DNA from: Fibrobacter succinogenes
GTDB lineage: Bacteria; Fibrobacterota; Fibrobacteria; Fibrobacterales; Fibrobacteraceae
DNA: 64,000 nt
NCBI GenBank assembly: GCA_902762305.1
Contig: CACWNW010000006.1
Location: 1-64,000, forward strand
Reading direction: 5' to 3'
The notes beneath the pieces are model-generated. The model worked only from the letters and a program-made list of their open reading frames with translations. It did no database searches and was not told the origin of the DNA. Of this stretch, positions 1 to 64,000 are shown piece after piece. How positions within the stretch are numbered: position 1 is the first letter of the stretch; the number at the start of each line of letters is the position of its first letter. A program made the translations under genes and the position numbers.

Positions 1-1
1 A

Positions 2-109
2 GAATTGGCCGCAGCCGAAATTACCCCGGCAACGATCCGCGTGTCTATCGGTACGGAACACTACGAAGACATTATCGCTGACCTCGAAAACGGCTTCGCG
101 GCAATCTAA
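2..109 (+). CDS. C-terminal end of a Cys/Met-metabolism PLP enzyme (MetY-like), partial
   Basis: Only the last 35 residues are in the window; the frame is open from base 2 and ends at TAA 107-109. The visible tail has the shape I-T-P-x-x-I-R-V-S-I-G-T-E-H followed by D-I-I-A-D-L, the conserved end of the Cys/Met metabolism PLP family (O-acetylhomoserine sulfhydrylase, cystathionine gamma-synthase or lyase). The complete metY at 32208 ends in a clearly related way (P-D-L-I-R-F-S-V-G-I-E and D-I-I-A-D-L). Being near cysK suggests sulfur amino acid metabolism. Which family member it is cannot be decided from this fragment. Confidence 0.75.
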   Translation, partial: ELAAAEITPATIRVSIGTEHYEDIIADLENGFAAI

Positions 110-119
110 AGAAACAATC

Positions 120-247
120 CTTTGTCGTCATGCTGACGGGCCGTAGGCCAGGAAGCATCCTGCCCAGCGGTATTTTCACCATTAGGAAATAACCGCGGGT
201 CTGGATCCTTCGCCCTATCGCCCTCGGCTTCAAGGCTAAGGATGATG
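120..247. repeat. Copies of a dispersed intergenic repeat in opposite orientations
   Basis: The stretch starting GTCATGCTGACGGG (about 128) resembles the forward repeat core GTCATCCTGA. The stretch CTGGATCCTTCGCC (201) to CTAAGGATGATG (about 245) is the reverse complement of the same element, which runs CATCATCCTTAG...GGCGAAGGATCCAG. Related forward copies lie at 14369-14414 and 55477-55512. The inverted copy runs into the upstream ATG at 242, which argues against that start for the next gene. Confidence 0.5.
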
Positions 248-268
248 TTTTTTTGTACGGAGAATGCA

Positions 269-1429
269 ATGATAGACTTCGAATACTATAACCCGGCGAA
301 AATCGTATTCGGCGAACAGAGCGAAAAGAAACTGAAGTCGCTCCTGGCCGCATACGGTGTGAAGTCGCTCCTGCTTGTGTACAGCGGCGATTTTATCAAG
401 AGCCTGGGAATTTACTCCGTCATCACAGAAGCCGTGGCGGAACTCGGCATCCGTTTCTCCGAGAACGGGAACGTGGTGCCGAACCCCTCCATTGACCTGG
501 TGCGCGAACTCGTGAAGCAGGGCAAGGAAAACGGGGTGGACTTTGTGCTCGCTGTGGGCGGTGGAAGTTCCATCGATACGGCGAAGGCTGTGTCGCTCGG
601 TATTCCTTACGAAGGCGACGTGTGGGACTTCTTTGAAAAAGGCGTCTCGCCCAAGCAGGTCTTGCCTATTGGTGTGATTGCGACGACGGCTTCGAGCGGT
701 TCCGAGACTTCGAACGCGGCAATCCTTTCGAGCGGTGAATGGAAGCTCGGCTTCGAGGATGACCGCATTATCCCGAAGTTCGCCATCATGAACCCGAAAT
801 ACACGGTGGGCCTGCCGGCATACCAGACTTTCGTGGGGATTGCGGATGTGCTTTCGCACTTGCTGGAACGCTATTTCTCGGACGAGAAGTATTCCGACAC
901 CACGGATTACCTGATCGAGGGTGCGATTCGTGCGTTGTTCGTGAATGCGGACAAGCTGCTGAAAGACCAGAAGGATGTGAACGCCCGTGGCGAAATCCAG
1001 TGGCTCGCGAGCGTGGCCCATGGCGGATTCCTGGATGCGGGGCGCCGTGCCGACTGGGGCTCCCACCGCATTGAACATGAACTTTCGGCGCAGTACAACA
1101 TCACTCACGGCGAAGGTATGGCCGTGGTGACGGTTGCCTGGACGAAGTACATGGCCGTGCGTAAACCCTGGAGGCTTGCGCTCCTTGCGAGCAGGGTTTT
1201 CGGCGTGGATTCATATAACTATAGCGAAACCGAACGTGCTTTTATTTTGTCTGAAAAGCTTTCCGATTTCTTTAAGAAGCTTGGGCTTGCGACAAAGCTT
1301 GCAGACCTTGACATTGGCGATGCCGACTTTGATGCGATGGCTGCACGTGCCACGAGAAACGGCAGTGTCGGGCACTATGTGCCGCTGGATGCTGCCGCCA
1401 TCAAGGAAATATTGGCTCTCGCCCTGTAA
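269..1429 (+). CDS. Iron-containing alcohol dehydrogenase (BDH/YqhD type)
   Basis: This 386-residue protein is a member of the group III iron-dependent alcohol dehydrogenases, which interconvert aldehydes or ketones and alcohols with NAD(P)H. Visible features are the N-terminal F-x-Y-Y-N-P-x-K-I-x-F-G motif typical of the YqhD/BdhA branch, the nucleotide-binding V-G-G-G-S-x-I-D-T-A-K-A segment near residue 93, and the metal-ligand region near residues 245-270 with S-x-H-R-I-E-H-E-L and a later I-T-H-G-E-G. The length matches YqhD (387). I chose ATG 269 because CGGAG lies six bases upstream and because the earlier in-frame ATG at 242 falls inside a dispersed repeat. Substrate is unknown; reduction of fermentation aldehydes is an inference from the family. 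Confidence 0.88.
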   Translation: MIDFEYYNPAKIVFGEQSEKKLKSLLAAYGVKSLLLVYSGDFIKSLGIYSVITEAVAELGIRFSENGNVVPNPSIDLVRELVKQGKENGVDFVLAVGGGSSIDTAKAVSLGIPYEGDVWDFFEKGVSPKQVLPIGVIATTASSGSETSNAAILSSGEWKLGFEDDRIIPKFAIMNPKYTVGLPAYQTFVGIADVLSHLLERYFSDEKYSDTTDYLIEGAIRALFVNADKLLKDQKDVNARGEIQWLASVAHGGFLDAGRRADWGSHRIEHELSAQYNITHGEGMAVVTVAWTKYMAVRKPWRLALLASRVFGVDSYNYSETERAFILSEKLSDFFKKLGLATKLADLDIGDADFDAMAARATRNGSVGHYVPLDAAAIKEILALAL

Positions 1430-1466
1430 ATGAAGAATTGTTAAACAAATAAAAAAGGACTCCTAT

Positions 1467-2393
1467 ATGTCTAGAATCTATACCTCTGCCGACCAGCTCA
1501 TTGGTCATACCCCGCTTCTCGAACTCACCCACATCGAGAAAGGTCTCGGTGCCACGATCCTCGCGAAGCTCGAATACTTCAACCCCGCCGGTTCCGTGAA
1601 GGACCGTATCGCGAAGGCGATGCTCGATGACGCCGAAAAGAGCGGCAAGCTCAAGAAGGGCGCTGTCATTATCGAACCGACTTCCGGTAACACTGGCATC
1701 GGCCTTGCCTCTGTGGCCGCTGCCCGCGGTTACCGCATCATCATCGTGATGCCCGAAACCATGAGCGTGGAACGCCGCCAGCTGATGAAGGCCTACGGTG
1801 CCGAACTCGTGCTCACCGAAGGTGCGAAGGGCATGAAGGGCGCCATCGCCAAGGCCGACGAGCTCGCTAAGGAAATCCCGAACAGCTTCATCCCGGGCCA
1901 GTTCGTGAACCCGGCCAACCCGGCTGCCCACAAGGCGACTACGGGTCCCGAAATCTGGGAAGACACCGACGGCAAGGTCGACATCTTCGTGGCCGGTGTC
2001 GGTACGGGCGGTACTGTTTCCGGTGTAGGCGAATACCTCAAGGAAAAGAACCCGAACGTGAAGGTCGTGGCTGTTGAACCGGCAAGCTCCCCGGTGCTCA
2101 GCAAGGGTACCGCAGGTTCCCACAAGATTCAGGGTATCGGCGCGGGCTTCGTTCCTGATACGCTCAATACCAAGGTCTACGACGAAATCATCGCTGTCGA
2201 GAACGAGGCTGCTTTCGAAGCCGGCCGCGAAATCGGCAAGAAGGAAGGCGTGCTGGTGGGTATCTCTTCCGGTGCAGCCCTCTGGGCCGCCAAGGAACTC
2301 GCCAAGCGTCCGGAAAACAAGGGCAAGACCATCGTCGCGCTCCTCCCGGATACCGGCGACCGTTACCTCTCTACGGCCCTGTTCGCTGAATAA
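1467..2393 (+). CDS. cysK: Cysteine synthase A (O-acetylserine sulfhydrylase)
   Basis: The 308-residue product makes L-cysteine from O-acetyl-L-serine and sulfide in the cytoplasm, using PLP. The PLP lysine lies in [10 protein letters not shown] near residue 42. The phosphate-binding and substrate loops are visible as T-S-G-N-T-G-I-G near 70 and [10 protein letters not shown] near 176, and G-I-S-S-G-A-A is near the C terminus. Length equals the family norm. An AAAGGA Shine-Dalgarno precedes the ATG. A strong hairpin terminator follows immediately, so the gene ends its transcription unit. Together with metY-like genes it forms the sulfide-assimilation capacity seen in this window. Confidence 0.95.
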
Positions 2394-2419
2394 TCCAAAC
2401 ATAATCCATGATAGAAGCT

Positions 2420-2452
2420 AGGCCTTTGGGGCTCTCCCCGAAGGCCTTTTTT
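2420..2452 (+). terminator. Rho-independent terminator after cysK
   Basis: AGGCCTTTGGGG (2420-2431) pairs with the CCCCGAAGGCCT arm (2436-2447), a 12-bp stem with one G-T pair, followed by T6. It separates cysK from tmk and rules out the long upstream extension of the tmk frame to 2408. Confidence 0.92.
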
Positions 2453-2499
2453 GGTATTCGGTTCGCCTGCGGGTGCCGCATCCTTTTGTCAAGATTTTG

Positions 2500-2505
2500 C
2501 ATATT
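2500..2505 (+). promoter_or_regulatory. Candidate -10 box, seven bases before the tmk start
   Basis: CATATT is followed by exactly seven bases and then ATG 2513, with no Shine-Dalgarno between. A terminator lies upstream, so tmk needs a promoter in this 60-base gap. The first base departs from TATATT and no clear -35 is seen. Confidence 0.4.
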
Positions 2506-2512
2506 TGTTTCC

Positions 2513-3142
2513 ATGGTTACGGCAAAACGTTTTTTTACCCTGGAAGGCATCGACGGGTCGGGAAAGACGACCCAGATAGACATGCTCGTTGCCGCCCTCG
2601 AGGCGGAAGGCTATTCCGTGGTGAAACTCAGGGAACCGGGCGGAGCGAAGATTTCGGAAGGAGTCCGCGCGCTGCTGCTGGACCCGGCGTTCAAGGGCGT
2701 CATGGGCGACAAGACGGAACTCCTGCTGTACAATGCGGCCCGCGCCCAGGTTATCCATGAGATAATCCAGCCTGCGCTTGATGCGGGGAAGGTGGTGATT
2801 GCCGACAGGTTTGCCTGGAGCACGTATGCCTACCAGGGATACGCCCGCGGGCTCGGCGCCGACATGGTGCAGCGCCTGACGGAGATTACCTGCGGGGGAT
2901 GTTTCCCGGAGCTCACGGTGGTGCTCGACATCGACGTGCAGCGGGGCCGCGCGCGCACCGCGAAGCGGGGCGAGGCACCCGATCGGCTCGAGCAGGAGAA
3001 GGCGGACTTTTTCGAACGGGTGCGCCAGGGGTACCTGGCCGCGGCCCGCGAATACCCGGACTGCGTTTCGGCCATCGATGCGGACCGTGCACCTGAGGCG
3101 GTCTTCGCGGATCTGCTTCAGCTCGTGAAGTCGAGGCTTTGA
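2513..3142 (+). CDS. tmk: Thymidylate kinase
   Basis: The enzyme (209 residues) phosphorylates dTMP to dTDP with ATP. The P-loop G-I-D-G-S-G-K-T-T-Q starts near residue 10, the D-R-F variant of the DR(Y/F/H) motif is in A-D-R-F-A-W-S-T-Y-A-Y-Q-G near 98, and R-E-P-G-G-A is near 42. Length fits the family (about 205-215). The frame is open back to 2408, but that would run through the cysK terminator, so ATG 2513 is preferred. It may be leaderless. Its TGA overlaps the ATG of the next gene (ATGA), which implies translational coupling to the metallophosphoesterase. Confidence 0.93.
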   Translation: MVTAKRFFTLEGIDGSGKTTQIDMLVAALEAEGYSVVKLREPGGAKISEGVRALLLDPAFKGVMGDKTELLLYNAARAQVIHEIIQPALDAGKVVIADRFAWSTYAYQGYARGLGADMVQRLTEITCGGCFPELTVVLDIDVQRGRARTAKRGEAPDRLEQEKADFFERVRQGYLAAAREYPDCVSAIDADRAPEAVFADLLQLVKSRL

Positions 3143-4359
3143 TGATTTTCATTTTCATCCTCATTTTCGGGGTGCTGTTCCTGTTCGTGAACTTGCGGCA
3201 GGTGGCTCCCGGGAACAGGGGTAGCATTCTGGCTGGCGTGCTCGTCGTGCTGTTGCCGGTGTGCTTTGTTCTGCGCGACATGTACTGGGCGTGCGTCGGG
3301 CAGGCGTTCCTTTCGGTATGGCTGTGCGAGTCGCTGCTCCTCTATACCGGCTGGTGGATTTTCAGGCTGTGCCGGCGCGTTGCCGTGCGCAGGCCCATGG
3401 TGCTGCGTACGCGTGTCGTCGCCGCCCGCGTATTGCTTGCCGCATCCTTTTTGATTTCGGGTGCAATGTGCCTTGTGGGGTATTTCCACAATGCGGAGTA
3501 CGTTTTGCGCGAGGCGACGGTCGAGCTGGAACTTGCGCAGCCTGCGGTGGCGCCTCTCGGTACTGCATCTCACGATACTGCACTCTCCGATTCTGTCGCG
3601 ATTGATTCTGCGACTCTTGATTCCGCAGTTCCTGCTGCGCCGCGTGCCCGCAATTTTACCGCGCTGTTTTTCAGCGACCTCCATCTGGACCCGCTCTCCC
3701 GTCGCGATAAGGTGGAACGCATGTTGCACGAGGCCGACAGCATAAAGCCCGACCTGATACTTTTCGGTGGCGATTTCGCCGATATCCACGATTCCGTGCT
3801 GGTGAACCAGGGCTACGATACGCTGTTCGCAAAGTTCGCTTCGGCCGCCCGCATCGGGGCCTTTGCTGTCGGTGGCAATCACGAGGTTTATACGGAACGC
3901 GCCGGTGGCGACATCGCTGGCTTTTTGCGGCGCAGCGGCTGGGTGTTCTTGGAAGATTCTACCGTGTGTACGGAAGTCGCCTGCATCACCGGGCGCATGG
4001 ATGTGCAGAAGGCGCGTGCCCTGGACATGGACCGCATGCCGCTCTCCAAGCTCGCTGTTGCCGGGAGCGCGCTTCCCTGGCTGCTCATGGACCATCAGCC
4101 GAAGGGCGTTTCCGGGCCCGAGGACAGCGGTTTTTCGGGCCGTTTGCCGGATTTCGCGCTTTCGGGCCATACGCACGCCGGCCAGTTCTTCCCGGGAACC
4201 GTCATTATCGACTGGGTCTGGTCGCTCGCCTACGGGTTCGGCGAACTGGATTCCGTCAGGTGGCTCGTTTCCAGCGGGGTAGACAGCTGGGGCCCTCCCG
4301 TACGAGTCGGGAGCGATACCGAAATGTGGCTATTGCATTTTGTTGTGCGCCATTTGTAA
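3142..4359 (+). CDS. Membrane-anchored metallophosphoesterase (YkuE/YaeI-like)
   Basis: The 405-residue protein has about four hydrophobic segments in the first 115 residues, a Ser/Asp-rich linker (roughly 135-170), then a calcineurin-like phosphoesterase domain. All metal and catalytic motifs are present in order: S-D-L-H-L-D near 178, G-G-D-F-A-D, G-G-N-H-E, M-D-H-Q-P and S-G-H-T-H-A-G. Relatives such as YaeI and LpxG-type enzymes act on phospholipids or UDP-diacylglucosamine, but the substrate cannot be read here. The domain probably sits in the periplasm or at the membrane. Start ATG 3142 overlaps the tmk stop; a TTG one codon earlier is also open. Confidence 0.85.
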   Translation: MIFIFILIFGVLFLFVNLRQVAPGNRGSILAGVLVVLLPVCFVLRDMYWACVGQAFLSVWLCESLLLYTGWWIFRLCRRVAVRRPMVLRTRVVAARVLLAASFLISGAMCLVGYFHNAEYVLREATVELELAQPAVAPLGTASHDTALSDSVAIDSATLDSAVPAAPRARNFTALFFSDLHLDPLSRRDKVERMLHEADSIKPDLILFGGDFADIHDSVLVNQGYDTLFAKFASAARIGAFAVGGNHEVYTERAGGDIAGFLRRSGWVFLEDSTVCTEVACITGRMDVQKARALDMDRMPLSKLAVAGSALPWLLMDHQPKGVSGPEDSGFSGRLPDFALSGHTHAGQFFPGTVIIDWVWSLAYGFGELDSVRWLVSSGVDSWGPPVRVGSDTEMWLLHFVVRHL

Positions 4360-4379
4360 AAAAACATTAAAGAAAGTCG

Positions 4380-4408
4380 TTGAAACCCGCGTGGAAACTG
4401 ACTATATT
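4380..4408 (+). promoter_or_regulatory. Sigma-70 type promoter for prs
   Basis: TTGAAA (4380-4385) and TATATT (4403-4408) are separated by 17 bases, 39 bases upstream of ATG 4448. The Shine-Dalgarno AAGG of prs lies inside the predicted leader. Confidence 0.72.
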
Positions 4409-4447
4409 TGGGGTCATAAAATTCAACCCCCAAATCAAGGCGCAATT

Positions 4448-5614
4448 ATGTCAGATCGTTTTATCGTGACCGGCAACTTCACCGATGACCCGTTCGCCAT
4501 CGACATGGCCCAGTACATCGGCCTCCGTGAAGACATTTCCGACGTGGTCTCCCTGAAGACCTTCGCCAACTCCGAATTCTGCCCCCGCTACATGCTGGAT
4601 GTGGCCGACATGGAGCATATCGGCAGGCGCCTTGAGGGCAAGATCGTCCTCATCTGCTCCGTCTCGAACCACGAACGCAGCCGTAACGACTACGCCATGC
4701 GCAACTGCATTCTGGCCCGCGCCGCCAAGGACAACGGTGCTGAGCAGGTGGTGCTCGTTGAACCCGACCTGTTCTACAGCGCCCAGGACCGCGGTCCGCA
4801 CCGCATCGGCCCCCTCGAGAAGGACCGCTCGGATATCGACTTGAAGAAGTTCGACGGCCAGGCCTTCACGAGCCTCCTTTACGCCGAACTCCTCAAGAAG
4901 TCCGGTGTCGACGCCGTGGTGACGGTGCATAACCACAGCATCAAGGTGCAGAACCTCTTCAACGAAATTTTCGAAGGTCACTTCCACAACCTCATCCCGA
5001 CCGACGTTTACGCTCACTACATCAAGAGCAGCAATTTTGTGCAGACCGGCAAGGATGGCAACAACCTCGTGATTGTCTCTCCGGACAAGGGCGCCCGCCC
5101 GTTCATGAACGCCGTGTTCGACGCCCTGCAGCTCCCCGAGTGCAAGCGCGTGGTGATGGACAAGGTCCGTACCGGCGAACGCGAAATCAGCATGACCTTC
5201 AACCCGGAACTCTCTGACATCAGCATCGAGGAAATCGAAGGCAAGGACGTGATTGTGTTCGACGACATGGTGCGTACCGGCACGACGATTGTGCAGTGCT
5301 GCGAACACATCAAGAAGGGCAACCCGAACCGCGTGTGCTTCGGTGTGACGCACTTCCACACCAGTGCCGAAGCCCGCGAAAAGCTTAACAGCCCGGCTAT
5401 CGACGAAATCCTCACGACTTCCACGCTCCCGGACATCATGAACCGTGACTGCCAGGGTCGTCTGCGCAAGAAGCTCACCGTGCTCAAGCTCGGCAAGTGG
5501 ATTGCTCGCCACGTGATGCAGATGTACGGCATGGACGATGGCCGCTTCGAAAAGGACTTCTACAAGATTGATATGTCCTCGAAGAACCCGCGTTGGCCGC
5601 CTGTGTTCTTTTAA
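4448..5614 (+). CDS. prs: Ribose-phosphate pyrophosphokinase (PRPP synthetase)
   Basis: This enzyme makes 5-phosphoribosyl-1-pyrophosphate from ribose 5-phosphate and ATP for nucleotide, His and Trp synthesis. The PRPP-binding loop V-F-D-D-M-V-R-T-G-T-T is near residue 270, V-S-P-D-K-G-A is near 214, and the flexible-loop region D-K-V-R-T-G-E-R-E lies near 237. At 388 residues it is longer than the common bacterial enzyme (about 315). N-E-F is seen as N-S-E-F near 41. Start ATG 4448 has an AAGG site; the open upstream extension to 4340 crosses the promoter. Transcription probably ends in the two hairpins at 5677-5765. Confidence 0.9.
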   Translation: MSDRFIVTGNFTDDPFAIDMAQYIGLREDISDVVSLKTFANSEFCPRYMLDVADMEHIGRRLEGKIVLICSVSNHERSRNDYAMRNCILARAAKDNGAEQVVLVEPDLFYSAQDRGPHRIGPLEKDRSDIDLKKFDGQAFTSLLYAELLKKSGVDAVVTVHNHSIKVQNLFNEIFEGHFHNLIPTDVYAHYIKSSNFVQTGKDGNNLVIVSPDKGARPFMNAVFDALQLPECKRVVMDKVRTGEREISMTFNPELSDISIEEIEGKDVIVFDDMVRTGTTIVQCCEHIKKGNPNRVCFGVTHFHTSAEAREKLNSPAIDEILTTSTLPDIMNRDCQGRLRKKLTVLKLGKWIARHVMQMYGMDDGRFEKDFYKIDMSSKNPRWPPVFF

Positions 5615-5676
5615 TGAGACCGTTCGCGCTTAGTTCTGGTTTTAAATTACTCCGGTAGGCGCTCACTCTCGCAACC

Positions 5677-5698
5677 ACGCCTCGTTAATACGAGGCGT
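5677..5698. terminator. Hairpin after prs
   Basis: ACGCCTCG (5677-5684) pairs with CGAGGCGT (5691-5698), followed by TTGTTG on the plus strand. The U-run is short, so this is a weaker stop than the hairpin at 5743. Confidence 0.55.
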
Positions 5699-5742
5699 TT
5701 GTTGCTCACAAAGACCGTTCGCGGTTAATTTCAAATTTAAAG

Positions 5743-5765
5743 AGGCTCCCTTCGGAGCCTTTTTT
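5743..5765 (+). terminator. Rho-independent terminator between convergent prs and TauE/SafE genes
   Basis: AGGCTCC, loop CTTC, GGAGCCT, then T5. The sequence AGACCGTTCGCG before it (about 5711) repeats one at about 5618, so the gap holds a partial duplication. Confidence 0.85.
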
Positions 5766-5861
5766 GCTGTGGTCTGATATTATATTGAGTCCCTAGACTC
5801 GACTTTATTTGTTGGCATATTTGATTTTCATGGCAAGAATCTCTTTTGAAACCGTCTGCGT

Positions 5862-6638
5862 TTACCCGACGATGAGGTCGATAATCAGGTAGATTGCCAT
5901 CGCGATGCTACATGCGCTCACGAAATGCTGGATGAATTTGTTGCCTTTTTTGCGCTGTAAAAAGCTTCCGCAGTAGCCGCCGAGCCATGCTCCCGCGGCC
6001 ATCACGATGGCGATGGGCCAGTCGATTTTGCCTGCGATGCCGAGCGCCGTAGTGCTGACAATCAGAAACACGTTGGTTAGCGCGTTCTTGAGCGCGTTCA
6101 CGCGGATGGCGTCGAGCCCGGTGTATCGCGTGAGGGCGAAAATCTGCACGAATCCGACGCCCACCTGCACGATGCAGCCGTATATGGAAATGCATGCGAA
6201 CCCGATGGCGCCTTTCCAGGTGAGCTTTTCGGGAGGTGTCGCGGGCGGTTTGCCGAGGATGTCCTTGCGCAGGTTGCTCATCACGACGACGACGCAGATG
6301 ACGACCGCGAGGATTGCCTGGAACATCTTGTCGCCGATATGCACCAGGAAGCAGACGCCGATTCCCGTGCCTACGATGGTGGGAATGAGCAGCTGCAGGA
6401 ATATCTTCTTGTTCAGGTAGCCGTGCTTCATCAGGTTGAAGGCGCTGCTGCAGTTCCCGATGATGAGCCCAATTCGGTTGGTGCCGTTCGCGACGGTCGC
6501 GGGCATGCCGAGGAATATCATGATGGGCAGGCTAAGCGTGGAGCCGCCGCCCGCGATGCTGTTGATGAGGCTTACGATGGCGCCGAGTACGAAGAAAGCG
6601 GGATACTGCGCGTAGTCCCACCAGGGTGCGTCTATCAT
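5862..6638 (-). CDS. TauE/SafE (TSUP) family membrane permease
   Basis: This 258-residue, hydrophobic protein has about eight membrane segments. The N-terminal repeat has the family pattern N-S-I-A-G-G-G-S-T-L-S-L-P near residue 27 and A-N-G-T-N-R near 50, which is typical of TSUP permeases. Members export or import sulfite, sulfoacetate or other organosulfur anions; specificity cannot be read here. The gene is last in a minus-strand unit with the penicillin-binding protein and a lipoprotein, and its ATG overlaps the lipoprotein stop by four bases. Confidence 0.85.
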   Translation of the reverse strand: MIDAPWWDYAQYPAFFVLGAIVSLINSIAGGGSTLSLPIMIFLGMPATVANGTNRIGLIIGNCSSAFNLMKHGYLNKKIFLQLLIPTIVGTGIGVCFLVHIGDKMFQAILAVVICVVVVMSNLRKDILGKPPATPPEKLTWKGAIGFACISIYGCIVQVGVGFVQIFALTRYTGLDAIRVNALKNALTNVFLIVSTTALGIAGKIDWPIAIVMAAGAWLGGYCGSFLQRKKGNKFIQHFVSACSIAMAIYLIIDLIVG

Positions 6639-7906
6639 TTGGCGAGTTCCTTCTCGAGGAACTGCTTGTTGTCGATGACCTTCTGCCTCTGGCTATTTTC
6701 GGGGTATTCGTTGAGGCACTTCTCGAGGGGCGCGATGGCGTCTTGGAGCAGTTTCTTCTTCTTGGCGTCGTCCTTCTGCTTTTGCGCCTTCGAGAACAGC
6801 TGCGACGTGGTCTTGCGCTGCGCGTTGCAGAACGTGTTCGCGAGTTCCTGGTACTTCGCGTTCGCTTCCTTGCGGAGCTTGCTCGCCTTGAGCTTGTTCA
6901 GGATTTTCTTGGCCTCGGCGTACTTGCCCGCCTTTATGAGGTCGTCGATTTTGGCGAGCGCTTCGGCCGGGTCGTGGGACTCCCAGTACTTTGCCGCTTC
7001 GGAATCGTTGGCGGCGGCGAGGCCTGCGATGTAGTCGATGAGCGCCTGGATGTGCAGCTCATTTTCGAAATCGCGGTAGCGCATCTGCAGCTCGGCCGCC
7101 TTCTTCTGTGCTTCGGCGAATTGCGCGTGGTCATCGGCGAGCGACTTCACGGATGCGTAATCCTTCTTCGCTTTCACGAGCGTATTCTTGTAGGCGGTCG
7201 CCTTCTGCTGCTGAGCCCATCGGGTGAGCGAATCGCCTGGGGCGAGCGCGATGAGGCTGTCGGCGGTCTCGGCGACGAGGCTGTAGGCGGCCTGTGCGCG
7301 GTTCATGTTCTGTATCTGCAGCACCAGCGGTTCGAATGCCTTGATTTTTTCGGCGCGGGACTTGCCGAGCATGTTCAGCAGGGAATCGACGCGGGATTCC
7401 CACGTGCTCCAGAGCGGCTTGATGATGCGGAAACGTTCGAGGTAGGCGCTTGCGGAATCCGTGAGTCCGGAGGCGAACAGCGTGTCGGCATGCGCGAACA
7501 CCTGCGCGGCGAGTGCTGGGAAAGCGGTGTACGGGTCGGGCGCTTGCTTGCTTGCGGCTGCCGGCTGCTCTTTCGCTTGCGGTAATGTGTCGACGGGGAT
7601 GTTGTCGGGCGTGTTCAGGCGGTAGGAATCGAGTGCCTGGGAGTCGAATGCCGCCGTCTGGCCTGCGTCGGAGGGGGTTGCCTGCGGTTGCGTTGCAGCG
7701 GGTCCCGCTTCCGGATTTGTCGCCGGCGTTGTGGCGTTCTGCGCTGCGGTTTGCCCGGCATCGATCGTGGTGTCTTTCAAGAGGGCTTGCGTGCCGTTCA
7801 CGGGCTGCACGTCGGTTGCGGGGCAGGGCGCGTTCCCTGCACAGGCGGCAAGCATGAATGATGCTGTCGCCATCAGGAGTGCCTTTCCAAAAAATCTTGT
7901 TCTCAT
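6635..7906 (-). CDS. Alpha-helical lipoprotein downstream of a class A PBP
   Basis: A 423-residue protein starting M-R-T-R-F-F-G-K with a lipoprotein signal ending L-A-A-C near residue 22. A Thr/Ala/Pro/Gln-rich linker (about 25-130) precedes a helical, charged region containing repeated segments rich in Ala, Lys and Leu, consistent with TPR-like or coiled-coil helices. I do not recognise a named family. Its position directly after the PBP and its likely anchoring in the envelope suggest a role near peptidoglycan synthesis, but this is only context. GTG 7918 is also in frame, but both it and the chosen ATG 7906 lie in a heptamer repeat array, so the start is uncertain. Confidence 0.7.
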   Translation of the reverse strand: MRTRFFGKALLMATASFMLAACAGNAPCPATDVQPVNGTQALLKDTTIDAGQTAAQNATTPATNPEAGPAATQPQATPSDAGQTAAFDSQALDSYRLNTPDNIPVDTLPQAKEQPAAASKQAPDPYTAFPALAAQVFAHADTLFASGLTDSASAYLERFRIIKPLWSTWESRVDSLLNMLGKSRAEKIKAFEPLVLQIQNMNRAQAAYSLVAETADSLIALAPGDSLTRWAQQQKATAYKNTLVKAKKDYASVKSLADDHAQFAEAQKKAAELQMRYRDFENELHIQALIDYIAGLAAANDSEAAKYWESHDPAEALAKIDDLIKAGKYAEAKKILNKLKASKLRKEANAKYQELANTFCNAQRKTTSQLFSKAQKQKDDAKKKKLLQDAIAPLEKCLNEYPENSQRQKVIDNKQFLEKELAK

Positions 7907-7940
7907 CTCACATCTCACATTTTACATTTCACATTTTTTA
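7906..7940. repeat. Heptanucleotide tandem array overlapping a start region
   Basis: On the plus strand from 7906 the units read TCTCACA, TCTCACA, TTTTACA, TTTCACA, then TTTTTTA, an exact 7-base period. On the coding (minus) strand each unit offers ATG or GTG, so the array overlaps the translation start of the lipoprotein. Confidence 0.7.
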
Positions 7941-10900
7941 TTCCGCTTCGATGGGCACGAATGCGCCGCCGTCCATTCCGGCGGGCAGATCCCAGTCGTC
8001 GTCCTTGGGCATTGCGGCTGCCTTCGGTGCGCTTGCCGGTGCTGCCGGCTGGGTTGCGGGCTGTGCGGTTGCGGGTTGTTCTGTGGCCTGCGCGGTCGCC
8101 GGCGCGGATTCTGCGGTAGGCGCTGCGTTCTGCTGCGGCATTGCGCCTGCTGTGCCCGCCTGCTCCGTCGTGTTCTCGCCGCCTGCGGGTGCTGCCTCTG
8201 CTGCCGGCGTTCCTGCGGTTTCGCCTGCCTGGGCCGCGGGTGCGCTGCCGTTGTCAAGCGTGCCGTGCGCAATGTCCGGAATGGGCATGCTCGTCATGAT
8301 GCCTTCGGCTGCAATCGTTTCGGCGGCCTTCTCCTGCACCTGCGGGGGCACGAAACCCGGTACTTCGATATACGGCAACGGCCTTCCCTGCGATGCGTCC
8401 GCGATGTAGAAACCCGACATCGGGTCGACGGTTATCTGCCCGCGTTCGTTTGCGAGGTGGAGCGGAACTTCGCCCTCGGCGAGCATCGAGATGTCGAAGA
8501 AGTCGATGTATTCCGGAGTCCCGAGGATTTCGATTTCTTCCTTCGCGAATGCGGCCCATTGCGGCAGGCCGCCCGAGGCGCCCGCTATGCGGGTCCTGCC
8601 CGAACGGAGTGGCTTGTTGTTGTCGAAGCCCACGTAGCTTCCGATGGCCACCACGGAATCGAGCGCGATGCCTTCCTTTTCGGAGACGTACGTCGGGATG
8701 GCGCCCAGGAATGCTACGTTCCTGTAGTCGTTGGTGGTACCCGTCTTGCCGAGAGCCGGGTAGCGCAGGCTGGTTCCCTTGTCGGAACTGACTACGGTGA
8801 GCGCGTTTACCTGGCTGCGGGCGGTACCGTTCACGAACACGGAGCGCAGCATGGCGCCCATCTGCGAGGTGATGAGCGAATCGAGAATCACCTTCGATTC
8901 CACGCTGTTCTTGAATATCGACTGTCCGTCCTTCTTGATTTCCTTGATGAAGCACGGTTCGTTCCATTCGCCGTCCTTGCACTTGAATACCTTGCCCGTG
9001 AGGATGGACTGGTAGGCGGTGCTGATTTCGGCGAGCGTAATCTCGTTCACGCCGAGCGGCATGCTGAACACTTTCTGCAGTTTCTGGTTGATGCCGATTT
9101 CGTGGGCGAACCTCGCGTATTCCGCCATGGCGAGCGAGCGGCGGAAATCCGGCCAGTAGCGCAGGTGGGCCGCGTCGAGGTAGTCGCTTTCGGGGTCGAC
9201 CTGCGCCATCATCACGGTGAGGCGTTTCACGTCGCCCAGCGTGAAGTTGCGGAACAGTTTCACCGAATCGAGCGGCGGGAGCGCTTCGGAGAGGTCAGGG
9301 TCGAGTTCCTGCACTTCGCGCTTGTGGAGGATGTCGGAGTAGTTCTTGAAGTTGTGCCCGACGAACATGCGCGTCTTCTCGTCCTTTTTCGCCTGCTTCA
9401 TCGCGATGTCGTTGTAGGTACCGACGCGCAGGTCCAGCACGTCGATGGCGCGCTCGTACTTCTCTTCGGACTCGTATTGCGCGGCGAGTGCGTACTGCGC
9501 CTTCGTGAACTCGATTTCGCGTTTCACGCCTTCTTTCATGGTGAGCCCGAACTTGTCGCGCAGCCTCTCGAAATACGCCTTGCTGTCTTCGTCGGGGTTG
9601 CGGGCGAACCCGTTCTCCTGCGCGACGGAATTGAATTCTTCCTGCGAGAGCTTGTCGAGCAGGTGGTCCAAAAGCCAGATGCTCGCGATGTTTTCGGAAC
9701 GCGTCGCCGCCCACGCGATGCTCACGAGGTCGCCCTTGTTCTTGTGGTCCGGTCGCGGGTAGTAGAACTGGTTCACGTGCTGGAACACGTTGAAGTCGTT
9801 CTCGAGGATGTTCATGTAGTTCCACTTGTGCTTGAGCGCGAGTGCGTAAAGGATGGGCTTCCAGCTGGAACCGAGCTGGCGGAGCGCCTTGAAGCTGCGG
9901 TCGAAGTCCGTATTGTGGAAGCCGCCCTGCGATGCGACGACCTTGCCGTTCCTTATGGCCACGAGACCGCCCTGGAGTACGGGTTCCGTCTCGATTTTGC
10001 ACGGGATGAACCCGTTCACCTTTTTCTCGTCGAGGATGCTCACCAGGAGGATGGCGCCCTTCTTCATCTGGTTCCCGAGTACGGCGGCGGGGTCCTTGCC
10101 GACCTGCTTGCCGAATTCCTTGAGCGACTTTTCGCCCACTTCGCCCTTCAGTTGCCCGAAGGAGAGGCGCAGCGCCTTGAGTTCGCCCTTCTCGCCGTGG
10201 ATTACCGTGTCGACCGCGCCGTAGAGGTAGTCTCCCTTGCGGGCGCTCACCGCCTTGTTCGCGTACTGCGCCTTCGGGAGCACGAACCCGCCGAGCTGCA
10301 TCTGGAGGTTGCTGATGTTGTTCTGGAGGGCGCGCTTGGCTGCGTCCTGGCTCCTCGCGTCGAGGGTGGTCACGATTTCGAGCTGGGCCTTGCGCCAGTC
10401 GCTGATGTCGTGCTGTTCGAAGAGCTTCTGGTAGAATTCGCTGGAGAGCTTCTCGTCAATCCTTTCGAGCGTCGTCGACACGCTGAAGCGGAAGTTGCCG
10501 TGCTTGAAGTGCAGCGGTTCGGAAAGCGCGTCGTTCATCTGTTCCTGGTCGATATAGCCTTCATCGACCATGCGGCCGAGCACGTAGCGCAGGCGTTCTT
10601 CGCCGCGCTTGAGCGCCTTTTCCTTGCGTTCCTCGGTGCGCTGGATGAACGGGTCGTAGTTGAACGGGCCCTTCACCGAGCCTGCGATGAATGCGCATTC
10701 GGCGAGCGAGAGGTCCTTGAGTTCCTTGTCGAAGAAGTACTGGGCCGCGATGGCCACGCCCTTGCCCGTTCCCGATACGTGGAACTGGTTCAGGTAGAAT
10801 TCCAGGATGTCTTCCTTGCTGAAGTGCTTTTCGAGGCGCAGCGCGTTGATGAGTTCCTTCCACTTCGCCTTGATGCTCCTTTCTTCGCGCCCGAGCACGT

Positions 10901-11348
10901 TCTTGGCCGTCTGCTGCGTGAGCGTGGAACCGCCCTGGCGCATGTGACCGCTCTTGATGTTTGCGAGCATCGCGCGGAGGAATCCCTGCATGCTGAACCC
11001 GTTGTGGTTCCAGTAGCCCGCGTCTTCGGCGGCGATAAGCGCGTTAACGATGTCCTTCGGGATGTCGCCGTAGGGCACGTACAGGCGGTGGTTGGCGTCG
11101 AAGAATGCTCCGAGCAGTTCGTTGCCGTCGTTGTAGTACACGCGGGTCTCGCCGGAGAGCACCTGCAGGATGGTGTCGCGGTTGAACTGGTTGTCGGGGT
11201 CGCGTTCGGGGAGGATCTTGAATACGAAAATGTACGCGGGGATGCAGCAGATGATGCCGACCAGCGCAAAAGCCGCCAATATCTTGAGAACTTTTATCGG
11301 AAAGGGAGTCGGGGCCGATTTCGTTTGTTTTCTTTTTGCGTTTGCCAT
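7938..11348 (-). CDS. Class A penicillin-binding protein (PBP1A-like), very long
   Basis: Bifunctional peptidoglycan glycosyltransferase and transpeptidase of 1136 residues. A membrane anchor spans about 18-44. The GT51 domain has the catalytic Glu in I-A-A-E-D-A-G-Y-W-N-H-N-G (Glu 108), G-G-S-T-L-T-Q-Q (139-146) and a later K-x-x-I-L-E-x-Y-L-N. The transpeptidase has S-S-W-K (Ser 494 catalytic), S-E-N (551-553) and K-T-G-T-T. About 100 C-terminal residues are Ala/Pro/Thr/Gln-rich. It is longer than typical PBP1A (about 800-850). Start ATG 11348 has GGTGA upstream and begins before a basic segment and the anchor; the TTG at 11468 also leaves the frame open but is unlikely. First gene of a three-gene unit. 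Confidence 0.93.
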   Translation of the reverse strand: MANAKRKQTKSAPTPFPIKVLKILAAFALVGIICCIPAYIFVFKILPERDPDNQFNRDTILQVLSGETRVYYNDGNELLGAFFDANHRLYVPYGDIPKDIVNALIAAEDAGYWNHNGFSMQGFLRAMLANIKSGHMRQGGSTLTQQTAKNVLGREERSIKAKWKELINALRLEKHFSKEDILEFYLNQFHVSGTGKGVAIAAQYFFDKELKDLSLAECAFIAGSVKGPFNYDPFIQRTEERKEKALKRGEERLRYVLGRMVDEGYIDQEQMNDALSEPLHFKHGNFRFSVSTTLERIDEKLSSEFYQKLFEQHDISDWRKAQLEIVTTLDARSQDAAKRALQNNISNLQMQLGGFVLPKAQYANKAVSARKGDYLYGAVDTVIHGEKGELKALRLSFGQLKGEVGEKSLKEFGKQVGKDPAAVLGNQMKKGAILLVSILDEKKVNGFIPCKIETEPVLQGGLVAIRNGKVVASQGGFHNTDFDRSFKALRQLGSSWKPILYALALKHKWNYMNILENDFNVFQHVNQFYYPRPDHKNKGDLVSIAWAATRSENIASIWLLDHLLDKLSQEEFNSVAQENGFARNPDEDSKAYFERLRDKFGLTMKEGVKREIEFTKAQYALAAQYESEEKYERAIDVLDLRVGTYNDIAMKQAKKDEKTRMFVGHNFKNYSDILHKREVQELDPDLSEALPPLDSVKLFRNFTLGDVKRLTVMMAQVDPESDYLDAAHLRYWPDFRRSLAMAEYARFAHEIGINQKLQKVFSMPLGVNEITLAEISTAYQSILTGKVFKCKDGEWNEPCFIKEIKKDGQSIFKNSVESKVILDSLITSQMGAMLRSVFVNGTARSQVNALTVVSSDKGTSLRYPALGKTGTTNDYRNVAFLGAIPTYVSEKEGIALDSVVAIGSYVGFDNNKPLRSGRTRIAGASGGLPQWAAFAKEEIEILGTPEYIDFFDISMLAEGEVPLHLANERGQITVDPMSGFYIADASQGRPLPYIEVPGFVPPQVQEKAAETIAAEGIMTSMPIPDIAHGTLDNGSAPAAQAGETAGTPAAEAAPAGGENTTEQAGTAGAMPQQNAAPTAESAPATAQATEQPATAQPATQPAAPASAPKAAAMPKDDDWDLPAGMDGGAFVPIEAE

Positions 11349-11471
11349 AAAAATCACCAAAAGGGCCCTGCGGGTTGCGCAGAGTCTGTTTATATGCTTG
11401 AATTTAGCATTTTTTGCTGTCGACCCCTTGAAAAAAAAGCCAAAATTAAGTAAAATTAGTGTCCCCAAGAT

Positions 11472-11560
11472 GGGAAGATGGCCGAGTTGGCCGAAGGCGC
11501 GTCCCTGCTAAGGACGTATAGGACTTAATCCTATCGCGAGTTCGAATCTCGCTCTTCCCG
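11472..11560 (+). tRNA. tRNA-Ser(GCT)
   Basis: The acceptor GGGAAGA (11472-11478) pairs with TCTTCCC (11553-11559), with discriminator G 11560. The anticodon stem CGTCC/GGACG encloses loop CTGCTAA, so the anticodon is GCT (11507-11509), which reads AGC and AGU. The long variable arm (TATAGGACTTAATCCTATC) and the T-arm GCGAG-TTCGAAT-CTCGC confirm tRNA-Ser. CCA is not encoded. Confidence 0.97.
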
Positions 11561-11569
11561 CTGCAAAGG

Positions 11570-11596
11570 TCCCCCGGAGAAATCCGGGGGATTTTT
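11570..11596 (+). terminator. Rho-independent terminator after tRNA-Ser
   Basis: TCCCCCGGA (11570-11578), loop GAAA, TCCGGGGGA (11583-11591), then T5. Confidence 0.92.
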
Positions 11597-11647
11597 GTTT
11601 TTCCCTGTTTTTTTATATATTAAGCCAGTACAACCAAGGAGTTTTTT

Positions 11648-12007
11648 ATGAAGACTAGCAGTTTCCTTACGGGCCTTGCCCTCGGTGTGGTGGCGGCATA
11701 TGCCCTCAACAAGAAGTTCCCCGGCAAGTTCTGTTCTTGCTGCGGTTGCGACGATTCCGATAATTCTGCCGTGAAGGATGCCGAGGAGACCGCCGAAAAG
11801 CTCCGCAGCTCCACCGACAGCCTGCTCGCCCAGCTGAGCAAGACCAACGAAGAGAAGCACGAGTCCGAGGCCAAGGTGAAGGATCTCGAGGACAAGCTTT
11901 CGGACAAGGAAGTCGAAATCGAGAACCTCAAGAACATCATCGACGCGAACAACGCCCAGACCAAGAAGCTCGAGGACGAACTCGAGCATGTGAAGGCGGG
12001 TAAATAG
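11648..12007 (+). CDS. Small membrane-anchored coiled-coil protein (YtxH-like)
   Basis: A 119-residue protein with an N-terminal hydrophobic segment (about 5-20; G-L-A-L-G-V-V-A-A-Y-A), a Cys cluster C-S-C-C-G-C near residue 31, then an uninterrupted charged helix with Leu/Val heptads (about 45-117). The short Gly-rich membrane segment followed by a long helix resembles YtxH-type proteins of unknown function. The Cys cluster could bind metal or form disulfides, but that is speculation. AAGGAG lies before the ATG, and a TATATT box at 11616-11621 gives a short leader after the tRNA terminator. Confidence 0.75.
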   Translation: MKTSSFLTGLALGVVAAYALNKKFPGKFCSCCGCDDSDNSAVKDAEETAEKLRSSTDSLLAQLSKTNEEKHESEAKVKDLEDKLSDKEVEIENLKNIIDANNAQTKKLEDELEHVKAGK

Positions 12008-12165
12008 TGCTTCCCCCGTTACGGGGTGGATTCTTGCATTGATTTTTGCGTGGAACTCGTGCTGTATGGCGACGGGTTCCACTTCTTGTTGTTGGCCTTT
12101 TTTCTATATTTGCGGGCGTTTAAGGCCATGCCTTAAAAACCATTTGACACAAGAAAAGGAACGCT

Positions 12166-13775
12166 ATGCCAGCTTTTGATCCGAATGCGAAAAAGATGCT
12201 GATTTCGGGAAACGAGGCCATCTCGCTTTCCATGCGCCACTGCAACGTGCAGTTTGCCGCGGGTTACCCAGGTACCCCCTCTACCGAAATCCTCGAGGAT
12301 TATTCTGAACTCGGCGGGTATGCCCAGTGGGCCCCGAACGAGAAGGTCGCCGCCGAAGTGGCCCTGGGTGCAGCCTTTGGCCATGCCCGCAGCGTGGTCA
12401 CCATGAAGATGGTCGGCCTCAACGTGGCTAGCGACGTGCTCTACACCGCGACCTACACGGGCGTGGACGGTGCCATGGTGTGGATCGTTGCCGACGACCC
12501 GGGTCAGGGCAGCTCCCAGAACGAACAGGATACCCGCAACCATGCGAAGGCATCCGTTTGCCCGATGTTCGAGCCCAGCAACTCCCAGGAAGCCTACGAC
12601 TTCTTCCGCATAGCGGTGCAGACGAGCGAAAAGTTCAAGATTCCGGTCATTCTCCGCATGACGACCCGCGTGGACCACTCCAAGTCCATCGTGGTCCCGA
12701 AGGAAGAACTCCCGGCGATGGTGCCGAACTTCGAACGCAATATCGCCGGCCACGTGATGGTGCCCGGCTTCTCGCGGAAGGCCCGAACAAGGTGGAAATG
12801 CGCAGCGCCGACATGGGCATTATCACGAGCGGCATCAGCTACCACCACGTGCGTGAAGCCGCCCCGGAAGCGAGCATCCTCAAGCTCGGCATGACCTACC
12901 CGCTGCCGATGCAGCTCATCAAGGATTTCGCGAAGAAGTTCGAGGGCAAGCGCCTGCTCGTCATCGAAGAAAACGACCCGTGGCTCGCCGAGAACATCAA
13001 GGCCGCGGGCATCCAGTGCGAAAGCAAGTTCGACCCGATTTTCCGCTTCGGCGAACTCGACGTGAACCGCGTGCGCCGCATTATCGCTGGCGATCGCAAT
13101 CCGGACCCGGTTCCGGTGAAGGGCAAGCCGCCTATGCTCTGCCCGGGCTGCCCGCACCGCAGCTCGTTCGCAGTCCTCAAGGAACTCGACTGCATCGTCT
13201 CTGGCGACATCGGCTGCTACACGCTGGCAGCCCTCCCGCCCATCAGCGCGATGGACTACATGATTGACATGGGTGCCGCTATCGGCATGGGTATCGGTCT
13301 CCGCAACGTGCTCCCGCGCGAACAGGCCAAGAAGGTCGTCTCCGTGATTGGCGACTCCACGTTTGTTCACAGCGGCATCACGGGCCTCGTGGAAGCGGGC
13401 TACAACCGCCCCGACACCGGCCATGTGGTCGTCATTCTCGACAACAGCATCACTGCCATGACTGGCCAGCAGGAACACCCGGGTACGGGCCGCCATCTGG
13501 ACCACAGCCCGGCCTACAAGCTGGACTACGGCGCCATCGCGAAGACTGCCGGTTTCGACAACGTGTACGAAGTGAACCAGGTCAAGGAACCCGAGAAGTT
13601 CAAGGAACTCGTGAAGGAAGCCCTCGAGAAGGACGAGCTCACGCTCATCGTGGCAAAGAGCCCCTGCATCCTCGCTCTCAAGAGCATCCTCGCCTGGGAC
13701 AAGGCCAACAAGGAAAAGGCTGAAAAGGCTCTCGCCGAGTCCGAAGCCGCTGCAAAGAAGAACGGCAACTTTTAA
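12166..13775 (+). pseudogene. iorA: Indolepyruvate:ferredoxin oxidoreductase alpha subunit, frameshifted
   Basis: IorA decarboxylates aryl-pyruvates with thiamine diphosphate and passes electrons to ferredoxin. The first frame (from ATG 12166, AAAGGA site) carries the N-terminal domain with G-N-E-A, G-Y-P-G-T-P-S-T-E and E-K-V-A-A-E-V-A-x-G-A. The reading frame then changes by -1 after about 12776, and the rest continues in a second frame with C-P-G-C-P-H-R, G-D-I-G-C-Y-T-L, G-D-S-T-F and I-L-D-N-S. One missing base in TCGCG-GAAGG (expected TCG CGC GAA GGC) restores one frame of about 536 codons. The C terminus ends without the 2x[4Fe-4S] ferredoxin domain usual in IorA. Inactivated gene or sequence error; iorB next to it is also broken. 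Confidence 0.85.
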
Positions 13776-13787
13776 GGAGAAGTTTTT

Positions 13788-14238
13788 ATGAGCGTAGTTA
13801 ACGTGAAATTTGCCGGCCTCGGTGGCACAGGCGTTATCAAGGCGAGCGACGTGATGGCGGAACTCGTGTTCGAACAGGGTTACGACGTGAAGAAGGCCGA
13901 AGTGCACGGCATGAGCCAGCGTGGCGGTTCCATCGCTAGTGACGTTCGCTTTGCAAAGGGCGAAGAAGTCCAGTCCCCGATGATCCCGACGGGCGAAGCC
14001 GACTACCTGGTGGTATTCGACGAGACGCAGGTCGTGGTGAACGAAGCCTTCCTCAAGCAGGGCGGCGTGCTCCTCACTCCGGCGGACATCGATGTCTCGA
14101 AGCTCGAGAACGTGAAGGCCCTGAACGTCGCGATGCTCGGCAAGCTTCGAGCAGTGGGAAGTTGCCCTGAACAAGCTCTTCGCCGAAAAGTTCCACGAAG
14201 GCAACAAGAAGGCCTTCATGCTCGGCCGCGAAGGCTGA
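13788..14238 (+). pseudogene. iorB: Indolepyruvate:ferredoxin oxidoreductase beta subunit, frameshifted
   Basis: The first 119 codons encode the gamma-domain-like beta subunit (G-L-G-G-T-G-V-I-K-A-S-D near 10, V-H-G-M-S-Q-R-G-G-S near 40). After N-V-A-M-L-G-K (about 14145) the frame shifts; the expected C terminus F-E-Q-W-E-V-A-L-N-K-L-F to G-R-E-G-stop (14146-14238) is intact in the +1 frame. Intact homologues have roughly eight more residues between these parts, so a deletion of about 23 or 26 bases at CAAGCT is more likely than a single-base change. An in-frame continuation would give a nonsense tail. AAGGAG precedes the ATG, 12 bases after iorA. Confidence 0.82.
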
Positions 14239-14245
14239 TTAGCAT

Positions 14246-14467
14246 TGTCATTCCCGCCACCGAGCGGGAATCCCCTTTACAATGTCACCCCGGCCACTGT
14301 GCCGGGGTCGCCTTTTTTATAGTGTCATCTTGACCTTCGCACCTTCGTCATCCTGACGGCACACATGTTCGTCATCCTGAGCGTAACGCCGAAGGCGTGA
14401 AGTCGAAGGATCCAGTAAATTCTTGTTAAAGCGTCACCCCGGCCTTTGTGCCGGGGTCATCTTTTTT
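14246..14467. repeat. Cluster of dispersed intergenic repeats with two terminator-like hairpins
   Basis: The 284-base gap after iorB holds no gene. It has a hairpin TTCCCGC/GCGGGAA (14251-14270). Two copies of GTCACCCCGGC-N6-GCCGGGGTC followed by T6 are at 14284-14318 and 14433-14467. Between them two repeats start CGTCATCCTGA (14346 and 14370), the second ending GAAGGATCCAG near 14414. The same CGTCATCCTGA...GAAGGATCCAG unit recurs at 55477-55512. Confidence 0.7.
14287..14318 (+). terminator. Terminator-like hairpin after iorB, copy 1
   Basis: ACCCCGGC (14287-14294) pairs with GCCGGGGT (14301-14308), followed by T6 at 14313. A near-identical hairpin with T6 sits at 14436-14467. Confidence 0.75.
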
Positions 14468-14522
14468 GAGGAAACTAAAAATAATCGGACCTGTTCCTAA
14501 TAGCCGATTGCAGCTTTGCTGC

Positions 14523-15545
14523 TTAGAGGATAAATTCTTTGAAACGGGGATGGGGTTGATTCTTTTGGGCTTCCCAGCAGTTTTGTATTACTTCTTCTTC
14601 CGTAAGCTTTGTGAATGCTTCGCGTGCAGGCCATGCTTTGCGCATGAGTTTTTCTATGGCGATGGCTTTGTGGACACCTGCTTCCGAAGAATTTTTTAGA
14701 ACAAGTTCTTTGCGAGTTCGGCTTTTAAAATTTTTCAACGAAACGATGACTGGGTCACCGTATAAAATAGTGTATGGAAAAGAACTGCTGTTTACCCAAG
14801 AATATTCGATTTCATATTCTTCGATTTTTCTTTTCAATTCCTCCACGATGGAAATTCTTTTATCATCTAGATTGTTCCATTGGCTGGTGTCTCCTGCATA
14901 ATCGCTCCTTCTTAGGACGAAATCATCGTAAATGGAATCGCCTTTATAGGCGAAGTCGTCGCACATGCTGTATATGGTACGATATGTAATATCGGAATTC
15001 TGCTTGCGGAAAATTACTGTGCTGAATTCATGCCAGCCTTTTTCGATAAATGAATACTCTATTTCGTATTCTGCGTCCGATGTGTTTTCAAGGTCTGCAC
15101 TTTGCAGGGGTGATTCAGCAATTGAACCCCAGGGTTCTTTTGCTGCATTCCACATCCAAAATGCCATAATAAAAAATGAGGCTATGGGAATCAGCAAGAC
15201 GAATAACCAGTGGAAAATCTTTTTTATCCGGAAAAATTTGCTATAAAATAAACATGCTACGTGAAGTAATATAATTAGGCTGAATGCAATTATTGTTAGA
15301 TGAGCTATGTTACTGTTTGGCGGGTTAGAGTTGATCGCTCCGTTTGTGAAATAAACGCAGGCTCCGATAAAAGTGCACAGAATTGTGGACCAAAGCGTAA
15401 TCCACAGAAGCTTGAATTTAAAATGTCGGTAAAAAACTGAGCATAGAAAACCAAAAAGACAAGGAATGCCTAAAGTCAAGGAGAACATAAAAAGGGATGA
15501 AGTAAGTTTCAAGTCTCCAAAAATTTGTAGAAAGAAATTAATCAT
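14523..15545 (-). CDS. AT-rich membrane protein of unknown function
   Basis: The 340-residue product has about four membrane segments in the first 150 residues, with a Trp/Met-rich helix I-M-A-F-W-M-W-N near 134, then a soluble C-terminal part rich in Tyr, Asp and Glu. I do not recognise a family. Base composition is clearly more AT-rich than neighbours and codon use differs (many AAA, ATT, TTT), which suggests acquisition from elsewhere. ATG 15545 is preferred over TTG 15602 because TATATT lies six bases before it (15552-15557), matching the leaderless pattern seen in this window. It is divergent from lptC. Confidence 0.65.
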   Translation of the reverse strand: MINFFLQIFGDLKLTSSLFMFSLTLGIPCLFGFLCSVFYRHFKFKLLWITLWSTILCTFIGACVYFTNGAINSNPPNSNIAHLTIIAFSLIILLHVACLFYSKFFRIKKIFHWLFVLLIPIASFFIMAFWMWNAAKEPWGSIAESPLQSADLENTSDAEYEIEYSFIEKGWHEFSTVIFRKQNSDITYRTIYSMCDDFAYKGDSIYDDFVLRRSDYAGDTSQWNNLDDKRISIVEELKRKIEEYEIEYSWVNSSSFPYTILYGDPVIVSLKNFKSRTRKELVLKNSSEAGVHKAIAIEKLMRKAWPAREAFTKLTEEEVIQNCWEAQKNQPHPRFKEFIL

Positions 15546-15551
15546 GGTATT

Positions 15552-15557
15552 AATATA
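15552..15557 (-). promoter_or_regulatory. -10 box six bases before ATG 15545
   Basis: TATATT on the minus strand, followed by AATACC and ATG. No Shine-Dalgarno is present. The divergent lptC has a comparable TAATTT at 15623-15628, also six bases from its ATG. Confidence 0.45.
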
Positions 15558-15634
15558 TGCATTTGTGGGCGAAAAATCCCCGAATTCCCCCAAATTACGC
15601 AATTCTTACCCTTTTTTATTTGTAATTTGTAAGC

Positions 15635-16564
15635 ATGGCACGATTTTTGCAGTGCATAATGGGAGGCGTGTTGTTCCGGGGTGTGCCCGGACCGCGTTCC
15701 GCTGTCGTGCTTTTGGCTTTATGTGCGGCTCTGCTTGCCGGTTGCGAGGAAATCGAGGAAGAGAAGCCCTGGATTCACGTGGAGCGCCCGCAGATGCTGT
15801 TTACCGATACCACGCTCCTGGACTGCTACGACAAGGACATCCTTTCGTTCATGCGTCCGGTGCTGGTGGATATCTACGATTCCGTCGGCGAGCGCGTCGC
15901 GTTCCTGCGTGCGGACTCGGGCCGCATGGACATGAAGTTCACTTATGTGTATGCCTACGGGCATGTGTATGCATTGACCCCGAAGGGGGCGTCGGTACGC
16001 GCGGATTCGCTCATGTGGAACAAGCGCGACGACAAGGTGCATACCGACAGTTACGTGCGCGTCGTCTCCGAAGATGGCGACGTGCTGCAGGGCAAGGGAT
16101 TCGTGAGCGATGCGCGCATGGACAACTGGCGTATTCTCTCGAACGTGACGGGCATATTCCAGGATGCGGCGAAGCGCATGAAGGAAGAAGACAAGAAGCA
16201 GGCGGAGGAACTCGAGAAGAAGCCCGAGCCGGCACCGGCGCCCGTCCCGCACAGGCCGCCCACGTCTGCGGTTCAACCTGCTCCGGCCGCGCAGCCTTTG
16301 CAGAACAAGGCTCCCGCCCCGGCGCCGAACGGAGCCGCGAAAAACGCACCTTCGCAGGGAGCGAACGGGAAGAATATCGATAAAGATGTTCCCGGTCTGG
16401 AAGACCCCGAGGAACTTGAACGTCGGCGTCAGGAGAGAAAGAGACGACGGGCTTTGAGAAGGGAAGGCAAGCTCGATGACGATATGCTTGAGAGTAGTGC
16501 CTCGGAAGCTTCGCAGAATGAGCCTGCATCTGAATCGCGCCCGCGCGCAAAGAGGCGCGAATGA
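15635..16564 (+). CDS. lptC: LptC-like lipoprotein, LPS export
   Basis: LptC links the inner-membrane LPS transporter LptBFG to periplasmic LptA. This 309-residue version has a signal ending L-L-A-G-C (lipid-anchored, unlike the membrane-helix LptC of E. coli), an LptC/OstA-type beta-rich core (about 40-185), and an unusual tail: Pro/Ala-rich (about 200-260), then Arg/Glu-rich to the end. The assignment rests on the weak core plus position directly before lptA and lptB. ATG 15635 has no clear Shine-Dalgarno, but TAATTT sits six bases upstream. ATG 15659 is an alternative. The stop overlaps the lptA start (ATGA). Confidence 0.75.
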   Translation: MARFLQCIMGGVLFRGVPGPRSAVVLLALCAALLAGCEEIEEEKPWIHVERPQMLFTDTTLLDCYDKDILSFMRPVLVDIYDSVGERVAFLRADSGRMDMKFTYVYAYGHVYALTPKGASVRADSLMWNKRDDKVHTDSYVRVVSEDGDVLQGKGFVSDARMDNWRILSNVTGIFQDAAKRMKEEDKKQAEELEKKPEPAPAPVPHRPPTSAVQPAPAAQPLQNKAPAPAPNGAAKNAPSQGANGKNIDKDVPGLEDPEELERRRQERKRRRALRREGKLDDDMLESSASEASQNEPASESRPRAKRRE

Positions 16565-17919
16565 TGCGGCGGTGTTCTTGCCCGCGTATGCTCGCGGTTC
16601 TTCTCGTGCTTATGCTCGCATTTTCGGGGGCAGCCTTCGCGCAGACGTCCCCGCTTATCATGAAGCATGCGGACAGCCTCGCGGTCGCCCGCAAGCGCGG
16701 CAACCTGCTGTTGCATGGTCGCGTGCTGTTCGTGCACGATAGCGTCCGGTTCCGCACTCAGCATGCCACCTGGAACAAGGATGCCGAAGTGGTGCAGTGC
16801 AGCGGTGGTTTCTTGTTTACGCACCCGTCGGGCTTTATCCAGGCCGAAAACGGCACCTACCGCAAAAAGCAGAACATTGCCATCGCGAACGGGAATGTCG
16901 TTGCGGGCGATTCCGCGAGTTCGTACAAGTTTACGGGCGACTATCTGGAATACGACCGCGAAAACGAAATCTTGACGATGCCGCAGAAGCCCAAGCTGTA
17001 CCAGTACGAGAAGCACAAGGACAATACGGTCGATACGCTCACCATCGAGGCCAAGAAGATTATCTACAACAAGAAGTTTTCCTATGCCGAAGCGTACAAG
17101 GATGTGAAGGTTACCGAGAAGGACATGGTAGTCACTTGCGACACGGGCTACTTCGACCGTGCGAACAGCTGGCTTTCGATGAAGGGAAACCCGACATTCG
17201 ACATGAAGAACTACCACCTCACGGGCGATTCCATCTTCCTCGTTATCGACGAGGCGAAGAAGACTCTGAAGTCTGCGCTCGTGATAAGGAACGCGCATGG
17301 CATATCGAAAGAAGACCCGAAGAAGAACGCCCCCGGGAACGTGACGGAGGCCTTCGGCGATACGCTCTATTGCGAATTCAAGGACAGCAAGATTGAACGC
17401 CTGTACGTGAACCTGAACGCGAAGGGATTCTTTTATGAGACGGACCTTCCTGACTACAGGAACCTCATGGACGGGAACCGCCTCGATTTGTATTTCAAGA
17501 AGGGCAAGATGGACCACGCGGTTGTCTCGGGCAAGGCGCAGAGTACCTACTTCTACGTGAAGAGGGACCGCACCGTATCGGGCAAGAACGAAGCCGCGGG
17601 CGATACCATCAATATCGTTTTCGACCCGCTCAAGAATGCGGTCAAGACGCTCCGGCTGCTCGGTCGCGGTACCATGGCGAGCGGTCGCTATGTGGACCTC
17701 GAGAAAGAACAGCGCAACAAGGCTGCGAAGGAAAGAGCGCGTCTGGATTCCCTCGCTGCTGCAAGCGGAAAGACGGCTGTTTCCGATTCGCTGGGCCGCG
17801 CGAACTTGGGCAAGGGCGATGGCAAGGAAATGTCGCCCCGTTCTCACAGGAGACAGAGAAGGCGCGCCCATAATCTGAAGGGCAAGGAAGAAGTCAAAAC
17901 GGAGGAAAAGAAACCATGA
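16561..17919 (+). CDS. lptA: LptA/OstA-domain periplasmic LPS transport protein
   Basis: The product has a Sec signal (about 1-28, ending A-F-A-Q) and repeated beta-rich OstA-type stretches such as G-x-V-L-F-V-H-D-S-V, T-G-D-Y-L-E-Y-D and [11 protein letters not shown]. It is 452 residues, more than twice E. coli LptA (185), so it may hold more than one jellyroll or include LptD-N-like repeats. A Lys/Arg-rich tail ends the protein. ATGA overlaps with lptC before it and lptB after it show tight translational coupling. It would bridge LPS across the periplasm. Confidence 0.8.
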
Positions 17920-18653
17920 AGAGTCTGGTAAGCACAATCCGTACAGATAAACTGCGCAAGGTCTATGGCGGCCGCCAGGTGGTGAGCGATGTTTCCATCA
18001 GCGTGTCGCAGGGCGAAATCGTCGGGCTGCTCGGCCCCAATGGCGCCGGCAAGACGACTTCGTTCTACATGATCGTGGGCATGGTGCGCCCCGATTCGGG
18101 CCACATCTTCCTCGACGACATCGAGATGACGGACAAGCCCATGTACAGGCGTGCGCGTCTCGGCGTGGGTTACCTCCCGCAGGAGGCTTCCATCTTCCGC
18201 AAGCTCTCTGTTGAAGACAACATAATGGCCATCTTGGAGACGCAGGGGCTCAAGCGTCGCGAGCGCAAGATGCGCCTGGAGCAGCTGCTCGAGGAATTCA
18301 AGATTACGCATATCCGCAAGACGAAATCCATGAGCTGCTCGGGCGGTGAACGCAGACGCCTCGAAATCGCGCGTGCGCTCGCGAGCGATCCGTCGTTCCT
18401 GCTGCTCGACGAACCCTTTGCGGGTATCGACCCGATTGCGGTGGCGGACATCCAGTCCATCATCTCGGGCCTCAAGGAAAGGGGCATGGGCATCCTCATT
18501 ACCGACCACAACGTGCGCGAGACGCTCTCGATTACCGACCGCGCCTATATCATGTACAAGAGCCAGGTACTTACCGAGGGTTCTTCGGAATACCTCGCGA
18601 ACGATCCAGAAGCTCGTCGCATCTACCTGGGTGACAGTTTCAGGCTGGACTAG
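17916..18653 (+). CDS. lptB: LPS export ABC transporter ATPase
   Basis: A 245-residue ABC ATPase with all motifs: Walker [10 protein letters not shown] near 42, Q-loop P-Q-E-A-S near 88, signature [10 protein letters not shown] near 142, Walker [14 protein letters not shown] near 167, and H-loop T-D-H-N-V near 198. C-S-G-G replaces the common L-S-G-G. Sequence and length match LptB, which powers LPS extraction with LptF/LptG (not in this window). Its start overlaps the lptA stop; rpoN follows nine bases later. Confidence 0.95.
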
Positions 18654-18662
18654 GGGCATATT

Positions 18663-20369
18663 ATGAACATGGGTATGCAACTGGGGCAGTCCCAGCGCCT
18701 GGAACAGAACATCTCGCCGCAGATGCTGCAGTCCGCAGCTATCTTGCAGAAGACGGCCCAGGAACTGGACATGGCCATCAACGAGGAGCTCGCGGTGAAC
18801 CCGCTCCTGGAACTCGAGGACGAATCGCCCGAGGAGCCTTCCGTCGACGAAGGTGCCGGGGAGTCCGATTCCGACGATGATACCCTGCACGAGGTGGAGT
18901 TCGAGTCCGGTACGCTCGAGGATACTGCGGACCATGATTACGACATCCTGGAGAACACGACGAATTCCGATATGGAGCGCAGGCTTTCGGACGGGCTGTT
19001 CGATGACGATGCCCCGCTCAAGGATTTGAACGCCCCGTCGAAGGATGTGGCCGACGAGTGGGACCGCCCGCAGAAGGACCGCGACAAGAGCCTGCAGGAT
19101 AATTTGCGTGACCAGCTGCGCGACTGGAACGGGACCCCGATTCTGCTCCGCCAGCTCGAAGAGGCTGGCTGCACCGAATCGCATTTCCGCGCGCTCATAC
19201 AGTACCTTATCGACAGTCTCGACGAGAACGGCTACCTGCAGGCGGCTCCCGACGACGTGATGATGAAGATGGCCTCCGACCCGGGCGAAGACCCGCTGGT
19301 GGTCGAAATCGAACACATTATCCGCTACGAGGTTTCGCTCGAGAATGCGAGCCTTCCTGTGGCCGAGGCGCTGCATGTGCTCCGCAGTTTTACGCCGCGC
19401 GGAATCGGCGCCCGCAACATGCAGGAATGCTTCCTCATCCAGGCGGAAGCCATCGACGATTTCCCGACGCTTACCAGGGAAATCCTCGAGTATCATTTCG
19501 ACGACCTTATCGAGCTCAGGTACGGCAAAATCGCGAAGGCGATGTCTGTCCCGTCTTCGGCGGTGCAGCAGGCCGTGGCGGTGCTCTCGAGGCTCACTCC
19601 GCACCCGGGTAGGCAGATATCGTACGCTCCCACGCAGGTAAAGCATGTCGACCTGAAGGTCGAAATCAAGAAGGGTCGCATCGAGGTAGAGTGCACGCAG
19701 GAATCCCGCAACAAGGTGCGCCGGCTGCGCGTGAACAAGTATTATACCGACATGCTGAATGGCAACATGAAGCTCGACAAGGAGACGCGCGAGTATATCC
19801 AGAACAACAAGCGGAAGGCGGAAGAGTTCATCAACGCCGCGAACAACCGCTTCTCGACCATGGAGCAGGTGATGCGCGCCATCGTGAAGCGGCAGCCGGC
19901 GTTCTTCAAGAACGGGCCTTCGTTCCTCAAGCCCATGGTGCTGCAGGACATTGCAGACGAAGTAAAGCGCGACCTCTCTACGGTCAGCCGCGTCACCAAC
20001 GGCAAGTACGTGGAGACTCCCTTCGGTATTTACGAGCTCAAGCAGTTCTTCACTTCGGGCGTGCGCCAGTCCGGCAAGCGCCCGGCCGCACCTGCCGTGG
20101 CTCCGCGCCCCGACGCGCCCGCGGGTGCCGCCACCGCCGTGAGCGCTCCTGAGGATTTCGAAGGCGGGGACGATATCGTCGGCTCGGCCCGGATCCTCGA
20201 GGCGATAAGGAACCTCGTGGACGCCGAAGACAAGAAGAAGCCCCTCTCGGACCAGGCCATCGCCGATGCGCTTGCGGCCGAGGGTATCCAGGTTGCCCGC
20301 CGTACGGTGGCCAAGTACCGCGAGGAACGCCTCAAGATCTTGCCCGCCCGCCAGCGCAAGGCCCTCTAA
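18663..20369 (+). CDS. rpoN: RNA polymerase sigma-54 factor
   Basis: Sigma-54 directs RNA polymerase to -24/-12 promoters that need an AAA+ activator. Region I is seen at the N terminus (L-x-Q-S-Q-R-L-E-Q-N-I-S-P-Q-M-L-Q-S). An acidic region II with many Asp/Glu follows (about 55-110), then the core-binding region. The RpoN box A-R-R-T-V-A-K-Y-R-E lies near residue 546, close to the C terminus. Length is 568 (family 430-560), and an Ala/Pro-rich insert lies near 470-500 before the RpoN box. Order lptB-rpoN-hpf is conserved in many Gram-negatives. The receiver-less activator at 50468 is a possible partner. Confidence 0.96.
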   Translation: MNMGMQLGQSQRLEQNISPQMLQSAAILQKTAQELDMAINEELAVNPLLELEDESPEEPSVDEGAGESDSDDDTLHEVEFESGTLEDTADHDYDILENTTNSDMERRLSDGLFDDDAPLKDLNAPSKDVADEWDRPQKDRDKSLQDNLRDQLRDWNGTPILLRQLEEAGCTESHFRALIQYLIDSLDENGYLQAAPDDVMMKMASDPGEDPLVVEIEHIIRYEVSLENASLPVAEALHVLRSFTPRGIGARNMQECFLIQAEAIDDFPTLTREILEYHFDDLIELRYGKIAKAMSVPSSAVQQAVAVLSRLTPHPGRQISYAPTQVKHVDLKVEIKKGRIEVECTQESRNKVRRLRVNKYYTDMLNGNMKLDKETREYIQNNKRKAEEFINAANNRFSTMEQVMRAIVKRQPAFFKNGPSFLKPMVLQDIADEVKRDLSTVSRVTNGKYVETPFGIYELKQFFTSGVRQSGKRPAAPAVAPRPDAPAGAATAVSAPEDFEGGDDIVGSARILEAIRNLVDAEDKKKPLSDQAIADALAAEGIQVARRTVAKYREERLKILPARQRKAL

Positions 20370-20395
20370 ATTGCCCCGTTTGGACGATTTTAGGC

Positions 20396-20423
20396 CAAAA
20401 ACCCCCTTTTTTGGGGCTTTTTT
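20396..20423 (+). terminator. Terminator-like hairpin after rpoN
   Basis: CCCC and GGGG arms separated by a T-rich loop, flanked by A and T runs, ending T6. The 4-bp GC core makes it moderate. A TATACT box at 20493-20498 downstream could be the start of hpf transcription. Confidence 0.6.
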
Positions 20424-20554
20424 ATTCCAATTAGGATGATTTTATTCGAAAAAAACTTGTTTTCAATTGGTTTTTTCCAAAAAAAAGATGTATATACTCT
20501 TAATGCGAGGCGAAATGCCCGCTAAATGCCATCTTAATTATACGGAGGTATCAT

Positions 20555-20872
20555 ATGGATATTCAGTTTTCTGCTCGCCACTTTAATGCATCTGCCGGTC
20601 TCCAGGACCGTATTCAGGAAGAAATGGACAAATTGGCAAAGTTCTACCCGAACATCACTAACGCCTCCGTAATCCTTGACCACGAAGTCGAACACCAGCG
20701 TCACTGCGAAATCAGCGTCAACATCACCGGTTCCGTGGTCGTCGCCTCTGCCGATGAGGACAACATGGGCAAGGCGGTCGATGTCGCCCTGGAACGCGTG
20801 AAGGTGCAGCTCAAGAAGGCCAACGATAAGCAGAACGACCACCGCGCACAGCCTATTTCCAACCTGACATAA
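20555..20872 (+). CDS. hpf: Ribosome hibernation promoting factor, short form
   Basis: A 105-residue protein of the HPF/YfiA (RaiA) family that binds the 30S decoding region in stationary phase and aids 100S dimers or inactive 70S. It has the beta-alpha-beta-beta-beta-alpha pattern with I-Q-F-S-A-R-H-F near the start and E-D-N-M-G-K-A-V-D near residue 68. CGGAGG lies upstream of the ATG. It is followed after three bases by hprK, and preceded by rpoN, the usual neighbour in Proteobacteria. Confidence 0.93.
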   Translation: MDIQFSARHFNASAGLQDRIQEEMDKLAKFYPNITNASVILDHEVEHQRHCEISVNITGSVVVASADEDNMGKAVDVALERVKVQLKKANDKQNDHRAQPISNLT

Positions 20873-20875
20873 GCC

Positions 20876-21907
20876 GTGTCCGAATCCAGATTGAAAGATA
20901 TCAAGATCCTGCATCGGGAGAAGCTCCCGGTGCGGGACTTTTTTGGTCACTACGGCAAGGACCTGCAGCTTGCGCTCCATACGCCCGAGACAGACCTCGA
21001 CACGAATATCGCCGAAAGCGGTATCCACCGTCCGGGGCTTGCCATGGCGGGCTATACCAAGGTGTACAGCTACAAGCAGATCCAGGTCGTGGGCCATACC
21101 GAATGGAATTACCTCGAAAGCCTCGGGCCCGAGGGCCGCAAGAAGGTTTTCGATTCGCTTTCCGGGTTCCGCGCCCCGATGTGGGTAGTGACGCATGCCC
21201 AGATGCCGCACGCCGAACTCAAGGATATGTGCGAGAAGCTGCATATCCCGCTGTTCTCGACGACGCTGCATACTTACGAGTTCAACAAGATTGCGCAGAG
21301 GATTCTCGAGGAGTTCTTCGCGCCGCATTCCATTATCCACGGGAGCCTCGTGGATGTCTACGGTATAGGCATGCTTTTTGTGGGCGACAGCAACGTGGGC
21401 AAGTCCGAATGCGTGCTCGACCTCGTCGAGAGCGGCCACCGCATGGTTGCCGACGACGTTGTCCACATCAGCCACGTGGGTAACGCCATCATCGGGCGCC
21501 CCGACCCGCTTATCCGCCACCACATGGAAATCCGCGGCGTGGGCATCCTCGATATCCGTTCGATGTTCGGTATCCATGCCATCCGCAAGGTGAAGAAGAT
21601 CGAAGTCATCGTGGAACTCCAGCCCTGGCAGCGCGACGTGCGTTACGAGCGTACCGGCCTCAACGAGCTCGAAGAAGTCGTGATGGGGGTGCGCATCCCG
21701 AAGATTGTCATCCCGGTGGCGCCCGGAAAGAACCTCACGGTGATTCTCGAAGTGATTGCGATGAACGCGCTCATGAAGATGAACGGCCAGAACGTGGCCC
21801 GCGACTTCAATGAGGGCCTCATGAAGAAAATCAAGGCGAAGGCGAAGGGCGAGTACAGCGACGACCTGTTAGAAATGGATATCGAGCACTGGTCGCTTTA
21901 TGAGTAG
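20876..21907 (+). CDS. hprK: HPr kinase/phosphorylase
   Basis: HprK phosphorylates and dephosphorylates HPr at Ser46 to signal carbon state. The 343-residue protein has the Walker A G-D-S-N-V-G-K-S-E near 165, A-D-D-V-V near 189, and the family signature E-I-R-G-V-G-I-L-D near 214. GTG 20876 is the start, directly after the hpf stop. In Gram-negatives hprK often sits near rpoN and PTS-Ntr genes, which fits here. No HPr or EI gene is in the window. Confidence 0.94.
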   Translation: MSESRLKDIKILHREKLPVRDFFGHYGKDLQLALHTPETDLDTNIAESGIHRPGLAMAGYTKVYSYKQIQVVGHTEWNYLESLGPEGRKKVFDSLSGFRAPMWVVTHAQMPHAELKDMCEKLHIPLFSTTLHTYEFNKIAQRILEEFFAPHSIIHGSLVDVYGIGMLFVGDSNVGKSECVLDLVESGHRMVADDVVHISHVGNAIIGRPDPLIRHHMEIRGVGILDIRSMFGIHAIRKVKKIEVIVELQPWQRDVRYERTGLNELEEVVMGVRIPKIVIPVAPGKNLTVILEVIAMNALMKMNGQNVARDFNEGLMKKIKAKAKGEYSDDLLEMDIEHWSLYE

Positions 21908-21935
21908 ACGGCGCTAAATACTATCTTTCCCAGCG

Positions 21936-22850
21936 ATGCAGTTGAAGAAGACCATACAGAACAATTTATTCCCCTTTATCGTGTTCATGATATTGGTTGC
22001 GGGCTGTTGTTTCGCTTGGTACTTCTTCCACCCGTCGAGCCCTTACCATGCACGCTACAGGTTCGTGGTGAGCTACCAGACCATCGGTACGCTTTCGCCC
22101 GGGAACCGCGTGATTGTGCGCGGGATCGAGCGGGGAAAGATCCTTGCGGTCGAACTCACGGACGATGCCGTATTCGTTACGGTGGAGGTCCTTGCCGAGG
22201 CGAAGATCTCGAGGCATTCGCAGTTCAGGCTCATCAATGCGGGCCTCATGGGCGAGCGCGAGATGTGCGTCCTTACCGCGGAAGACCAGGACTGGATCGC
22301 TGACGGCGATACGGTATACGGGTCGTTCGACGACGGGCTTTCGGGCTTGGGCGATGTGCTTTCCAAGGCGATCGCGGACCTGGACGAGATGAAGGGCACG
22401 CTGACTGCTCTCAAGGACTCCGTCACGATTGGCAGCTCGGGCAAGAGGCTGGACCGAATCGCGAAGAAGAGCCAGAGGATTGTGAATGCCGGCAGCAGGC
22501 TCGCGTCGGATGTGCGCGAACAGGCACTCGCGGTGTTCGACAAGGGCGAGGCGACGCTCGAGAAGGCGCGCGCCGGAATCAACGAGGCGGCTGCCAGCGG
22601 GTCCCTGACCGTGGAGAAGGCCTCGGCGCTGCTTGCGCATGTGGATACCTTGATCGCGGAAGTTAAGGAGCTCAAGGCCGGCTCGGATTCCCTGGTTGCC
22701 CGCTTGGATTCCGGCGACAATACCGTCGGGCTCATCGCTTCGGGCCGGGGCGGGCTTACAGGCAAGCTCGAAAAGTTCGCAAATGACATCGATGCCCTGA
22801 TTCGGGACGTCAAGAAAAGTGGCTTGCGGTTAAATATTGATATTTTTTAA
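21936..22850 (+). CDS. MlaD/MCE-domain protein
   Basis: A 304-residue protein with one N-terminal membrane helix (about 12-30), then an MlaD/MCE domain (about 40-120) with the pattern Y-x-x-I-G-T-L-S-P-G-N-R-V-I-V-R-G-I-E-R-G-K-I, followed by an Ala/Leu/Glu-rich helical tail (about 140-280). MCE proteins bind lipids and carry them across the envelope with an MlaFE-type ABC transporter. No mlaE or mlaF is adjacent. TATCTT lies eight bases before the ATG; no Shine-Dalgarno is visible. It follows hprK by 28 bases. Confidence 0.85.
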   Translation: MQLKKTIQNNLFPFIVFMILVAGCCFAWYFFHPSSPYHARYRFVVSYQTIGTLSPGNRVIVRGIERGKILAVELTDDAVFVTVEVLAEAKISRHSQFRLINAGLMGEREMCVLTAEDQDWIADGDTVYGSFDDGLSGLGDVLSKAIADLDEMKGTLTALKDSVTIGSSGKRLDRIAKKSQRIVNAGSRLASDVREQALAVFDKGEATLEKARAGINEAAASGSLTVEKASALLAHVDTLIAEVKELKAGSDSLVARLDSGDNTVGLIASGRGGLTGKLEKFANDIDALIRDVKKSGLRLNIDIF

Positions 22851-22930
22851 AAAAAGTTTACCTTTTTCTGTTAAAAAAAGATAATTTTCCGCGTATGACG
22901 TGTTAAACCGACTCTACAAAGGAGTGTGCC

Positions 22931-23404
22931 ATGAGTGATAAAAAACCCGTGAAAATGAGCGATGCAGACTTGAAGTTTTTCGAGGAGATGCTTGTCGAAA
23001 AGCGTCGGCAGCTGGTGACGGCGCAGAGCGAATCGGAAAGGGCGAACGCATTCCAGGGACAGAAGAGCCAGTCTGGCGACGGTGGCGATTCCGACAGTGC
23101 GGACTCCGCGACGGACTATAACACGCTCGAGACTACGTTCTCGCTTGCCGCCCGCGAAGGCAAGTACCTCGTGTACCTGGAAGAAGCGCTCCAGCGCATC
23201 CGCAACGGTACGTTCGGTATCTGCAAGGTTTGCAAGCAGCTTATTCCGAAGGCGCGTCTCTTGGCGGTGCCGACCGCGACCAAGTGCGTGAACTGCAAGG
23301 AAGAGACCAAGAAGAAGGAACAGGAAAACAACCGCATGGAAATGGCGCGCCTCTTCGCCGAAGCGCAGCGCAAGGAGATGCAGAAGAGGGCCGCTGGCCA
23401 CTAA
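22931..23404 (+). CDS. dksA: DksA/TraR-type zinc finger transcription factor
   Basis: DksA-like factors enter the RNA polymerase secondary channel and act with ppGpp. The 157-residue protein has an N-terminal helical region and a C4 zinc finger near 98-121 (C-K-V-C and C-V-N-C, 17 residues apart). The acidic tip residues of DksA are not easily placed: the region has S-D-S-A-D-S-A-T-D. GGAG is upstream of the ATG. A terminator follows (23481). Confidence 0.85.
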   Translation: MSDKKPVKMSDADLKFFEEMLVEKRRQLVTAQSESERANAFQGQKSQSGDGGDSDSADSATDYNTLETTFSLAAREGKYLVYLEEALQRIRNGTFGICKVCKQLIPKARLLAVPTATKCVNCKEETKKKEQENNRMEMARLFAEAQRKEMQKRAAGH

Positions 23405-23480
23405 TGCATGTGAAGGTCGCCGAAGCGCTGACATAAATGCGCGACGTTGGCGGCTAGCCTGTCTTTCTCGGAGTATTAAG

Positions 23481-23512
23481 TCCCGGCATTGCGCCGGGAT
23501 TTCTTGTTTTTC
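23481..23512 (+). terminator. Terminator after dksA
   Basis: TCCCGGC (23481-23487) pairs with GCCGGGA (23493-23499), followed by TTTCTTGTTTTT. Confidence 0.85.
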
Positions 23513-23552
23513 GGGGCAATCGGGGTATTTTCGGGTGCGATTTCGCGAAAAT

Positions 23553-23590
23553 GGCTGACTAAAATGGCAAAATCGGGAATTTGGTCTGCC
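23553..23590 (+). repeat. 38-bp palindromic element, copy 1
   Basis: Runs from GGCTGACTAAAAT to AATTTGGTCTGCC. Its two ends are imperfect inverted repeats (GGCTGAC versus GGCAGAC on the other strand). Copies of exactly the same length lie at 23659-23696 and, inverted, at 23744-23781. The gap 23405-23964 holds no gene I can support. Confidence 0.7.
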
Positions 23591-23658
23591 AAATTATGGA
23601 TAAAGTAAGCGAAAATAGGGGCGGTTGCGGGCGTCGGGAGGCGTATTTGCCTCGAGAT

Positions 23659-23696
23659 GGCTGACTATTTCCGCGAAAATGAGGTTTTGGTCTGCC
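23659..23696 (+). repeat. 38-bp palindromic element, copy 2 (direct)
   Basis: Starts GGCTGACTATTT and ends TTTTGGTCTGCC. Same length and orientation as copy 1; the middle differs. Confidence 0.7.
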
Positions 23697-23743
23697 GCTA
23701 TCGCCTGCGAAGCGACTGTTTTTGTGCGTACAAACTAATTTCT

Positions 23744-23781
23744 GGCGGACCAAAAAGCGGAAAACTGCATTTTAGTCAGCC
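23744..23781 (-). repeat. 38-bp palindromic element, copy 3 (inverted)
   Basis: On the minus strand it reads GGCTGACTAAAATG to TTTTTGGTCCGCC, 38 bases, matching copies 1 and 2. Confidence 0.7.
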
Positions 23782-23840
23782 AAAAATGCGAATTAGCCTT
23801 CATTGCGGCGTGAAAATGCATCGGAAATGCGCTCGAAACG

Positions 23841-23986
23841 CGGTTGCAGGCTTGTCGCGGAAATTAAACCGCGTCAGAAATGCGTTTTTTCCCTCGTTGC
23901 GGTGCAATGCTTTTTGCAAAACTTAAACTGCGCCGGGAATGCGATTGCAGTTTCGCTGCAAACCTTAAACTGCGCCGAAGAATGCG
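23841..23986. repeat. Three degenerate tandem copies of the serine hydrolase 3' end
   Basis: On the minus strand the motif CGCATT...GRCGCRGTTTAA occurs three times: first as the true gene end (A-F-F-G-A-V-stop), then twice downstream in degraded form. Unit boundaries are about 23841-23884, 23885-23943 and 23944-23986. Small hairpins such as TTGCAG/CTGCAA (23945-23961) lie between the copies. Confidence 0.55.
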
Positions 23987-25170
23987 TCGGCGAGCGAGGC
24001 GCGGAATGCATGGATGCGGTCGGCGTTCGCTTCCCGGTGCGGGTAGGTGAAGTTGGAAAGCAGGACTGCGGCGGCGCCGGCGGTGGGGTCGGCGACGATG
24101 CTCGCCCCCGTGAATCCCGTCTTCCCGAACGTGCGGGGCGACACGCGCGACCCCATGAACTTGCTCTGCGCAAGTTCCCAGCCGAGGGCTGTGCAGGCGC
24201 CGTTCGCCGCACCCGCAGGATTCGTGCCCGCGGCATCCCCTGCCGGCAAAATGCCTGCATTAAAACTGCCCGCCGGAGAGTCGCATGCCGCGCCTGTTGA
24301 ACCCGCCGCCGAATTGCAAGCCGGCATGAACTTTGCGGCATCTTCGCGCGTGAACGCATTCCGGCTCACCATGTCGAGGATACCCGCGGGCGCGACCCGA
24401 ATTTCTTTGCCATCCGGGCCACAAGCAACACCGTCGTTCATGACCATCTTCACGAATTTGAGCAGGTCGGGCACGCAGCTGAACATGCCGGCGCTGCCTA
24501 CCGGGAATAGCTTCCGCAATACCCACGCGCTTTCGTCGTGGATTTCACCGCAAATCTCGCGCCCGCGGAACTCGCATACTTCCGTCGGGCAGATTTCGCC
24601 CTTCGGGATTGTGTTCCACTCGCGGGTCAGCGGGTCCCAGCCGCTACGCGTCATGCCGAGCGGCTCGAAGAACCGCTCGCGGCCCTGCTGTTGCAGGTCC
24701 TTGCCCGTAAGCCGGTGCAGTATCATGCCGAGCAGCACGCTTGCCGGATTCCCGTAATTGAAATCTGCTCCGGGCGCCTTTGCGAATTTGTATGTAAACA
24801 GTGCATTCAGGATGCCTTCGGGCGGGAGCGTGCGCAGCGTCTTCATGGGCACGCGGTAATCGAGGCTGTGCGTGAGCAGGTGGAACACGCGGATATCGTC
24901 GCGGTAGTTGGTCTGCAACTCGGGAATGAATTCCGCCACCCTGTCGTCAAGGTGCAGTTTGCCTTCGAGTATGTAGCAGAGCGCAAGCGTCGACGTGGGG
25001 CAGACCTTCGTGAGGCTCGCGATGTCGAAAACCGTATCTGCGGGCGTGTTGTGGGTTACGATGTGCGTCGTGCCATCGGGCAGAATGAACCCCGCGACCG
25101 CCTTGCTGAACACTCCGGCGGATTCTCCCTGTTCTAAGAGCCTTTCGATATTGGTTTCGCTGAATGCCAT
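23965..25170 (-). CDS. Serine hydrolase, beta-lactamase (class C/esterase) family
   Basis: This 401-residue protein has the S-x-x-K catalytic motif as S-L-T-K near 52, a Y-G-N motif (F-N-Y-G-N-P, near 138) in place of Y-x-N, and K-T-G (F-G-K-T-G-F-T-G) near 346. Family members are penicillin-binding-like hydrolases, esterases or D-aminopeptidases; the substrate is unknown and no clear signal peptide is seen. An insert of about 45 residues (about 285-330) is Ala/Gly-rich with A-G-I-L-P-A-G. TATAAT sits exactly seven bases before the ATG with no Shine-Dalgarno, so a leaderless mRNA is predicted. Confidence 0.85.
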   Translation of the reverse strand: MAFSETNIERLLEQGESAGVFSKAVAGFILPDGTTHIVTHNTPADTVFDIASLTKVCPTSTLALCYILEGKLHLDDRVAEFIPELQTNYRDDIRVFHLLTHSLDYRVPMKTLRTLPPEGILNALFTYKFAKAPGADFNYGNPASVLLGMILHRLTGKDLQQQGRERFFEPLGMTRSGWDPLTREWNTIPKGEICPTEVCEFRGREICGEIHDESAWVLRKLFPVGSAGMFSCVPDLLKFVKMVMNDGVACGPDGKEIRVAPAGILDMVSRNAFTREDAAKFMPACNSAAGSTGAACDSPAGSFNAGILPAGDAAGTNPAGAANGACTALGWELAQSKFMGSRVSPRTFGKTGFTGASIVADPTAGAAAVLLSNFTYPHREANADRIHAFRASLADAFFGAV

Positions 25171-25177
25171 GGCTAGA

Positions 25178-25183
25178 ATTATA
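25178..25183 (-). promoter_or_regulatory. Perfect -10 box (TATAAT), seven bases before ATG 25170
   Basis: TATAAT on the minus strand, then TCTAGCC, then ATG. No clear -35 at 17-base spacing. Confidence 0.6.
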
Positions 25184-25304
25184 GCAAACCTGTGGAAGTC
25201 CCTGATACTGTTTTGTCCGACGGACTACTTTATTGGCCGATTAGCGGCGTTCTTTCTGCATCCCGAAAGCTTATATTAGTAGAACAAAGCGATGCGAGTT
25301 TATT

Positions 25305-25691
25305 ATGAAAAAGTCTATTGCGAAATATTTTGTGGTGTTTGTCCTTTTGGCGGCGGTGTTCAACCTCGGCGGCTGTGCCTTGTTGCTATACGATTATTCC
25401 GACACCCAGGATGTAATCCTTGAGGCGGAAGACGGCGGGGAATACGACTTCTATGTGGATAACGTTCTCGTTTGCCGCCAGACCGACAGGTGTATCTATG
25501 GCCATAGAAAGGGAACGCTTTGCCAGCATACCGTCGATATCAAGCGCGGCGACACCGTTTACGGGACTAATTATTATGGCTATTGGGAAGAAAGGCCGCT
25601 TCTTGTCAAGATGATGGTCGAGCGCGACGACAACAAATGCCCTGAAACTTGGAAGGGAGCGAGTGTGATCGTGGAAATCAATCCTGAATAG
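25305..25691 (+). CDS. Small lipoprotein of unknown function
   Basis: The 128-residue product has a lipoprotein signal ending L-G-G-C near residue 25, then a short beta-rich domain with four Cys (C-R-Q-T-D-R-C, one in L-C-Q-H, one in N-K-C-P-E). I do not recognise it. A TATATT box at 25272-25277 gives a leader of about 20 bases with a weak GATGCGAG site. Confidence 0.65.
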   Translation: MKKSIAKYFVVFVLLAAVFNLGGCALLLYDYSDTQDVILEAEDGGEYDFYVDNVLVCRQTDRCIYGHRKGTLCQHTVDIKRGDTVYGTNYYGYWEERPLLVKMMVERDDNKCPETWKGASVIVEINPE

Positions 25692-25727
25692 CTGATTTCC
25701 GGTTTGCGTCTTCGCTTGGGTTTTTAT

Positions 25728-25733
25728 TATTTT
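25728..25733 (+). promoter_or_regulatory. -10 box seven bases before the Nudix ATG
   Basis: TATTTT, then ATACCAT, then ATG 25741; no Shine-Dalgarno. Confidence 0.5.
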
Positions 25734-25740
25734 ATACCAT

Positions 25741-26280
25741 ATGGCAGAAGAACAAATTGACATTCTGAATCCTGACGGCACCCCTGCGGGCTATTCCTGC
25801 GGGCGCACGCGCGTGCATGCGGAAGGCCTGTGGCACCGCACCATTCACGTATGGGCGTTCAACAGCGAAGGGAAAATACTGTTCCAGCTGCGGGCCCGCG
25901 TGAAGGAAAACAATCCCGGCCTTTTGGACACGAGCTGCGCGGGGCATATTTCTGCCGGCGATACGAGCATCAACGCCGCCGTGCGCGAACTGCGCGAGGA
26001 ACTGGGCGTCAAGAAGAGTCCGCGCGACCTCGAATACCTATTCGAGGTCAAGTACGCGTGCGTACTTAACGGCGGCTCCTACATCGATAACGAGTATTAC
26101 GACGTGTACAGGGTGACGCTTAGCGATGAAGAGGCCCGCTCTCTCGTACCGCAGCCCGGCGAAGTCGACAGTTTCGTCTGGATGACACGCGATGAATTTT
26201 TCGCGAAGCACAAGCTGCATCCCGAAAAGTTCGTGGAGCATCCGGAAGATTTTCAATGGCTTATGGAGAATGCCCGATGA
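25741..26280 (+). CDS. Nudix hydrolase, isopentenyl-diphosphate isomerase-like branch
   Basis: A 179-residue Nudix protein. The Nudix box runs G-H-I-S-A-G-D to R-E-L-R-E-E-L-G-V (about residues 67-89); the first Glu of the G-x5-E pattern is Asp here, while the metal-binding R-E-x-x-E-E core is intact. The opening (D-I-L-N-x-D-G, then V-H-A-E-G-L-W-H-R-T-I-H-V-W) matches the YfcD/IPP isomerase-like subgroup. Substrate unknown. Its stop overlaps the patatin start by four bases (ATGA). Confidence 0.87.
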   Translation: MAEEQIDILNPDGTPAGYSCGRTRVHAEGLWHRTIHVWAFNSEGKILFQLRARVKENNPGLLDTSCAGHISAGDTSINAAVRELREELGVKKSPRDLEYLFEVKYACVLNGGSYIDNEYYDVYRVTLSDEEARSLVPQPGEVDSFVWMTRDEFFAKHKLHPEKFVEHPEDFQWLMENAR

Positions 26281-27146
26281 CGATGTACAAGAATGTGGCC
26301 CTCGTACTTGAAGGTGGCGGAATGCTCGGTGCCTACCTGTCGGGCGTGCTCGACGTGATGCTCGATAATGGACTCAAGTTCGGCGGCTATGCCGGAACGT
26401 CGGCGGGCGCCACGCACCTGTGCAACTACCTCTCCGAACAGCGCGATAGGAACAGGCGTGTCGACGTTATCCATTCGGCGAGCAAGCGCTACATGGGATG
26501 GGGCAACCTCATCCGCACCGGCGATTTCTTTGAAGTCGATTACTGTTACAGGCAGATTCCCTACGTTATCGACCCGTTCGATTTCGAGAAGTTCCGTGAG
26601 AACGCCGCTCAGTCCGATTTCTATGCCACTGCAACGAATCTGGAAACGGGCGAGGGCGCCTACTTGCTGACCCGCGAACTTGACACGCCCGAAGGCATGG
26701 ACAGGATCCGTGCCTCGGCATCGCTCCCGCTGCTGAGCCATATCGTGGAAGTCGACGGCATGAAGCTTGTGGACGGCGGTACCGCCGACAGCATCCCGTT
26801 CGAAATTATGGCGAAGAAGGGCTTCGAAAAACAGGTCGTCATCGTGACGCGCCCCGAGGGTTATGTCAAGGGACCGAATTCGCTGATTCCCCTGTTCAGG
26901 CTAATCTATCGCAAGTATCCGAAGTTTGTCGAGGCCTCGAAGAACCGCCATATCCGTTACAACCAGTGTTTGAAAACGCTTGACGAATGGTGCAAGCGCG
27001 GGACTACGTTCCGAATCCGCCCCAGTGCGCAGTTGAATGTCGCGCGCCTCGAGAAGGACAAGTCCAAGCTCGCGCGCCTCTACGACCTCGGTGTAAAGGA
27101 CGCTACCGCGATCATGCCGGAGTTGATAAAGTTCCTGGAGAAGTAA
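26277..27146 (+). CDS. Patatin-like phospholipase (RssA/YjjU type)
   Basis: A 289-residue patatin with the oxyanion G-G-G-M-L-G-A-Y near 12, nucleophile elbow G-T-S-A-G near 39, and the catalytic Asp in V-D-G-G-T near 163. Patatins hydrolyse acyl esters of phospholipids in the cytoplasm or at membranes. ATG 26277 overlaps the Nudix stop; the frame is open to 26256 but that start would lie deeper inside the Nudix gene. GGAG near the 3' end may serve the following small gene. Confidence 0.88.
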   Translation: MTMYKNVALVLEGGGMLGAYLSGVLDVMLDNGLKFGGYAGTSAGATHLCNYLSEQRDRNRRVDVIHSASKRYMGWGNLIRTGDFFEVDYCYRQIPYVIDPFDFEKFRENAAQSDFYATATNLETGEGAYLLTRELDTPEGMDRIRASASLPLLSHIVEVDGMKLVDGGTADSIPFEIMAKKGFEKQVVIVTRPEGYVKGPNSLIPLFRLIYRKYPKFVEASKNRHIRYNQCLKTLDEWCKRGTTFRIRPSAQLNVARLEKDKSKLARLYDLGVKDATAIMPELIKFLEK

Positions 27147-27147
27147 G

Positions 27148-27387
27148 GTGTCGAAGGCAATAAACGGTCACAGGTACCGCCACTATAAAAAGGAGTCGAT
27201 GGTCTATACCGTCGTCGAGTCGAACGCTCTGGATTGCGAGTCGGTGGAACCGCTTGTCGTTTATCGCAGCGAATACGAGACGCCCGACCATCCGAAGGGA
27301 ACGCTCTGGGTACGCGCCCGCGAAGATTTCGAAAGCAAGGTGACGCTCGCCGACGGCACCGTCGTCGACCGCTTTACAGAAATTTAG
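27148..27387 (+). CDS. DUF1653-family small protein
   Basis: A 79-residue protein starting at GTG, one base after the patatin stop, with GGAG seven bases upstream. The pattern Y-R-H-Y-K, then E-P-L-V-V-Y-R-S-E-Y, L-W-V-R and a final F matches DUF1653, a short beta-rich family of unknown function. It is presumably cotranscribed with the Nudix and patatin genes. Confidence 0.78.
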   Translation: MSKAINGHRYRHYKKESMVYTVVESNALDCESVEPLVVYRSEYETPDHPKGTLWVRAREDFESKVTLADGTVVDRFTEI

Positions 27388-27402
27388 TTCGCAGCTTTGA
27401 AA

Positions 27403-27879
27403 ATGCGTAATTTGAAGAAGGATATTTTTTTCATCTTGCTGTTCTGTCTGTTTGTCCATGCAGAACAGTCGGATTTGTATTCGTTCTATTACAAGGGTGA
27501 ACGGATAGAAGTTTGCCAAAAGGGATGTCAGGTAAAATACGAAAAAAAGTACGATGGTGTAGTTCTTCGCCATGAAGGGACTTCCGTGTATTTAATAGGC
27601 TATGGTGGTGATGTTGTAGGGTTCTTGTATGACTCCGGCTTCCGACTAGATAGAATGAGTGTGAATAATGAGTTTGTGGATGGTACGATGGTGAAGACGA
27701 AGAATTATACATACAAACTAAACGAGTTGTATGCGACAATTATGGATTATAATATATACCTTCAGCATGGCTTCTTTTTTGGTAATATACCTCCAGATTT
27801 TATGGAAGAATTGAAAAAGGACAAAAAGAAAATTATTTTCACGATAGCCCCAAGAAAGGTTATCAAGACTGTAAAATAA
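27403..27879 (+). CDS. Secreted protein of unknown function, AT-rich
   Basis: The 158-residue product has a signal peptide (M-R-N-L-K-K-D-I-F-F-I-L-L-F-C-L-F-V-H-A), then a short beta-rich domain with two nearby Cys (V-C-Q-K-G-C). No family recognised. A TTG two codons earlier is open, but ATG is preferred. Base composition is more AT-rich than its neighbours. An AGAAGGAG site directly follows for the next gene. Confidence 0.6.
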   Translation: MRNLKKDIFFILLFCLFVHAEQSDLYSFYYKGERIEVCQKGCQVKYEKKYDGVVLRHEGTSVYLIGYGGDVVGFLYDSGFRLDRMSVNNEFVDGTMVKTKNYTYKLNELYATIMDYNIYLQHGFFFGNIPPDFMEELKKDKKKIIFTIAPRKVIKTVK

Positions 27880-27892
27880 GAAGGAGAAACAA

Positions 27893-28900
27893 ATGAATTT
27901 CAAGAAGTTTTCTACAGCCACTGTGGCACTTGCCTTCGGGATTGCACTTGTCGCATGTGACGACAGTTCCAGCGGCCCGCAAAACGATCCCGTGCCTGCA
28001 AGTTCCGGCGACATTGCTGACCCGCAGTCGTCTTCTTTGGTGGACCCGCTTTCTAGCGATGCGGGCACAACGCTCAGCTCCAGCAGCGCGAACGTTACGC
28101 GCCCGAATTCCAGCAGTGCCGAATGTTTCAAGGAAGGTATGGCGAACATTACCGTGCGCAATATGGAGCGTAAATCGATTTCTTGCCCGAACAGCAAGAC
28201 GATATACGATTACGACTTGCAGATTTTCTACAAGTGCGTCGGTGATGCGCTTATCGAGACCGACATGGCTCCTTGCGTAAGCGACGTTCCCGAATCCAGT
28301 TCATCTGCCGTCACGCCGAAATCGAGTGGCGGCGAGACAGGCGTGTCCAGTAGCGGAACTTCTGCAGAATACGGCACGCTCCTGGATTCCCGCGACGGCA
28401 AGAGCTACAAGACCGTCGTTATCGGCGGCAAGACATGGATGGCTGAGAACTTGAACTTTGCGACGGATTCCAGCTTCTGCTACGACGACACTCCTGCGAA
28501 CTGCACGAAGTATGGCCGCCTCTACCAGGAATCCGATGCCGTGAAGGCATGCCCCGAAGGCTGGCGCATTCCGACTGCAGACGACTGGATGGAACTGCGC
28601 AATACCGCGGAATCCGAATGGTCGAACGACCTGAGGTCTATCCTTGAAGATGAGGAAACCTGGGAAATCAATCCCATGATAGACCCCGTGCCCATGAACC
28701 TCATCGGGTTTGCCGCCCGCGCGGGAGGTTACCGCGCCAAGACCGGACAGTACGACGGTGAAGGTACCAAGGCCTACTTCTGGGGTGAAAGTAATATGAA
28801 CTATTACGCATGGATTCTCTCGAAGCAGTATGAGTTGGACAAGGAATCGATAATGCGCGGATACTTCGCCTATTCCGTGCGTTGCGTACAAGCTAATTAA
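27893..28900 (+). CDS. Lipoprotein with Fibrobacter major paralogous (FISUMP) domain
   Basis: A 335-residue lipoprotein: signal ending L-V-A-C near 22, then C-D-D-S-S-S and Ser-rich linkers. The C-terminal domain (about 160-335) has the FISUMP hallmarks: L-L-D-S-R-D-G-K-S-Y-K-T-V-V-I-G, T-W-M-A-E-N-L-N, G-R-L-Y, C-P-E-G-W-R-I-P-T-x-x-D-W, and a closing Y-S-V-R-C-V. This family is the most informative taxonomic marker here. It is related to the FGE/SUMF C-type lectin fold, and its function is unknown. AAGGAG lies upstream of the ATG. Confidence 0.92.
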   Translation: MNFKKFSTATVALAFGIALVACDDSSSGPQNDPVPASSGDIADPQSSSLVDPLSSDAGTTLSSSSANVTRPNSSSAECFKEGMANITVRNMERKSISCPNSKTIYDYDLQIFYKCVGDALIETDMAPCVSDVPESSSSAVTPKSSGGETGVSSSGTSAEYGTLLDSRDGKSYKTVVIGGKTWMAENLNFATDSSFCYDDTPANCTKYGRLYQESDAVKACPEGWRIPTADDWMELRNTAESEWSNDLRSILEDEETWEINPMIDPVPMNLIGFAARAGGYRAKTGQYDGEGTKAYFWGESNMNYYAWILSKQYELDKESIMRGYFAYSVRCVQAN

Positions 28901-28944
28901 CACGCGAAAAGTGCAGTTTGCACCCGCTGCAATGTGAGGTTATC

Positions 28945-29292
28945 ATGAGTCTGGAAGAAGAACGCTTTCGTGAATTGCAGCGCAAGGACAAGGAACATGA
29001 TGCGCGTCTGGACCTGCAGGCAAAAAAGGACGACGAGCACGATACCCGCATAGATGCGCTCTACAGCAAGGGGCATGAGCAGGAATTCAAGCTCAAGGCT
29101 CAGGTGGCGAAAGATGCGGAACACGATTTCCGGCTGAATTCCGTCGACTCGAAGAACGAGGAACAGGATTCGGAACTGCGCCGCCAGCGCATGAAGGATA
29201 CCGAACACGACCAGCGGATTTCGCGCCTGGAAACGCTATGCGCCGAATTGCTGGCCCGCGTCGAGGCCCTGGAAGCCAAGCAGAAAAACTGA
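28945..29292 (+). CDS. Coiled-coil protein with six 14-residue repeats
   Basis: A 115-residue soluble, highly charged protein. From about residue 14 it contains six head-to-tail 14-residue units whose first half reads K-[DGN]-x-E-[HQ]-[DE]-x-[RKE]-[LI]: starting KDKEHDARL, KDDEHDTRI, KGHEQEFKL, KDAEHDFRL, KNEEQDSEL and KDTEHDQRI. A Leu-rich end follows. Two heptads per unit predict a long coiled coil. No signal or membrane segment. ATG 28945 has GAGG upstream; a TTG at 28918 is open but less likely. Five bases separate its stop from the convergent exporter. Confidence 0.75.
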   Translation: MSLEEERFRELQRKDKEHDARLDLQAKKDDEHDTRIDALYSKGHEQEFKLKAQVAKDAEHDFRLNSVDSKNEEQDSELRRQRMKDTEHDQRISRLETLCAELLARVEALEAKQKN

Positions 29293-29297
29293 CGGGA

Positions 29298-30221
29298 TTA
29301 TTTTCGCCGGAATTCGGCCAGGACCATTCCCGCGATAATCGCGGCTGCACCCGCGATGGCGACGGGCGTGATGCGTTCACCGAGTGCGATGACCGCGGTA
29401 ATCATCGTTACCATGGGGAGGGCGTAGCCGTAGTTGCTCGCGAGTACCGTGCCGAGCTGTTTTAGCACCTTGTTCCAGACAAGATAGCCGAACAGCGACG
29501 AGAATACCGTAAGGCACAGGAAGTTGAGCGCGACGACCGGTTCCATGAAATTCTGCCACGGGATATCGAGCGCCTTCGATGTGTTGCCGCCCGCCTCGAC
29601 GAACAGCGCGGGGATAGACGTGAGCGTCCCGTAAAAGAACATCCTGCGCGTGATAAAGAGCGTGTTGTACTTGCCGTTCAGCTGTTTGACGATGAGCGAG
29701 TATGCCGCCCACATGAGCCCGGCGCAACAGGCGAGGAGGTCGCCTGCGGGCGAAAGCTGCAATATGAACTTGCCGTTCAGGACCACGAGTACCATCCCGA
29801 CAAACGTAATCAGGCACCCGAGAACCTGGCGCTTGCTGAGCCGCTCGCTCTTGTAGATGAGTCCGCCGAGAATCATGATGAGCAGCGGGTTCGTGCAGAC
29901 GATGAGGGCGACGTTGCTCGACGGAGAAAGCGAGAGCGCCGTGTTCTCCGTCCAGAAGTAGAGCGTGCATCCGGTGATGCCGCAGATGAACATGATGAGT
30001 TCGTGCTTCCAGTTTTCGCAGCGGAACCTGCTGTGCGAAGCCGCGAGGAGTATCAGGTAGGTGACCGCGAACCGCAGCGTGAAAATCTGTACCGCGCTGA
30101 AACCGTGATTCAGCAACACCTTCGTGCTCACGAAGCTCGTTCCCCAGAACGCAATCGTCGTGATGGCGAGGATATGCCAGAGGGCGCCGCCCTGCCGGCT
30201 TGTGGTTACGGGCAGGCTCAT
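29298..30221 (-). CDS. EamA (DMT superfamily) transporter
   Basis: A 307-residue protein with ten predicted membrane segments in two EamA repeats. The pattern A-F-W-G-T-S-F-V-S-T-K, the E-N-T-A-L near 81 and the second repeat A-G-L-M-W-A-A-Y-S near 166 fit drug/metabolite exporters (RhaT/YdcZ-like). Substrate unknown. Its ATG overlaps the stop of the upstream gene by four bases. Confidence 0.87.
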   Translation of the reverse strand: MSLPVTTSRQGGALWHILAITTIAFWGTSFVSTKVLLNHGFSAVQIFTLRFAVTYLILLAASHSRFRCENWKHELIMFICGITGCTLYFWTENTALSLSPSSNVALIVCTNPLLIMILGGLIYKSERLSKRQVLGCLITFVGMVLVVLNGKFILQLSPAGDLLACCAGLMWAAYSLIVKQLNGKYNTLFITRRMFFYGTLTSIPALFVEAGGNTSKALDIPWQNFMEPVVALNFLCLTVFSSLFGYLVWNKVLKQLGTVLASNYGYALPMVTMITAVIALGERITPVAIAGAAAIIAGMVLAEFRRK

Positions 30222-31273
30222 TCAGGTGTTGCCAGCAGGTGGTCTAGGAATATTTTCTGGGCATTCGTGTCGTAGACGACAACATCGAAGAGGTTGCCGT
30301 CGATTCCGGTCCTGGATTCTACCATGAGGCCTGCGCCATCGCCCTTCGCGGTGGGGAGGAATGCGACCTTGCCGTCGTTGAGCTTGCGCATTTCGAGGTA
30401 GCCTTCTTTGGCGTACCAGTCACGGATTACCTTGTAGTAAATGCGCTCCATGTTCGATGCCGGATCGATAAGCGCGTTCAGGCGCCTCGCGATTTCGCTT
30501 ACGGGCACGGGGGTCACGTCGGTGGGGTAGTTCGCAATCTGTTCGGCGGTCAGGTGGAACTTCGGGCGTTCCTGGCGCGCGGGCTTTTCGCCTTCTTGTT
30601 CGTCTGCGCCGGAGGCCTTCTCGTTCCTGTTCGCGAATCGCTCGTTTGCAAGTGCGACGCATTTCTGGATGTTGTCCAGGATGTACTGCTGGGCCTTCTG
30701 CCAGCACTGCGTGAACACGTTGTGGTGCCCGCGGATGTCGCCTTCCGTCTTCTCGAAGCCGAAGCTTTCTCCGTGAGGCGTCGGGAGGTTCGCTTCCTTC
30801 CCGTCTTCGGTGGCCTGCCTCGAAAGGATGCCTTCCTGCACGAGGAAGTTCGCTACGTCGGCATAGAGCAGGTGGTTCATGTACACGTCGCGCGGGAGCA
30901 GCTCGTTGATGTTGCGCACCATGCGGGAAATGGATACGGGATAGTCGAAGAAGCGGTAGCGCGAAAGCATCTCGCTGTCGATTGCGAGCGGGACCATCTG
31001 CGCCTTGGCTGCTTTCTTCTCGGCCTTTTCGGATTTTTCGGGTTTGCCGACCTTCGCAGTAGTCGCGGCCTGGGTGCTGTCTTGCCCGGCAATGTCGCTG
31101 TGGTCCAACTGCTTCTGCAAAAGCGATGCCACGTAAGCGAGGCACTTGCTGATCCGTTCCTGCTTGCAGGCGTCCCCTTCGGGCAAAAGCTCGCCGGTCA
31201 GCGGGTTCACTCCGCAAGAAAGTTTTCTAAGGTAAGTCTCGGCTCTCTCGATAATCGCATTTTCAGATGGCAT
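30218..31273 (-). CDS. Cytoplasmic protein with a duplicated winged-helix-like module
   Basis: A 351-residue protein without a recognised family. An N-terminal helical part contains G-V-N-P-L-T-G-E-L-L-P-E. Two similar stretches of about 70 residues (about 110-180 and 260-330) start P-V-S-I-S-R-M-V-R-N-I-N and P-V-P-V-S-E-I-A-R-R-L-N, then share a hydrophobic helix, E-G-[IY]-L, a basic loop, L-P-T-[PA] and end G-D-I-R-G or G-I-D-G. A Lys/Glu-rich linker lies between. The shape suggests DNA or RNA binding, but this is inference. AGGGG precedes ATG 31273; a longer open frame to 31351 runs through the promoter. Confidence 0.6.
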   Translation of the reverse strand: MPSENAIIERAETYLRKLSCGVNPLTGELLPEGDACKQERISKCLAYVASLLQKQLDHSDIAGQDSTQAATTAKVGKPEKSEKAEKKAAKAQMVPLAIDSEMLSRYRFFDYPVSISRMVRNINELLPRDVYMNHLLYADVANFLVQEGILSRQATEDGKEANLPTPHGESFGFEKTEGDIRGHHNVFTQCWQKAQQYILDNIQKCVALANERFANRNEKASGADEQEGEKPARQERPKFHLTAEQIANYPTDVTPVPVSEIARRLNALIDPASNMERIYYKVIRDWYAKEGYLEMRKLNDGKVAFLPTAKGDGAGLMVESRTGIDGNLFDVVVYDTNAQKIFLDHLLATPE

Positions 31274-31297
31274 CAGTAAATCCCCTTTTTTGTAACA

Positions 31298-31303
31298 AAT
31301 ATA
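31298..31303 (-). promoter_or_regulatory. -10 box for the 31273 gene
   Basis: TATATT on the minus strand, about 24 bases before ATG 31273; a Shine-Dalgarno is present. Here the mRNA would have an ordinary leader. Confidence 0.4.
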
Positions 31304-31328
31304 AAGATAGAAAAAAAGGATGGTGTAC

Positions 31329-31610
31329 TCACATGCCGAAAATATCGGCATGCGTTCCCGTATCTACCAATGTCAATGTGAGGATGCCTTGATTTTTTCG
31401 GTAGCATAGCAACCAGTTTGGTCTGATATGCAGTTCCCGTGTACCGCTGAATTGTCCAGACAATTCGTGGTCATGGAATTTTTCGTCAAGCGTTTCGTCC
31501 TTGCGGAGTTTCTCGACAACATCCTTGAGTTCTTGTATCGGAAGTCCTCGCTTTTTACAAAGTTTATAGAACTTCTTGAATTTGTTGGTCCAAATAACTT
31601 CGTAAATCAT
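31329..31610 (-). CDS. yafQ: YafQ-type mRNA interferase toxin
   Basis: A 93-residue RelE/ParE superfamily toxin. The pattern K-F-K-K-x-Y-K-L, then D-E-K-F-x-D-H-E-L-S-G, F-x-G-T-R-E-L-H-I-R-P-N-W-L-L-C-Y-R matches YafQ. The catalytic His/Asp region is present (D-H in the centre; H and D in the last ten residues, T-H-A-D-I-F). It cuts mRNA on the ribosome and is neutralised by DinJ. It overlaps the antitoxin gene by four bases. Confidence 0.9.
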   Translation of the reverse strand: MIYEVIWTNKFKKFYKLCKKRGLPIQELKDVVEKLRKDETLDEKFHDHELSGQFSGTRELHIRPNWLLCYRKNQGILTLTLVDTGTHADIFGM

Positions 31611-31879
31611 TTATCGAGATCCGCCCACATTTCGTCCATGTCCGTGTAGCGCTTGGTGTTCGGATTGGCTTCCAGTTGTTTTGCTTCCTCAATCGCCTCC
31701 ATCAGCTCCTTGGAATACTGCGGATACTCCACCTTGAAGGGGAGCCCGCGGTGCAGCACGACCTGCCTCAGGAACATGGAAACCGCCTGCGACATGGATA
31801 GGCCCAGCCCCTCCAGGAGCTTGGTTGCCTGGTCGTTGAGTTCGGAATCGATTCGGAAGTTCTTTGCAACGGTACTCAT
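31607..31879 (-). CDS. dinJ: DinJ/RelB-type antitoxin
   Basis: A 90-residue ribbon-helix-helix antitoxin: A-K-N-F-R-I-D-S-E-L-N-D-Q-A near 5 and L-G-L-S-M-S-Q-A-V-S-M-F-L near 27, typical of DinJ. The C-terminal part wraps the toxin. The frame is open to 31939, but that start lies upstream of the promoter. ATG 31879 has a promoter placed so that transcription would begin at the start codon. TGCAAG motifs overlap the -35 and are the likely autoregulatory operator. Confidence 0.9.
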   Translation of the reverse strand: MSTVAKNFRIDSELNDQATKLLEGLGLSMSQAVSMFLRQVVLHRGLPFKVEYPQYSKELMEAIEEAKQLEANPNTKRYTDMDEMWADLDK

Positions 31880-31886
31880 GCCATTA

Positions 31887-31915
31887 AATATACCTCTGTC
31901 TGCAAGTATATGCAA
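31887..31915 (-). promoter_or_regulatory. dinJ-yafQ promoter
   Basis: TTGCAT (31915-31910), 17 bases, TATATT (31892-31887), then seven bases to ATG 31879. This gives the clearest -35 among the predicted leaderless genes. Confidence 0.7.
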
Positions 31916-31928
31916 GTGTTTGCTTGCA
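31901..31928. promoter_or_regulatory. Candidate DinJ operator
   Basis: TGCAAG at 31901 and 31911 and the inverted TGCTTGCA at 31921-31928, spaced about ten bases apart, overlap the -35 of dinJ. Spacing of one helical turn is expected for a ribbon-helix-helix repressor binding in tandem. Confidence 0.5.
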
Positions 31929-32100
31929 ATCTCTGTCATTTTGCGCTCTATTTTTTATTTTAGAACAAAAAAAAGACCGCCCCGCTTGCGCGGAATGCAA
32001 TCAACTAATACCACCGTTTCTGGTGCTGAATGCAATATACAAAACGCGATCGAGAAAAACAAACATTGCGAATGTTTATGCGAATATCTGCATAAGCGCA

Positions 32101-32128
32101 TTGACAAGATATAGCCTTTTTCTATATT
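32101..32128 (+). promoter_or_regulatory. Strong promoter for metY
   Basis: TTGACA (32101-32106), 16 bases, TATATT (32123-32128). The leader contains a GGCGAC/GTCGCC hairpin (about 32151-32166) and a second TATATT at 32175-32180. The whole 31940-32207 gap holds no gene. Confidence 0.75.
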
Positions 32129-32207
32129 TGCCTATCAAAGAAATAGGCTGGGCGACCCCGTGTCGCCTACTATTTATATTTGGTTTTGAATTTAACAAGA
32201 GGCAAAA

Positions 32208-33485
32208 ATGTCCAAGATCGAAACTCTTTGCATCCAGGGCGGTTGGCAGCCGAAGAACGGCGAACCGCGCGTTCTCCCCATCTACCAGAGCACCACTTTC
32301 AAGTACGAAACCACCAACGATATGGCGGACCTGTTCGACTTGAAGGCTTCCGGCTACTTCTACACGCGTCTGCAGAACCCGACCAACGACGCTGTCGCGA
32401 ACAAGATTGCCGCGCTCGAAGGTGGTGTCGCCGCGATGCTTACGAGCTCCGGTCAGGCTGCGAACTTCTACGCCGTCTTCAACATCTGCGAAGCTGGCGA
32501 CCACTTCATTAGCACGAGTGCCATTTACGGCGGCACGAGCAACCTCTTCTCCGTCACGATGAAGAAGCTCGGCATCGAATGCACGTTCGTGGACCAGGAC
32601 GCGAGCGACGAAGAAATCGAGAAGGCCTTCCGCCCGAACACCAAGTGCCTCTTCGGCGAAACGGTCGCCAACCCGGCCGGCAAGGTCTTGGACCTCAAGC
32701 GCTTCGCTGACATCGCCCACAAGCACGGCGTCCCGATGATTGTGGACAACACGTTTCCGACTCCGATTCTCTGCCGCCCGATTGAATTCGGCGTTGACAT
32801 CGTGACCCACTCCACGACCAAGTACATGGACGGTCACGCCATGGCAGTCGGTGGCTGCATCGTCGATAGCGGTAACTTCGATTGGGAAGCAAACCACGAC
32901 CGTTTCAAGGGCCTCACCGAACCGGATCCGAGCTACCACGGCCTCGCCTACACGAAGGCTTTCGGCAAGGGCGCTTTCATTACGAAGGCTACCGCACAGC
33001 TCATGCGCGACTTCGGTTCCATCCAGTCTCCGCAGAATGCGTTCCTCCTGAACGTTGGTCTCGAAACGCTTCACCTCCGCATGCCGCGCCACTGCGAAAA
33101 CGCTCTCGCCTGCGCCAAGTTCCTCAAGAACCACCCGAAGGTGGCTTGGGTCAACTACGCTGGCCTCGAAGGTGACAAGTACTACGAACTCGCTCAGAAG
33201 CAGTTCAAGGGCGGCCTCCCGTGCGGCGTCCTTACGTTCGGCATCAAGGGCGGTCGTGAAAAGTCCATCCAGTTCATGGACAGCCTCAAGATGATTTGCA
33301 TCGTGACCCACGTGGCCGACGCCCGCAGCTGCGTGCTGCACCCGGCAAGCCACACGCACCGTCAGCTCAGCGACGAACAGCTCATCGAAGCAGGCGTTGC
33401 TCCGGACCTGATCCGCTTCAGCGTGGGTATCGAGAACGTCGAAGACATCATCGCCGACCTCACGCAGGCCCTCGACAAGGTGTAA
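32208..33485 (+). CDS. metY: O-acetylhomoserine sulfhydrylase
   Basis: Makes homocysteine from O-acetyl-L-homoserine and sulfide with PLP. The 425-residue length and opening (L-C-I-Q-G-G-W-x-P, then Y-Q-S-T-T-F) match MetY rather than the shorter cystathionine enzymes. The PLP lysine is in H-S-T-T-K-Y near 205; S-S-G-Q-A near 83 and D-N-T-F near 182 bind cofactor. AGAGG is upstream of the ATG. With cysK it gives two sulfide-using routes. A GGCGC/GCGCC hairpin (33493-33506) follows but lacks a U-run. Confidence 0.94.
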   Translation: MSKIETLCIQGGWQPKNGEPRVLPIYQSTTFKYETTNDMADLFDLKASGYFYTRLQNPTNDAVANKIAALEGGVAAMLTSSGQAANFYAVFNICEAGDHFISTSAIYGGTSNLFSVTMKKLGIECTFVDQDASDEEIEKAFRPNTKCLFGETVANPAGKVLDLKRFADIAHKHGVPMIVDNTFPTPILCRPIEFGVDIVTHSTTKYMDGHAMAVGGCIVDSGNFDWEANHDRFKGLTEPDPSYHGLAYTKAFGKGAFITKATAQLMRDFGSIQSPQNAFLLNVGLETLHLRMPRHCENALACAKFLKNHPKVAWVNYAGLEGDKYYELAQKQFKGGLPCGVLTFGIKGGREKSIQFMDSLKMICIVTHVADARSCVLHPASHTHRQLSDEQLIEAGVAPDLIRFSVGIENVEDIIADLTQALDKV

Positions 33486-33505
33486 TTCGAACGGCGCGTA
33501 AGCGC

Positions 33506-35467
33506 CTAGAAGAACACTTTGTTCCGCTTGTTGTCGAAGATGGAATTGTGCTGCAGGATTCTGTATTCCTGCAGCATTTCTTTTTCTTTGCCGTCGGCGT
33601 AGTTGTAGTTCAGGAACTTGTGATGTGCCGTGGAATAGAATCCCCAGGAATTCATAGCGGGGATTTGCCCTTGCATATCGCCCAGGAACTTGTTGTAGGC
33701 CGGGAACTCGATGCCTGCGACCTTGTACACATAGTTGCTCAGGTAGTTGAGGCTTGTCAGGGGGACGTCTATGGATTTTGATTCGTAGTTTGTCCACACG
33801 AAGAAGGGAACTTTGTACAACTTCTGGCGTTCCTTCAGGGTCGCGAATTCCTTGCCGTAGACTTCCTTGTAGAATCCTTTGTTCAGCCCCGGGAAGTGGT
33901 CGCCATAGAATACGATGACGACTTTCTCGTTAACTTGTTCGAAATAGTGCAGCAGGTATTTCAGGGCCTTGTCGGATTCGCGGATGAGGCCCGTGTAGAG
34001 TTCCGCATCGGGATATCCCGGGTAACGCTCCAGCGGAACTTGGAGTTTCTGGCTGTTTTCGTCGGGAAGGTACCCGCTATGGTTCTGCATGGTGACGCCG
34101 TAAAGGAACAGCGGCTTTTTCTTGTGCTCGAACTTGTCGATGATGTATTCGAACATCTCCTGGTCGCTCACGTAGTCGCGGAGCTTTTTCTTTTGCGGGT
34201 AGTCTTCGAGGAAGGTCGTGGTTTCGAAACCGAGAAGCGGCCAGATGGCATCCCTGGACCAGCCTTGCCTATGGAAGGGGTGCGTGGCGATGGTTTCGTA
34301 GCCGAGCCCTTTGAGGTGGGCCGCCATGGAGTAGGCGGGCGACTTGATGTACATCTGGTAGACGGAAATGCCGTGGTTGAAGAACGCCATGGAATTGCCC
34401 GTCAGGAATTCGTATTCGGAGTTGGCCGTGCCGCCGCCATAGACGGACGAAAGCGCGAGCCCCTTGACGGTGTTCTTGTGGAGTTTCTTGTAAAGGAGCG
34501 TATCGCCGAATTCCGGATTCAGGGTGCCGATGTCGGCGTAGGCTTCATCCATGATGACGATGATGGAGGGGAGCTCCGCGGCGGAATCTGTGGAAGCGGA
34601 GTCGGCGCGTGTAGAATCGGCGGAAGTTGTGCTGGCGGGAACTGTGCCGGCGGCAGAGTCGGTGGGATGTGCGGCGTAGCGCTCGGCGATTTTTTTCGTA
34701 ATCTCGTAGGAGTATCCTTCCGGCGTCTGCTTGAGGGTGGTGACAATCTGCGCGAAGAAGTTGACCAGGAACCCGTTGTGGGTCGAGCCCATTTTTTCCC
34801 AGCTCATCACGTAGACGGAGGGGAGCCGCGCGATGGAAATGCCTGCTGCCGCGATGCACAGGATTGCCGAAACGATGCGCACGAGTTTCTTCTTGTTGAT
34901 TTGCGCGGGCTTGAGGCAGAAGCCCATGTGCAAGATGATCAGGTACGAGAAAAGCCCGCAGGTGGGGTTGAATGTCCAGCCGAAATCGTAGTTGCTGGCG
35001 ACGTTCTTCGCGATTCCGATGGCCAGGAAGTCCATGGGGGTGAGCTCGTTCCCGCGGAAGCTGAATATGTAGTAGTTCGCGAGGGAAAGGAGTAAAAACG
35101 GGATGACGCCTATGGCAAAGGAAAGCCTCGGTTTCAGCGTGATGGCAAGCAGGAGCAGCGGGAAAGTCGCGAGCATCAGGAGTTCTGCGACAAAGTTCCT
35201 CCAGTGCGCAATGATGACGAGCCCGATATGCGTATCGGCGAAGCACTGCGAGACCTGGGTAGAAAGGAAGCAGGCGATGAAAAACCAGATGAAAGTGTAG
35301 ACGGTGTTTTTTCGCGGGGTGGTATCGATTTCCTTGAGGCCGATGAGGGCAAAGGCGATGCCGAAGGGGATGGCCGCCTCGATATAGCCCATCGCCGTGA
35401 AGGTCGTGAACGCGGCGATGCCCAGGAGGATTCCGATGGTGCGGTGTGAAAGGACGGCCCGGAGCAA
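33506..35467 (-). CDS. LtaS/OpgB-type membrane sulfatase (phosphoglycerol transferase-like)
   Basis: A 653-residue protein with about five to six membrane segments (1-225), a Thr/Ser/Ala/Asp linker (about 265-295), and an alkaline phosphatase/sulfatase domain. Metal and catalytic features: I-V-I-M-D-E-A-Y-A-D near 302 (in place of the E-S-F of LtaS), the nucleophile Thr in G-G-G-T-A-N-S-E-Y near 348, and Y-G-D-H-F near 542. In Gram-negatives such enzymes add phosphoglycerol or phosphoethanolamine to glycans or lipids. Start is TTG after GGGATGAAG, two bases past the upstream stop, so the two genes are likely cotranscribed. Confidence 0.83.
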   Translation of the reverse strand: MLRAVLSHRTIGILLGIAAFTTFTAMGYIEAAIPFGIAFALIGLKEIDTTPRKNTVYTFIWFFIACFLSTQVSQCFADTHIGLVIIAHWRNFVAELLMLATFPLLLLAITLKPRLSFAIGVIPFLLLSLANYYIFSFRGNELTPMDFLAIGIAKNVASNYDFGWTFNPTCGLFSYLIILHMGFCLKPAQINKKKLVRIVSAILCIAAAGISIARLPSVYVMSWEKMGSTHNGFLVNFFAQIVTTLKQTPEGYSYEITKKIAERYAAHPTDSAAGTVPASTTSADSTRADSASTDSAAELPSIIVIMDEAYADIGTLNPEFGDTLLYKKLHKNTVKGLALSSVYGGGTANSEYEFLTGNSMAFFNHGISVYQMYIKSPAYSMAAHLKGLGYETIATHPFHRQGWSRDAIWPLLGFETTTFLEDYPQKKKLRDYVSDQEMFEYIIDKFEHKKKPLFLYGVTMQNHSGYLPDENSQKLQVPLERYPGYPDAELYTGLIRESDKALKYLLHYFEQVNEKVVIVFYGDHFPGLNKGFYKEVYGKEFATLKERQKLYKVPFFVWTNYESKSIDVPLTSLNYLSNYVYKVAGIEFPAYNKFLGDMQGQIPAMNSWGFYSTAHHKFLNYNYADGKEKEMLQEYRILQHNSIFDNKRNKVFF

Positions 35468-35468
35468 T

Positions 35469-36401
35469 TTACTTCATCCCGTTGGCCCTGTAGTACTGGA
35501 CGTCCTTCAGGACTTCGCGTACCCAGCTGCTCTTGAGCGGGCTCTTGCGCCACTCGCTGTGCATGGTCTGCATGTCGTGTATGGGGTAGAATGCGGCGAC
35601 TGCGTCTTCCGTGTTCTGCGCGGTATCGAGCGCCATGCGGAGCCTCCGCGCCCCGATGAACATCTGCTCCAGGCCTTCGCCCGTATCGAGCGCGAGCAGG
35701 CCCCTTTCGCGTTTGCTGCCTTCGTAGTTGAAGTCGAAGTCGGAGATGTGCCGCGTGATCGACATGAGGAGGGCGGCGTCGGTGCTTTCGCGGATTCCCG
35801 CCTCGGTGGCGGGCAGTGCGCACAGTTGCTCGTTGCGCCAGGCTTCTCCCTTGTAGGTGACGACGAGCGTGTGTGTCTCGCCCTGGCTTTCCATGTCGAA
35901 GGTGTAGCGGGGCCCGAGCTTCTTCTTTGCGCCCTTGATGATATTTATGGTGCGGTTCTTGAACTGCTTGTAACCGTCGAACGATAGCCGGAGCGTGTCG
36001 TCGAGCTGCACGAGCCTCGCGGTAGTGGGCTTCTTGACGATATCGCGGTAGACTCCCACGAGCGCAGGGAGCATGTAGGCGAGTTCAGGCCGCGGCTCGT
36101 CCAGTTCGCATGCCGGGTCGATGGTTATGGCGCCCTGTTTGGCAAGCCCCTCGACGAGCGTGCGCGAGTAGTCGCGGAATATGATTCCCGGCTCGATTTG
36201 CTCCGGCTGGACTTTCGGCTGAAAAAAGAACACGATGGCGATAATCGCGATAACGACCGGCGGGAGCACTAGCGCTATGCGGACTTTGGTGCTGCGCCAG
36301 AGCGTCTTGGACATCATGCGGCCCTTCTTTGTCCTGATGCCCAGGGCAAGGATGCAGGCTGCTATGCAGAGCCAGAACGTTGTAAGAATCGTGAGGACCA
36401 C
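35469..36401 (-). CDS. Two-helix membrane protein, partner of the sulfatase gene
   Basis: A 310-residue protein with two N-terminal membrane helices (about 3-22 and 42-62), then a soluble, probably periplasmic, domain with conserved-looking D-Y-S-R-T-L-V-E near 82 and W-R-K-S-P-L-K-S-S-W-V-R near the C terminus. Family not recognised. The start is GTG 36401; TATATT lies six bases before it. It directly precedes the sulfatase gene, so a joint envelope role is plausible but unproven. Confidence 0.65.
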   Translation of the reverse strand: MVLTILTTFWLCIAACILALGIRTKKGRMMSKTLWRSTKVRIALVLPPVVIAIIAIVFFFQPKVQPEQIEPGIIFRDYSRTLVEGLAKQGAITIDPACELDEPRPELAYMLPALVGVYRDIVKKPTTARLVQLDDTLRLSFDGYKQFKNRTINIIKGAKKKLGPRYTFDMESQGETHTLVVTYKGEAWRNEQLCALPATEAGIRESTDAALLMSITRHISDFDFNYEGSKRERGLLALDTGEGLEQMFIGARRLRMALDTAQNTEDAVAAFYPIHDMQTMHSEWRKSPLKSSWVREVLKDVQYYRANGMK

Positions 36402-36407
36402 AGGAGC

Positions 36408-36424
36408 AATATAAATTCTATTTT
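36408..36424. promoter_or_regulatory. Back-to-back -10 boxes of two divergent genes
   Basis: On the minus strand TATATT (36413-36408) is six bases before GTG 36401. On the plus strand TATTTT (36419-36424) is seven bases before ATG 36432. Only five bases separate the two boxes, so both polymerases cannot bind at once, and each -35 must lie in the coding sequence of the other gene. Confidence 0.5.
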
Positions 36425-36431
36425 ATGGGGC

Positions 36432-36815
36432 ATGATGGATTCCCTTAAGAATGTAGTTGTAATTGGCGATCGTATCTTGATAAAGCCCCTCGAGGCCTCG
36501 AACCGCACGGGTAGCGGGCTGTACCTGCCTCCGAGCGTCAAGGACCACGATGCCGTGCATACGGGCCTCGTGATGCGTGTGGGCCCGGGGTATCCCATTC
36601 CGGTGGCGCGCGATCCGGATTCCATCTTTACGGGCGAAAACAACGAACAGGTGAATTACGTGCCCCTCCAGGTGCGCGAAGGCGACGAGGCGCTCTACCT
36701 GCAGGCGAGCGGTACCGAAATCGAAATCAATGGTGAAAAATACGTGATTGTCGGGCAGAACGCTATCCTGCTCGTGCTCCGTAACGAGATTCCCGACAGT
36801 ATCGACGCTATCTAG
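36432..36815 (+). CDS. GroES-like co-chaperonin paralogue
   Basis: A 127-residue Cpn10-fold protein: V-I-G-D-R-I-L-I-K-P-L-E near 10, a mobile-loop region with R-T-G-S-G-L-Y-L-P-P near 25, then G-x-V-M-R-V-G-P-G near 46 and V-I-V-G-Q-N near the end. It has an insert of about 30 residues (52-82) relative to GroES (about 95). No groEL is adjacent, so this may be a second, specialised co-chaperonin. The stop is shared with the convergent gene in CTAG (36812-36815). Confidence 0.78.
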   Translation: MMDSLKNVVVIGDRILIKPLEASNRTGSGLYLPPSVKDHDAVHTGLVMRVGPGYPIPVARDPDSIFTGENNEQVNYVPLQVREGDEALYLQASGTEIEINGEKYVIVGQNAILLVLRNEIPDSIDAI

Positions 36816-38287
36816 GCCTGCGTCTTCTTGCCCGAGAGCATCTCGTGGGCTTCCTTGATTTTCCCGATGATGTTCGCGGTGGTATCGAAGATATCCTTAA
36901 TCTGGTTCAGGATTTCATTGAATAGCTGCTGGTTGCAGAACAGTTCGTCCTTGTTCTTCTTCAGGTCGCGGTAGATGTCGCGCAGGCGCGTCAGGTGGTT
37001 CGATTCCTTGCACATCACATCGTTGATTTCCTTGCGGATTTCTTCGGCTTCGACCTTTTTCTGGGCGATGACATTGGGGTCGTTCTCTATCAGGATGTAC
37101 GTCGGGAGTGTCGCGTAGTCTTCGAATTTTCCGGACTTGAACGTGGGGGCATTCGTCCTGATGGCGTTCGTGCGGAGGCCGACTCCCTTGATGGAGGAAT
37201 CAATGGCGACGCTGCAGCTTGTGGTATTGTGGAAGTTGCAGCGGATGCGGTTTTCAATCTGGCGTAATTCGTTGTACGGGTTGAAGTCTTCGTCCGTTTC
37301 GATATAGCGGAGCGGTACATAAATCGGGGTGGTTTCACCGGCTATATTTATTTTGTACGAAACGCAGGCTTCGCCCGCATATTCGCGCGTGTCGTAGCTG
37401 TTGTTGGTGGTGAACAGGATGCGCTTGATTCTGCGTAGCAGGTCGTCGGCGTCGTAGCGTTCGGCGAGGGTGTCGGGGATGTCCTTCAGCAGGATTTCGA
37501 CAGCGATTTTCTTGTAGCCTTCGATGAGTACGTTGTTCGAAACCGAGCGGCCCCATATCGCGGTGCCGAGGAACGAGGTGTCCAAGAGGCTCGTCTCGGT
37601 GCGCCCGTTGAAGAATGCCGCGGCTTTCGCGAGCTTGCTCAGCACGAGCCATTTTTTGATGGAGACGTAGATGTTGTTCTTGTCGCAGAGGTCCGCGAGC
37701 TTGCCAATCATGGTGAGGGAATCCTGCGAGAAGGCGACCTTCCGGAAATCCTCGTCCCACTTTTCGTATTCTTCCTTGGTGATGGTGAGCGTGGGGTCGA
37801 TGTTTGTCGCGGTCACGTCGTTTTGCGCGGTGAGCAGCTCGCACAGGCTCTCGGGAGAAATGCTGTCGGGCAGCGATACGGTCAGGGCGAGCTTGTCTAT
37901 GATGTCGCCGCGGGTGAGCGCTTCTTCGGGGCGCACATCGCCAGAAACGATAAGCGGGGTACGCCCGCGGTCCTGGAGGGCTATCTGCACCCAGTTCTTC
38001 ATGTTCTCGTTGCTCGGGTCGTAGCTCAGGAACACGACGATGTCGTAGTCGCTCAGCTTTGTGGGGACTTCCTGCTGGCGTCGGCCGATCTTGAGTGATT
38101 TCGCGTTCTTGAATGCAGCGATTAGCCTGTCGAGGACGATGGCCTTGCCCGATCCGGAGCGGCCATAGATGTAGAACGGCTCGCCAATGATCATCGTGAG
38201 GAAAGAAAGTTGGATGCAGTATTCGCGTTCCGGGATGCCGGCCGCGAGTTCGTCCATCAGTTTGGCGATGCGCTCTCTTAAAGTCAT
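36812..38287 (-). CDS. RavA-like MoxR ATPase with degenerate nucleotide-binding motifs
   Basis: A 491-residue protein resembling RavA/MoxR AAA+ proteins: R-E-R-I-A-K-L-M-D-E-L-A-A-G near the start, then G-E-P-F-Y-I-Y-G-R-S-G-S-G-K-A near 45. The P-loop has G-K-A instead of G-K-[ST]. The Walker B region reads Y-D-I-V-V-F-L-S-Y-D-P, without the D-E pair. The later order (L-T-R-G-D-I-I-D-K-L near 125; Ser/Lys-rich middle; coiled end) follows RavA. It may bind but not hydrolyse ATP. AGAAGGA precedes ATG 38287. No VWA partner gene is adjacent. Confidence 0.68.
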   Translation of the reverse strand: MTLRERIAKLMDELAAGIPEREYCIQLSFLTMIIGEPFYIYGRSGSGKAIVLDRLIAAFKNAKSLKIGRRQQEVPTKLSDYDIVVFLSYDPSNENMKNWVQIALQDRGRTPLIVSGDVRPEEALTRGDIIDKLALTVSLPDSISPESLCELLTAQNDVTATNIDPTLTITKEEYEKWDEDFRKVAFSQDSLTMIGKLADLCDKNNIYVSIKKWLVLSKLAKAAAFFNGRTETSLLDTSFLGTAIWGRSVSNNVLIEGYKKIAVEILLKDIPDTLAERYDADDLLRRIKRILFTTNNSYDTREYAGEACVSYKINIAGETTPIYVPLRYIETDEDFNPYNELRQIENRIRCNFHNTTSCSVAIDSSIKGVGLRTNAIRTNAPTFKSGKFEDYATLPTYILIENDPNVIAQKKVEAEEIRKEINDVMCKESNHLTRLRDIYRDLKKNKDELFCNQQLFNEILNQIKDIFDTTANIIGKIKEAHEMLSGKKTQA

Positions 38288-38427
38288 TTTACGTCCTTCT
38301 TCTCTAGATAACACTTAGATAACAAAAATATAATATTGTTTATCTCCAAATAGTTACAAAAATCGGAATTTTTTGTTCCAGTTTGTTCTAAAGCACAAAA
38401 TTGGCCCTCTAGTGAGGTGTGCCTGGA

Positions 38428-39402
38428 CTAGGAGAGCGCGCGTGCGACGGATTCCGTCGCAGCTCCGGAGACCGTTACGAGCTGGACTGCCACGTATATG
38501 CCGGGATTTTCCCGCATGTCGCGGGGGAGGCGTGCGGCGTCTTTTTCTGTGATAATGACGGGGACTTTTCGGGCTAGGACTTTTTTGATAGTTTGTTCAA
38601 AATTGCGGTCGTGGTCGGGCCGGCGGATGGTGCTTCCCGGGTGGCACCCGAAGGCCTCGAGGTCGCGAGTGAAGCGCTCCGCATCGCCGATGCCGCAGAT
38701 GGCGACCGCTGTGCAGTTTGCCTTTGCGGGGGAACTTGCGGAGGGTTCTACAGGGGCGCCTTCGCAGTTGGCGATGCGCTCGATTTCGAAGCGGATGTCT
38801 GTGCCGCATGCGAGGGCGAGTGCGGGCTTTTCGTGGTCGGCGGGCAGGCTCCTGCATCTGCCTGCGGGCAGCAGGTCGTTTAGGCCGGCGGGAGGTTCGC
38901 CCCAGTCGAGCCGGATAGTCGTAGCGCCCGCGAGCCGCGTGTCTTCGAACCCGTCGTCGCAAATGATGTAGTCGAATTCACTGTCGAGTTCGTGTGCCGT
39001 CTTGTAGCGGTTGCCCGTAGTATATACGCATACCTGCGGCGTGCCCGCGAATTTCTGGCGCAGCATTTGCGCTTCGTCTTTCGCCTTGCTGTGGCACAGG
39101 ATGGCGATTCTCGGTCTGCGTGTTTGGCTTGCTTCGGCGCCGCCCCTGCCTTCGGGATTTTCATGGCCGGAAAGTTCTGGAACGGACTGCGCGGGAGAGT
39201 GTTGCGCGAGAATGAACTGCGTGAGCCATGCGACAAACGGGGTCTTGCCCGCACCGCCCGCGAGGTAGCTTCCGACTACGACGAGCTGCGCGTGTGCCAG
39301 CGGTTTGCCCGGTCGCAAGCATAAGCGGTGGTGCAGTTTATATGCAACATGGTAACAGCGCGCAACAATGCGTAACAATGGACGGATCATAACCCGAAAC
39401 AT
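38428..39402 (-). CDS. lpxK: Tetraacyldisaccharide 4'-kinase
   Basis: LpxK phosphorylates the lipid A precursor at the 4' position on the inner membrane. The 324-residue protein has an N-terminal amphipathic or membrane helix, a P-loop variant V-G-S-Y-L-A-G-G-A-G-K-T-P near 42, the catalytic C-D-D-G-F-E-D near 150 (E-D replaces the usual Q-H), and L-L-P-A-G-R near 178. The match is good in order and spacing. It follows aroC by 65 bases, perhaps in one unit. With the lpt genes it supports LPS synthesis. Confidence 0.87.
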   Translation of the reverse strand: MFRVMIRPLLRIVARCYHVAYKLHHRLCLRPGKPLAHAQLVVVGSYLAGGAGKTPFVAWLTQFILAQHSPAQSVPELSGHENPEGRGGAEASQTRRPRIAILCHSKAKDEAQMLRQKFAGTPQVCVYTTGNRYKTAHELDSEFDYIICDDGFEDTRLAGATTIRLDWGEPPAGLNDLLPAGRCRSLPADHEKPALALACGTDIRFEIERIANCEGAPVEPSASSPAKANCTAVAICGIGDAERFTRDLEAFGCHPGSTIRRPDHDRNFEQTIKKVLARKVPVIITEKDAARLPRDMRENPGIYVAVQLVTVSGAATESVARALS

Positions 39403-39467
39403 AGCTTTCGTTGCCCTTCGTCACACCGCAGCCTTGCGGAGCAAGGCGAGTGTGTCCACTGGTATGC

Positions 39468-40553
39468 CTATCCTAGGCAGTTGCGCTTTTGCTGCAGGTA
39501 GAGGTCTGCGAGCACGAGCGCCGCCATACTCTCGACAATTACGGGTGCGCGGACGGCGACGCAAGGGTCGTGGCGACCCTTGGCGGCGAGCTCGCCGTTT
39601 TCGCCATCCCTGCTGGCCGTCTTCTGCGACTGCGAAATCGTCGCCGTCGGCTTGAACGCGAGCCTGCATTCGATATCGGCGCCGTTGCTGATTCCGCCGA
39701 CGCTTCCGCCCGCGTTGTTTGTGCGGGTGCGGAACTTGCCGTCTTCAAAATAAATTTCGTCGTTGTGCTCGCTGCCGCGCATTCTCGCTGCAGCGAAGCC
39801 GCTCCCGATTTCAAAACCCTTGCATGCCGGGATGCTGAGCATCGCCTGTGCGAGCAGCGCGTCGAGCCTGTCGAATACGGGTTCGCCGAGTGCCGCGGGC
39901 ACGTTGCGGACAATGAGCTTCACCGTTCCGCCCACGCTGTCGCCGTTCTTCTTCGCGTCGAGAATTTCGGTTTCCATCTTGGCGCTTGCCGTAGCGTCGG
40001 GGCAGCGCACGGGGGAGGCCTCTACCGCTTCGTGCGTGAGCGAGCCCGCGTCGATTGCCGGGCAGTCCACCTGGCCGACGGAATCCACCCAGGCGATAAA
40101 CTCGGTGCCTGCCACCTGGGAAAGCAACTTCATGGCCACGGCTCCGGCGCATACGCGGCCGATGGTCTCGCGTGCGGAACTCCTTCCGCCACCACGGTAG
40201 TCCCGGAATCCATACTTCATGTCGTAGCACAGGTCGGCATGTCCCGGACGGTACCACTTCGCAATCTCGGCATAGTCTCCGCTATGCTGGTCCTCGTTGA
40301 AAACGGCGAACGAGATTGGCGTGCCCGTCGTCTTGCCTTCGAATACGCCGCTCAGGATGCGCACCTTGTCCTTTTCGTTGCGGGCGGTGGTCGTCTTGTT
40401 CTGGCCGGGGCGCCTTCTATCCAGCAGGACCTGGATGTCTTCTTCGCTGAGGGGGAGGCCTGCGGGGCAGCCGTCCAGAACCGCGCCTACGGCCGGTCCG
40501 TGGGATTCGCCCCAGGTGGTAACGGAAAAAATTTTGCCAAATGTGCTAGCCAT
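39468..40553 (-). CDS. aroC: Chorismate synthase
   Basis: Converts 5-enolpyruvylshikimate 3-phosphate to chorismate with reduced FMN. The 361-residue protein has the signatures G-E-S-H-G-P-A-V-G-A near 14, the R-R-P-G-Q motif near 46, Y-R-P-G-H-A-D near 104, the second signature with F-R-D-Y-R-G-G-G-R-S-S-A-R-E-T near 116, and H-D-P-C-V near 330. ATG 40553 is chosen over the longer frame to 40610 because it matches the family N terminus. TATATT lies seven bases upstream with no Shine-Dalgarno. Confidence 0.95.
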   Translation of the reverse strand: MASTFGKIFSVTTWGESHGPAVGAVLDGCPAGLPLSEEDIQVLLDRRRPGQNKTTTARNEKDKVRILSGVFEGKTTGTPISFAVFNEDQHSGDYAEIAKWYRPGHADLCYDMKYGFRDYRGGGRSSARETIGRVCAGAVAMKLLSQVAGTEFIAWVDSVGQVDCPAIDAGSLTHEAVEASPVRCPDATASAKMETEILDAKKNGDSVGGTVKLIVRNVPAALGEPVFDRLDALLAQAMLSIPACKGFEIGSGFAAARMRGSEHNDEIYFEDGKFRTRTNNAGGSVGGISNGADIECRLAFKPTATISQSQKTASRDGENGELAAKGRHDPCVAVRAPVIVESMAALVLADLYLQQKRNCLG

Positions 40554-40560
40554 GTCACAA

Positions 40561-40566
40561 AATATA
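40561..40566 (-). promoter_or_regulatory. -10 box seven bases before aroC ATG
   Basis: TATATT, then TTGTGAC, then ATG 40553. No purine-rich site between. -35 not clear. Confidence 0.5.
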
Positions 40567-40649
40567 GATAATGAACTAAAAATGCCGGCGAAAGCATGAC
40601 TATATGCCAAAAGTTTATTATCTTTTACATAGGTTTTAGGAGATTCCTA

Positions 40650-41231
40650 GTGTCTAAGTTTGCTAACATCGTTCTGTTGCTGATTCTTGCGCTTTCTGTG
40701 GAAGTGCTTGCTCAGCGCAATAACGAACTGGAGTTCGCTGGGATACCTTTTGGTTCCTCCCGCGAGACCGTCATCGAAGAGGTGATGAAGATGGGCTACG
40801 AGCCCTACGGACAGATGGGCAAAGGCGAACGTGTTGTGCTTCCCATGTTCAGGTTCGGAGAACTGCCGGTGCAGGTGTCTTTCATCTTCAACGCGAATGA
40901 CAAGTTTTACGCTTTCGAGATCCGTACCGGCAAGGTAGAGGATTCCCGCAAGTTCAAGGCCATCGAGGCTGCCGAATACATGTCCGAACAGTTTACGCTC
41001 AAGTACGGCAAGGCTGCGCAGGACCCTATGGTCAACGAGATGAATCTGGTTGAAGGCCGGAACAATTACCAGGAATGGTATGGCGTGAAGCTCTTGAACG
41101 CCTTCACTGCTGTCATCAAGAAGAGTGGCAAGTATTTCGTGCTCGGCTACGTGGAACACCGTACGCTCATGAAAGAAACCGCGGTCCAGAAAAAGGGCAA
41201 GGAAAAGGCTGCGCCTCAACCGGTATTCTAG
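40650..41231 (+). CDS. Secreted protein of unknown function
   Basis: A 193-residue protein from GTG 40650, with AGGAG eight bases upstream. The signal peptide (F-A-N-I-V-L-L-L-I-L-A-L-S-V-E-V-L-A-Q) precedes a domain with F-A-G-I-P-F-G-S-S-R-E-T-V near 30, a pattern seen in small periplasmic proteins that handle short repeated motifs. The tail is Lys-rich. An ATG at 40596 is in frame but would prevent signal recognition. No named family. Confidence 0.7.
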   Translation: MSKFANIVLLLILALSVEVLAQRNNELEFAGIPFGSSRETVIEEVMKMGYEPYGQMGKGERVVLPMFRFGELPVQVSFIFNANDKFYAFEIRTGKVEDSRKFKAIEAAEYMSEQFTLKYGKAAQDPMVNEMNLVEGRNNYQEWYGVKLLNAFTAVIKKSGKYFVLGYVEHRTLMKETAVQKKGKEKAAPQPVF

Positions 41232-41284
41232 GTCGGACCTCGCTCCTAAGTCTAAGATACATAATAAGTTAATGAAAAGTAAAG

Positions 41285-41304
41285 CCCCCGGCTGCAACCG
41301 AGGG
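41285..41304. terminator. Weak bidirectional hairpin between convergent genes
   Basis: CCCCCGG and CCGAGGG arms (one mismatch), loop CTGCAA. Flanked by TTTATT on the plus strand and CTTTACTTTT on the minus strand. Confidence 0.4.
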
Positions 41305-41377
41305 TTTATTACATATAAACTAACTTACGCTCGGTCCTGGCCTGCGGGGCTTAAGGCTTGTGGGACAAAGGCTCCGC

Positions 41378-42034
41378 TTAGCTCTTGAACTTGTCGAGCG
41401 CGTTGTTCGGGCCGATGAGGAACAGCACGTCGTCTTCCTGGAGAACGATGTCGGCGAGGTTACCGATCTTGGGGGTCGGTTCCTGCGGGTCGCGGATGGC
41501 GATGACCTGCACGCCGTACTTGTGGGTGATGTTCAGGTCCTTAAGCGTCTTCCCGAGGAACTCCTTGGGGCATACGACTTCCACGATGCTGAAGCCTTCC
41601 ATGAACGGCAGAAAGTCGAGCATGTTCGGGCGGTTCAGGCGTTCGGCAAGCGCGATGGCCGAGTCGCGTTCTGGGTGGAAGATGTCCGAGACGCCGAGCT
41701 TCTCGAGGATGCTCGAGTGAGCGGCGCTGCTGGACTTCGCGATGATGTGCTTCACGCCCAGTTCCTTCAAGTTCAGCACGGTGAGGAGGCTCGCCTCCAG
41801 GTTCTCGCCGATACAGACGATGACGGAGTCCGCCTTCTGGAGCGGGATGCTCGCGAGCTGCTTCTTGCGGGTAGAGTCGGCGACCATGGCCTGCGATACG
41901 GTGCTCGAGATGTCCTGCACCTTTTCGGGATGGTTATCCACCACGAGCACGTCGTGCCCGAGGCTCGTCAGGTGACGGGCGAGGAAGATGGCGGAGTTGC
42001 CGAGACCGATAATGATGTATTGCTTGGATGCCAT
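41378..42034 (-). CDS. ktrA: TrkA/KtrA-type RCK regulator of potassium uptake
   Basis: A 218-residue RCK protein: an N-terminal Rossmann domain with I-I-G-L-G-N-S near 8 and the acidic V-V-D-N near 32, then an RCK_C domain (about 140-215). It binds ATP/ADP or NAD(H) and gates KtrB/TrkH. The matching channel is the next gene upstream on the same strand. TACATT lies seven bases before the ATG. The gap to trkH carries heptamer repeats. Confidence 0.9.
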   Translation of the reverse strand: MASKQYIIIGLGNSAIFLARHLTSLGHDVLVVDNHPEKVQDISSTVSQAMVADSTRKKQLASIPLQKADSVIVCIGENLEASLLTVLNLKELGVKHIIAKSSSAAHSSILEKLGVSDIFHPERDSAIALAERLNRPNMLDFLPFMEGFSIVEVVCPKEFLGKTLKDLNITHKYGVQVIAIRDPQEPTPKIGNLADIVLQEDDVLFLIGPNNALDKFKS

Positions 42035-42041
42035 GCTTTTA

Positions 42042-42047
42042 AATGTA
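42042..42047 (-). promoter_or_regulatory. -10 box seven bases before ktrA ATG
   Basis: TACATT, then TAAAAGC, then ATG 42034. It abuts the heptamer array. Confidence 0.4.
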
Positions 42048-42179
42048 GTTAATAGTTACTAGGCACCTGCGGTGCAGTTATTAGTTAATAGTTGCTAGTT
42101 ACTAGAAATTAAGGTCTAGAGATGTTTATTGCCTAAAAGTTACTAGTAACTAGTAACTCGGAACTCAGAACTAGTAACT
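42047..42179. repeat. Heptanucleotide repeat arrays between ktrA and ktrB
   Basis: Three runs with an exact 7-base period and consensus AGTTACT: two units at 42047-42060, four at 42076-42103, and six at 42138-42179 (AGTTACT, AGTAACT, AGTAACT, CGGAACT, CAGAACT, AGTAACT). The rest of the 209-base gap contains no gene. Confidence 0.8.
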
Positions 42180-42243
42180 GCCGCTATACAAAACTTGGCA
42201 ACTTGTTGCCTAGTTGCTGTTATCCACTATGTGGAGAAGCGGC

Positions 42244-43647
42244 CTAGCCGACCATGATGTCTTCTTCGGCGAACCAGGTGGTGTTCTTGACCTGGCCTGC
42301 GACGGCGGAGATGAGGAACAGCGGTCCCATACGGCCGATGAACATCACGCAGCAGATGACAATCTTGCCCACCGTGGACAGTTCGCCCGTAAGTCCCATC
42401 GAGAGCCCGCAGGTGCTGTAGGCGCTTATGACTTCGAACAGGATCTTGAGGAAGGGGGTGCCGTTCTCGTTGAACCCGGTGCCGGCCGGGATTTCGGTGA
42501 TGAGGAGGACCATCGTGGCGAGCGCTATCACGACGATGGCGACCACGAAGATTCGCACCGCCTTGTCGACCGTGGTTTCGGGAATGGTGCGGCCCATGAC
42601 CTGGGTCTTTTCGCGACCGAGCAGGCGGTTGAACCCGAGCAGCCCGATAACCGCCGCCGTGGTGACCTTGATGCCGCCGCCGCAGCTTCCGGGGTTAGCC
42701 CCGATGAACATGATGATGGCGAAGAAGAACAGGGAGCTTGCGCACAGGGCTGGTACATCGACGGTGTTGAGGCCCGCCGTACGGCTCGTGAACGCCATGA
42801 AGAACGTCGTCTGGAACTTGTCGAAGATGCTGAGTCCGTCGAGCGTGTTGCTCCATTCGGTTATAGTGAAGGCGACGATGCTGACCAAGATGATGACGAA
42901 CGTGCAGAACGTCGCGATGCGGGTGTGGAGCGAAATCTTGCGGAACTTGCGGTGCTTGAAGTCGAAGGCGTACTGCAGTTCGGTGATGGCGAGGAAGCCG
43001 AATCCGCCCGCCAGCGCGAGGATGCAGGTCGTGATGTTCATGACCGGGTTCAGCTGGAACTGCACGAGCGAATCGGGGAAAAGCGTGAACCCGACGTTGC
43101 AGAATGAACTTACCGCTTGGAACAGTGAGCAGAATAGGCGGTCATAGAGTTCCATGCCCGAGAACTGCGTGAAGTAGAATACGCCGCCGATGGCCTCGAG
43201 GATGAACGTGAAGGGGAGCACCGCCATGAGGATGCGCTTCGCGTCGACGTTACCTTCCTGCGTGAAGTCCGAAAGGAGTACCGACTGGTGGTTGAAGCCC
43301 GGGTGCATGCCCGCGAGCAGAATGAGCACCGTAGAAACCGTCATGATACCGAGACCGCCCAGCTGCATGAGGATGATGAGCACCCAGTCGCCGAAATTCG
43401 TGAACGTGCTGCTGATATCGATGACCGAGAGCCCGGTGACGCAGACGGCGGATGTAGCCGTGAAGAGAGCCTGCAAAAAGTCGATGGGTTCGTGCGTAGA
43501 TACCGGCAGGCGGAGAAGGACTGCACCAACGGCGATGAGCAGCAGGTAGCCGAGAACCACCAGGGTAATCGGGTTCGCCTGCTTCTTCGGCTTGAAGACG
43601 TTCTCGGAGGTTGTGTCCGAGAAGGCCTGGTACTTCGATTTCAACAT
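42244..43647 (-). CDS. ktrB: TrkH/KtrB-type potassium channel subunit
   Basis: A 467-residue membrane protein with four M1-P-M2 units. The filter segments are S-A-V-C-V-T-G-L near 68, S-S-F-C-N-V-G-F near 187, R-T-A-G-L-N-T near 297 and Y-S-T-C-G-L-S near 418, with the expected central Gly each time. It moves K+ (perhaps Na+-coupled) under ktrA control. ATG 43647 is preferred to the open 48-codon extension because TATCTT is seven bases upstream and the first residues M-L-K-S-K-Y-Q-A-F are a normal cytoplasmic start. Confidence 0.92.
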   Translation of the reverse strand: MLKSKYQAFSDTTSENVFKPKKQANPITLVVLGYLLLIAVGAVLLRLPVSTHEPIDFLQALFTATSAVCVTGLSVIDISSTFTNFGDWVLIILMQLGGLGIMTVSTVLILLAGMHPGFNHQSVLLSDFTQEGNVDAKRILMAVLPFTFILEAIGGVFYFTQFSGMELYDRLFCSLFQAVSSFCNVGFTLFPDSLVQFQLNPVMNITTCILALAGGFGFLAITELQYAFDFKHRKFRKISLHTRIATFCTFVIILVSIVAFTITEWSNTLDGLSIFDKFQTTFFMAFTSRTAGLNTVDVPALCASSLFFFAIIMFIGANPGSCGGGIKVTTAAVIGLLGFNRLLGREKTQVMGRTIPETTVDKAVRIFVVAIVVIALATMVLLITEIPAGTGFNENGTPFLKILFEVISAYSTCGLSMGLTGELSTVGKIVICCVMFIGRMGPLFLISAVAGQVKNTTWFAEEDIMVG

Positions 43648-43654
43648 GGGGAGA

Positions 43655-43660
43655 AAGATA
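43655..43660 (-). promoter_or_regulatory. -10 box seven bases before ktrB ATG
   Basis: TATCTT, then TCTCCCC, then ATG 43647, on the minus strand. The divergent gene starts at 43685, leaving 37 bases for both promoters. Confidence 0.45.
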
Positions 43661-43684
43661 GTAATTTCTAGATTTGGGCGCGTT

Positions 43685-44629
43685 ATGAAGAACATGCGTG
43701 CCATTCTCATGCCGATAGCGATTGTCCTCGGAATCTTGATTCCGCAGGCGCACGTGCTTTCGCCCATGATGCCGTTCTTGATCGGCACCATGATGTTTTT
43801 GACTTTCGTGACGAAAATCCCCCCGCAAACGCACGGCTATACCTTCAAGATAGAAATCCGCGCGCTCGCGGTGAGCCTTCTGCTCGTTGCCGCCCTCGCG
43901 GGTTTTGTTAAGTTGTTCGACCTCCCGCGCGAAGTGCTGCTCGGTGGCGCCATCATCGCGCTCTGCCCGCCGGCAAATGCCGCCCCCGCGATGGCCAAGA
44001 TGCTCGGTGGTTCGGCGTCGCTTGCCCTCAAGATATTCCTGAGCGGAAACCTCATCGCATGCTTTTCCATCCCGATTGTGTTCGGTTACCTCACCGGCAC
44101 CGATGCGAGCCTGAGCGACATCTCGATGAAGATTTTCAACACCATTCAGCCCATCATCAGCATTCCTCTGGCATTCGCGCTCGGGCTCCGCGCTTTTTAC
44201 CCGGAACTTGCCGACCGCGCCGCGAAATACCAGAAGTACACGATGTTCGTGTGGACTTTCTCGGTATTCGTGATTTTGGCGAAGGCGAGCTACGACATAC
44301 GCGAGATGGGGTTCATGGACTTGTGGAACAGCGGCAAGCTCCCGATGATGGCGGGCATCTCGCTGGTGCTTTGCATATTGCTTTTTGCCCTCGGGTGGTT
44401 TGCCGAAAGGAACCGCCGCCCTATCGAGGGCTCGCAGAGCATGGGCCAAAAGAATACCACGCTCGTCATCTGGATTGCGACCCTGTACGCGGGCCCCGTC
44501 GTGGCGCTTGCCCCTACGTGCTATGTGGTATGGCAGAACCTGGTTTTGAGTTTCATGTCGGCGCGCATCAAGCCGAAAGATCAGGCGAACGCGGAGCCAG
44601 GAAATAGCGCTCCCGCGAAAACGGAATAA
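43685..44629 (+). CDS. Bile acid:sodium symporter (BASS) family transporter
   Basis: A 314-residue membrane protein with about nine to ten helices. A-L-C-P-P-A-N-A-A-P-A near 96 fits the conserved crossover of the BASS/ACR3 fold, and F-G-Y-L-T-G-T near 133 and F-N-T-I-Q-P-I-I-S-I-P-L near 153 match a second element. Substrates of bacterial members include organic anions and pantoate; none can be assigned. ATG 43685 is 37 bases from the divergent ktrB; a second ATG at 43694 is possible. Confidence 0.78.
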   Translation: MKNMRAILMPIAIVLGILIPQAHVLSPMMPFLIGTMMFLTFVTKIPPQTHGYTFKIEIRALAVSLLLVAALAGFVKLFDLPREVLLGGAIIALCPPANAAPAMAKMLGGSASLALKIFLSGNLIACFSIPIVFGYLTGTDASLSDISMKIFNTIQPIISIPLAFALGLRAFYPELADRAAKYQKYTMFVWTFSVFVILAKASYDIREMGFMDLWNSGKLPMMAGISLVLCILLFALGWFAERNRRPIEGSQSMGQKNTTLVIWIATLYAGPVVALAPTCYVVWQNLVLSFMSARIKPKDQANAEPGNSAPAKTE

Positions 44630-44672
44630 AAAATTTACGTCATCCCGCATTCCGTATAGCTGGTTTTGTTCA

Positions 44673-44678
44673 TATATT
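44673..44678 (+). promoter_or_regulatory. -10 box seven bases before ATG 44686
   Basis: TATATT, then TTCGTAT, then ATG. TTCCGT at 44650-44655 with 17 spacing could serve as -35. Confidence 0.5.
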
Positions 44679-44685
44679 TTCGTAT

Positions 44686-46740
44686 ATGGGCGTTGTTTAT
44701 AAATACTCGTTGTTGGCACTTGCTGCTTGTGCCTTGATTTCCTGCAAGTCCGAAAATGCGACTGTCCTGCATAAAAAGCCGGCTTCGCAGGCCGAGGCTT
44801 TTATTCGCGATACAAGTGCGTATGTAACGGTTGTCGATACGAGCGTTCACGATAGTGTATTTCGCGAAGAGACTGTCCCTGTGGAGCAGGGCGGGTTCGT
44901 AGAGTATTTTAACGGCAGAAATCAGAAAAAGATAAATGCGACGAAGATTTTTTATGCCTATTCCGATTCCATAAGCCCCTTTGTCAAGGGACATTCGGAA
45001 AGCCCTACTTTTGCGGACATGGTTGCATTGGCGTATGCCAGGCACTACCCCATGGAAATTAGTCCGGATGATGTCTGGCTCATGCTTCTGGACGGTTTCC
45101 GGCTGCATGTAAAGAGCAATCGCGACGCCTTGAAGGACCGCTTTGTGGGTCCGGGTGCAGATACCAGCATCAAGGTTTCTGCGAACTGGCTGACGCTGGA
45201 ATCTTCGCACGGGGAATGGTCCGGTGTCATCACGGCCCTATTTGACGAATTGCAGCAAAAAATTCCCGCCGAAACCGCGGAACCCCTGCGGACGAAATTT
45301 TCGACCACGAGTCCCACTGACTACAATATTTCCCGTGCTATGGTCCTGTCGGTCGCTTCTGAATACTATTCCTACTCGGTGTACACGCTCTGCGGTATTT
45401 CTCGGATAAAGATTGAGGGGACTAGGCAGGACTGGCTATTACTGAAGGAGGCCTTCAACAAGCTTGCATCGCGGCTCGATATGGAATGGTGGTCGGAACA
45501 GTTGAACCCGATTCTCGACGAATTTGCAAATGCGTTTGACGGGAAATCCGGTGTGGAATTCTGGCAGCGCATCTTCAAGATACCGGAACAGGAGGGTTGC
45601 GGAAACGAGCTGTTTAGCGGCTGGCTGACGAAGTTCTATCCGTACCTCTTTAACGATGAAAACTCTGAATTCAAGAGACGTACGGAATGGAATGGTGGTA
45701 TCGAGTTCGAGCAACTGCCAAAGGTCATCTCGTCGTTTGACATAAAATGGGATTACCTCGGCCGCGAAATTCCCCTGAAGCTTACCACGGGATTTGTCGG
45801 CATCCAGGTGGATACGGCAACGGGAATGCTGAAGGCCTCCAGGGGGTATGCCCTGCGTTCCCACTGTGGCTGGTGCAACATGAATAAACTTTCGGGCACG
45901 CTGGAATACATTCCGGGAAAGCCGCTCCGGTTGCAGGAAGCTCTCGCCATTTCGGATTCGATGAATTTCTATGACAGGAATGGCCTTGTTTATGCGACAC
46001 ACGACCGCGCCGAAATCGAAAAATTTGCCATGGTTGCCGATTACGAGGAAGAATACTTGGAAGATGTTTTTGGAGTCCAGGTGCTTTTTGATGGCGTTAA
46101 GCCTTCTGTATCAGTCAACCTTTATCGGAAAGGCGAATTGATAGAGCATTTGTCCTATTTTGCAAAGCTGAATCCAGAAGTGATTCCCGATTCGGCCTCC
46201 ATTGGGGCGATGCAGGGAATCCAGGGCGCGGGCGCATGGAAAAACAGGGACCGCATGGAGGCGTTCTTCAAGGAGCGGAAAATTTCCACTGAAGGCGAGT
46301 CCGCGGAATTCGCACACGAAAAGTCTATCCCGAAACTGGATGTCAAAGTAATTGTAGACTCATTTGCTATTAAAGAAGGCAAGTCGCTTAAGGAAAATTT
46401 GCCAGTGAAGTTTTATAAAGCGGGACTGGCCGATAATGTCAAGTCTACATGCGGCTGGCGACTTGAAAGGGCTTTTTACCGCCATTATAAGGAAGGGCAG
46501 GATGTGACTGTGGATGCCGAACTTACTTTCGGTGAAGAAGGCCGTGTCGTCAAGGTCGATATGGACACGGAACACCCTGTTTACAGGGATTTCTTGCAAG
46601 AGGTCAAGACAGTCCTTTATTACGGATGGATGTTTCCGCGGCTCCACTACGTGGTAGTAGAGGGCGAACGCGCACAGGAAATCGTACATTCTATAAAAAT
46701 TCGTGTTACCTTCTCGAAGGATAGCCGGACAAAGAAATGA
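44686..46740 (+). CDS. Lipoprotein with DUF4419-like region and TonB-like C-terminal domain
   Basis: A 684-residue protein: signal ending L-I-S-C near residue 19. The middle (about 100-400) resembles DUF4419: F-A-D-M-V-A-L-A-Y-A-R-H-Y-P, I-S-P-D-D-V-W-L, E-S-S-H-G-E-W and W-D-Y-L-G-R-E-I-P. The last 100 residues (C-G-W-R-L-E-R-A-F to I-K-I-R-V-T-F) resemble AgmX/PglI or TonB C-terminal folds, which contact partners across the envelope. The mixture is unusual. Its last bases overlap the AlkD-like gene (ATGA). Confidence 0.7.
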   Translation: MGVVYKYSLLALAACALISCKSENATVLHKKPASQAEAFIRDTSAYVTVVDTSVHDSVFREETVPVEQGGFVEYFNGRNQKKINATKIFYAYSDSISPFVKGHSESPTFADMVALAYARHYPMEISPDDVWLMLLDGFRLHVKSNRDALKDRFVGPGADTSIKVSANWLTLESSHGEWSGVITALFDELQQKIPAETAEPLRTKFSTTSPTDYNISRAMVLSVASEYYSYSVYTLCGISRIKIEGTRQDWLLLKEAFNKLASRLDMEWWSEQLNPILDEFANAFDGKSGVEFWQRIFKIPEQEGCGNELFSGWLTKFYPYLFNDENSEFKRRTEWNGGIEFEQLPKVISSFDIKWDYLGREIPLKLTTGFVGIQVDTATGMLKASRGYALRSHCGWCNMNKLSGTLEYIPGKPLRLQEALAISDSMNFYDRNGLVYATHDRAEIEKFAMVADYEEEYLEDVFGVQVLFDGVKPSVSVNLYRKGELIEHLSYFAKLNPEVIPDSASIGAMQGIQGAGAWKNRDRMEAFFKERKISTEGESAEFAHEKSIPKLDVKVIVDSFAIKEGKSLKENLPVKFYKAGLADNVKSTCGWRLERAFYRHYKEGQDVTVDAELTFGEEGRVVKVDMDTEHPVYRDFLQEVKTVLYYGWMFPRLHYVVVEGERAQEIVHSIKIRVTFSKDSRTKK

Positions 46741-47543
46741 CCCACGCAGAACTTGTCAAGAGCCTCCTCGAAAATCAGGACCTGAAGTACCGCGATTTTC
46801 ACGCATCGCTTTTGCCGAATATCGACAAGAAGTCGATTATCGGCGTGCGCGTCCCCGTGATGCGTAAAATCGCGAAGGAGTTCATGGATTCTGCGGCGAA
46901 ATGCGCGGCGGGTGCGAAGTCGGCGGTAGGGAAGTCGGCGGCAAAAACTATGCCGAAGGATGTTGCGAATTTTTTGGACAAGCTGCCGCACAAGTATTTC
47001 GAAGAGAACCAGGTGCACCTCCTTGCGGTCGAAAAGATCAAGGATGCGGACGAGTGCCTGCGCCGTATCGAACAGTTCTTGCCTTACATAAACAACTGGG
47101 CGGTTTGCGACGGCAAGTCCCCGAAGGCATTGCTTAAGGACGAGGCCCGCTTTTTGGCCCGCATCAAAGCGTGGCTCAAGTCGAGCAAGCCTTATACGGT
47201 GCGTTTCGGCGTGAACATGCTCATGAACTTTTTCCTGGACGAGCGCTTTGACAAGAAACACCTGGAAATGGTCGCCGCAATAGACGAGAACCTGTTTGAC
47301 GATTCTGATACCGGTGCCGCAAAGTCCTCGATAAATGCAGCGCGCCCCACGGACCGCTACTACGTGCAGATGGTCATTGCCTGGTACTTCGCGACGGCGC
47401 TCGCCAAGCAGTGGGATAGCGCGTTCCCTTACGTAAAGAACCGCAAGCTCTCGCCGTGGATTCACGCCAAGACTATCCAGAAGGCGTGCGAGAGTTACCG
47501 CATCACCGACGAGCAGAAAAAAGTTTTGCGCGCCTTGAAGTAG
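46737..47543 (+). CDS. AlkD-like DNA alkylation repair protein
   Basis: A 268-residue HEAT-like repeat protein of the DNA alkylation repair family. I-G-V-R-V-P-V-M-R-K-I-A near 33, H-K-Y-F-E-E-N near 80, and N-N-W-A-V-C-D near 119 (with the expected Asp) match AlkD relatives that excise alkylated bases. An Ala/Lys-rich insert lies near 55-75. The closing T-I-Q-K-A-C-E-S-Y-R-I fits the family C terminus. Start ATG overlaps the upstream stop. Confidence 0.83.
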   Translation: MTHAELVKSLLENQDLKYRDFHASLLPNIDKKSIIGVRVPVMRKIAKEFMDSAAKCAAGAKSAVGKSAAKTMPKDVANFLDKLPHKYFEENQVHLLAVEKIKDADECLRRIEQFLPYINNWAVCDGKSPKALLKDEARFLARIKAWLKSSKPYTVRFGVNMLMNFFLDERFDKKHLEMVAAIDENLFDDSDTGAAKSSINAARPTDRYYVQMVIAWYFATALAKQWDSAFPYVKNRKLSPWIHAKTIQKACESYRITDEQKKVLRALK

Positions 47544-47567
47544 GCCCGTGTTTCCGGCGTGGCAGGC

Positions 47568-49274
47568 TTATTTCGAGAGCCTGTGGTTCACGTGCGCTTC
47601 GACCACGTTCACCACGTAGTCGCCGAGCTTTTCGCAGTCGTTTATCAGGTCCATGTAGTGCACGCCCATCTGGTAGCTGTAACGCTGCGCGTTCAGGTCG
47701 TTCACGTTCAGTTCCTTGAGCATCTTGCGGTAATCGTTGATTTCGAATTCGAGCGCCTGGACTGCCTTCGGGTCGGCATCGGGCTTGTTCTCGACAACCA
47801 GGAGCATCTGGGAGAGCATCTGGTCGCAGAACTTCATCATGCCTTCGATGCGGCTGTATTGCTCTTCGGTGTAGTCCTCGCCGCACCTGAACTTGCGATT
47901 CAAGACGCGGGCCATGTTGTAGCATGCGTCGCCGATACTCTCGATTTCCGAAATTTCCTTGAGCATGCACTGCAGCTTGGTCTTACTTTCGGGGCTCAGG
48001 TGGCCTTCGCTTACTTTGTTCAAATAATCGCCGATTTCCATTTCCAGCTTGTCGCTGATGCCTTCGTACTTCTCGATGCGGGTGAAGAGCTTTGCGAATG
48101 CGGCTTCGTCCTTCAGCTTGAGGAGGTCGGGCACAAAGCGGAACATCTTGAGCGTGCGTTCGGCGAACAGGTTGATTTCCTTGCGGGCTTCGAACAGCGA
48201 GAGTTCCGCGGTGCTCATGAGGCCGCCGCTGATGAACTTGATGCTGAAATCTTCGGGGTCTTCCTTTTCCTTGATAATCCTGCAGATGAGTTTTTCCATC
48301 GGCTTGATGAACCAGATGAGGAGTGCCACGTTGCACAGGTTGAATGCCGTGTGGAACCCGGAGAGGGCGTAGGTCACGCGGACGCCCGCACGGGCGATTT
48401 CCTCTTCGGTTTGCGGCACGAAGTTCGGGTCGAACCCTACGAAGTGGCAGACCATGTTCACGAACGGGTGGAATATGATGAGCACCCACACCACGCCGAA
48501 CACGTTGAAGAGCATGTGGGCCAGAGCCGCGCGCCTTGCCTGCGTGCTTGCCGAAAGTGCCGCGAGGTTCGAGGTGACCGTGGTACCGATGTTTTCGCCC
48601 ATCACGAGTGCGATACCCTGGTAAATCGGGAGCACGCCGCTGCTGCAGAGGAGCAACGTAATCGCCATGATGGCCGCTGAGGATTGCACGCACATCGTGA
48701 GTATGCCGCCCAGGAGCAGGAACAGGAGTGTGGAGAGCATACCCCAGTTGCCGCAGGTCGCGAAGAAGTTGATGACCGCCTGGTTGTGCGAGAGGTCCAT
48801 CGCCACCGCATTTTCGCGGAGCGTCGTGAGGCCGAGGAACATGAAGGAGAAACCGAATATGAACTCGGCAAAACTCTTCACGCTGTTCTTGCGCACATAC
48901 GAGAGCGCGATGGCGAGCCCGAAGAACGGCCACACGAAACTGCTCATGTTGAACTGGAATCCGAATATTGACATGATCCACGCCGTGGCCGTCGTTCCGA
49001 TATTTGCACCCATAATAACAGGAATGGCCTGCTTAAGTGTAAGCAGACCAGCATTAACGAAACTAACTGTCATGACGGTGGTTGCAGTCGAGGACTGCAC
49101 GGCGGCGGTAACGAACGTACCTGTCAGGAGTCCGCCCGCTCGGTGCTTGGTCATGGTGCCAAGGACTGCGCGGAGGTGTCCGCCGGTGAGTTTTTGCAAG
49201 CCTTCGCTCATCGTTTTCATGCCGAACATGAGGAGCGCGAGGCATCCGATCATCTTGAGGATCATTAGAGTCAT
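47568..49274 (-). CDS. Na/Pi cotransporter with PhoU-like C-terminal domain
   Basis: A 568-residue protein. The membrane part (about 1-310) has two inverted repeats with the Q-S-S motifs: A-A-V-Q-S-S-T-A-T-T near 60 and C-V-Q-S-S-A-A-I near 203, plus M-G-A-N-I-G-T-T and M-G-E-N-I-G-T-T. A PhoU-like helical region (about 345-560) follows, as in the YjbB family. It would move phosphate with sodium. AGGAAGG is upstream of the ATG. Confidence 0.92.
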   Translation of the reverse strand: MTLMILKMIGCLALLMFGMKTMSEGLQKLTGGHLRAVLGTMTKHRAGGLLTGTFVTAAVQSSTATTVMTVSFVNAGLLTLKQAIPVIMGANIGTTATAWIMSIFGFQFNMSSFVWPFFGLAIALSYVRKNSVKSFAEFIFGFSFMFLGLTTLRENAVAMDLSHNQAVINFFATCGNWGMLSTLLFLLLGGILTMCVQSSAAIMAITLLLCSSGVLPIYQGIALVMGENIGTTVTSNLAALSASTQARRAALAHMLFNVFGVVWVLIIFHPFVNMVCHFVGFDPNFVPQTEEEIARAGVRVTYALSGFHTAFNLCNVALLIWFIKPMEKLICRIIKEKEDPEDFSIKFISGGLMSTAELSLFEARKEINLFAERTLKMFRFVPDLLKLKDEAAFAKLFTRIEKYEGISDKLEMEIGDYLNKVSEGHLSPESKTKLQCMLKEISEIESIGDACYNMARVLNRKFRCGEDYTEEQYSRIEGMMKFCDQMLSQMLLVVENKPDADPKAVQALEFEINDYRKMLKELNVNDLNAQRYSYQMGVHYMDLINDCEKLGDYVVNVVEAHVNHRLSK

Positions 49275-49512
49275 AGGACCTTCCTATTATGTGGCGCCAC
49301 TTACCGGGGTCATCGTCGCTGCCTTTCAGCTAGTCCGGATTTGTGCCGTAGATTTATTTTGTTTCTGTCTGCCCGCAATGATAGAAAAATGCAGTTCGCA
49401 TTTCAAGGGAACGCGGGTGGAGGCGTGATTGGCGTTATGGCATAGAATGGAGCCTTGGTTTGCGGTGGTGTGGTGGACTGTCGCATTGTTTTTTTTGTAT
49501 TTTGTTGTCTGT

Positions 49513-50460
49513 ATGTTGAAGAGAACCCTGCTTTTTGCGCTACTCATGTGTGCTGTCGCTTTTTCGGCAAGCGGACGCTATTGGAATACGGGTCTCGGCG
49601 GGGTTACCATGCAGTTCCTTACCATGCAGTCTTCCCCGCGCGGAGCCGCGCTTTCGGGTGCCGGAGTCGCGGACCCTGCCCGTGTATCCGAGGTCACGCG
49701 CAACCCCCTGGCCGTCACGCGCATGCAGTCCGCCGAATTCGGGCTGAACCAGATTGTGTTCGGCGGCGCGGGTGCCGATAACTTTGTCTCGGTCTATTAC
49801 GGGCTTCCGCTGGGCGAGGGCTACGGGCTTTCGCTCGGGCTCGAATATCTCGGGTACGACAACATCGAGGGTCGTGACGAGAACGGCGAGCTTGCCGCTG
49901 AATACGGGGCTTATTCATGGGCCGCCCAGGCCGGTTTCGGCAATCGCGGCAAGGCGTTTGGGTGGTCGCTCACTGCGCGTTTCGCGTACCAGACTATCGA
50001 CGATGAATCGAATATCGCAATCCTTGCTGATGGTGGCGTCATCTACCGCGTCTTGCAGTATATTTCCTTCGGTGCGACTGTCACGAATTTCGGGTATGTG
50101 ACCGAAAGCGAGTACGACCATGCGCATGAATCCGCCCCGCTGGCTTTGCAGGCGGGCATTACGGGCATCGTCCCCATCGCGCGCATTTTCAACCTCGAGA
50201 GCCTCTGGGAAGTCCACCTCTCCGCCGATATCTACCGCCGTGCCGACATGGACGATCCCGAATGGCGCTTCGGTACCGAAATCGCCTACCAGGAATTCCT
50301 CCTGTTCCGCGCAGGCTATGCGTTGCGCCCGCATACCGAAGACGGCTTCAGTGCCGGCCTCGGGTTCTCCTTCGGCAGGATCGTGTTCGATTATGGTTAT
50401 TCGCCGCGCCCGTCGGTTGGTGACGGCAACCACTATTTGGGCCTCGGCCTCCGCTTTTAG
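49513..50460 (+). CDS. PorV/PorQ family outer-membrane protein
   Basis: A 315-residue protein with a signal (about 1-20), then G-R-Y-W-N-T-G-L-G-G and S-P-R-G-A-A-L-S-G-A-G-V-A, the family opening, and alternating beta-strand stretches ending G-L-G-L-R-F at the C terminus, typical of a FadL-like barrel. In Fibrobacterota and Bacteroidota such proteins accompany type IX secretion, but a role here is inference. ATG 49513 starts the signal; the frame is open to 49429. Confidence 0.8.
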   Translation: MLKRTLLFALLMCAVAFSASGRYWNTGLGGVTMQFLTMQSSPRGAALSGAGVADPARVSEVTRNPLAVTRMQSAEFGLNQIVFGGAGADNFVSVYYGLPLGEGYGLSLGLEYLGYDNIEGRDENGELAAEYGAYSWAAQAGFGNRGKAFGWSLTARFAYQTIDDESNIAILADGGVIYRVLQYISFGATVTNFGYVTESEYDHAHESAPLALQAGITGIVPIARIFNLESLWEVHLSADIYRRADMDDPEWRFGTEIAYQEFLLFRAGYALRPHTEDGFSAGLGFSFGRIVFDYGYSPRPSVGDGNHYLGLGLRF

Positions 50461-50467
50461 CGCCCTC

Positions 50468-51406
50468 CTAGCACGTCGAGTGCTTCTGTATCTGGTACGT
50501 GATGCTTCCGCGGCTGATTCCCAGCTTGTGCGCTGCGCGGCTCTTGTTCCAGTCGCATGATTCGAGCGCTTCCTTGATGACCATCCATTCGGGCGCGTTG
50601 GCGCGTTTTTTTGTCCACAGGTTCTCGCCGCTCATCCGTTTCTGGACGATGCTTTCTTCGTTCACGGCGGTTGCCGCGTATTCTTCGCAGAGGACTTCCC
50701 TGATATGGATGCCGTGCGATTTCAGGAGCGCATAGCGCTGCAGCACGTTCTTCAGCTGGCGCACGTTGCCGGGCCATTTGAACTGCTTGAGCGAATCGAT
50801 CTCGTCGAGCGAGAGCCTGCCCTTGGGCGGGTCGAAATGCGTGCGTCGCGCGTTTTCGCATATCCCGCTCCAGATGTCCGTGGCGATGTCGTCGAAGTCG
50901 CTCCGGTCGCGCAACGGAGGGATGAATACCGGGAACACGTTCAGCCGGAAGAACAGGTCTTCGCGGAAGCGCTTTGCGGCTATTTCCTTTTTGAGGTCGC
51001 GGTTCGTGGCGCATATCAGCCGGAAGTCGACGGGAATGCTTTTCGACGAGCCCACGGGTAGCACCGCCTTCTCTTGCAGTATGCGCAGGAACTTGCTCTG
51101 GGCGTCGAGCGGGAGTTCCCCGATTTCGTCGAGGAAAAGCGTGCCCCCGTTCGCGGCGCGCACGATTCCCTTCTGGTCGGTGTAGGCGCCCGTGAATGCG
51201 CCCTTGACCGAGCCTTCGAGCGTACTTTCGATGAGGTTCTGCGCGAGCGCCCCGCAGTTGAGGGCGATAAACGGGCCGAACCTGCGCGGGCTATGGTCGT
51301 GTATGTAGCGGGCGGCGACCTCCTTGCCGGCCCCCGATTCTCCCTGGATGAGGACGGTGACGGACGAGTTTGCCGCAATCTGTAACAGTTTTTTCGGATC
51401 TTTCAT
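50468..51406 (-). CDS. Sigma-54 dependent activator without receiver domain
   Basis: A 312-residue AAA+ enhancer-binding protein. Walker A is Q-G-E-S-G-A-G-K-E near 21, the sigma-54 contact loop G-A-F-T-G-A near 70, Walker B G-G-T-L-F-L-D-E-I-G near 88, and a Fis-type helix-turn-helix closes the protein (N-K-S-R-A-A-H-K-L-G-I-S-R-G near 286). It starts directly with the ATPase, so no phospho-receiver or ligand domain is present (like PspF). AGGAGA precedes the ATG. RpoN is encoded at 18663. Confidence 0.95.
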   Translation of the reverse strand: MKDPKKLLQIAANSSVTVLIQGESGAGKEVAARYIHDHSPRRFGPFIALNCGALAQNLIESTLEGSVKGAFTGAYTDQKGIVRAANGGTLFLDEIGELPLDAQSKFLRILQEKAVLPVGSSKSIPVDFRLICATNRDLKKEIAAKRFREDLFFRLNVFPVFIPPLRDRSDFDDIATDIWSGICENARRTHFDPPKGRLSLDEIDSLKQFKWPGNVRQLKNVLQRYALLKSHGIHIREVLCEEYAATAVNEESIVQKRMSGENLWTKKRANAPEWMVIKEALESCDWNKSRAAHKLGISRGSITYQIQKHSTC

Positions 51407-51504
51407 AGGGGTCTCCTAACCTTAAAACGATTTCGCAGCCGTTTTATGCCTCGGGGCCCCTGCTTTTTTACATTCGTACTCTAATTTTTACAAAGGAAGG
51501 TTGA

Positions 51505-52512
51505 TTAGTGTTTTATATCAATGCTTTCAAGGCATCTGATAAAAGCATTATGGTTGTCGAGCATGTAATAGTCCAATGGTTGAAATCGGGTCTTTTTTTT
51601 CCAGGAGTCCGGCGCGAAGCTGCCTATGTATTCTCCGGCTTTTGGCCGGATGTCGTTGGTACATAGACCTTTGTTGACGGCTTTTTGTGTATAGTGATAG
51701 ACGCAGGTGATTGAATCTCGAGATACTTCTAGGCCGGTCTCCGCCTCAACACGTCCATCTTCTGTTACGCCTTTTGTCGTGTTGTTGATTTTAAATGTGT
51801 AGGTTATTTCGTCTATTGCAAATGTTTGGCTCTTTTTTGTTGATTCAATGATTTTGACATTGTATCGATCGATTATATCTGCATGTGAAGGAATATCGTC
51901 TTTTGCGAGATCAAATATATTCACGTAAAACGGATAAGTGTAATCGTTATCGCCTGTCAAAATGCGATACAGTTCGTATGTGGTGGCACTATTTGTGAAG
52001 TCTTTCGCATTCAAGTTGTCAAGGATCTTGTCTAAGAAAATGTCGGATTTCTTTTTGAATTTTCCGTTGGAGAATGTCCAGACAATAATATTATAGGGGC
52101 TGTCGCAGTTGGCCTGTTTTTTGTTTCTGTTGTAATCACAGCCGGTAAAGGTCCATGTGCCTTCGATTTTGCCCTTGTTGCTGCCTACATAGACTTCCCC
52201 TGTCATCCCATCTCTGCCGTTGAAAAGTATCAGCGTGTCCCCGGCCAGTTCATATTCAATGCTATCCTGGTAGTCTTCCGGCGCAAGGGTTTCCCAAGAA
52301 AGCCCGCCATTTTCCATGAAGCATGCGCTTATGGAATCGTTCGGGGTCATGACCAGCATTTTTTTCTTTTTGTCTATGCTGTAGGTTCCTTCGGTTGAAA
52401 TGGAGATGGCGGCATTTTCGTTGTTGCCCGTGGCGTTTGACGAACTGTCATCCCCGCAGGCACAAAAAAGCATTGCAGATGCCGCAAAAGTTGCGGCCAA
52501 GAAATATTTCAT
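51505..52512 (-). CDS. Fibrobacter-type lipoprotein, paralogue A
   Basis: A 335-residue lipoprotein with signal ending L-F-C-A-C and the linker G-D-D-S-S-S-N-A. The body has a G-T-W-T-F-T-G-C-D-Y element near 130. The paralogue at 52708 has G-T-W-T-F-T-G-C-E-Y at a similar place and the same I-E-V/E-F-R-G-D-T-L-like strand before it, so they arose by duplication. Function unknown. GGAGG precedes ATG 52512; the frame is open to 52608. Confidence 0.72.
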   Translation of the reverse strand: MKYFLAATFAASAMLFCACGDDSSSNATGNNENAAISISTEGTYSIDKKKKMLVMTPNDSISACFMENGGLSWETLAPEDYQDSIEYELAGDTLILFNGRDGMTGEVYVGSNKGKIEGTWTFTGCDYNRNKKQANCDSPYNIIVWTFSNGKFKKKSDIFLDKILDNLNAKDFTNSATTYELYRILTGDNDYTYPFYVNIFDLAKDDIPSHADIIDRYNVKIIESTKKSQTFAIDEITYTFKINNTTKGVTEDGRVEAETGLEVSRDSITCVYHYTQKAVNKGLCTNDIRPKAGEYIGSFAPDSWKKKTRFQPLDYYMLDNHNAFIRCLESIDIKH

Positions 52513-52647
52513 GATTATTCCTCCTAAACGTTTGTTGATTTGCGTAATGATGGAATCTACAAATGAGGAGGGTGCAAAAAACGCTATTTTTTGCACTTTT
52601 TGAGTCAATTTATGGTCAGGATTTAATTTTTACAAAATGTATGGGCA

Positions 52648-52674
52648 ACAAAAAGGAGGCCCGGAGGCCTCCTT
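52648..52674 (-). terminator. Terminator for the 53844-52708 gene
   Basis: AAGGAGGCC and GGCCTCCTT, loop CGGA; on the minus strand it is followed by T5 (plus-strand AAAAA at 52650). Confidence 0.85.
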
Positions 52675-52707
52675 CGTTAGGGTATGCTGCTTCTCGTTTG
52701 ATAATGC

Positions 52708-53844
52708 TTATCTCGCGTATTTCGCCCACTTGCGGAGAGATTTTTCGCGGCGGGATTCGCGGTCGCTTGCGTTGTCGCCTTTTTTCGCGAGAGTCTTTGC
52801 GGCTTTGGCGTAGGTGTATCCATCGAGGGGGTCGTACTTCTTGTATGCGATACCCGTGATGCACTGCTCGAAATCATCTTCGTTGTTGCTGCGGTACTTC
52901 TCTGCCGCGATAAATGTCCCGAGGTTGGAGTCTTCCCATTCATCCATGCGGAGGTTGTCCTTGTATTCTGCCTTGCAGTAGTCGGCGTTCATGTAGTGGG
53001 AGATGTACTCGCCCGTACAGGTTGTTATGCCGTCGCTCACTTCCACCTGGATTTCCTTGTTCTCGTTTGCGATAAAATAGCCTTCGCGGTTCAGGCTCAT
53101 GTCCATATGTTTTACGTTGACGGTATATGTCTTGCCGCCCAGTTCGAAGGTGGCGTTCGACTTGGTCTTCGATGTAAATACTGCGCCGATTTTTTGTGCT
53201 GTGGCTTGCACGCTCGAGGCTTCCATGTACCAGATTTCATCTAAGTAGATTTCGGGATAGTTGCCGCCGAGGGTGTTGAAGAGTTGGCTCATGAAGTAGG
53301 AATTCATGAAGTCGCCGTGGTCTTCTACGTAACGATCGAAGTATACCTTGTAGTTGATTTCGGCCTTCCCCTTGGAGAAGGTTATTGTGCGGAGGAAGTA
53401 CTGCAGGTTCTTTTCATAGCATTCGGTTTCGTCTTCTTCCTTGTCATATTCGCATCCGGTGAAGGTCCACGTGCCGTAGAGGTTGCCCGCGGTGCCGCCG
53501 ACCAGCATCTCGCCGTAATCCGTATCGGGAAGGCCATGGTAAATGTCGTAGAGTAGCAGCGTGTCGCCACGGAATTCGTACATCATGGAATCCGGTTCGT
53601 TGTTGATGTGTACGGTTTTCCAGGTGTAGTTGTCCTCTTCTACGACACACATTTGGGTTTCGTAGTTCTCGAGCGCTATCGCCAGGATATGTTCCGACTC
53701 GTTGACGTATAGTGTGCCGGTTCTTGAAAAGACATCGTCCCCTGTGGGCCTGCTGGACCCGTTACCTGCGTTGGAGGATGTGTCGTCGCCGCAGGCGGTA
53801 AAGAGCATTGCGGATACCGCGGCGGTGGTTAGGAAGCGTTTCAT
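52708..53844 (-). CDS. Fibrobacter-type lipoprotein, paralogue B
   Basis: A 378-residue lipoprotein: signal ending L-F-T-A-C, then G-D-D-T-S-S-N-A. G-T-W-T-F-T-G-C-E-Y near 144 and the arrangement of Cys and Tyr match paralogue A. A basic tail (K-S-L-R-K-W-A-K-Y-A-R) is extra. AAGGAG is upstream of the ATG. Confidence 0.72.
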   Translation of the reverse strand: MKRFLTTAAVSAMLFTACGDDTSSNAGNGSSRPTGDDVFSRTGTLYVNESEHILAIALENYETQMCVVEEDNYTWKTVHINNEPDSMMYEFRGDTLLLYDIYHGLPDTDYGEMLVGGTAGNLYGTWTFTGCEYDKEEDETECYEKNLQYFLRTITFSKGKAEINYKVYFDRYVEDHGDFMNSYFMSQLFNTLGGNYPEIYLDEIWYMEASSVQATAQKIGAVFTSKTKSNATFELGGKTYTVNVKHMDMSLNREGYFIANENKEIQVEVSDGITTCTGEYISHYMNADYCKAEYKDNLRMDEWEDSNLGTFIAAEKYRSNNEDDFEQCITGIAYKKYDPLDGYTYAKAAKTLAKKGDNASDRESRREKSLRKWAKYAR

Positions 53845-53973
53845 ATTTTCTCCTTTTTAGGAACCTTCTTAATTTGTTTGTACGGGAATATATCATTTTT
53901 TTGGGGTGTGCGGTGTGCAAATGTGCGTTTTTGCGACGAAATGCCGATTTGGGGCCTTGAACGGACCAAAACC

Positions 53974-54002
53974 TAGACATTGGGGGCATATTTTTCTATA
54001 TA
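53974..54002 (+). promoter_or_regulatory. lysC promoter
   Basis: TAGACA (53974-53979), 17 bases, TATATA (53997-54002). Transcription would start near 54009. Confidence 0.6.
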
Positions 54003-54008
54003 TGTGCC

Positions 54009-54144
54009 GCGCGGCGGTAAAATGCCGTCGCAGACATAGACACAAAAACCAAGTGGCTGGCCAGATGGGTAGGCTTGGGCACGACGACCGTGAGGAAAGC
54101 GGTTGCGCTCGAAGCCGAGAGGTTTGGTGGCCCGAAAGGAAAAA
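54009..54144 (+). promoter_or_regulatory. Structured leader of lysC, candidate regulatory RNA
   Basis: The roughly 136-base leader contains CGGCGG/CCGTCG (54012-54030) and CCAAG/CTTGG (54049-54078). GGGC/GCCC (54077-54133) encloses two hairpins, CACG/CGTG and CGGTT/AGCCG. CTTGG and GGGC overlap, so two exclusive folds exist. The Shine-Dalgarno GAAAGGA follows. No match to the lysine riboswitch or to a Thr/Lys/Met leader peptide was found. Confidence 0.4.
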
Positions 54145-55467
54145 ATGAGTCAAAGAATCGTATGCAAGTTCGGCGGCAGCTCTGTCGCCGATGCCGGCCA
54201 GTTCAAGAAGATCAAGGCCATCGTTGAATCCGACAAGAACCGCAAGGTCATTGTCGTTTCCGCCCCCGGCAAGCGCAATCCCAAAGAGACGAAGCTTACC
54301 GACCTCCTCTACAGCACCTACGACCTCGCCTCCAAGGGCCTCGACTTTTCGACCCCGTGGAACCTGATCCGTCAGCGTTATGACGAAATCTGCAAGGATC
54401 TCGGTCTCGAAGACAAGCTGACCGAAGATCTCGACAGCCTCGAGGACAAGCTGAAGAACCACCCCGAATCCGTCAGCACGGACTTCCTCGTAAGCCGTGG
54501 CGAGTTCCTGTGCGCACGCCTCATGGCCAAGTACCTGGGCGCAAACTTCGTCGATACCTTCCCGCTGATTACCTTCGACGACAAGTACCGCATTACGCCG
54601 AAGACCTACGAAGACATCGCGAAGACCTTGTCCGACGAAAACCAACTCTACGTGCTGCCGGGCTTCTATGGTAGCAACCTCCGTGGCGAAGTCAAGACCT
54701 TCAGCCGTGGCGGCTCCGACATTACGGGCGCAATCCTTGCCAACGGCATCGATGCCGCCAAGTACGAGAACTGGACCGACGTCTCGGGCATGCTCATGGC
54801 AGACCCGCGCATCGTCGAAAATCCGCTGCCCATCGAATACGTGAGCTACCGCGAAATCCGCGAACTCGCCTACTCCGGTGCTTCTGTGCTCCACGACGAA
54901 TCCATCGCCCCGTGCCGCGCGAAGAAGATTCCTATCAACATCCGCAACACGAACCGCCCCGAAGACGCTGGCACCATCATCGGCCCCACTCCGGAAGAAG
55001 CGAAGCTCCCGATTACGGGCGTTGCCGGCCGCAAGGGCTTCTCCATGATCTACATCGAGAAGTCCATGATGAACAAGGAAGTCGGTTTCGGCCGCCGCGT
55101 GCTCGCCGTGCTCGAAAGCGAAGGCCTTTCTTACGAACTGTGCCCGAGCGCTATCGACTCCATGAGCATTGTCGTGGATTCCAAGGCCCTCGACGCCGTG
55201 CAGGACGTGGTTCTCGAAGACATCACGCAGCAGATGCGCCCCGACCGTATCAAGGTGTTCCCGGGTATCGCCCTCATCGCTACCGTGGGTCACGGCATGA
55301 CGAACAAGATCGGTGTTGCCGCGAAGCTGTTTACCGCTCTCGCCGAGAACAAGGTGAACGTCCGCATCATCGACCAGGGTTCTTCGCAGATCAACATCAT
55401 CACCGGTGTTGACGAAGCCGATACCGAGAAGGCCATCAAGGCCATCTACGCCGCTTTCGTGAAGTAA
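54145..55467 (+). CDS. lysC: Aspartate kinase
   Basis: Phosphorylates L-aspartate, the first step to Lys, Thr and Met. The 440-residue enzyme has K-F-G-G-S-S-V-A near 7, the F-S-R-G-G-S-D-I-T substrate motif near 190, and two C-terminal ACT-type regulatory modules (about 300-440) with V-G-F-G-R-R-V-L-A-V-L and A-K-L-F-T-A-L-A-E-N-K-V-N-V-R. It lacks a homoserine dehydrogenase domain. ATG 54145 has GAAAGGA; the frame is open to 54103. Confidence 0.95.
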   Translation: MSQRIVCKFGGSSVADAGQFKKIKAIVESDKNRKVIVVSAPGKRNPKETKLTDLLYSTYDLASKGLDFSTPWNLIRQRYDEICKDLGLEDKLTEDLDSLEDKLKNHPESVSTDFLVSRGEFLCARLMAKYLGANFVDTFPLITFDDKYRITPKTYEDIAKTLSDENQLYVLPGFYGSNLRGEVKTFSRGGSDITGAILANGIDAAKYENWTDVSGMLMADPRIVENPLPIEYVSYREIRELAYSGASVLHDESIAPCRAKKIPINIRNTNRPEDAGTIIGPTPEEAKLPITGVAGRKGFSMIYIEKSMMNKEVGFGRRVLAVLESEGLSYELCPSAIDSMSIVVDSKALDAVQDVVLEDITQQMRPDRIKVFPGIALIATVGHGMTNKIGVAAKLFTALAENKVNVRIIDQGSSQINIITGVDEADTEKAIKAIYAAFVK

Positions 55468-55476
55468 TACCCACGA

Positions 55477-55512
55477 CGTCATCCTGAACGGCGAAGCCGC
55501 GAAGGATCCAGA
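55477..55512 (+). repeat. Dispersed CGTCATCCTGA...GAAGGATCCAG repeat
   Basis: Same element as at 14369-14414; lies between lysC and its terminator. Confidence 0.65.
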
Positions 55513-55526
55513 CCCGAATATATAAA

Positions 55527-55559
55527 CGCGACCCGGAAAAAAGTCCGGGCCGTTTTTTT
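55527..55559 (+). terminator. Terminator after lysC
   Basis: ACCCGGA and TCCGGGC arms (55531-55550), followed by CGTTTTTTT. Confidence 0.85.
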
Positions 55560-55581
55560 ATTTTTAGAACGAGGTAATTGA

Positions 55582-55989
55582 ATGGAAGAAAATAAAGTGT
55601 ATAAAGCTGAGCGCAAAAGTGTGACTTGGGGATCGGTGGCATTATTCCTTTTTGGTGCTTATTGGCTTGTAAAATCCATTGTTGTCGTGGTGCAATCAGG
55701 TGCTTACGATTCCATCAATTTTATGTGGGTTTTCAAGGAAGTGTTCTTGCTTTATTATTGCTTTCTTGCTCTTCACATAGCTCCACAGAAAGTTGAATTT
55801 CTTAAAGATGAACTTGTGCGGATTACCTTTTTGTTTGGTAATAGCATTACAATCAAACAGGAAATTTTTAAAATATCAGGATTGAATAACGTTAAAAAGG
55901 GATGGGCAGGCTGGTTGCTGACCAGGTGCCGAATGGTTTTCTTTTCATCCGACACATTCCCGGATTTGGAGAGATATTTAACGAAATAG
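55582..55989 (+). CDS. Small membrane protein of unknown function
   Basis: A 135-residue protein with two predicted membrane helices (about 16-36 and 46-66), then a short soluble part with a PH-like beta pattern (K-V-E-F-L-K-D-E-L-V-R-I-T). GAGG is upstream. It is followed after seven bases by another membrane protein. AT-rich; no family recognised. Confidence 0.6.
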   Translation: MEENKVYKAERKSVTWGSVALFLFGAYWLVKSIVVVVQSGAYDSINFMWVFKEVFLLYYCFLALHIAPQKVEFLKDELVRITFLFGNSITIKQEIFKISGLNNVKKGWAGWLLTRCRMVFFSSDTFPDLERYLTK

Positions 55990-55996
55990 GGGAGTT

Positions 55997-56788
55997 ATGA
56001 ATCTCGCATTGCTTAGAGTAATTGCCATCCTGATTTCCGTGAATGCGCTGAAAGGGCTCGCGGGACTTTTGCTACAGGTTATTATGAAGGGGTTCGACGA
56101 GGGAGAGTCCTTTGCGGACATCGCTCCGATGATTCTTATAAGTATCGTTACCGCTATCATCGGGATAATCGTGTTTGTAAAGAAGAGCGCGAAACTCCTG
56201 ATGGTCTTTTCCCTAATCATGATAATAGTGAATATTGTCGGCGGTATAAATTACGTACGTGTGTATTTGGGTCTTCAATTTTCGCCGGGTGTCGGGTTCT
56301 TGCTGCGAAACCTTGCCGACCATTTTATAAATATAATGATGGTGGTCTATGTCGCTTCGTTGTTTGTGGGGCGAATGAAGATTCTGGAAGGGAGCCGCGT
56401 GAATCTGGGCCTGCTCCGGTTCTGCGCCGTTGTCTTCTTGGTAGGTGGATTTGGCTTCCTGGTGCATATCGGGTACGATCATTCCGTGCCTGTCGTGGTC
56501 ATGATGACTGCATCTATTGTGGTAGGCGTTATTGCCCTTGCCAAGAACAACACGCTGGTCCTGAAGGCTTTCGCGGTATGTTCGCTTGCCTGGCTCTTGT
56601 GGACTCATTTTGAATTTGTTCGTGCAAACATGTTTGGCGCGTATTACGTTGCCAATGCTGTCGTAAGAGTGGTTTTCAGTACGCACCTTGTGGTGTGTGT
56701 CGCTACGTTCTTCATCGATGTCGAAGAAAGCAAACTTTATCTCCAGAAACTGAAGGCGCTGTTCTTCAGGTGGAAGAATCTTACCTGA
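55997..56788 (+). CDS. Multi-pass membrane protein of unknown function
   Basis: A 263-residue protein with about eight hydrophobic helices and few charged loops. No motif is recognised. GGGGAG precedes the ATG. Its C terminus runs into a repeat (56784) shared with the remnant at 57748. Confidence 0.6.
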   Translation: MNLALLRVIAILISVNALKGLAGLLLQVIMKGFDEGESFADIAPMILISIVTAIIGIIVFVKKSAKLLMVFSLIMIIVNIVGGINYVRVYLGLQFSPGVGFLLRNLADHFINIMMVVYVASLFVGRMKILEGSRVNLGLLRFCAVVFLVGGFGFLVHIGYDHSVPVVVMMTASIVVGVIALAKNNTLVLKAFAVCSLAWLLWTHFEFVRANMFGAYYVANAVVRVVFSTHLVVCVATFFIDVEESKLYLQKLKALFFRWKNLT

Positions 56789-56825
56789 TTTACCGCTTTT
56801 CTACGGTAACGCTCCTGATGGACGT
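56784..56825. repeat. Direct repeat copy A
   Basis: The sequence starting CCTGATTTACCGCTTTTC matches 57748-57790 (CCTGAATTTACCGCTATTC), about 42 bases. On the minus strand both encode the end of a sorting-type domain (S-I-R-[SG]-V-T-V-E). They flank the AT-rich gene at 56871. Confidence 0.65.
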
Positions 56826-56870
56826 GCAGATACTTACCTTGAAAGGATAAATTTTTAATATATTTTTATT

Positions 56871-57731
56871 GTGAATTTGTTGGGGATAAAAGTAAGTTCA
56901 ATTTGGCTGTGCGTAATTCTTTTATCGCTGTCTATGCTATTGCATGGATGCACCTCATATACAGCTAATATAAAAGATGGTTCTTTTGACGTCAATCTCC
57001 CCAAACCATTTTGGGGACCGGGTACTTATATTTATCCAGATGAAATATATATTCGGGGAACGCTCTCATATAGTATTGAGGACAAGGAATTACTCCCTTT
57101 AAAAGATATTGAAAAGGATGGTTTTCCCCAAAAAAATGGGTGTATTAAATATGCTATACTAGGGACGCCGTTTAGTGGATCACTAGATGTCTTTTTTAAA
57201 AAATGGTATTTTGGATGGGGAGGACGTTTGGTTTTGGAACCCTATCCTTCTGGAATTTTGTTTGTGGGAATAAATGGTTTGCATGGAGAATATGGATTTG
57301 GTTTGCGATTTGGTTATTCCAGGGATAAAGTACGCTATTCCGGCCAATATATATATACTCCATGTTCTATTGATGGATGTATGTCAGAAACAATAGGAGA
57401 TTTTCAAGAAGAGCATTCAAACGATAATGTTAATTTGGGTGTGTATACATATTCAAGTTTCTTTGTTTCCGAGTTTTTGTCACTGAATTTCTCGACAGGA
57501 TGGTATCAGCCTTGGTTCCTTAAGAATGAGGTTTATTTGGAAGATGTCCCTACTACAAACCACGATTATGATATAAATTTTTTCCTTCCATTTTTATTTT
57601 CGCAATACGTTGGTGCGACTTACACTTTGCTAAACCATATTCAGTTTAGCGCTGGTGAAACAGTCTATTATACGCCCTATTCTGATAAATTCCACTGGCA
57701 AACCAATTTTTCAATATCATATTTATTCTAG
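56871..57731 (+). CDS. AT-rich lipoprotein, possible outer-membrane barrel
   Basis: A 286-residue protein from GTG 56871; TATATT sits six bases before it (56859-56864). The signal ends M-L-L-H-G-C. The body has alternating Tyr/Phe/Gly strands and ends with an aromatic Phe (S-I-S-Y-L-F), as outer-membrane barrels do. No family recognised. Composition is much more AT-rich than the genome average, and it lies between two direct repeats. Confidence 0.6.
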   Translation: MNLLGIKVSSIWLCVILLSLSMLLHGCTSYTANIKDGSFDVNLPKPFWGPGTYIYPDEIYIRGTLSYSIEDKELLPLKDIEKDGFPQKNGCIKYAILGTPFSGSLDVFFKKWYFGWGGRLVLEPYPSGILFVGINGLHGEYGFGLRFGYSRDKVRYSGQYIYTPCSIDGCMSETIGDFQEEHSNDNVNLGVYTYSSFFVSEFLSLNFSTGWYQPWFLKNEVYLEDVPTTNHDYDINFFLPFLFSQYVGATYTLLNHIQFSAGETVYYTPYSDKFHWQTNFSISYLF

Positions 57732-57747
57732 TATCGTAGAAATCGTG

Positions 57748-57790
57748 CCTGAATTTACCGCTATTCTACGGTAACGCCCCTGATAGATGT
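57748..57790. repeat. Direct repeat copy B
   Basis: See 56784-56825; this copy lies at the end of the remnant gene. Confidence 0.65.
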
Positions 57791-58010
57791 TCCCTGTTTG
57801 AGCAGGTACATGCCGGGGTGGCGGAACTTGGCTGCGACAATTGTCGGCATCATCAAAGGTCCAGCAGTCTACAACAGAAAATTCAGCATGCGGTTCACTG
57901 GTGTAGCCTTGGATGCCGACCAGGAAATAGGGGGTGCCTCCGCTCACGAAAAATTCGAAATCTGCCGCGAAGTTGCCGTACTCGTTGAAGTCTTTTGCGA
58001 TTCGGGGGCG
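57761..58010 (-). pseudogene. Remnant of a secreted protein with a C-terminal sorting-type tail
   Basis: On the minus strand the frame after the DUF4434 stop encodes D-F-E-F-F-V-S-G-G-T-P-Y-F-L-V-G-I-Q-G-Y. A frame change then leads to K-F-R-H-P-G-M-Y-L-L-K-Q-G-T-S-I-R-G-V-T-V-E and stop TAG (57763-57761). That tail resembles the terminal sorting or anchoring domains of secreted Fibrobacter proteins (G-x-Y-x-x-x-x-G then a basic end). No start and a frameshift: a decayed fragment. Confidence 0.55.
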
Positions 58011-59234
58011 TTAATTATGCTTAACGTTCGCGCCGTTCGCCTTGAAGTATTGCGGATTCTCGTCCAATACGCGCTTATTTTGTATGTGCCAGTTCAGGAA
58101 CAACTTTCGTTTTTGCGATTTTTCGTTGCGGGCATTGGATGCTCGGCGATTTTCGCGGGTGGGTGCAATTTCGGTTGTCGGCTCTACGCTTGATTCCAGT
58201 TTCCACTTTTCGAGGGAATCGAGGCCCGCGTTCCCGAGGACGGCCAAATCGTAGCCGATGACTTTTATGGCGCCTGCGGCGTATGCGGTATCGAGCTGTG
58301 CTGAGATTCTTGCGCTGTCTGCGAGCGCATGCGAATCGTCGGTGCGGAACAGTTCCATGTCCACCCAGAATTCTATCCCGTATTGCTTGCAGGCCTCAGC
58401 CACCGCGCGTTCGTAGCTGCCCACAGTCGCGGTTTCGGCATGCGGCTTGCCTGCATCGCTTGCACCCACGCCGTCCTGCACGGCGATAATGTCGGGCTTG
58501 AATCCCGCGGCAAAGAGTTTCTCGAAAAACGACTGCAACTTCTCGGGCGTTTCCAGATTCTGGTTGTAGAACGGGGCCGCCATCACCTTCCAGCCCTTTG
58601 CCTGAGTGGCTTCGGTGACCGGCTTCAGAAAATGTTCCGTGAGCATTTCCGGAGTTGCGTCATCGCGCAGGTCGTTCCAGTAGTAGCGCGCAATCTCCTG
58701 CGGGATGTACACGCCCTCGACAACGGCCTCGCTCCCGTATAGCGAATGGATTTCTTCGAGTACCTTCAGGTTCCTTGATGCGAGCGTGTCGAGCTGCTCG
58801 GCAGTCGGCGGGGTGTACCAGTTCTCGCCATTGTAGTAGAGCCCGAGCCAGATTCTGGTGCCTGCGGTTTTTGCCGCCTCGATGCTCTTTGGGAAAAGCT
58901 CGTTGTTCTTGTATTGCGTGTTTTGCAGAAAATCTAGTTGCGAAGGGTAATACAGGTGGGTCGCCTCGACGGCGGCATACTGCAATACGACTTCGTCCAT
59001 CCCGAGCGCGTGAAGCCTCTGGTGCATGTGCGTGATGGAATCCTGCGGGTAGTAGGCGGTCGACCATCCGGCATCGAATACGCCCGCGATTCCTGCGACA
59101 CTTGTTCCCGCGACACCAGCGACGTTTGATCCTGTGGCATGAACTGCGCTAGCGAGTGGCCCGGCGGCAAGCGAAAACGCCCCGCACAGGAGCGCGGGGA
59201 GTGCATGTCGGAATGTGTGCCGCGAGATTGCCAT
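58011..59234 (-). CDS. Secreted DUF4434-family protein (glycosidase-like TIM barrel)
   Basis: A 407-residue protein with a signal peptide (about 1-34). The barrel has D-A-G-W-S-T-A-Y-Y-P near 53, M-D-E-V-V-L-Q-Y near 78, W-L-G-L-Y-Y-N-G-E-N-W-Y near 128 and F-W-V-D-M-E-L-F near 298, which match DUF4434 proteins thought to act on polysaccharides. Activity is not proven. The end is basic (S-Q-K-R-K-L-F-L-N-W). ATG 59234 has TATATT six bases upstream. Confidence 0.72.
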   Translation of the reverse strand: MAISRHTFRHALPALLCGAFSLAAGPLASAVHATGSNVAGVAGTSVAGIAGVFDAGWSTAYYPQDSITHMHQRLHALGMDEVVLQYAAVEATHLYYPSQLDFLQNTQYKNNELFPKSIEAAKTAGTRIWLGLYYNGENWYTPPTAEQLDTLASRNLKVLEEIHSLYGSEAVVEGVYIPQEIARYYWNDLRDDATPEMLTEHFLKPVTEATQAKGWKVMAAPFYNQNLETPEKLQSFFEKLFAAGFKPDIIAVQDGVGASDAGKPHAETATVGSYERAVAEACKQYGIEFWVDMELFRTDDSHALADSARISAQLDTAYAAGAIKVIGYDLAVLGNAGLDSLEKWKLESSVEPTTEIAPTRENRRASNARNEKSQKRKLFLNWHIQNKRVLDENPQYFKANGANVKHN

Positions 59235-59240
59235 ACCTGA

Positions 59241-59246
59241 AATATA
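59241..59246 (-). promoter_or_regulatory. -10 box six bases before ATG 59234
   Basis: TATATT, then TCAGGT, then ATG, on the minus strand. The AGG in TCAGGT could act as a very short ribosome site. Confidence 0.4.
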
Positions 59247-59290
59247 CTTGTTTTCGGGCAATGGCTTGACGCGGTGAAGAATCTTATTTC

Positions 59291-62068
59291 CTATTTGGTG
59301 TCGGAGGAAATCTTGGACAGGAACTTGTCGAGCCGCTCGGTGAGTTTCTTTGCGCCTTCGATGTTCAGGTGGTCCGCATTCGCAAATTCTTCAAATTGAT
59401 AATCGTTGTCACCGTTGTTGTATTCATCTAGGACGAAGAAGTTCGGGTATTTTTTTGTCAGCGCAGTGATGTCTTTCTGAATGACTTTCGCATCGTCCAG
59501 GCTCAAACCGTACCTGCCGTAGACGCCCATATTTTTGATGTAGTTCGGCGATTGCGGGAAAACGACTCCAACGACTGTGATTTCATATTCCTGCGCGAGC
59601 CTGATGATATTTTCCAAAATATCATAGTTGAAGAAGTACGGCGCACGGTCATTCTTGAACCAATTCGGGAGGTAGTCCACGCTGGGATAATCGGCTCCCC
59701 ATCCGGCGGTTTTGTCGTAAACCAATCCGCGATGGTACGAGTATCTGTCATATGTATCCCCGTCGGGCGGCATGGCGCTCTTGGAGAGTTCGAGCATGTT
59801 CTTTGGAGCGCCATCATGCCAGAAATTGTGGTGCTCGTCGTAGATATAACCCGGGATTCCGTCGAAAATATCGTGGAAGTTTTCGTCTCTGACATAGAGC
59901 CTGTCGTAATCGAGCGTCAGGATGATTTGCTTGAGATTCTTCGACATCGGTATGATGTAGTTTTCCAGGAAATAGCGTGTGCCGACCAGGCATTGGCGCG
60001 AATACGCCAGGTTGACCGCAAGAGGAGTCAAGAGCCACGGGTCAATTCCGGCAAACGACCTGGAGGAACCTATGATGACGATTTCCATGCTGTCGCGGTA
60101 TTCCCAGAACAGGTCCATTTTCACCTGCATGATTTCCGCTTCGGGGGGCGTGTTCGGGGTGTTGTAGAGTCCTATGCTGTCGAGATCCACTTGGAATGAT
60201 TCGTCCATGTGCTTGACCCAGAGGCAGGGGTGCCATAGTTCTTCGCCCTCGACGAGTTCGACAATCCCTTTTTCCTCGTTCATCGTGACGAGGACGATTT
60301 TTTCGTGGAAGCTGTTCGCCGTGGCGAGCGTGGCGACAATCTGGTTGCTGTTCGTCCATTCGGCATGGTCGAACGTGTAGCCTTTGGGCGCGCTTATGCT
60401 TTTTTGGAACTTTCCATTCTTGTCAACAATGATGATTCGTTCGTGGGTGAGCGTAACCTGCTTGTCTTCGGGAGTGTAGCCGGTAGTCCCGCCAAAGTCG
60501 AGGAACGATATATTCTGGTTGTCGTCCTTGGAAAGGCTCACGTTGCAAATCTGCCTGTCGTTGAACCAGATGGTGTCTACGGATTTGCTGTCACGAACAG
60601 TCGATGATTTTGGAGCGGTTCGGATGCGGAACTTTTGAGAGCCCGAAATGGCGAAAGAGAGGTCGTTGGCGACGCCATCGTGGTATGCGCCGTCAAAAAG
60701 TTTCTTGGGGGTCCCGAATTTCCCGTTCTCGAATTTCACCATCCAGGTGGAACCGCTCTTAAAATCGGCTTCTTCCGTGTTGTTGCCGGCGTCCGTCACG
60801 TAAACAATGACGGTGTCGTTGTCAATCACGTTCCAACGGGGGATCGCGGCGCTTTCCACATCCAGCTTCGTCAATCCGGATCCGGTCTTGTCGAGTTTCC
60901 GCACATAGAGCGAGGATTGTCCTTTGAAGCCTTCGAACTTGGTGCAGAAGGCGACATACTCGCCGTCGGGAGAAATGTCGGGATGGTACGAATCGATTGT
61001 ATCCACAATTTCGGTCAAGCCTTCCGTCTCTCCTGTATAGTCGATAAAGGCGAGATTGCCGGTGATGTCGTTGCGGAAAACGAGCTTGGAACTGTAGCTG
61101 TTGGTGGCGGAGCGGAGTTTTATGGGGCTGATGTAAGAAGAGATGCCTTTTGCCGTGTTGGACGATTCATCCATCGATTCGGCGTCGGGGATTTCTCCGT
61201 ACGCAAGTCGGAAGCCCACGTAATTCGCCCTGGTGTTGGACGAAATCGTATAGACGTCGCCGCGGGAGAAAAGATTGATGTTGTCGGCGTTCGTCCGGAA
61301 ACTCCCGCCTTTTACGATGCGTTCGTCTCTTCTTCCGCTGTTGGCGGGCCCGATAAAGTTCGTGAGCGTGGTGTCCTTGAATTCGCCGAGCCAGTCGTTC
61401 ACCCATTCCATCGCGTTGCCCAGAATATCGCAGACGGTCGATTTTCCCTGGCCCTTGCTGCATACCTCGTGCAGCGTGTAGCCGGAATTTTCGGCACTCC
61501 ACGTCTGCTTCAGGTTCCAGGAAGACTTTGCGACGAACGTCCATTCCGCTTCGGTGGGGAGCCTGAATCCGTTGGACTCGGGGTGGAACGCGAAACCTTC
61601 CAGCCCGTTGCAGTGGCCCGTGTTGTTGCGCGAAATGCTGGTATAGGTATAGACCGTGTCGCGGTTGTGGCTCTTGCTCAGGGCGTTTGCATACAGGGCT
61701 GCATCGTAGAACGTCACGTTGGTCGCAGGGATATCGCCCGTGCAGTCAAGTTTTGGGGACGAGAGCAGCTTGTTGAATTCTGCGCATGTGACTTCGTTTC
61801 TTTGGATGTAGAAGTTGTAGGTGAACTTGACCGTCATTTCGGGCCGTTCATTCGCTTTTGCGCTACTGAGATCCGTGCCCAATACCGCGGTTTTTCCGGA
61901 CGACTTCATGAACAGGAAGTTTTTGACCGCATTCTCCGCATTTTCGTAATCTTCGTATGGCTGGGAGTTCGAACATGCGTCAAGCGCGAAAAGGAACGCC
62001 GGCAGGCACGCGAGAGTCCCGAGCTTGAACAACTTAGGCAAAGATGCGGTTGAATTCGGAGAGAGCAT
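59291..62068 (-). CDS. TIGR02171-like lipoprotein: FGE-like, beta-propeller and SGNH-like parts
   Basis: A 925-residue lipoprotein (signal ending A-L-D-A-C). Residues about 70-290 resemble formylglycine-generating enzyme/SUMF: R-N-E-V-T-C-A-E-F, A-T-N-V-T-F-Y-D-A, F-R-L-P-T-E-A-E-W, D-I-L-G-N-A-M-E-W-V-N-D-W, V-K-G-G-S-F-R and V-G-F-R-L-A. About 320-630 looks like a TolB-type propeller (H-P-D-I-S-P-D-G-E-Y-V-A-F). The last 270 residues have G-S-S-R-S-F-A-G and a closing N-A-D-H-L-N, the order of an SGNH hydrolase. Length and mixture match the Fibrobacter paralogous family TIGR02171, whose function is unknown. AAGGG precedes the ATG. Confidence 0.82.
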   Translation of the reverse strand: MLSPNSTASLPKLFKLGTLACLPAFLFALDACSNSQPYEDYENAENAVKNFLFMKSSGKTAVLGTDLSSAKANERPEMTVKFTYNFYIQRNEVTCAEFNKLLSSPKLDCTGDIPATNVTFYDAALYANALSKSHNRDTVYTYTSISRNNTGHCNGLEGFAFHPESNGFRLPTEAEWTFVAKSSWNLKQTWSAENSGYTLHEVCSKGQGKSTVCDILGNAMEWVNDWLGEFKDTTLTNFIGPANSGRRDERIVKGGSFRTNADNINLFSRGDVYTISSNTRANYVGFRLAYGEIPDAESMDESSNTAKGISSYISPIKLRSATNSYSSKLVFRNDITGNLAFIDYTGETEGLTEIVDTIDSYHPDISPDGEYVAFCTKFEGFKGQSSLYVRKLDKTGSGLTKLDVESAAIPRWNVIDNDTVIVYVTDAGNNTEEADFKSGSTWMVKFENGKFGTPKKLFDGAYHDGVANDLSFAISGSQKFRIRTAPKSSTVRDSKSVDTIWFNDRQICNVSLSKDDNQNISFLDFGGTTGYTPEDKQVTLTHERIIIVDKNGKFQKSISAPKGYTFDHAEWTNSNQIVATLATANSFHEKIVLVTMNEEKGIVELVEGEELWHPCLWVKHMDESFQVDLDSIGLYNTPNTPPEAEIMQVKMDLFWEYRDSMEIVIIGSSRSFAGIDPWLLTPLAVNLAYSRQCLVGTRYFLENYIIPMSKNLKQIILTLDYDRLYVRDENFHDIFDGIPGYIYDEHHNFWHDGAPKNMLELSKSAMPPDGDTYDRYSYHRGLVYDKTAGWGADYPSVDYLPNWFKNDRAPYFFNYDILENIIRLAQEYEITVVGVVFPQSPNYIKNMGVYGRYGLSLDDAKVIQKDITALTKKYPNFFVLDEYNNGDNDYQFEEFANADHLNIEGAKKLTERLDKFLSKISSDTK

Positions 62069-62100
62069 TCTTCTACCCTTAAAAAGTGATTTTTTTGTTG

Positions 62101-62124
62101 TTATCCAACAGAATTACTGGATAA
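62101..62124. promoter_or_regulatory. Inverted repeat upstream of the TIGR02171-like gene
   Basis: TTATCCA and TGGATAA, ten bases apart, in the 197-base gap before ATG 62068. It has no U-run on either strand, so it is more likely an operator or leader hairpin than a terminator. The rest of the gap has no gene. Confidence 0.35.
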
Positions 62125-62265
62125 GATGGGTAATAATATACAAAAAACGGATATGCCGTTTGATGCTCCGAAAACGTACCAAAAACTTTTTTTTGTTCCA
62201 GAAAGAACCGAAAAATGAAGGGAATGTCTTGACAGAAATTTGAAAATGCTATGTATTTGTGCGTT

Positions 62266-63306
62266 CTACCGCCGCCTCAGGGCCTTGTCGACATCGGAGG
62301 CCTTGCGGAACTTCCCGACAAATGCGCGTTTCTTTTCTGCGAGAATTTCGCGGTAGACCCAATATTTCTTGTCCAGATAAAGAATCAGGAATTGATTGCC
62401 GTTGTCATAGTATTGCCGGAATTCCGCCTCATCTTGGGGTGTACCTTCTTCCCAGTGATTCATGTGGAAGTGACGGATGAATACGTCGTACGAAAGTTTT
62501 TTGAAATGCTCGACTGAATCGGTGAACATCGGGATGTTGTTGAATTTCTTTTTCCCGCCGTTCACCTTGAATGCGCGTGTTTTGAATTCCGCGACCTCTC
62601 CGTCTTGTAGGGAAAAGAACTCGGGCTCGTTTCCCAGATTCCTGTTGAGCATCGGGGCCCACTTGCTGAATCCGGAGTAGCGGTTGCGAGCCTGTGCGAT
62701 GTAGGTTTTTCCGAGCCGGAAAACATAGAATTCATCGCCTCCGTTATCTTCCAGCGTTACGGATTGGTCCTTCAGAAAGCCTAGTCCCGCCGCCCTCTTG
62801 AGGTCGAAAGTCGTTTTGTACGCCCCTACAAAATTCCCGTCCTTATACAGCCGGTAGTTTCCCTTGTAATTGTCGTTGAAGGCGAGATACGCCCCGTTTT
62901 TCGTTTTTAGAACGCGGAGTCCCCAGAACCTGTATTGCGTCGTGTCGTAGGCATCGATTTTGCCGCTGCTTAGCATGTCTTCGAAGGAGACGGGCTGCGA
63001 TTCATTGACCCTTAAGACGTGCAGTTCGCCCGTTAAGCCGGCGAACCCTCCGTAAGCCCTGACGATGTCTGTGACTGCATAGGCGAATTTCCCGTCGTTC
63101 AGGTCGAGGCCGCGAGGTGCCAAGTGCAGGCGCTCCCACTTTTTTTGGCTGTCCGGGTAGGCCATGTACACCTTGCCACAACGGAAAATGGTCATGCCCA
63201 CGTTGCTCTCGTTGTCGTGGAAATACATCTCGTCTTCGCCATGGACGGTGCTGGCGACGGCCAGGGCGAAAAGGAAAACGAGTATGAATTTATTCGTGAC
63301 GCGCAT
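62266..63306 (-). CDS. Secreted protein of unknown function
   Basis: A 346-residue protein with a signal peptide (F-I-L-V-F-L-F-A-L-A-V-A-S-T-V-H-G near 7-22). The body is rich in Tyr, Phe and Asp with repeated [FY]-R-x-G-K-x-Y-[MI]-A strands (C-G-K-V-Y-M-A near 43; L-G-K-T-Y-I-A near 203), which hints at a repeated beta unit. No named family. TATATT lies exactly seven bases before the ATG. It is last before the large lipoprotein on the same strand. Confidence 0.65.
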   Translation of the reverse strand: MRVTNKFILVFLFALAVASTVHGEDEMYFHDNESNVGMTIFRCGKVYMAYPDSQKKWERLHLAPRGLDLNDGKFAYAVTDIVRAYGGFAGLTGELHVLRVNESQPVSFEDMLSSGKIDAYDTTQYRFWGLRVLKTKNGAYLAFNDNYKGNYRLYKDGNFVGAYKTTFDLKRAAGLGFLKDQSVTLEDNGGDEFYVFRLGKTYIAQARNRYSGFSKWAPMLNRNLGNEPEFFSLQDGEVAEFKTRAFKVNGGKKKFNNIPMFTDSVEHFKKLSYDVFIRHFHMNHWEEGTPQDEAEFRQYYDNGNQFLILYLDKKYWVYREILAEKKRAFVGKFRKASDVDKALRRR

Positions 63307-63313
63307 AGTGGGG

Positions 63314-63319
63314 AATATA
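63314..63319 (-). promoter_or_regulatory. -10 box seven bases before ATG 63306
   Basis: TATATT, then CCCCACT, then ATG, on the minus strand. Confidence 0.5.
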
Positions 63320-63352
63320 TATAATTTGCGATTTAAAGTGCAGTGCGTTTCG

Positions 63353-63464
63353 CGTCATTGCACAGAGCGCATGACTGCTTCGGCTCGGCGATAGAACCCG
63401 CAAGCGGTTCTGCTGCTCTCTCCTCGCGTGTCATTGCGAGGGTTAGTAGAACCCGTGGCAATCG
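63353..63464. repeat. Intergenic repeat region
   Basis: Contains GTCATTGC units at about 63355 and 63430, the second closing GTGGCAATC at 63464, and a hairpin AGAACC/GGTTCT (63393-63411). Pairs of GTCATTGC...GGCAATC are common dispersed intergenic elements in bacteria. Confidence 0.5.
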
Positions 63465-63490
63465 CTGTTCCGCTTTTGTGAAAAATAGCG

Positions 63491-64000
63491 TTATTTCTTC
63501 TTAATGCGGAAAACCTGTTGCCCCTTGGAATTCTTTCCTTCTTCGAAGTACTCCGTGGCACGGATAAGGGCAGGCCACTTGGCATAGCCGAAGTTCTTGG
63601 GGCTCAGCGAAATCTGACGGTTGATCTGCTGTGAAATCTTGGATGCGATTGCCCAGCCCGCTTCGTCGGCTTCCTCGCTGATTGCCTTGCGGATGGCGTT
63701 CATGATTTTTGCGTTGCCGCGCAGTTTGTTGCGGTCGAGCGGTTCGATGTTGTTCGTTGCCTCGTCCGATTCGGTCGGCTTCTTGAACTTGTCGATGTAT
63801 ATGAAGGAATTGCACGAATCAATGAACGGCTGCGGCGTCTTTTCTTCACCGAACCCGATTACCTGTTTTGACTTGGCCCTGAGCTTCATGGCGAGCGGCG
63901 TGAAATCTGAATCACTGCTCACGATAGCGAAAATGTCGATGCTCTCCGTGAACAGGAGTTCCATCACGTCGATAGTCATCGCGAGATCGGTCGCGTTCTT
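63491..64000 (-). CDS. NYN-domain (LabA/DUF88) protein with C-terminal LOTUS-like domain, partial
   Basis: The 5' end lies beyond base 64000; 169 residues are visible. The NYN nuclease-like part has K-N-A-T-D-L-A-M-T-I-D-V near the edge and A-I-V-S-S-D-S-D-F-T-P-L near 25, which carry the acidic residues of PIN-like nucleases. The C-terminal part (about 90-160) has L-S-P-K-N-F-G-Y-A-K-W-P-A-L, as in OST-HTH/LOTUS domains that bind RNA. Likely an RNA-processing enzyme; the combination is widespread. The M at 63979 is internal. Confidence 0.85.
   Translation of the reverse strand, partial: KNATDLAMTIDVMELLFTESIDIFAIVSSDSDFTPLAMKLRAKSKQVIGFGEEKTPQPFIDSCNSFIYIDKFKKPTESDEATNNIEPLDRNKLRGNAKIMNAIRKAISEEADEAGWAIASKISQQINRQISLSPKNFGYAKWPALIRATEYFEEGKNSKGQQVFRIKKK

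Follow-up and report, generated by a model that had tools for sequence, protein, structure and literature searches.

The window gene encodes a three-part TIGR02171 lipoprotein

The window, a stretch of 64,000 nucleotides of Fibrobacter succinogenes DNA, carries near its end a gene on the (-) strand whose product scored 1050.5 bits against the NCBIfam model TIGR02171 (cut-off 544.35), residues 28-920 being aligned with positions 13-911 of the 912 in the model. The protein, called TIGR02171-like in a preliminary description of the sequence, is a full-length member of this family, and its features are as follows.

59291..62068, (-) strand: TIGR02171 family lipoprotein gene, 925 aa, ATG start (ORF and NCBIfam)
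61973..62068, (-) strand: putative signal peptide and lipobox with lipid-anchor Cys32, residues 1-32 (Cys32 conservation in the alignment)
61193..61930, (-) strand: FGE-like domain lacking the FGE Cys pair, residues ~47-292 (Pfam, PDB profile, VIA)
60209..61144, (-) strand: TolB-like beta-propeller, residues ~309-620 (PDB profile and VIA)
59294..60205, (-) strand: SGNH-type alpha/beta domain, residues 622-925 (domain model and fold searches)
60062..60064, (-) strand: Ser669, putative nucleophile (GSSR, Block I; 86/86 rows)
59405..59407, (-) strand: Asn888 of the window copy (alignment)
59369..59380, (-) strand: Asn897-Ala-Asp899-His900, Block V, with His900 as putative base (alignment)

TIGR02171 (NCBIfam 'TIGR02171 family lipoprotein', Fb_sc_TIGR02171) is a known, large, multi-copy family of Fibrobacter envelope proteins without assigned function; the name of the model gives none, and in the genomes searched here the family reached into several families of the phylum Fibrobacterota. 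Literature searches found no paper naming TIGR02171 and nothing on paralogous families of F. succinogenes, and the passages seen on the S85 envelope proteome do not mention the family; the papers listed for Fibrobacter and MBOAT did not appear to concern it, and those listed for Fibrobacter polysaccharide or aminoethylphosphonate gave nothing usable.

The source genome contains 10 copies above the family cut-off, one of them cut at a contig end, plus several partial matches. A propeller remnant resembling TIGR02171 and interrupted by two TAA stops was observed on its contig C1 (88790-89848), and further partial copies on contigs C2 and C42. Open frames of 1843-1844 aa occur in two other genomes (G050:C2:110042-115534 and G036:C14:6929-9616), the first of which spans two tandem TIGR02171 units and suggests a fused double protein. 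A plasmid origin of the gene was rejected, as none of the 13 plasmid records matched spanned 80% of the query, and the five listed covered at most 30% of it, namely the FGE part.

The proposed three-part architecture, with an FGE (sulfatase-modifying) fold followed by a propeller like that of TolB and then by a domain of SGNH type, was borne out by the AlphaFold2 model of the full-length protein (mean pLDDT 89.9, pTM 0.84), VIA and Foldseek. Cys32, the lipid-anchor residue, recurs in 85/86 rows of the alignment. Residues 63-289 matched Pfam FGE-sulfatase (PF03781) with 80.4 bits (cut-off 23.3), and the best VIA match of this part was TvpA (2y3c; Z 27.3, 231 residues aligned, rmsd 2.6), with FGE structures at Z ~21 and PorK also among the structural matches; the propeller aligned with TolB over 260 residues (Z 22.3, rmsd 3.4). 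PDB profile searches gave the same relatives, with E-values of 9.2e-39 for TvpA, 1.9e-22 for human FGE, 2.3e-22 for PorK and 4.7e-6 for TolB. The first part shares its fold with TvpA, FGE/PvdO and PorK and the second with TolB; the window protein has no FGE cysteines and gives no indication of a secretion or Tol role. When the FGE Cys positions were taken from an alignment with human FGE, none of the 86 rows had Cys at both catalytic positions, only nine had any Cys within residues 252-272, and the window copy had none in that interval, in agreement with the earlier remark that a paired-Cys active site is missing. Because these catalytic cysteines are absent, an identity as FGE enzyme was ruled out.

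The C-terminal domain has an SGNH fold with invariant Ser and His

Modelled alone, the C-terminal domain gave a three-layer alpha/beta fold with a pLDDT of 95.8 and a pTM of 0.93, and its fold matches in Foldseek and VIA were mostly SGNH/GDSL enzymes, including a putative acylhydrolase in Foldseek (E 3.3e-5) and, in VIA, PAF-AH (Z ~14) and PatB (Z ~12). First among the VIA matches was 9hi5 (Z 14.5), which is a designed scaffold, and further designs related to it appeared among the matches listed. Four DltD entries were found at Z 12.7-13.4, with 246-250 residues aligned in three and 226 in the fourth, and these were the longest alignments among the 50 matches listed, non-DltD rows not exceeding 198 residues. 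Profile searches of the domain against Pfam and PDB yielded weak matches only, those to 6vjp (0.32) and PAF-AH being below significance. Neither Pfam DltD (PF04914) nor Pfam ALGX matched the window copy; among 85 family members, DltD was matched by two (best E 0.092, gathering score not reached) and ALGX by one (0.032). Pfam DUF1574 (PF07611), a member of the SGNH clan of unknown function, gave a weak match in two of the 85 members (best 0.0037).

The preliminary description had placed the motif GSSRSF near residue 690 and NADHLN near residue 900. The first is indeed present, with Gly667 and Ser669 in 86/86 rows of the family alignment, but it lies at residues 667-672, so that the candidate nucleophile is Ser669 and not residue ~692. 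The second occupies residues 897-902 and its His900 is kept in 85/86 rows, the remaining row having a gap; the Asp of the presumed Asp-His pair is Asp899, whereas the canonical DxxH site, residue 897, is Asn in this copy. Judged from the alignment, the conservation of the two motifs is far beyond chance. Asp744 and Pro838 are likewise present in all 86 rows, Asn686 in 83 and His888 in 84. At residue 897 the family is divided between Asp (40/86) and Asn (42/86), and Asp899 accompanies Asn897 in 40 of 42 rows and Asp897 in 23 of 40. The window copy shows the combination Asn897/Asp899, in which Asp899 adjoins His900, and it alone among the 86 rows has Asn at position 888, one other row being a gap. 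The checks proposed earlier, structure prediction and residue conservation, thus returned an SGNH fold in the C-terminal third and a Ser and His invariant in the family; as both are supported, neither a missing fold nor unconserved residues, the two outcomes named as contrary to the assignment, was encountered.

At sites assigned from their place behind strands 2 and 3, the canonical SGNH oxyanion residues, the Gly of Block II and the Asn of Block III, appear not to be conserved, a Gly being found within residues 687-693 in 42/86 rows and an Asn within residues 716-724 in 5/86; catalysis could therefore be absent. At Block II, PatB deviates as well, a feature tied by the authors of PMC12148441 to transfer rather than hydrolysis; PatB, however, keeps the Block III Asn, and the TIGR02171 family appears not to.

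TIGR02171 genes lie in an operon with an AlgX-like gene

In order to describe the gene neighbourhood, 59 named Fibrobacterota loci (L038-L096) were surveyed. At least two TIGR02171 genes were present per locus in 33 of these, mostly separated by a few bases or overlapping by four. The direct neighbour of a TIGR02171 gene was a gene for a polytopic protein in 21 cases and a transglutaminase-like gene in 16, always on the same strand as the TIGR02171 gene, and an AlgX-like lipoprotein gene was reached in 11 loci. The usual order was AlgX-like, transglutaminase-like, TIGR02171 (one to four copies) and polytopic gene, often followed by genes for GH8 and a PD40 propeller protein. One operonic AlgX-like protein matched Pfam ALGX at 2.8e-19, and the polytopic protein, ~470-590 aa long, had no Pfam match in the two examples scanned. 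One polytopic protein (L059:11412-12818) contains the motif DTDIWWHLA, has no Pfam or NCBIfam match and presumably resembles a GT-C-type glycosyltransferase. None of the three partners was seen in 34 of the 59 loci, which held solitary copies, or arrays with flanks too short to reach partners.

In the source genome, AlgX-like, transglutaminase-like, TIGR02171 and polytopic genes form one run on contig C1, and the window copy is solitary, outside the operon. In a tree of 138 sequences the latter was nearest to the copy of locus L043 and then to six operonic copies (support 1.0); being nested among these, it appears, on sequence grounds, to descend from an operonic TIGR02171 gene. A gene for a DUF4434 protein (115 bits; 58011-59261, (-) strand) lies on the same strand 29 bases downstream of the window copy, and no such gene was seen next to the L043 relative. 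The end of the window (63491-64000, (-) strand) encodes a protein with NYN plus OST-HTH/LOTUS.

TIGR02171 co-occurs with an MBOAT of the shuttle-motif type

The nine MBOAT C-termini examined all ended in FLYFQF or FIYFQF, which fits the MBOAT-SGNH shuttle motif given as FXYXXF in the passages seen of PMC12148441. On one contig of genome G093 (L149), genes for this MBOAT, two AlgX-like proteins, the transglutaminase-like, the polytopic and the PD40 protein occur together, with TIGR02171 1.8 kb further on, and a contiguous MBOAT-AlgX-AlgX run was found in 14 of the 31 genomes outside the genus Fibrobacter that carry the AlgX-like gene. Within Fibrobacter the MBOAT gene is outside the TIGR02171 operon; in L131 a distance of ~7 kb separates it from the AlgX-like gene, and in the source genome it is on another contig than the operon.

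Among 120 genomes, TIGR02171 was counted in 74 (73 at E <= 1e-80 plus a fragment in G065). The AlgX-like gene (E <= 1e-40) was present in 72 of these 74 and in three of the 46 others, and the MBOAT orthologue (E <= 1e-100) in 72/74 and 6/46, counts which are not independent because the genomes are related. The exceptions among the carriers were G115, which has neither partner and whose TIGR02171 is a 487-aa piece, G077 with a fragmented AlgX-like gene and G025 with a weak MBOAT; among the non-carriers, G078, G047 and G049 have both partners and G055, G033 and G071 the MBOAT. The MBOAT/AlgX core thus occurs in some genomes that lack TIGR02171, but hardly any genome has TIGR02171 and lacks the core. 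The clearest within-genus contrast was offered by genus g1 (44 genomes with TIGR02171, five without), where both partner genes follow TIGR02171. Full-length TIGR02171 was missing from five Fibrobacter genomes (G016, G064, G104, G112 and G119) along with the AlgX-like, polytopic and MBOAT genes.

In a set of 29 genomes, 20 had full-length TIGR02171, and each of these also had the AlgX-like gene (E at most 3e-52), the polytopic gene and the MBOAT orthologue (at least 366 bits), with the transglutaminase-like gene in 19. No partner gene was found at those levels in the other nine, whose best MBOAT reached 257 bits; G104 showed one weak AlgX match (6.8e-8). The MBOAT-SGNH-type link is phyletic for the FXYXXF-type MBOAT, and it is seen in gene order via the AlgX-like gene. 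The type IX secretion system (T9SS) translocon component SprA was above its cut-off in all 29 genomes, including the nine without full-length TIGR02171.

Searching 26 genomes with the domain alignment, and setting partial TIGR02171 copies aside, we found four SGNH genes without the other two domains (G033, G047, G092 and G011). Two of them, in G047 and G092, directly adjoin MBOAT genes; that of G011 adjoins the gene of an amino-acid-adenylating enzyme similar to DltA but below the DltA cut-off, and for that of G033 no MBOAT was present in the neighbouring stretches examined. Weak matches to DUF1574 were obtained for three of these stand-alone relatives (best 2.5e-6, under the gathering score where shown). 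At L196:784-3961, a protein that combines a SEC-C motif with SGNH lies beside a DltA-like amino-acid-adenylating enzyme.

Proposed function in acylation of an envelope glycan

Operon structure and phyletic distribution both tie TIGR02171 to acylation genes of the MBOAT/AlgX type, which points to acylation of the cell's own envelope glycan, and the genomic context suggests that acyl groups are added to that glycan and not that plant material is broken down. On balance we favour, somewhat above even chances, the view that the protein is an envelope lipoprotein and that its SGNH domain at the C-terminus serves as an acyltransferase, working with the MBOAT on a cell-envelope glycan. In this scheme an acyl group from a donor in the cytoplasm would first be attached by the MBOAT to the Tyr of the FLYFQF motif at its own C-terminus. 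It would next move to a Ser of the AlgX/AlgJ-like SGNH protein and of the TIGR02171 proteins (Ser669 here), and from there to a hydroxyl of the glycan. The role of the FGE-like and propeller parts would be to hold the acceptor or partner proteins, not to catalyse, and a single MBOAT would serve the many paralogues. Enzymatic activity, its direction (transfer versus hydrolysis), the acyl relay, the acceptor and the location are what we infer here. The TIGR02171 lipoproteins may in this way act as acyl-transferring partners or terminal transferases, like DltD or PatB but outside those families.

DltD, the partner of the MBOAT DltB and a D-alanyl transferase, has the closest topology by aligned length among the matches listed, and in both proteins Ser precedes His and there is an association with an MBOAT; unlike DltD, however, the window protein has no Pfam DltD match and is fused to FGE-like and propeller parts, and in the present system the shuttle motif is part of the MBOAT itself. 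The mechanism proposed is that of the MBOAT-SGNH acetyltransferases PatB and AlgX/AlgJ, an AlgX-like gene being part of the same operon, but TIGR02171 has a different domain set and many paralogues per MBOAT. According to the passages seen of PMC9487903, the SGNH domains of AlgX/AlgJ are circularly permuted, whereas in the window protein Ser669 precedes His900.

Several observations speak against this acyltransferase proposal, namely the apparent lack of conservation of the oxyanion residues, the position of the MBOAT outside the operon in Fibrobacter, the loci without partners, the Asn888 and Asn897 of the window copy together with its place outside the operon, and the exceptions G115, G078, G047 and G049. 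The preliminary description had envisaged that the protein binds and deacetylates cell-surface or plant glycans, and a cell-bound carbohydrate esterase, in which the SGNH domain deacetylates plant or other glycans bound by the FGE-like and propeller parts, would accord with the dominance of SGNH hydrolases among the fold matches, sialate O-acetylesterase and acetylxylan esterases included, and with the GH8 gene that often follows the operon. We consider it unlikely, since the linkage is to MBOAT/AlgX-type genes, the canonical oxyanion residues appear not to be kept and the operon is also present in the MAG CG2_30_45_31 (L069), which we take to be of groundwater origin; moreover, according to the passages seen of PMC9487903, F. 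succinogenes has other acetylxylan esterases, Axe6A and Axe6B. The context thus favours MBOAT/AlgX-type acylation instead.

The apparent lack of the oxyanion residues, and in the window copy Asn888 and Asn897, would suit a non-enzymatic binding or scaffold lipoprotein in which the SGNH fold was repurposed like the FGE fold, itself without cysteines here as in PorK (passages seen of PMC12421860). This is quite unlikely for the family, as Ser669 and His900 are unsubstituted over 86 diverse rows, which is unexpected of a family-wide dead site, although some paralogues may be inactive and the reading may apply especially to the window copy. A part in T9SS or gliding, like that of the FGE-fold lipoproteins PorK, GldK and GldJ, was rejected as highly improbable: the TIGR02171 proteins are FGE-fold lipoproteins in a phylum with T9SS and PorK is among the structural matches, but the similarity to the PorK/GldK model TIGR03525 amounts to 20.7 bits against a cut-off of 350, and SprA occurs regardless of TIGR02171, in contrast to the MBOAT orthologue and the AlgX-like gene, whose distribution tracks that of the family.

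An extension of the acyltransferase proposal, which we offer tentatively and hold to be rather doubtful, is one-to-many acylation: one FLYFQF MBOAT and AlgX-like relays would feed the multi-copy lipoproteins, whose FGE fold and propeller would choose the acceptor, giving a surface with differently placed acyl groups. We know of no other system in which one MBOAT supplies about ten SGNH lipoproteins. The link to an MBOAT/AlgX-type module makes the function of TIGR02171 testable, the question being whether Fibrobacter acylates its own surface glycans, and genomes without the whole module provide a natural comparison. Acylation of surface glycans may be relevant to adhesion to plant fibre or to protection.
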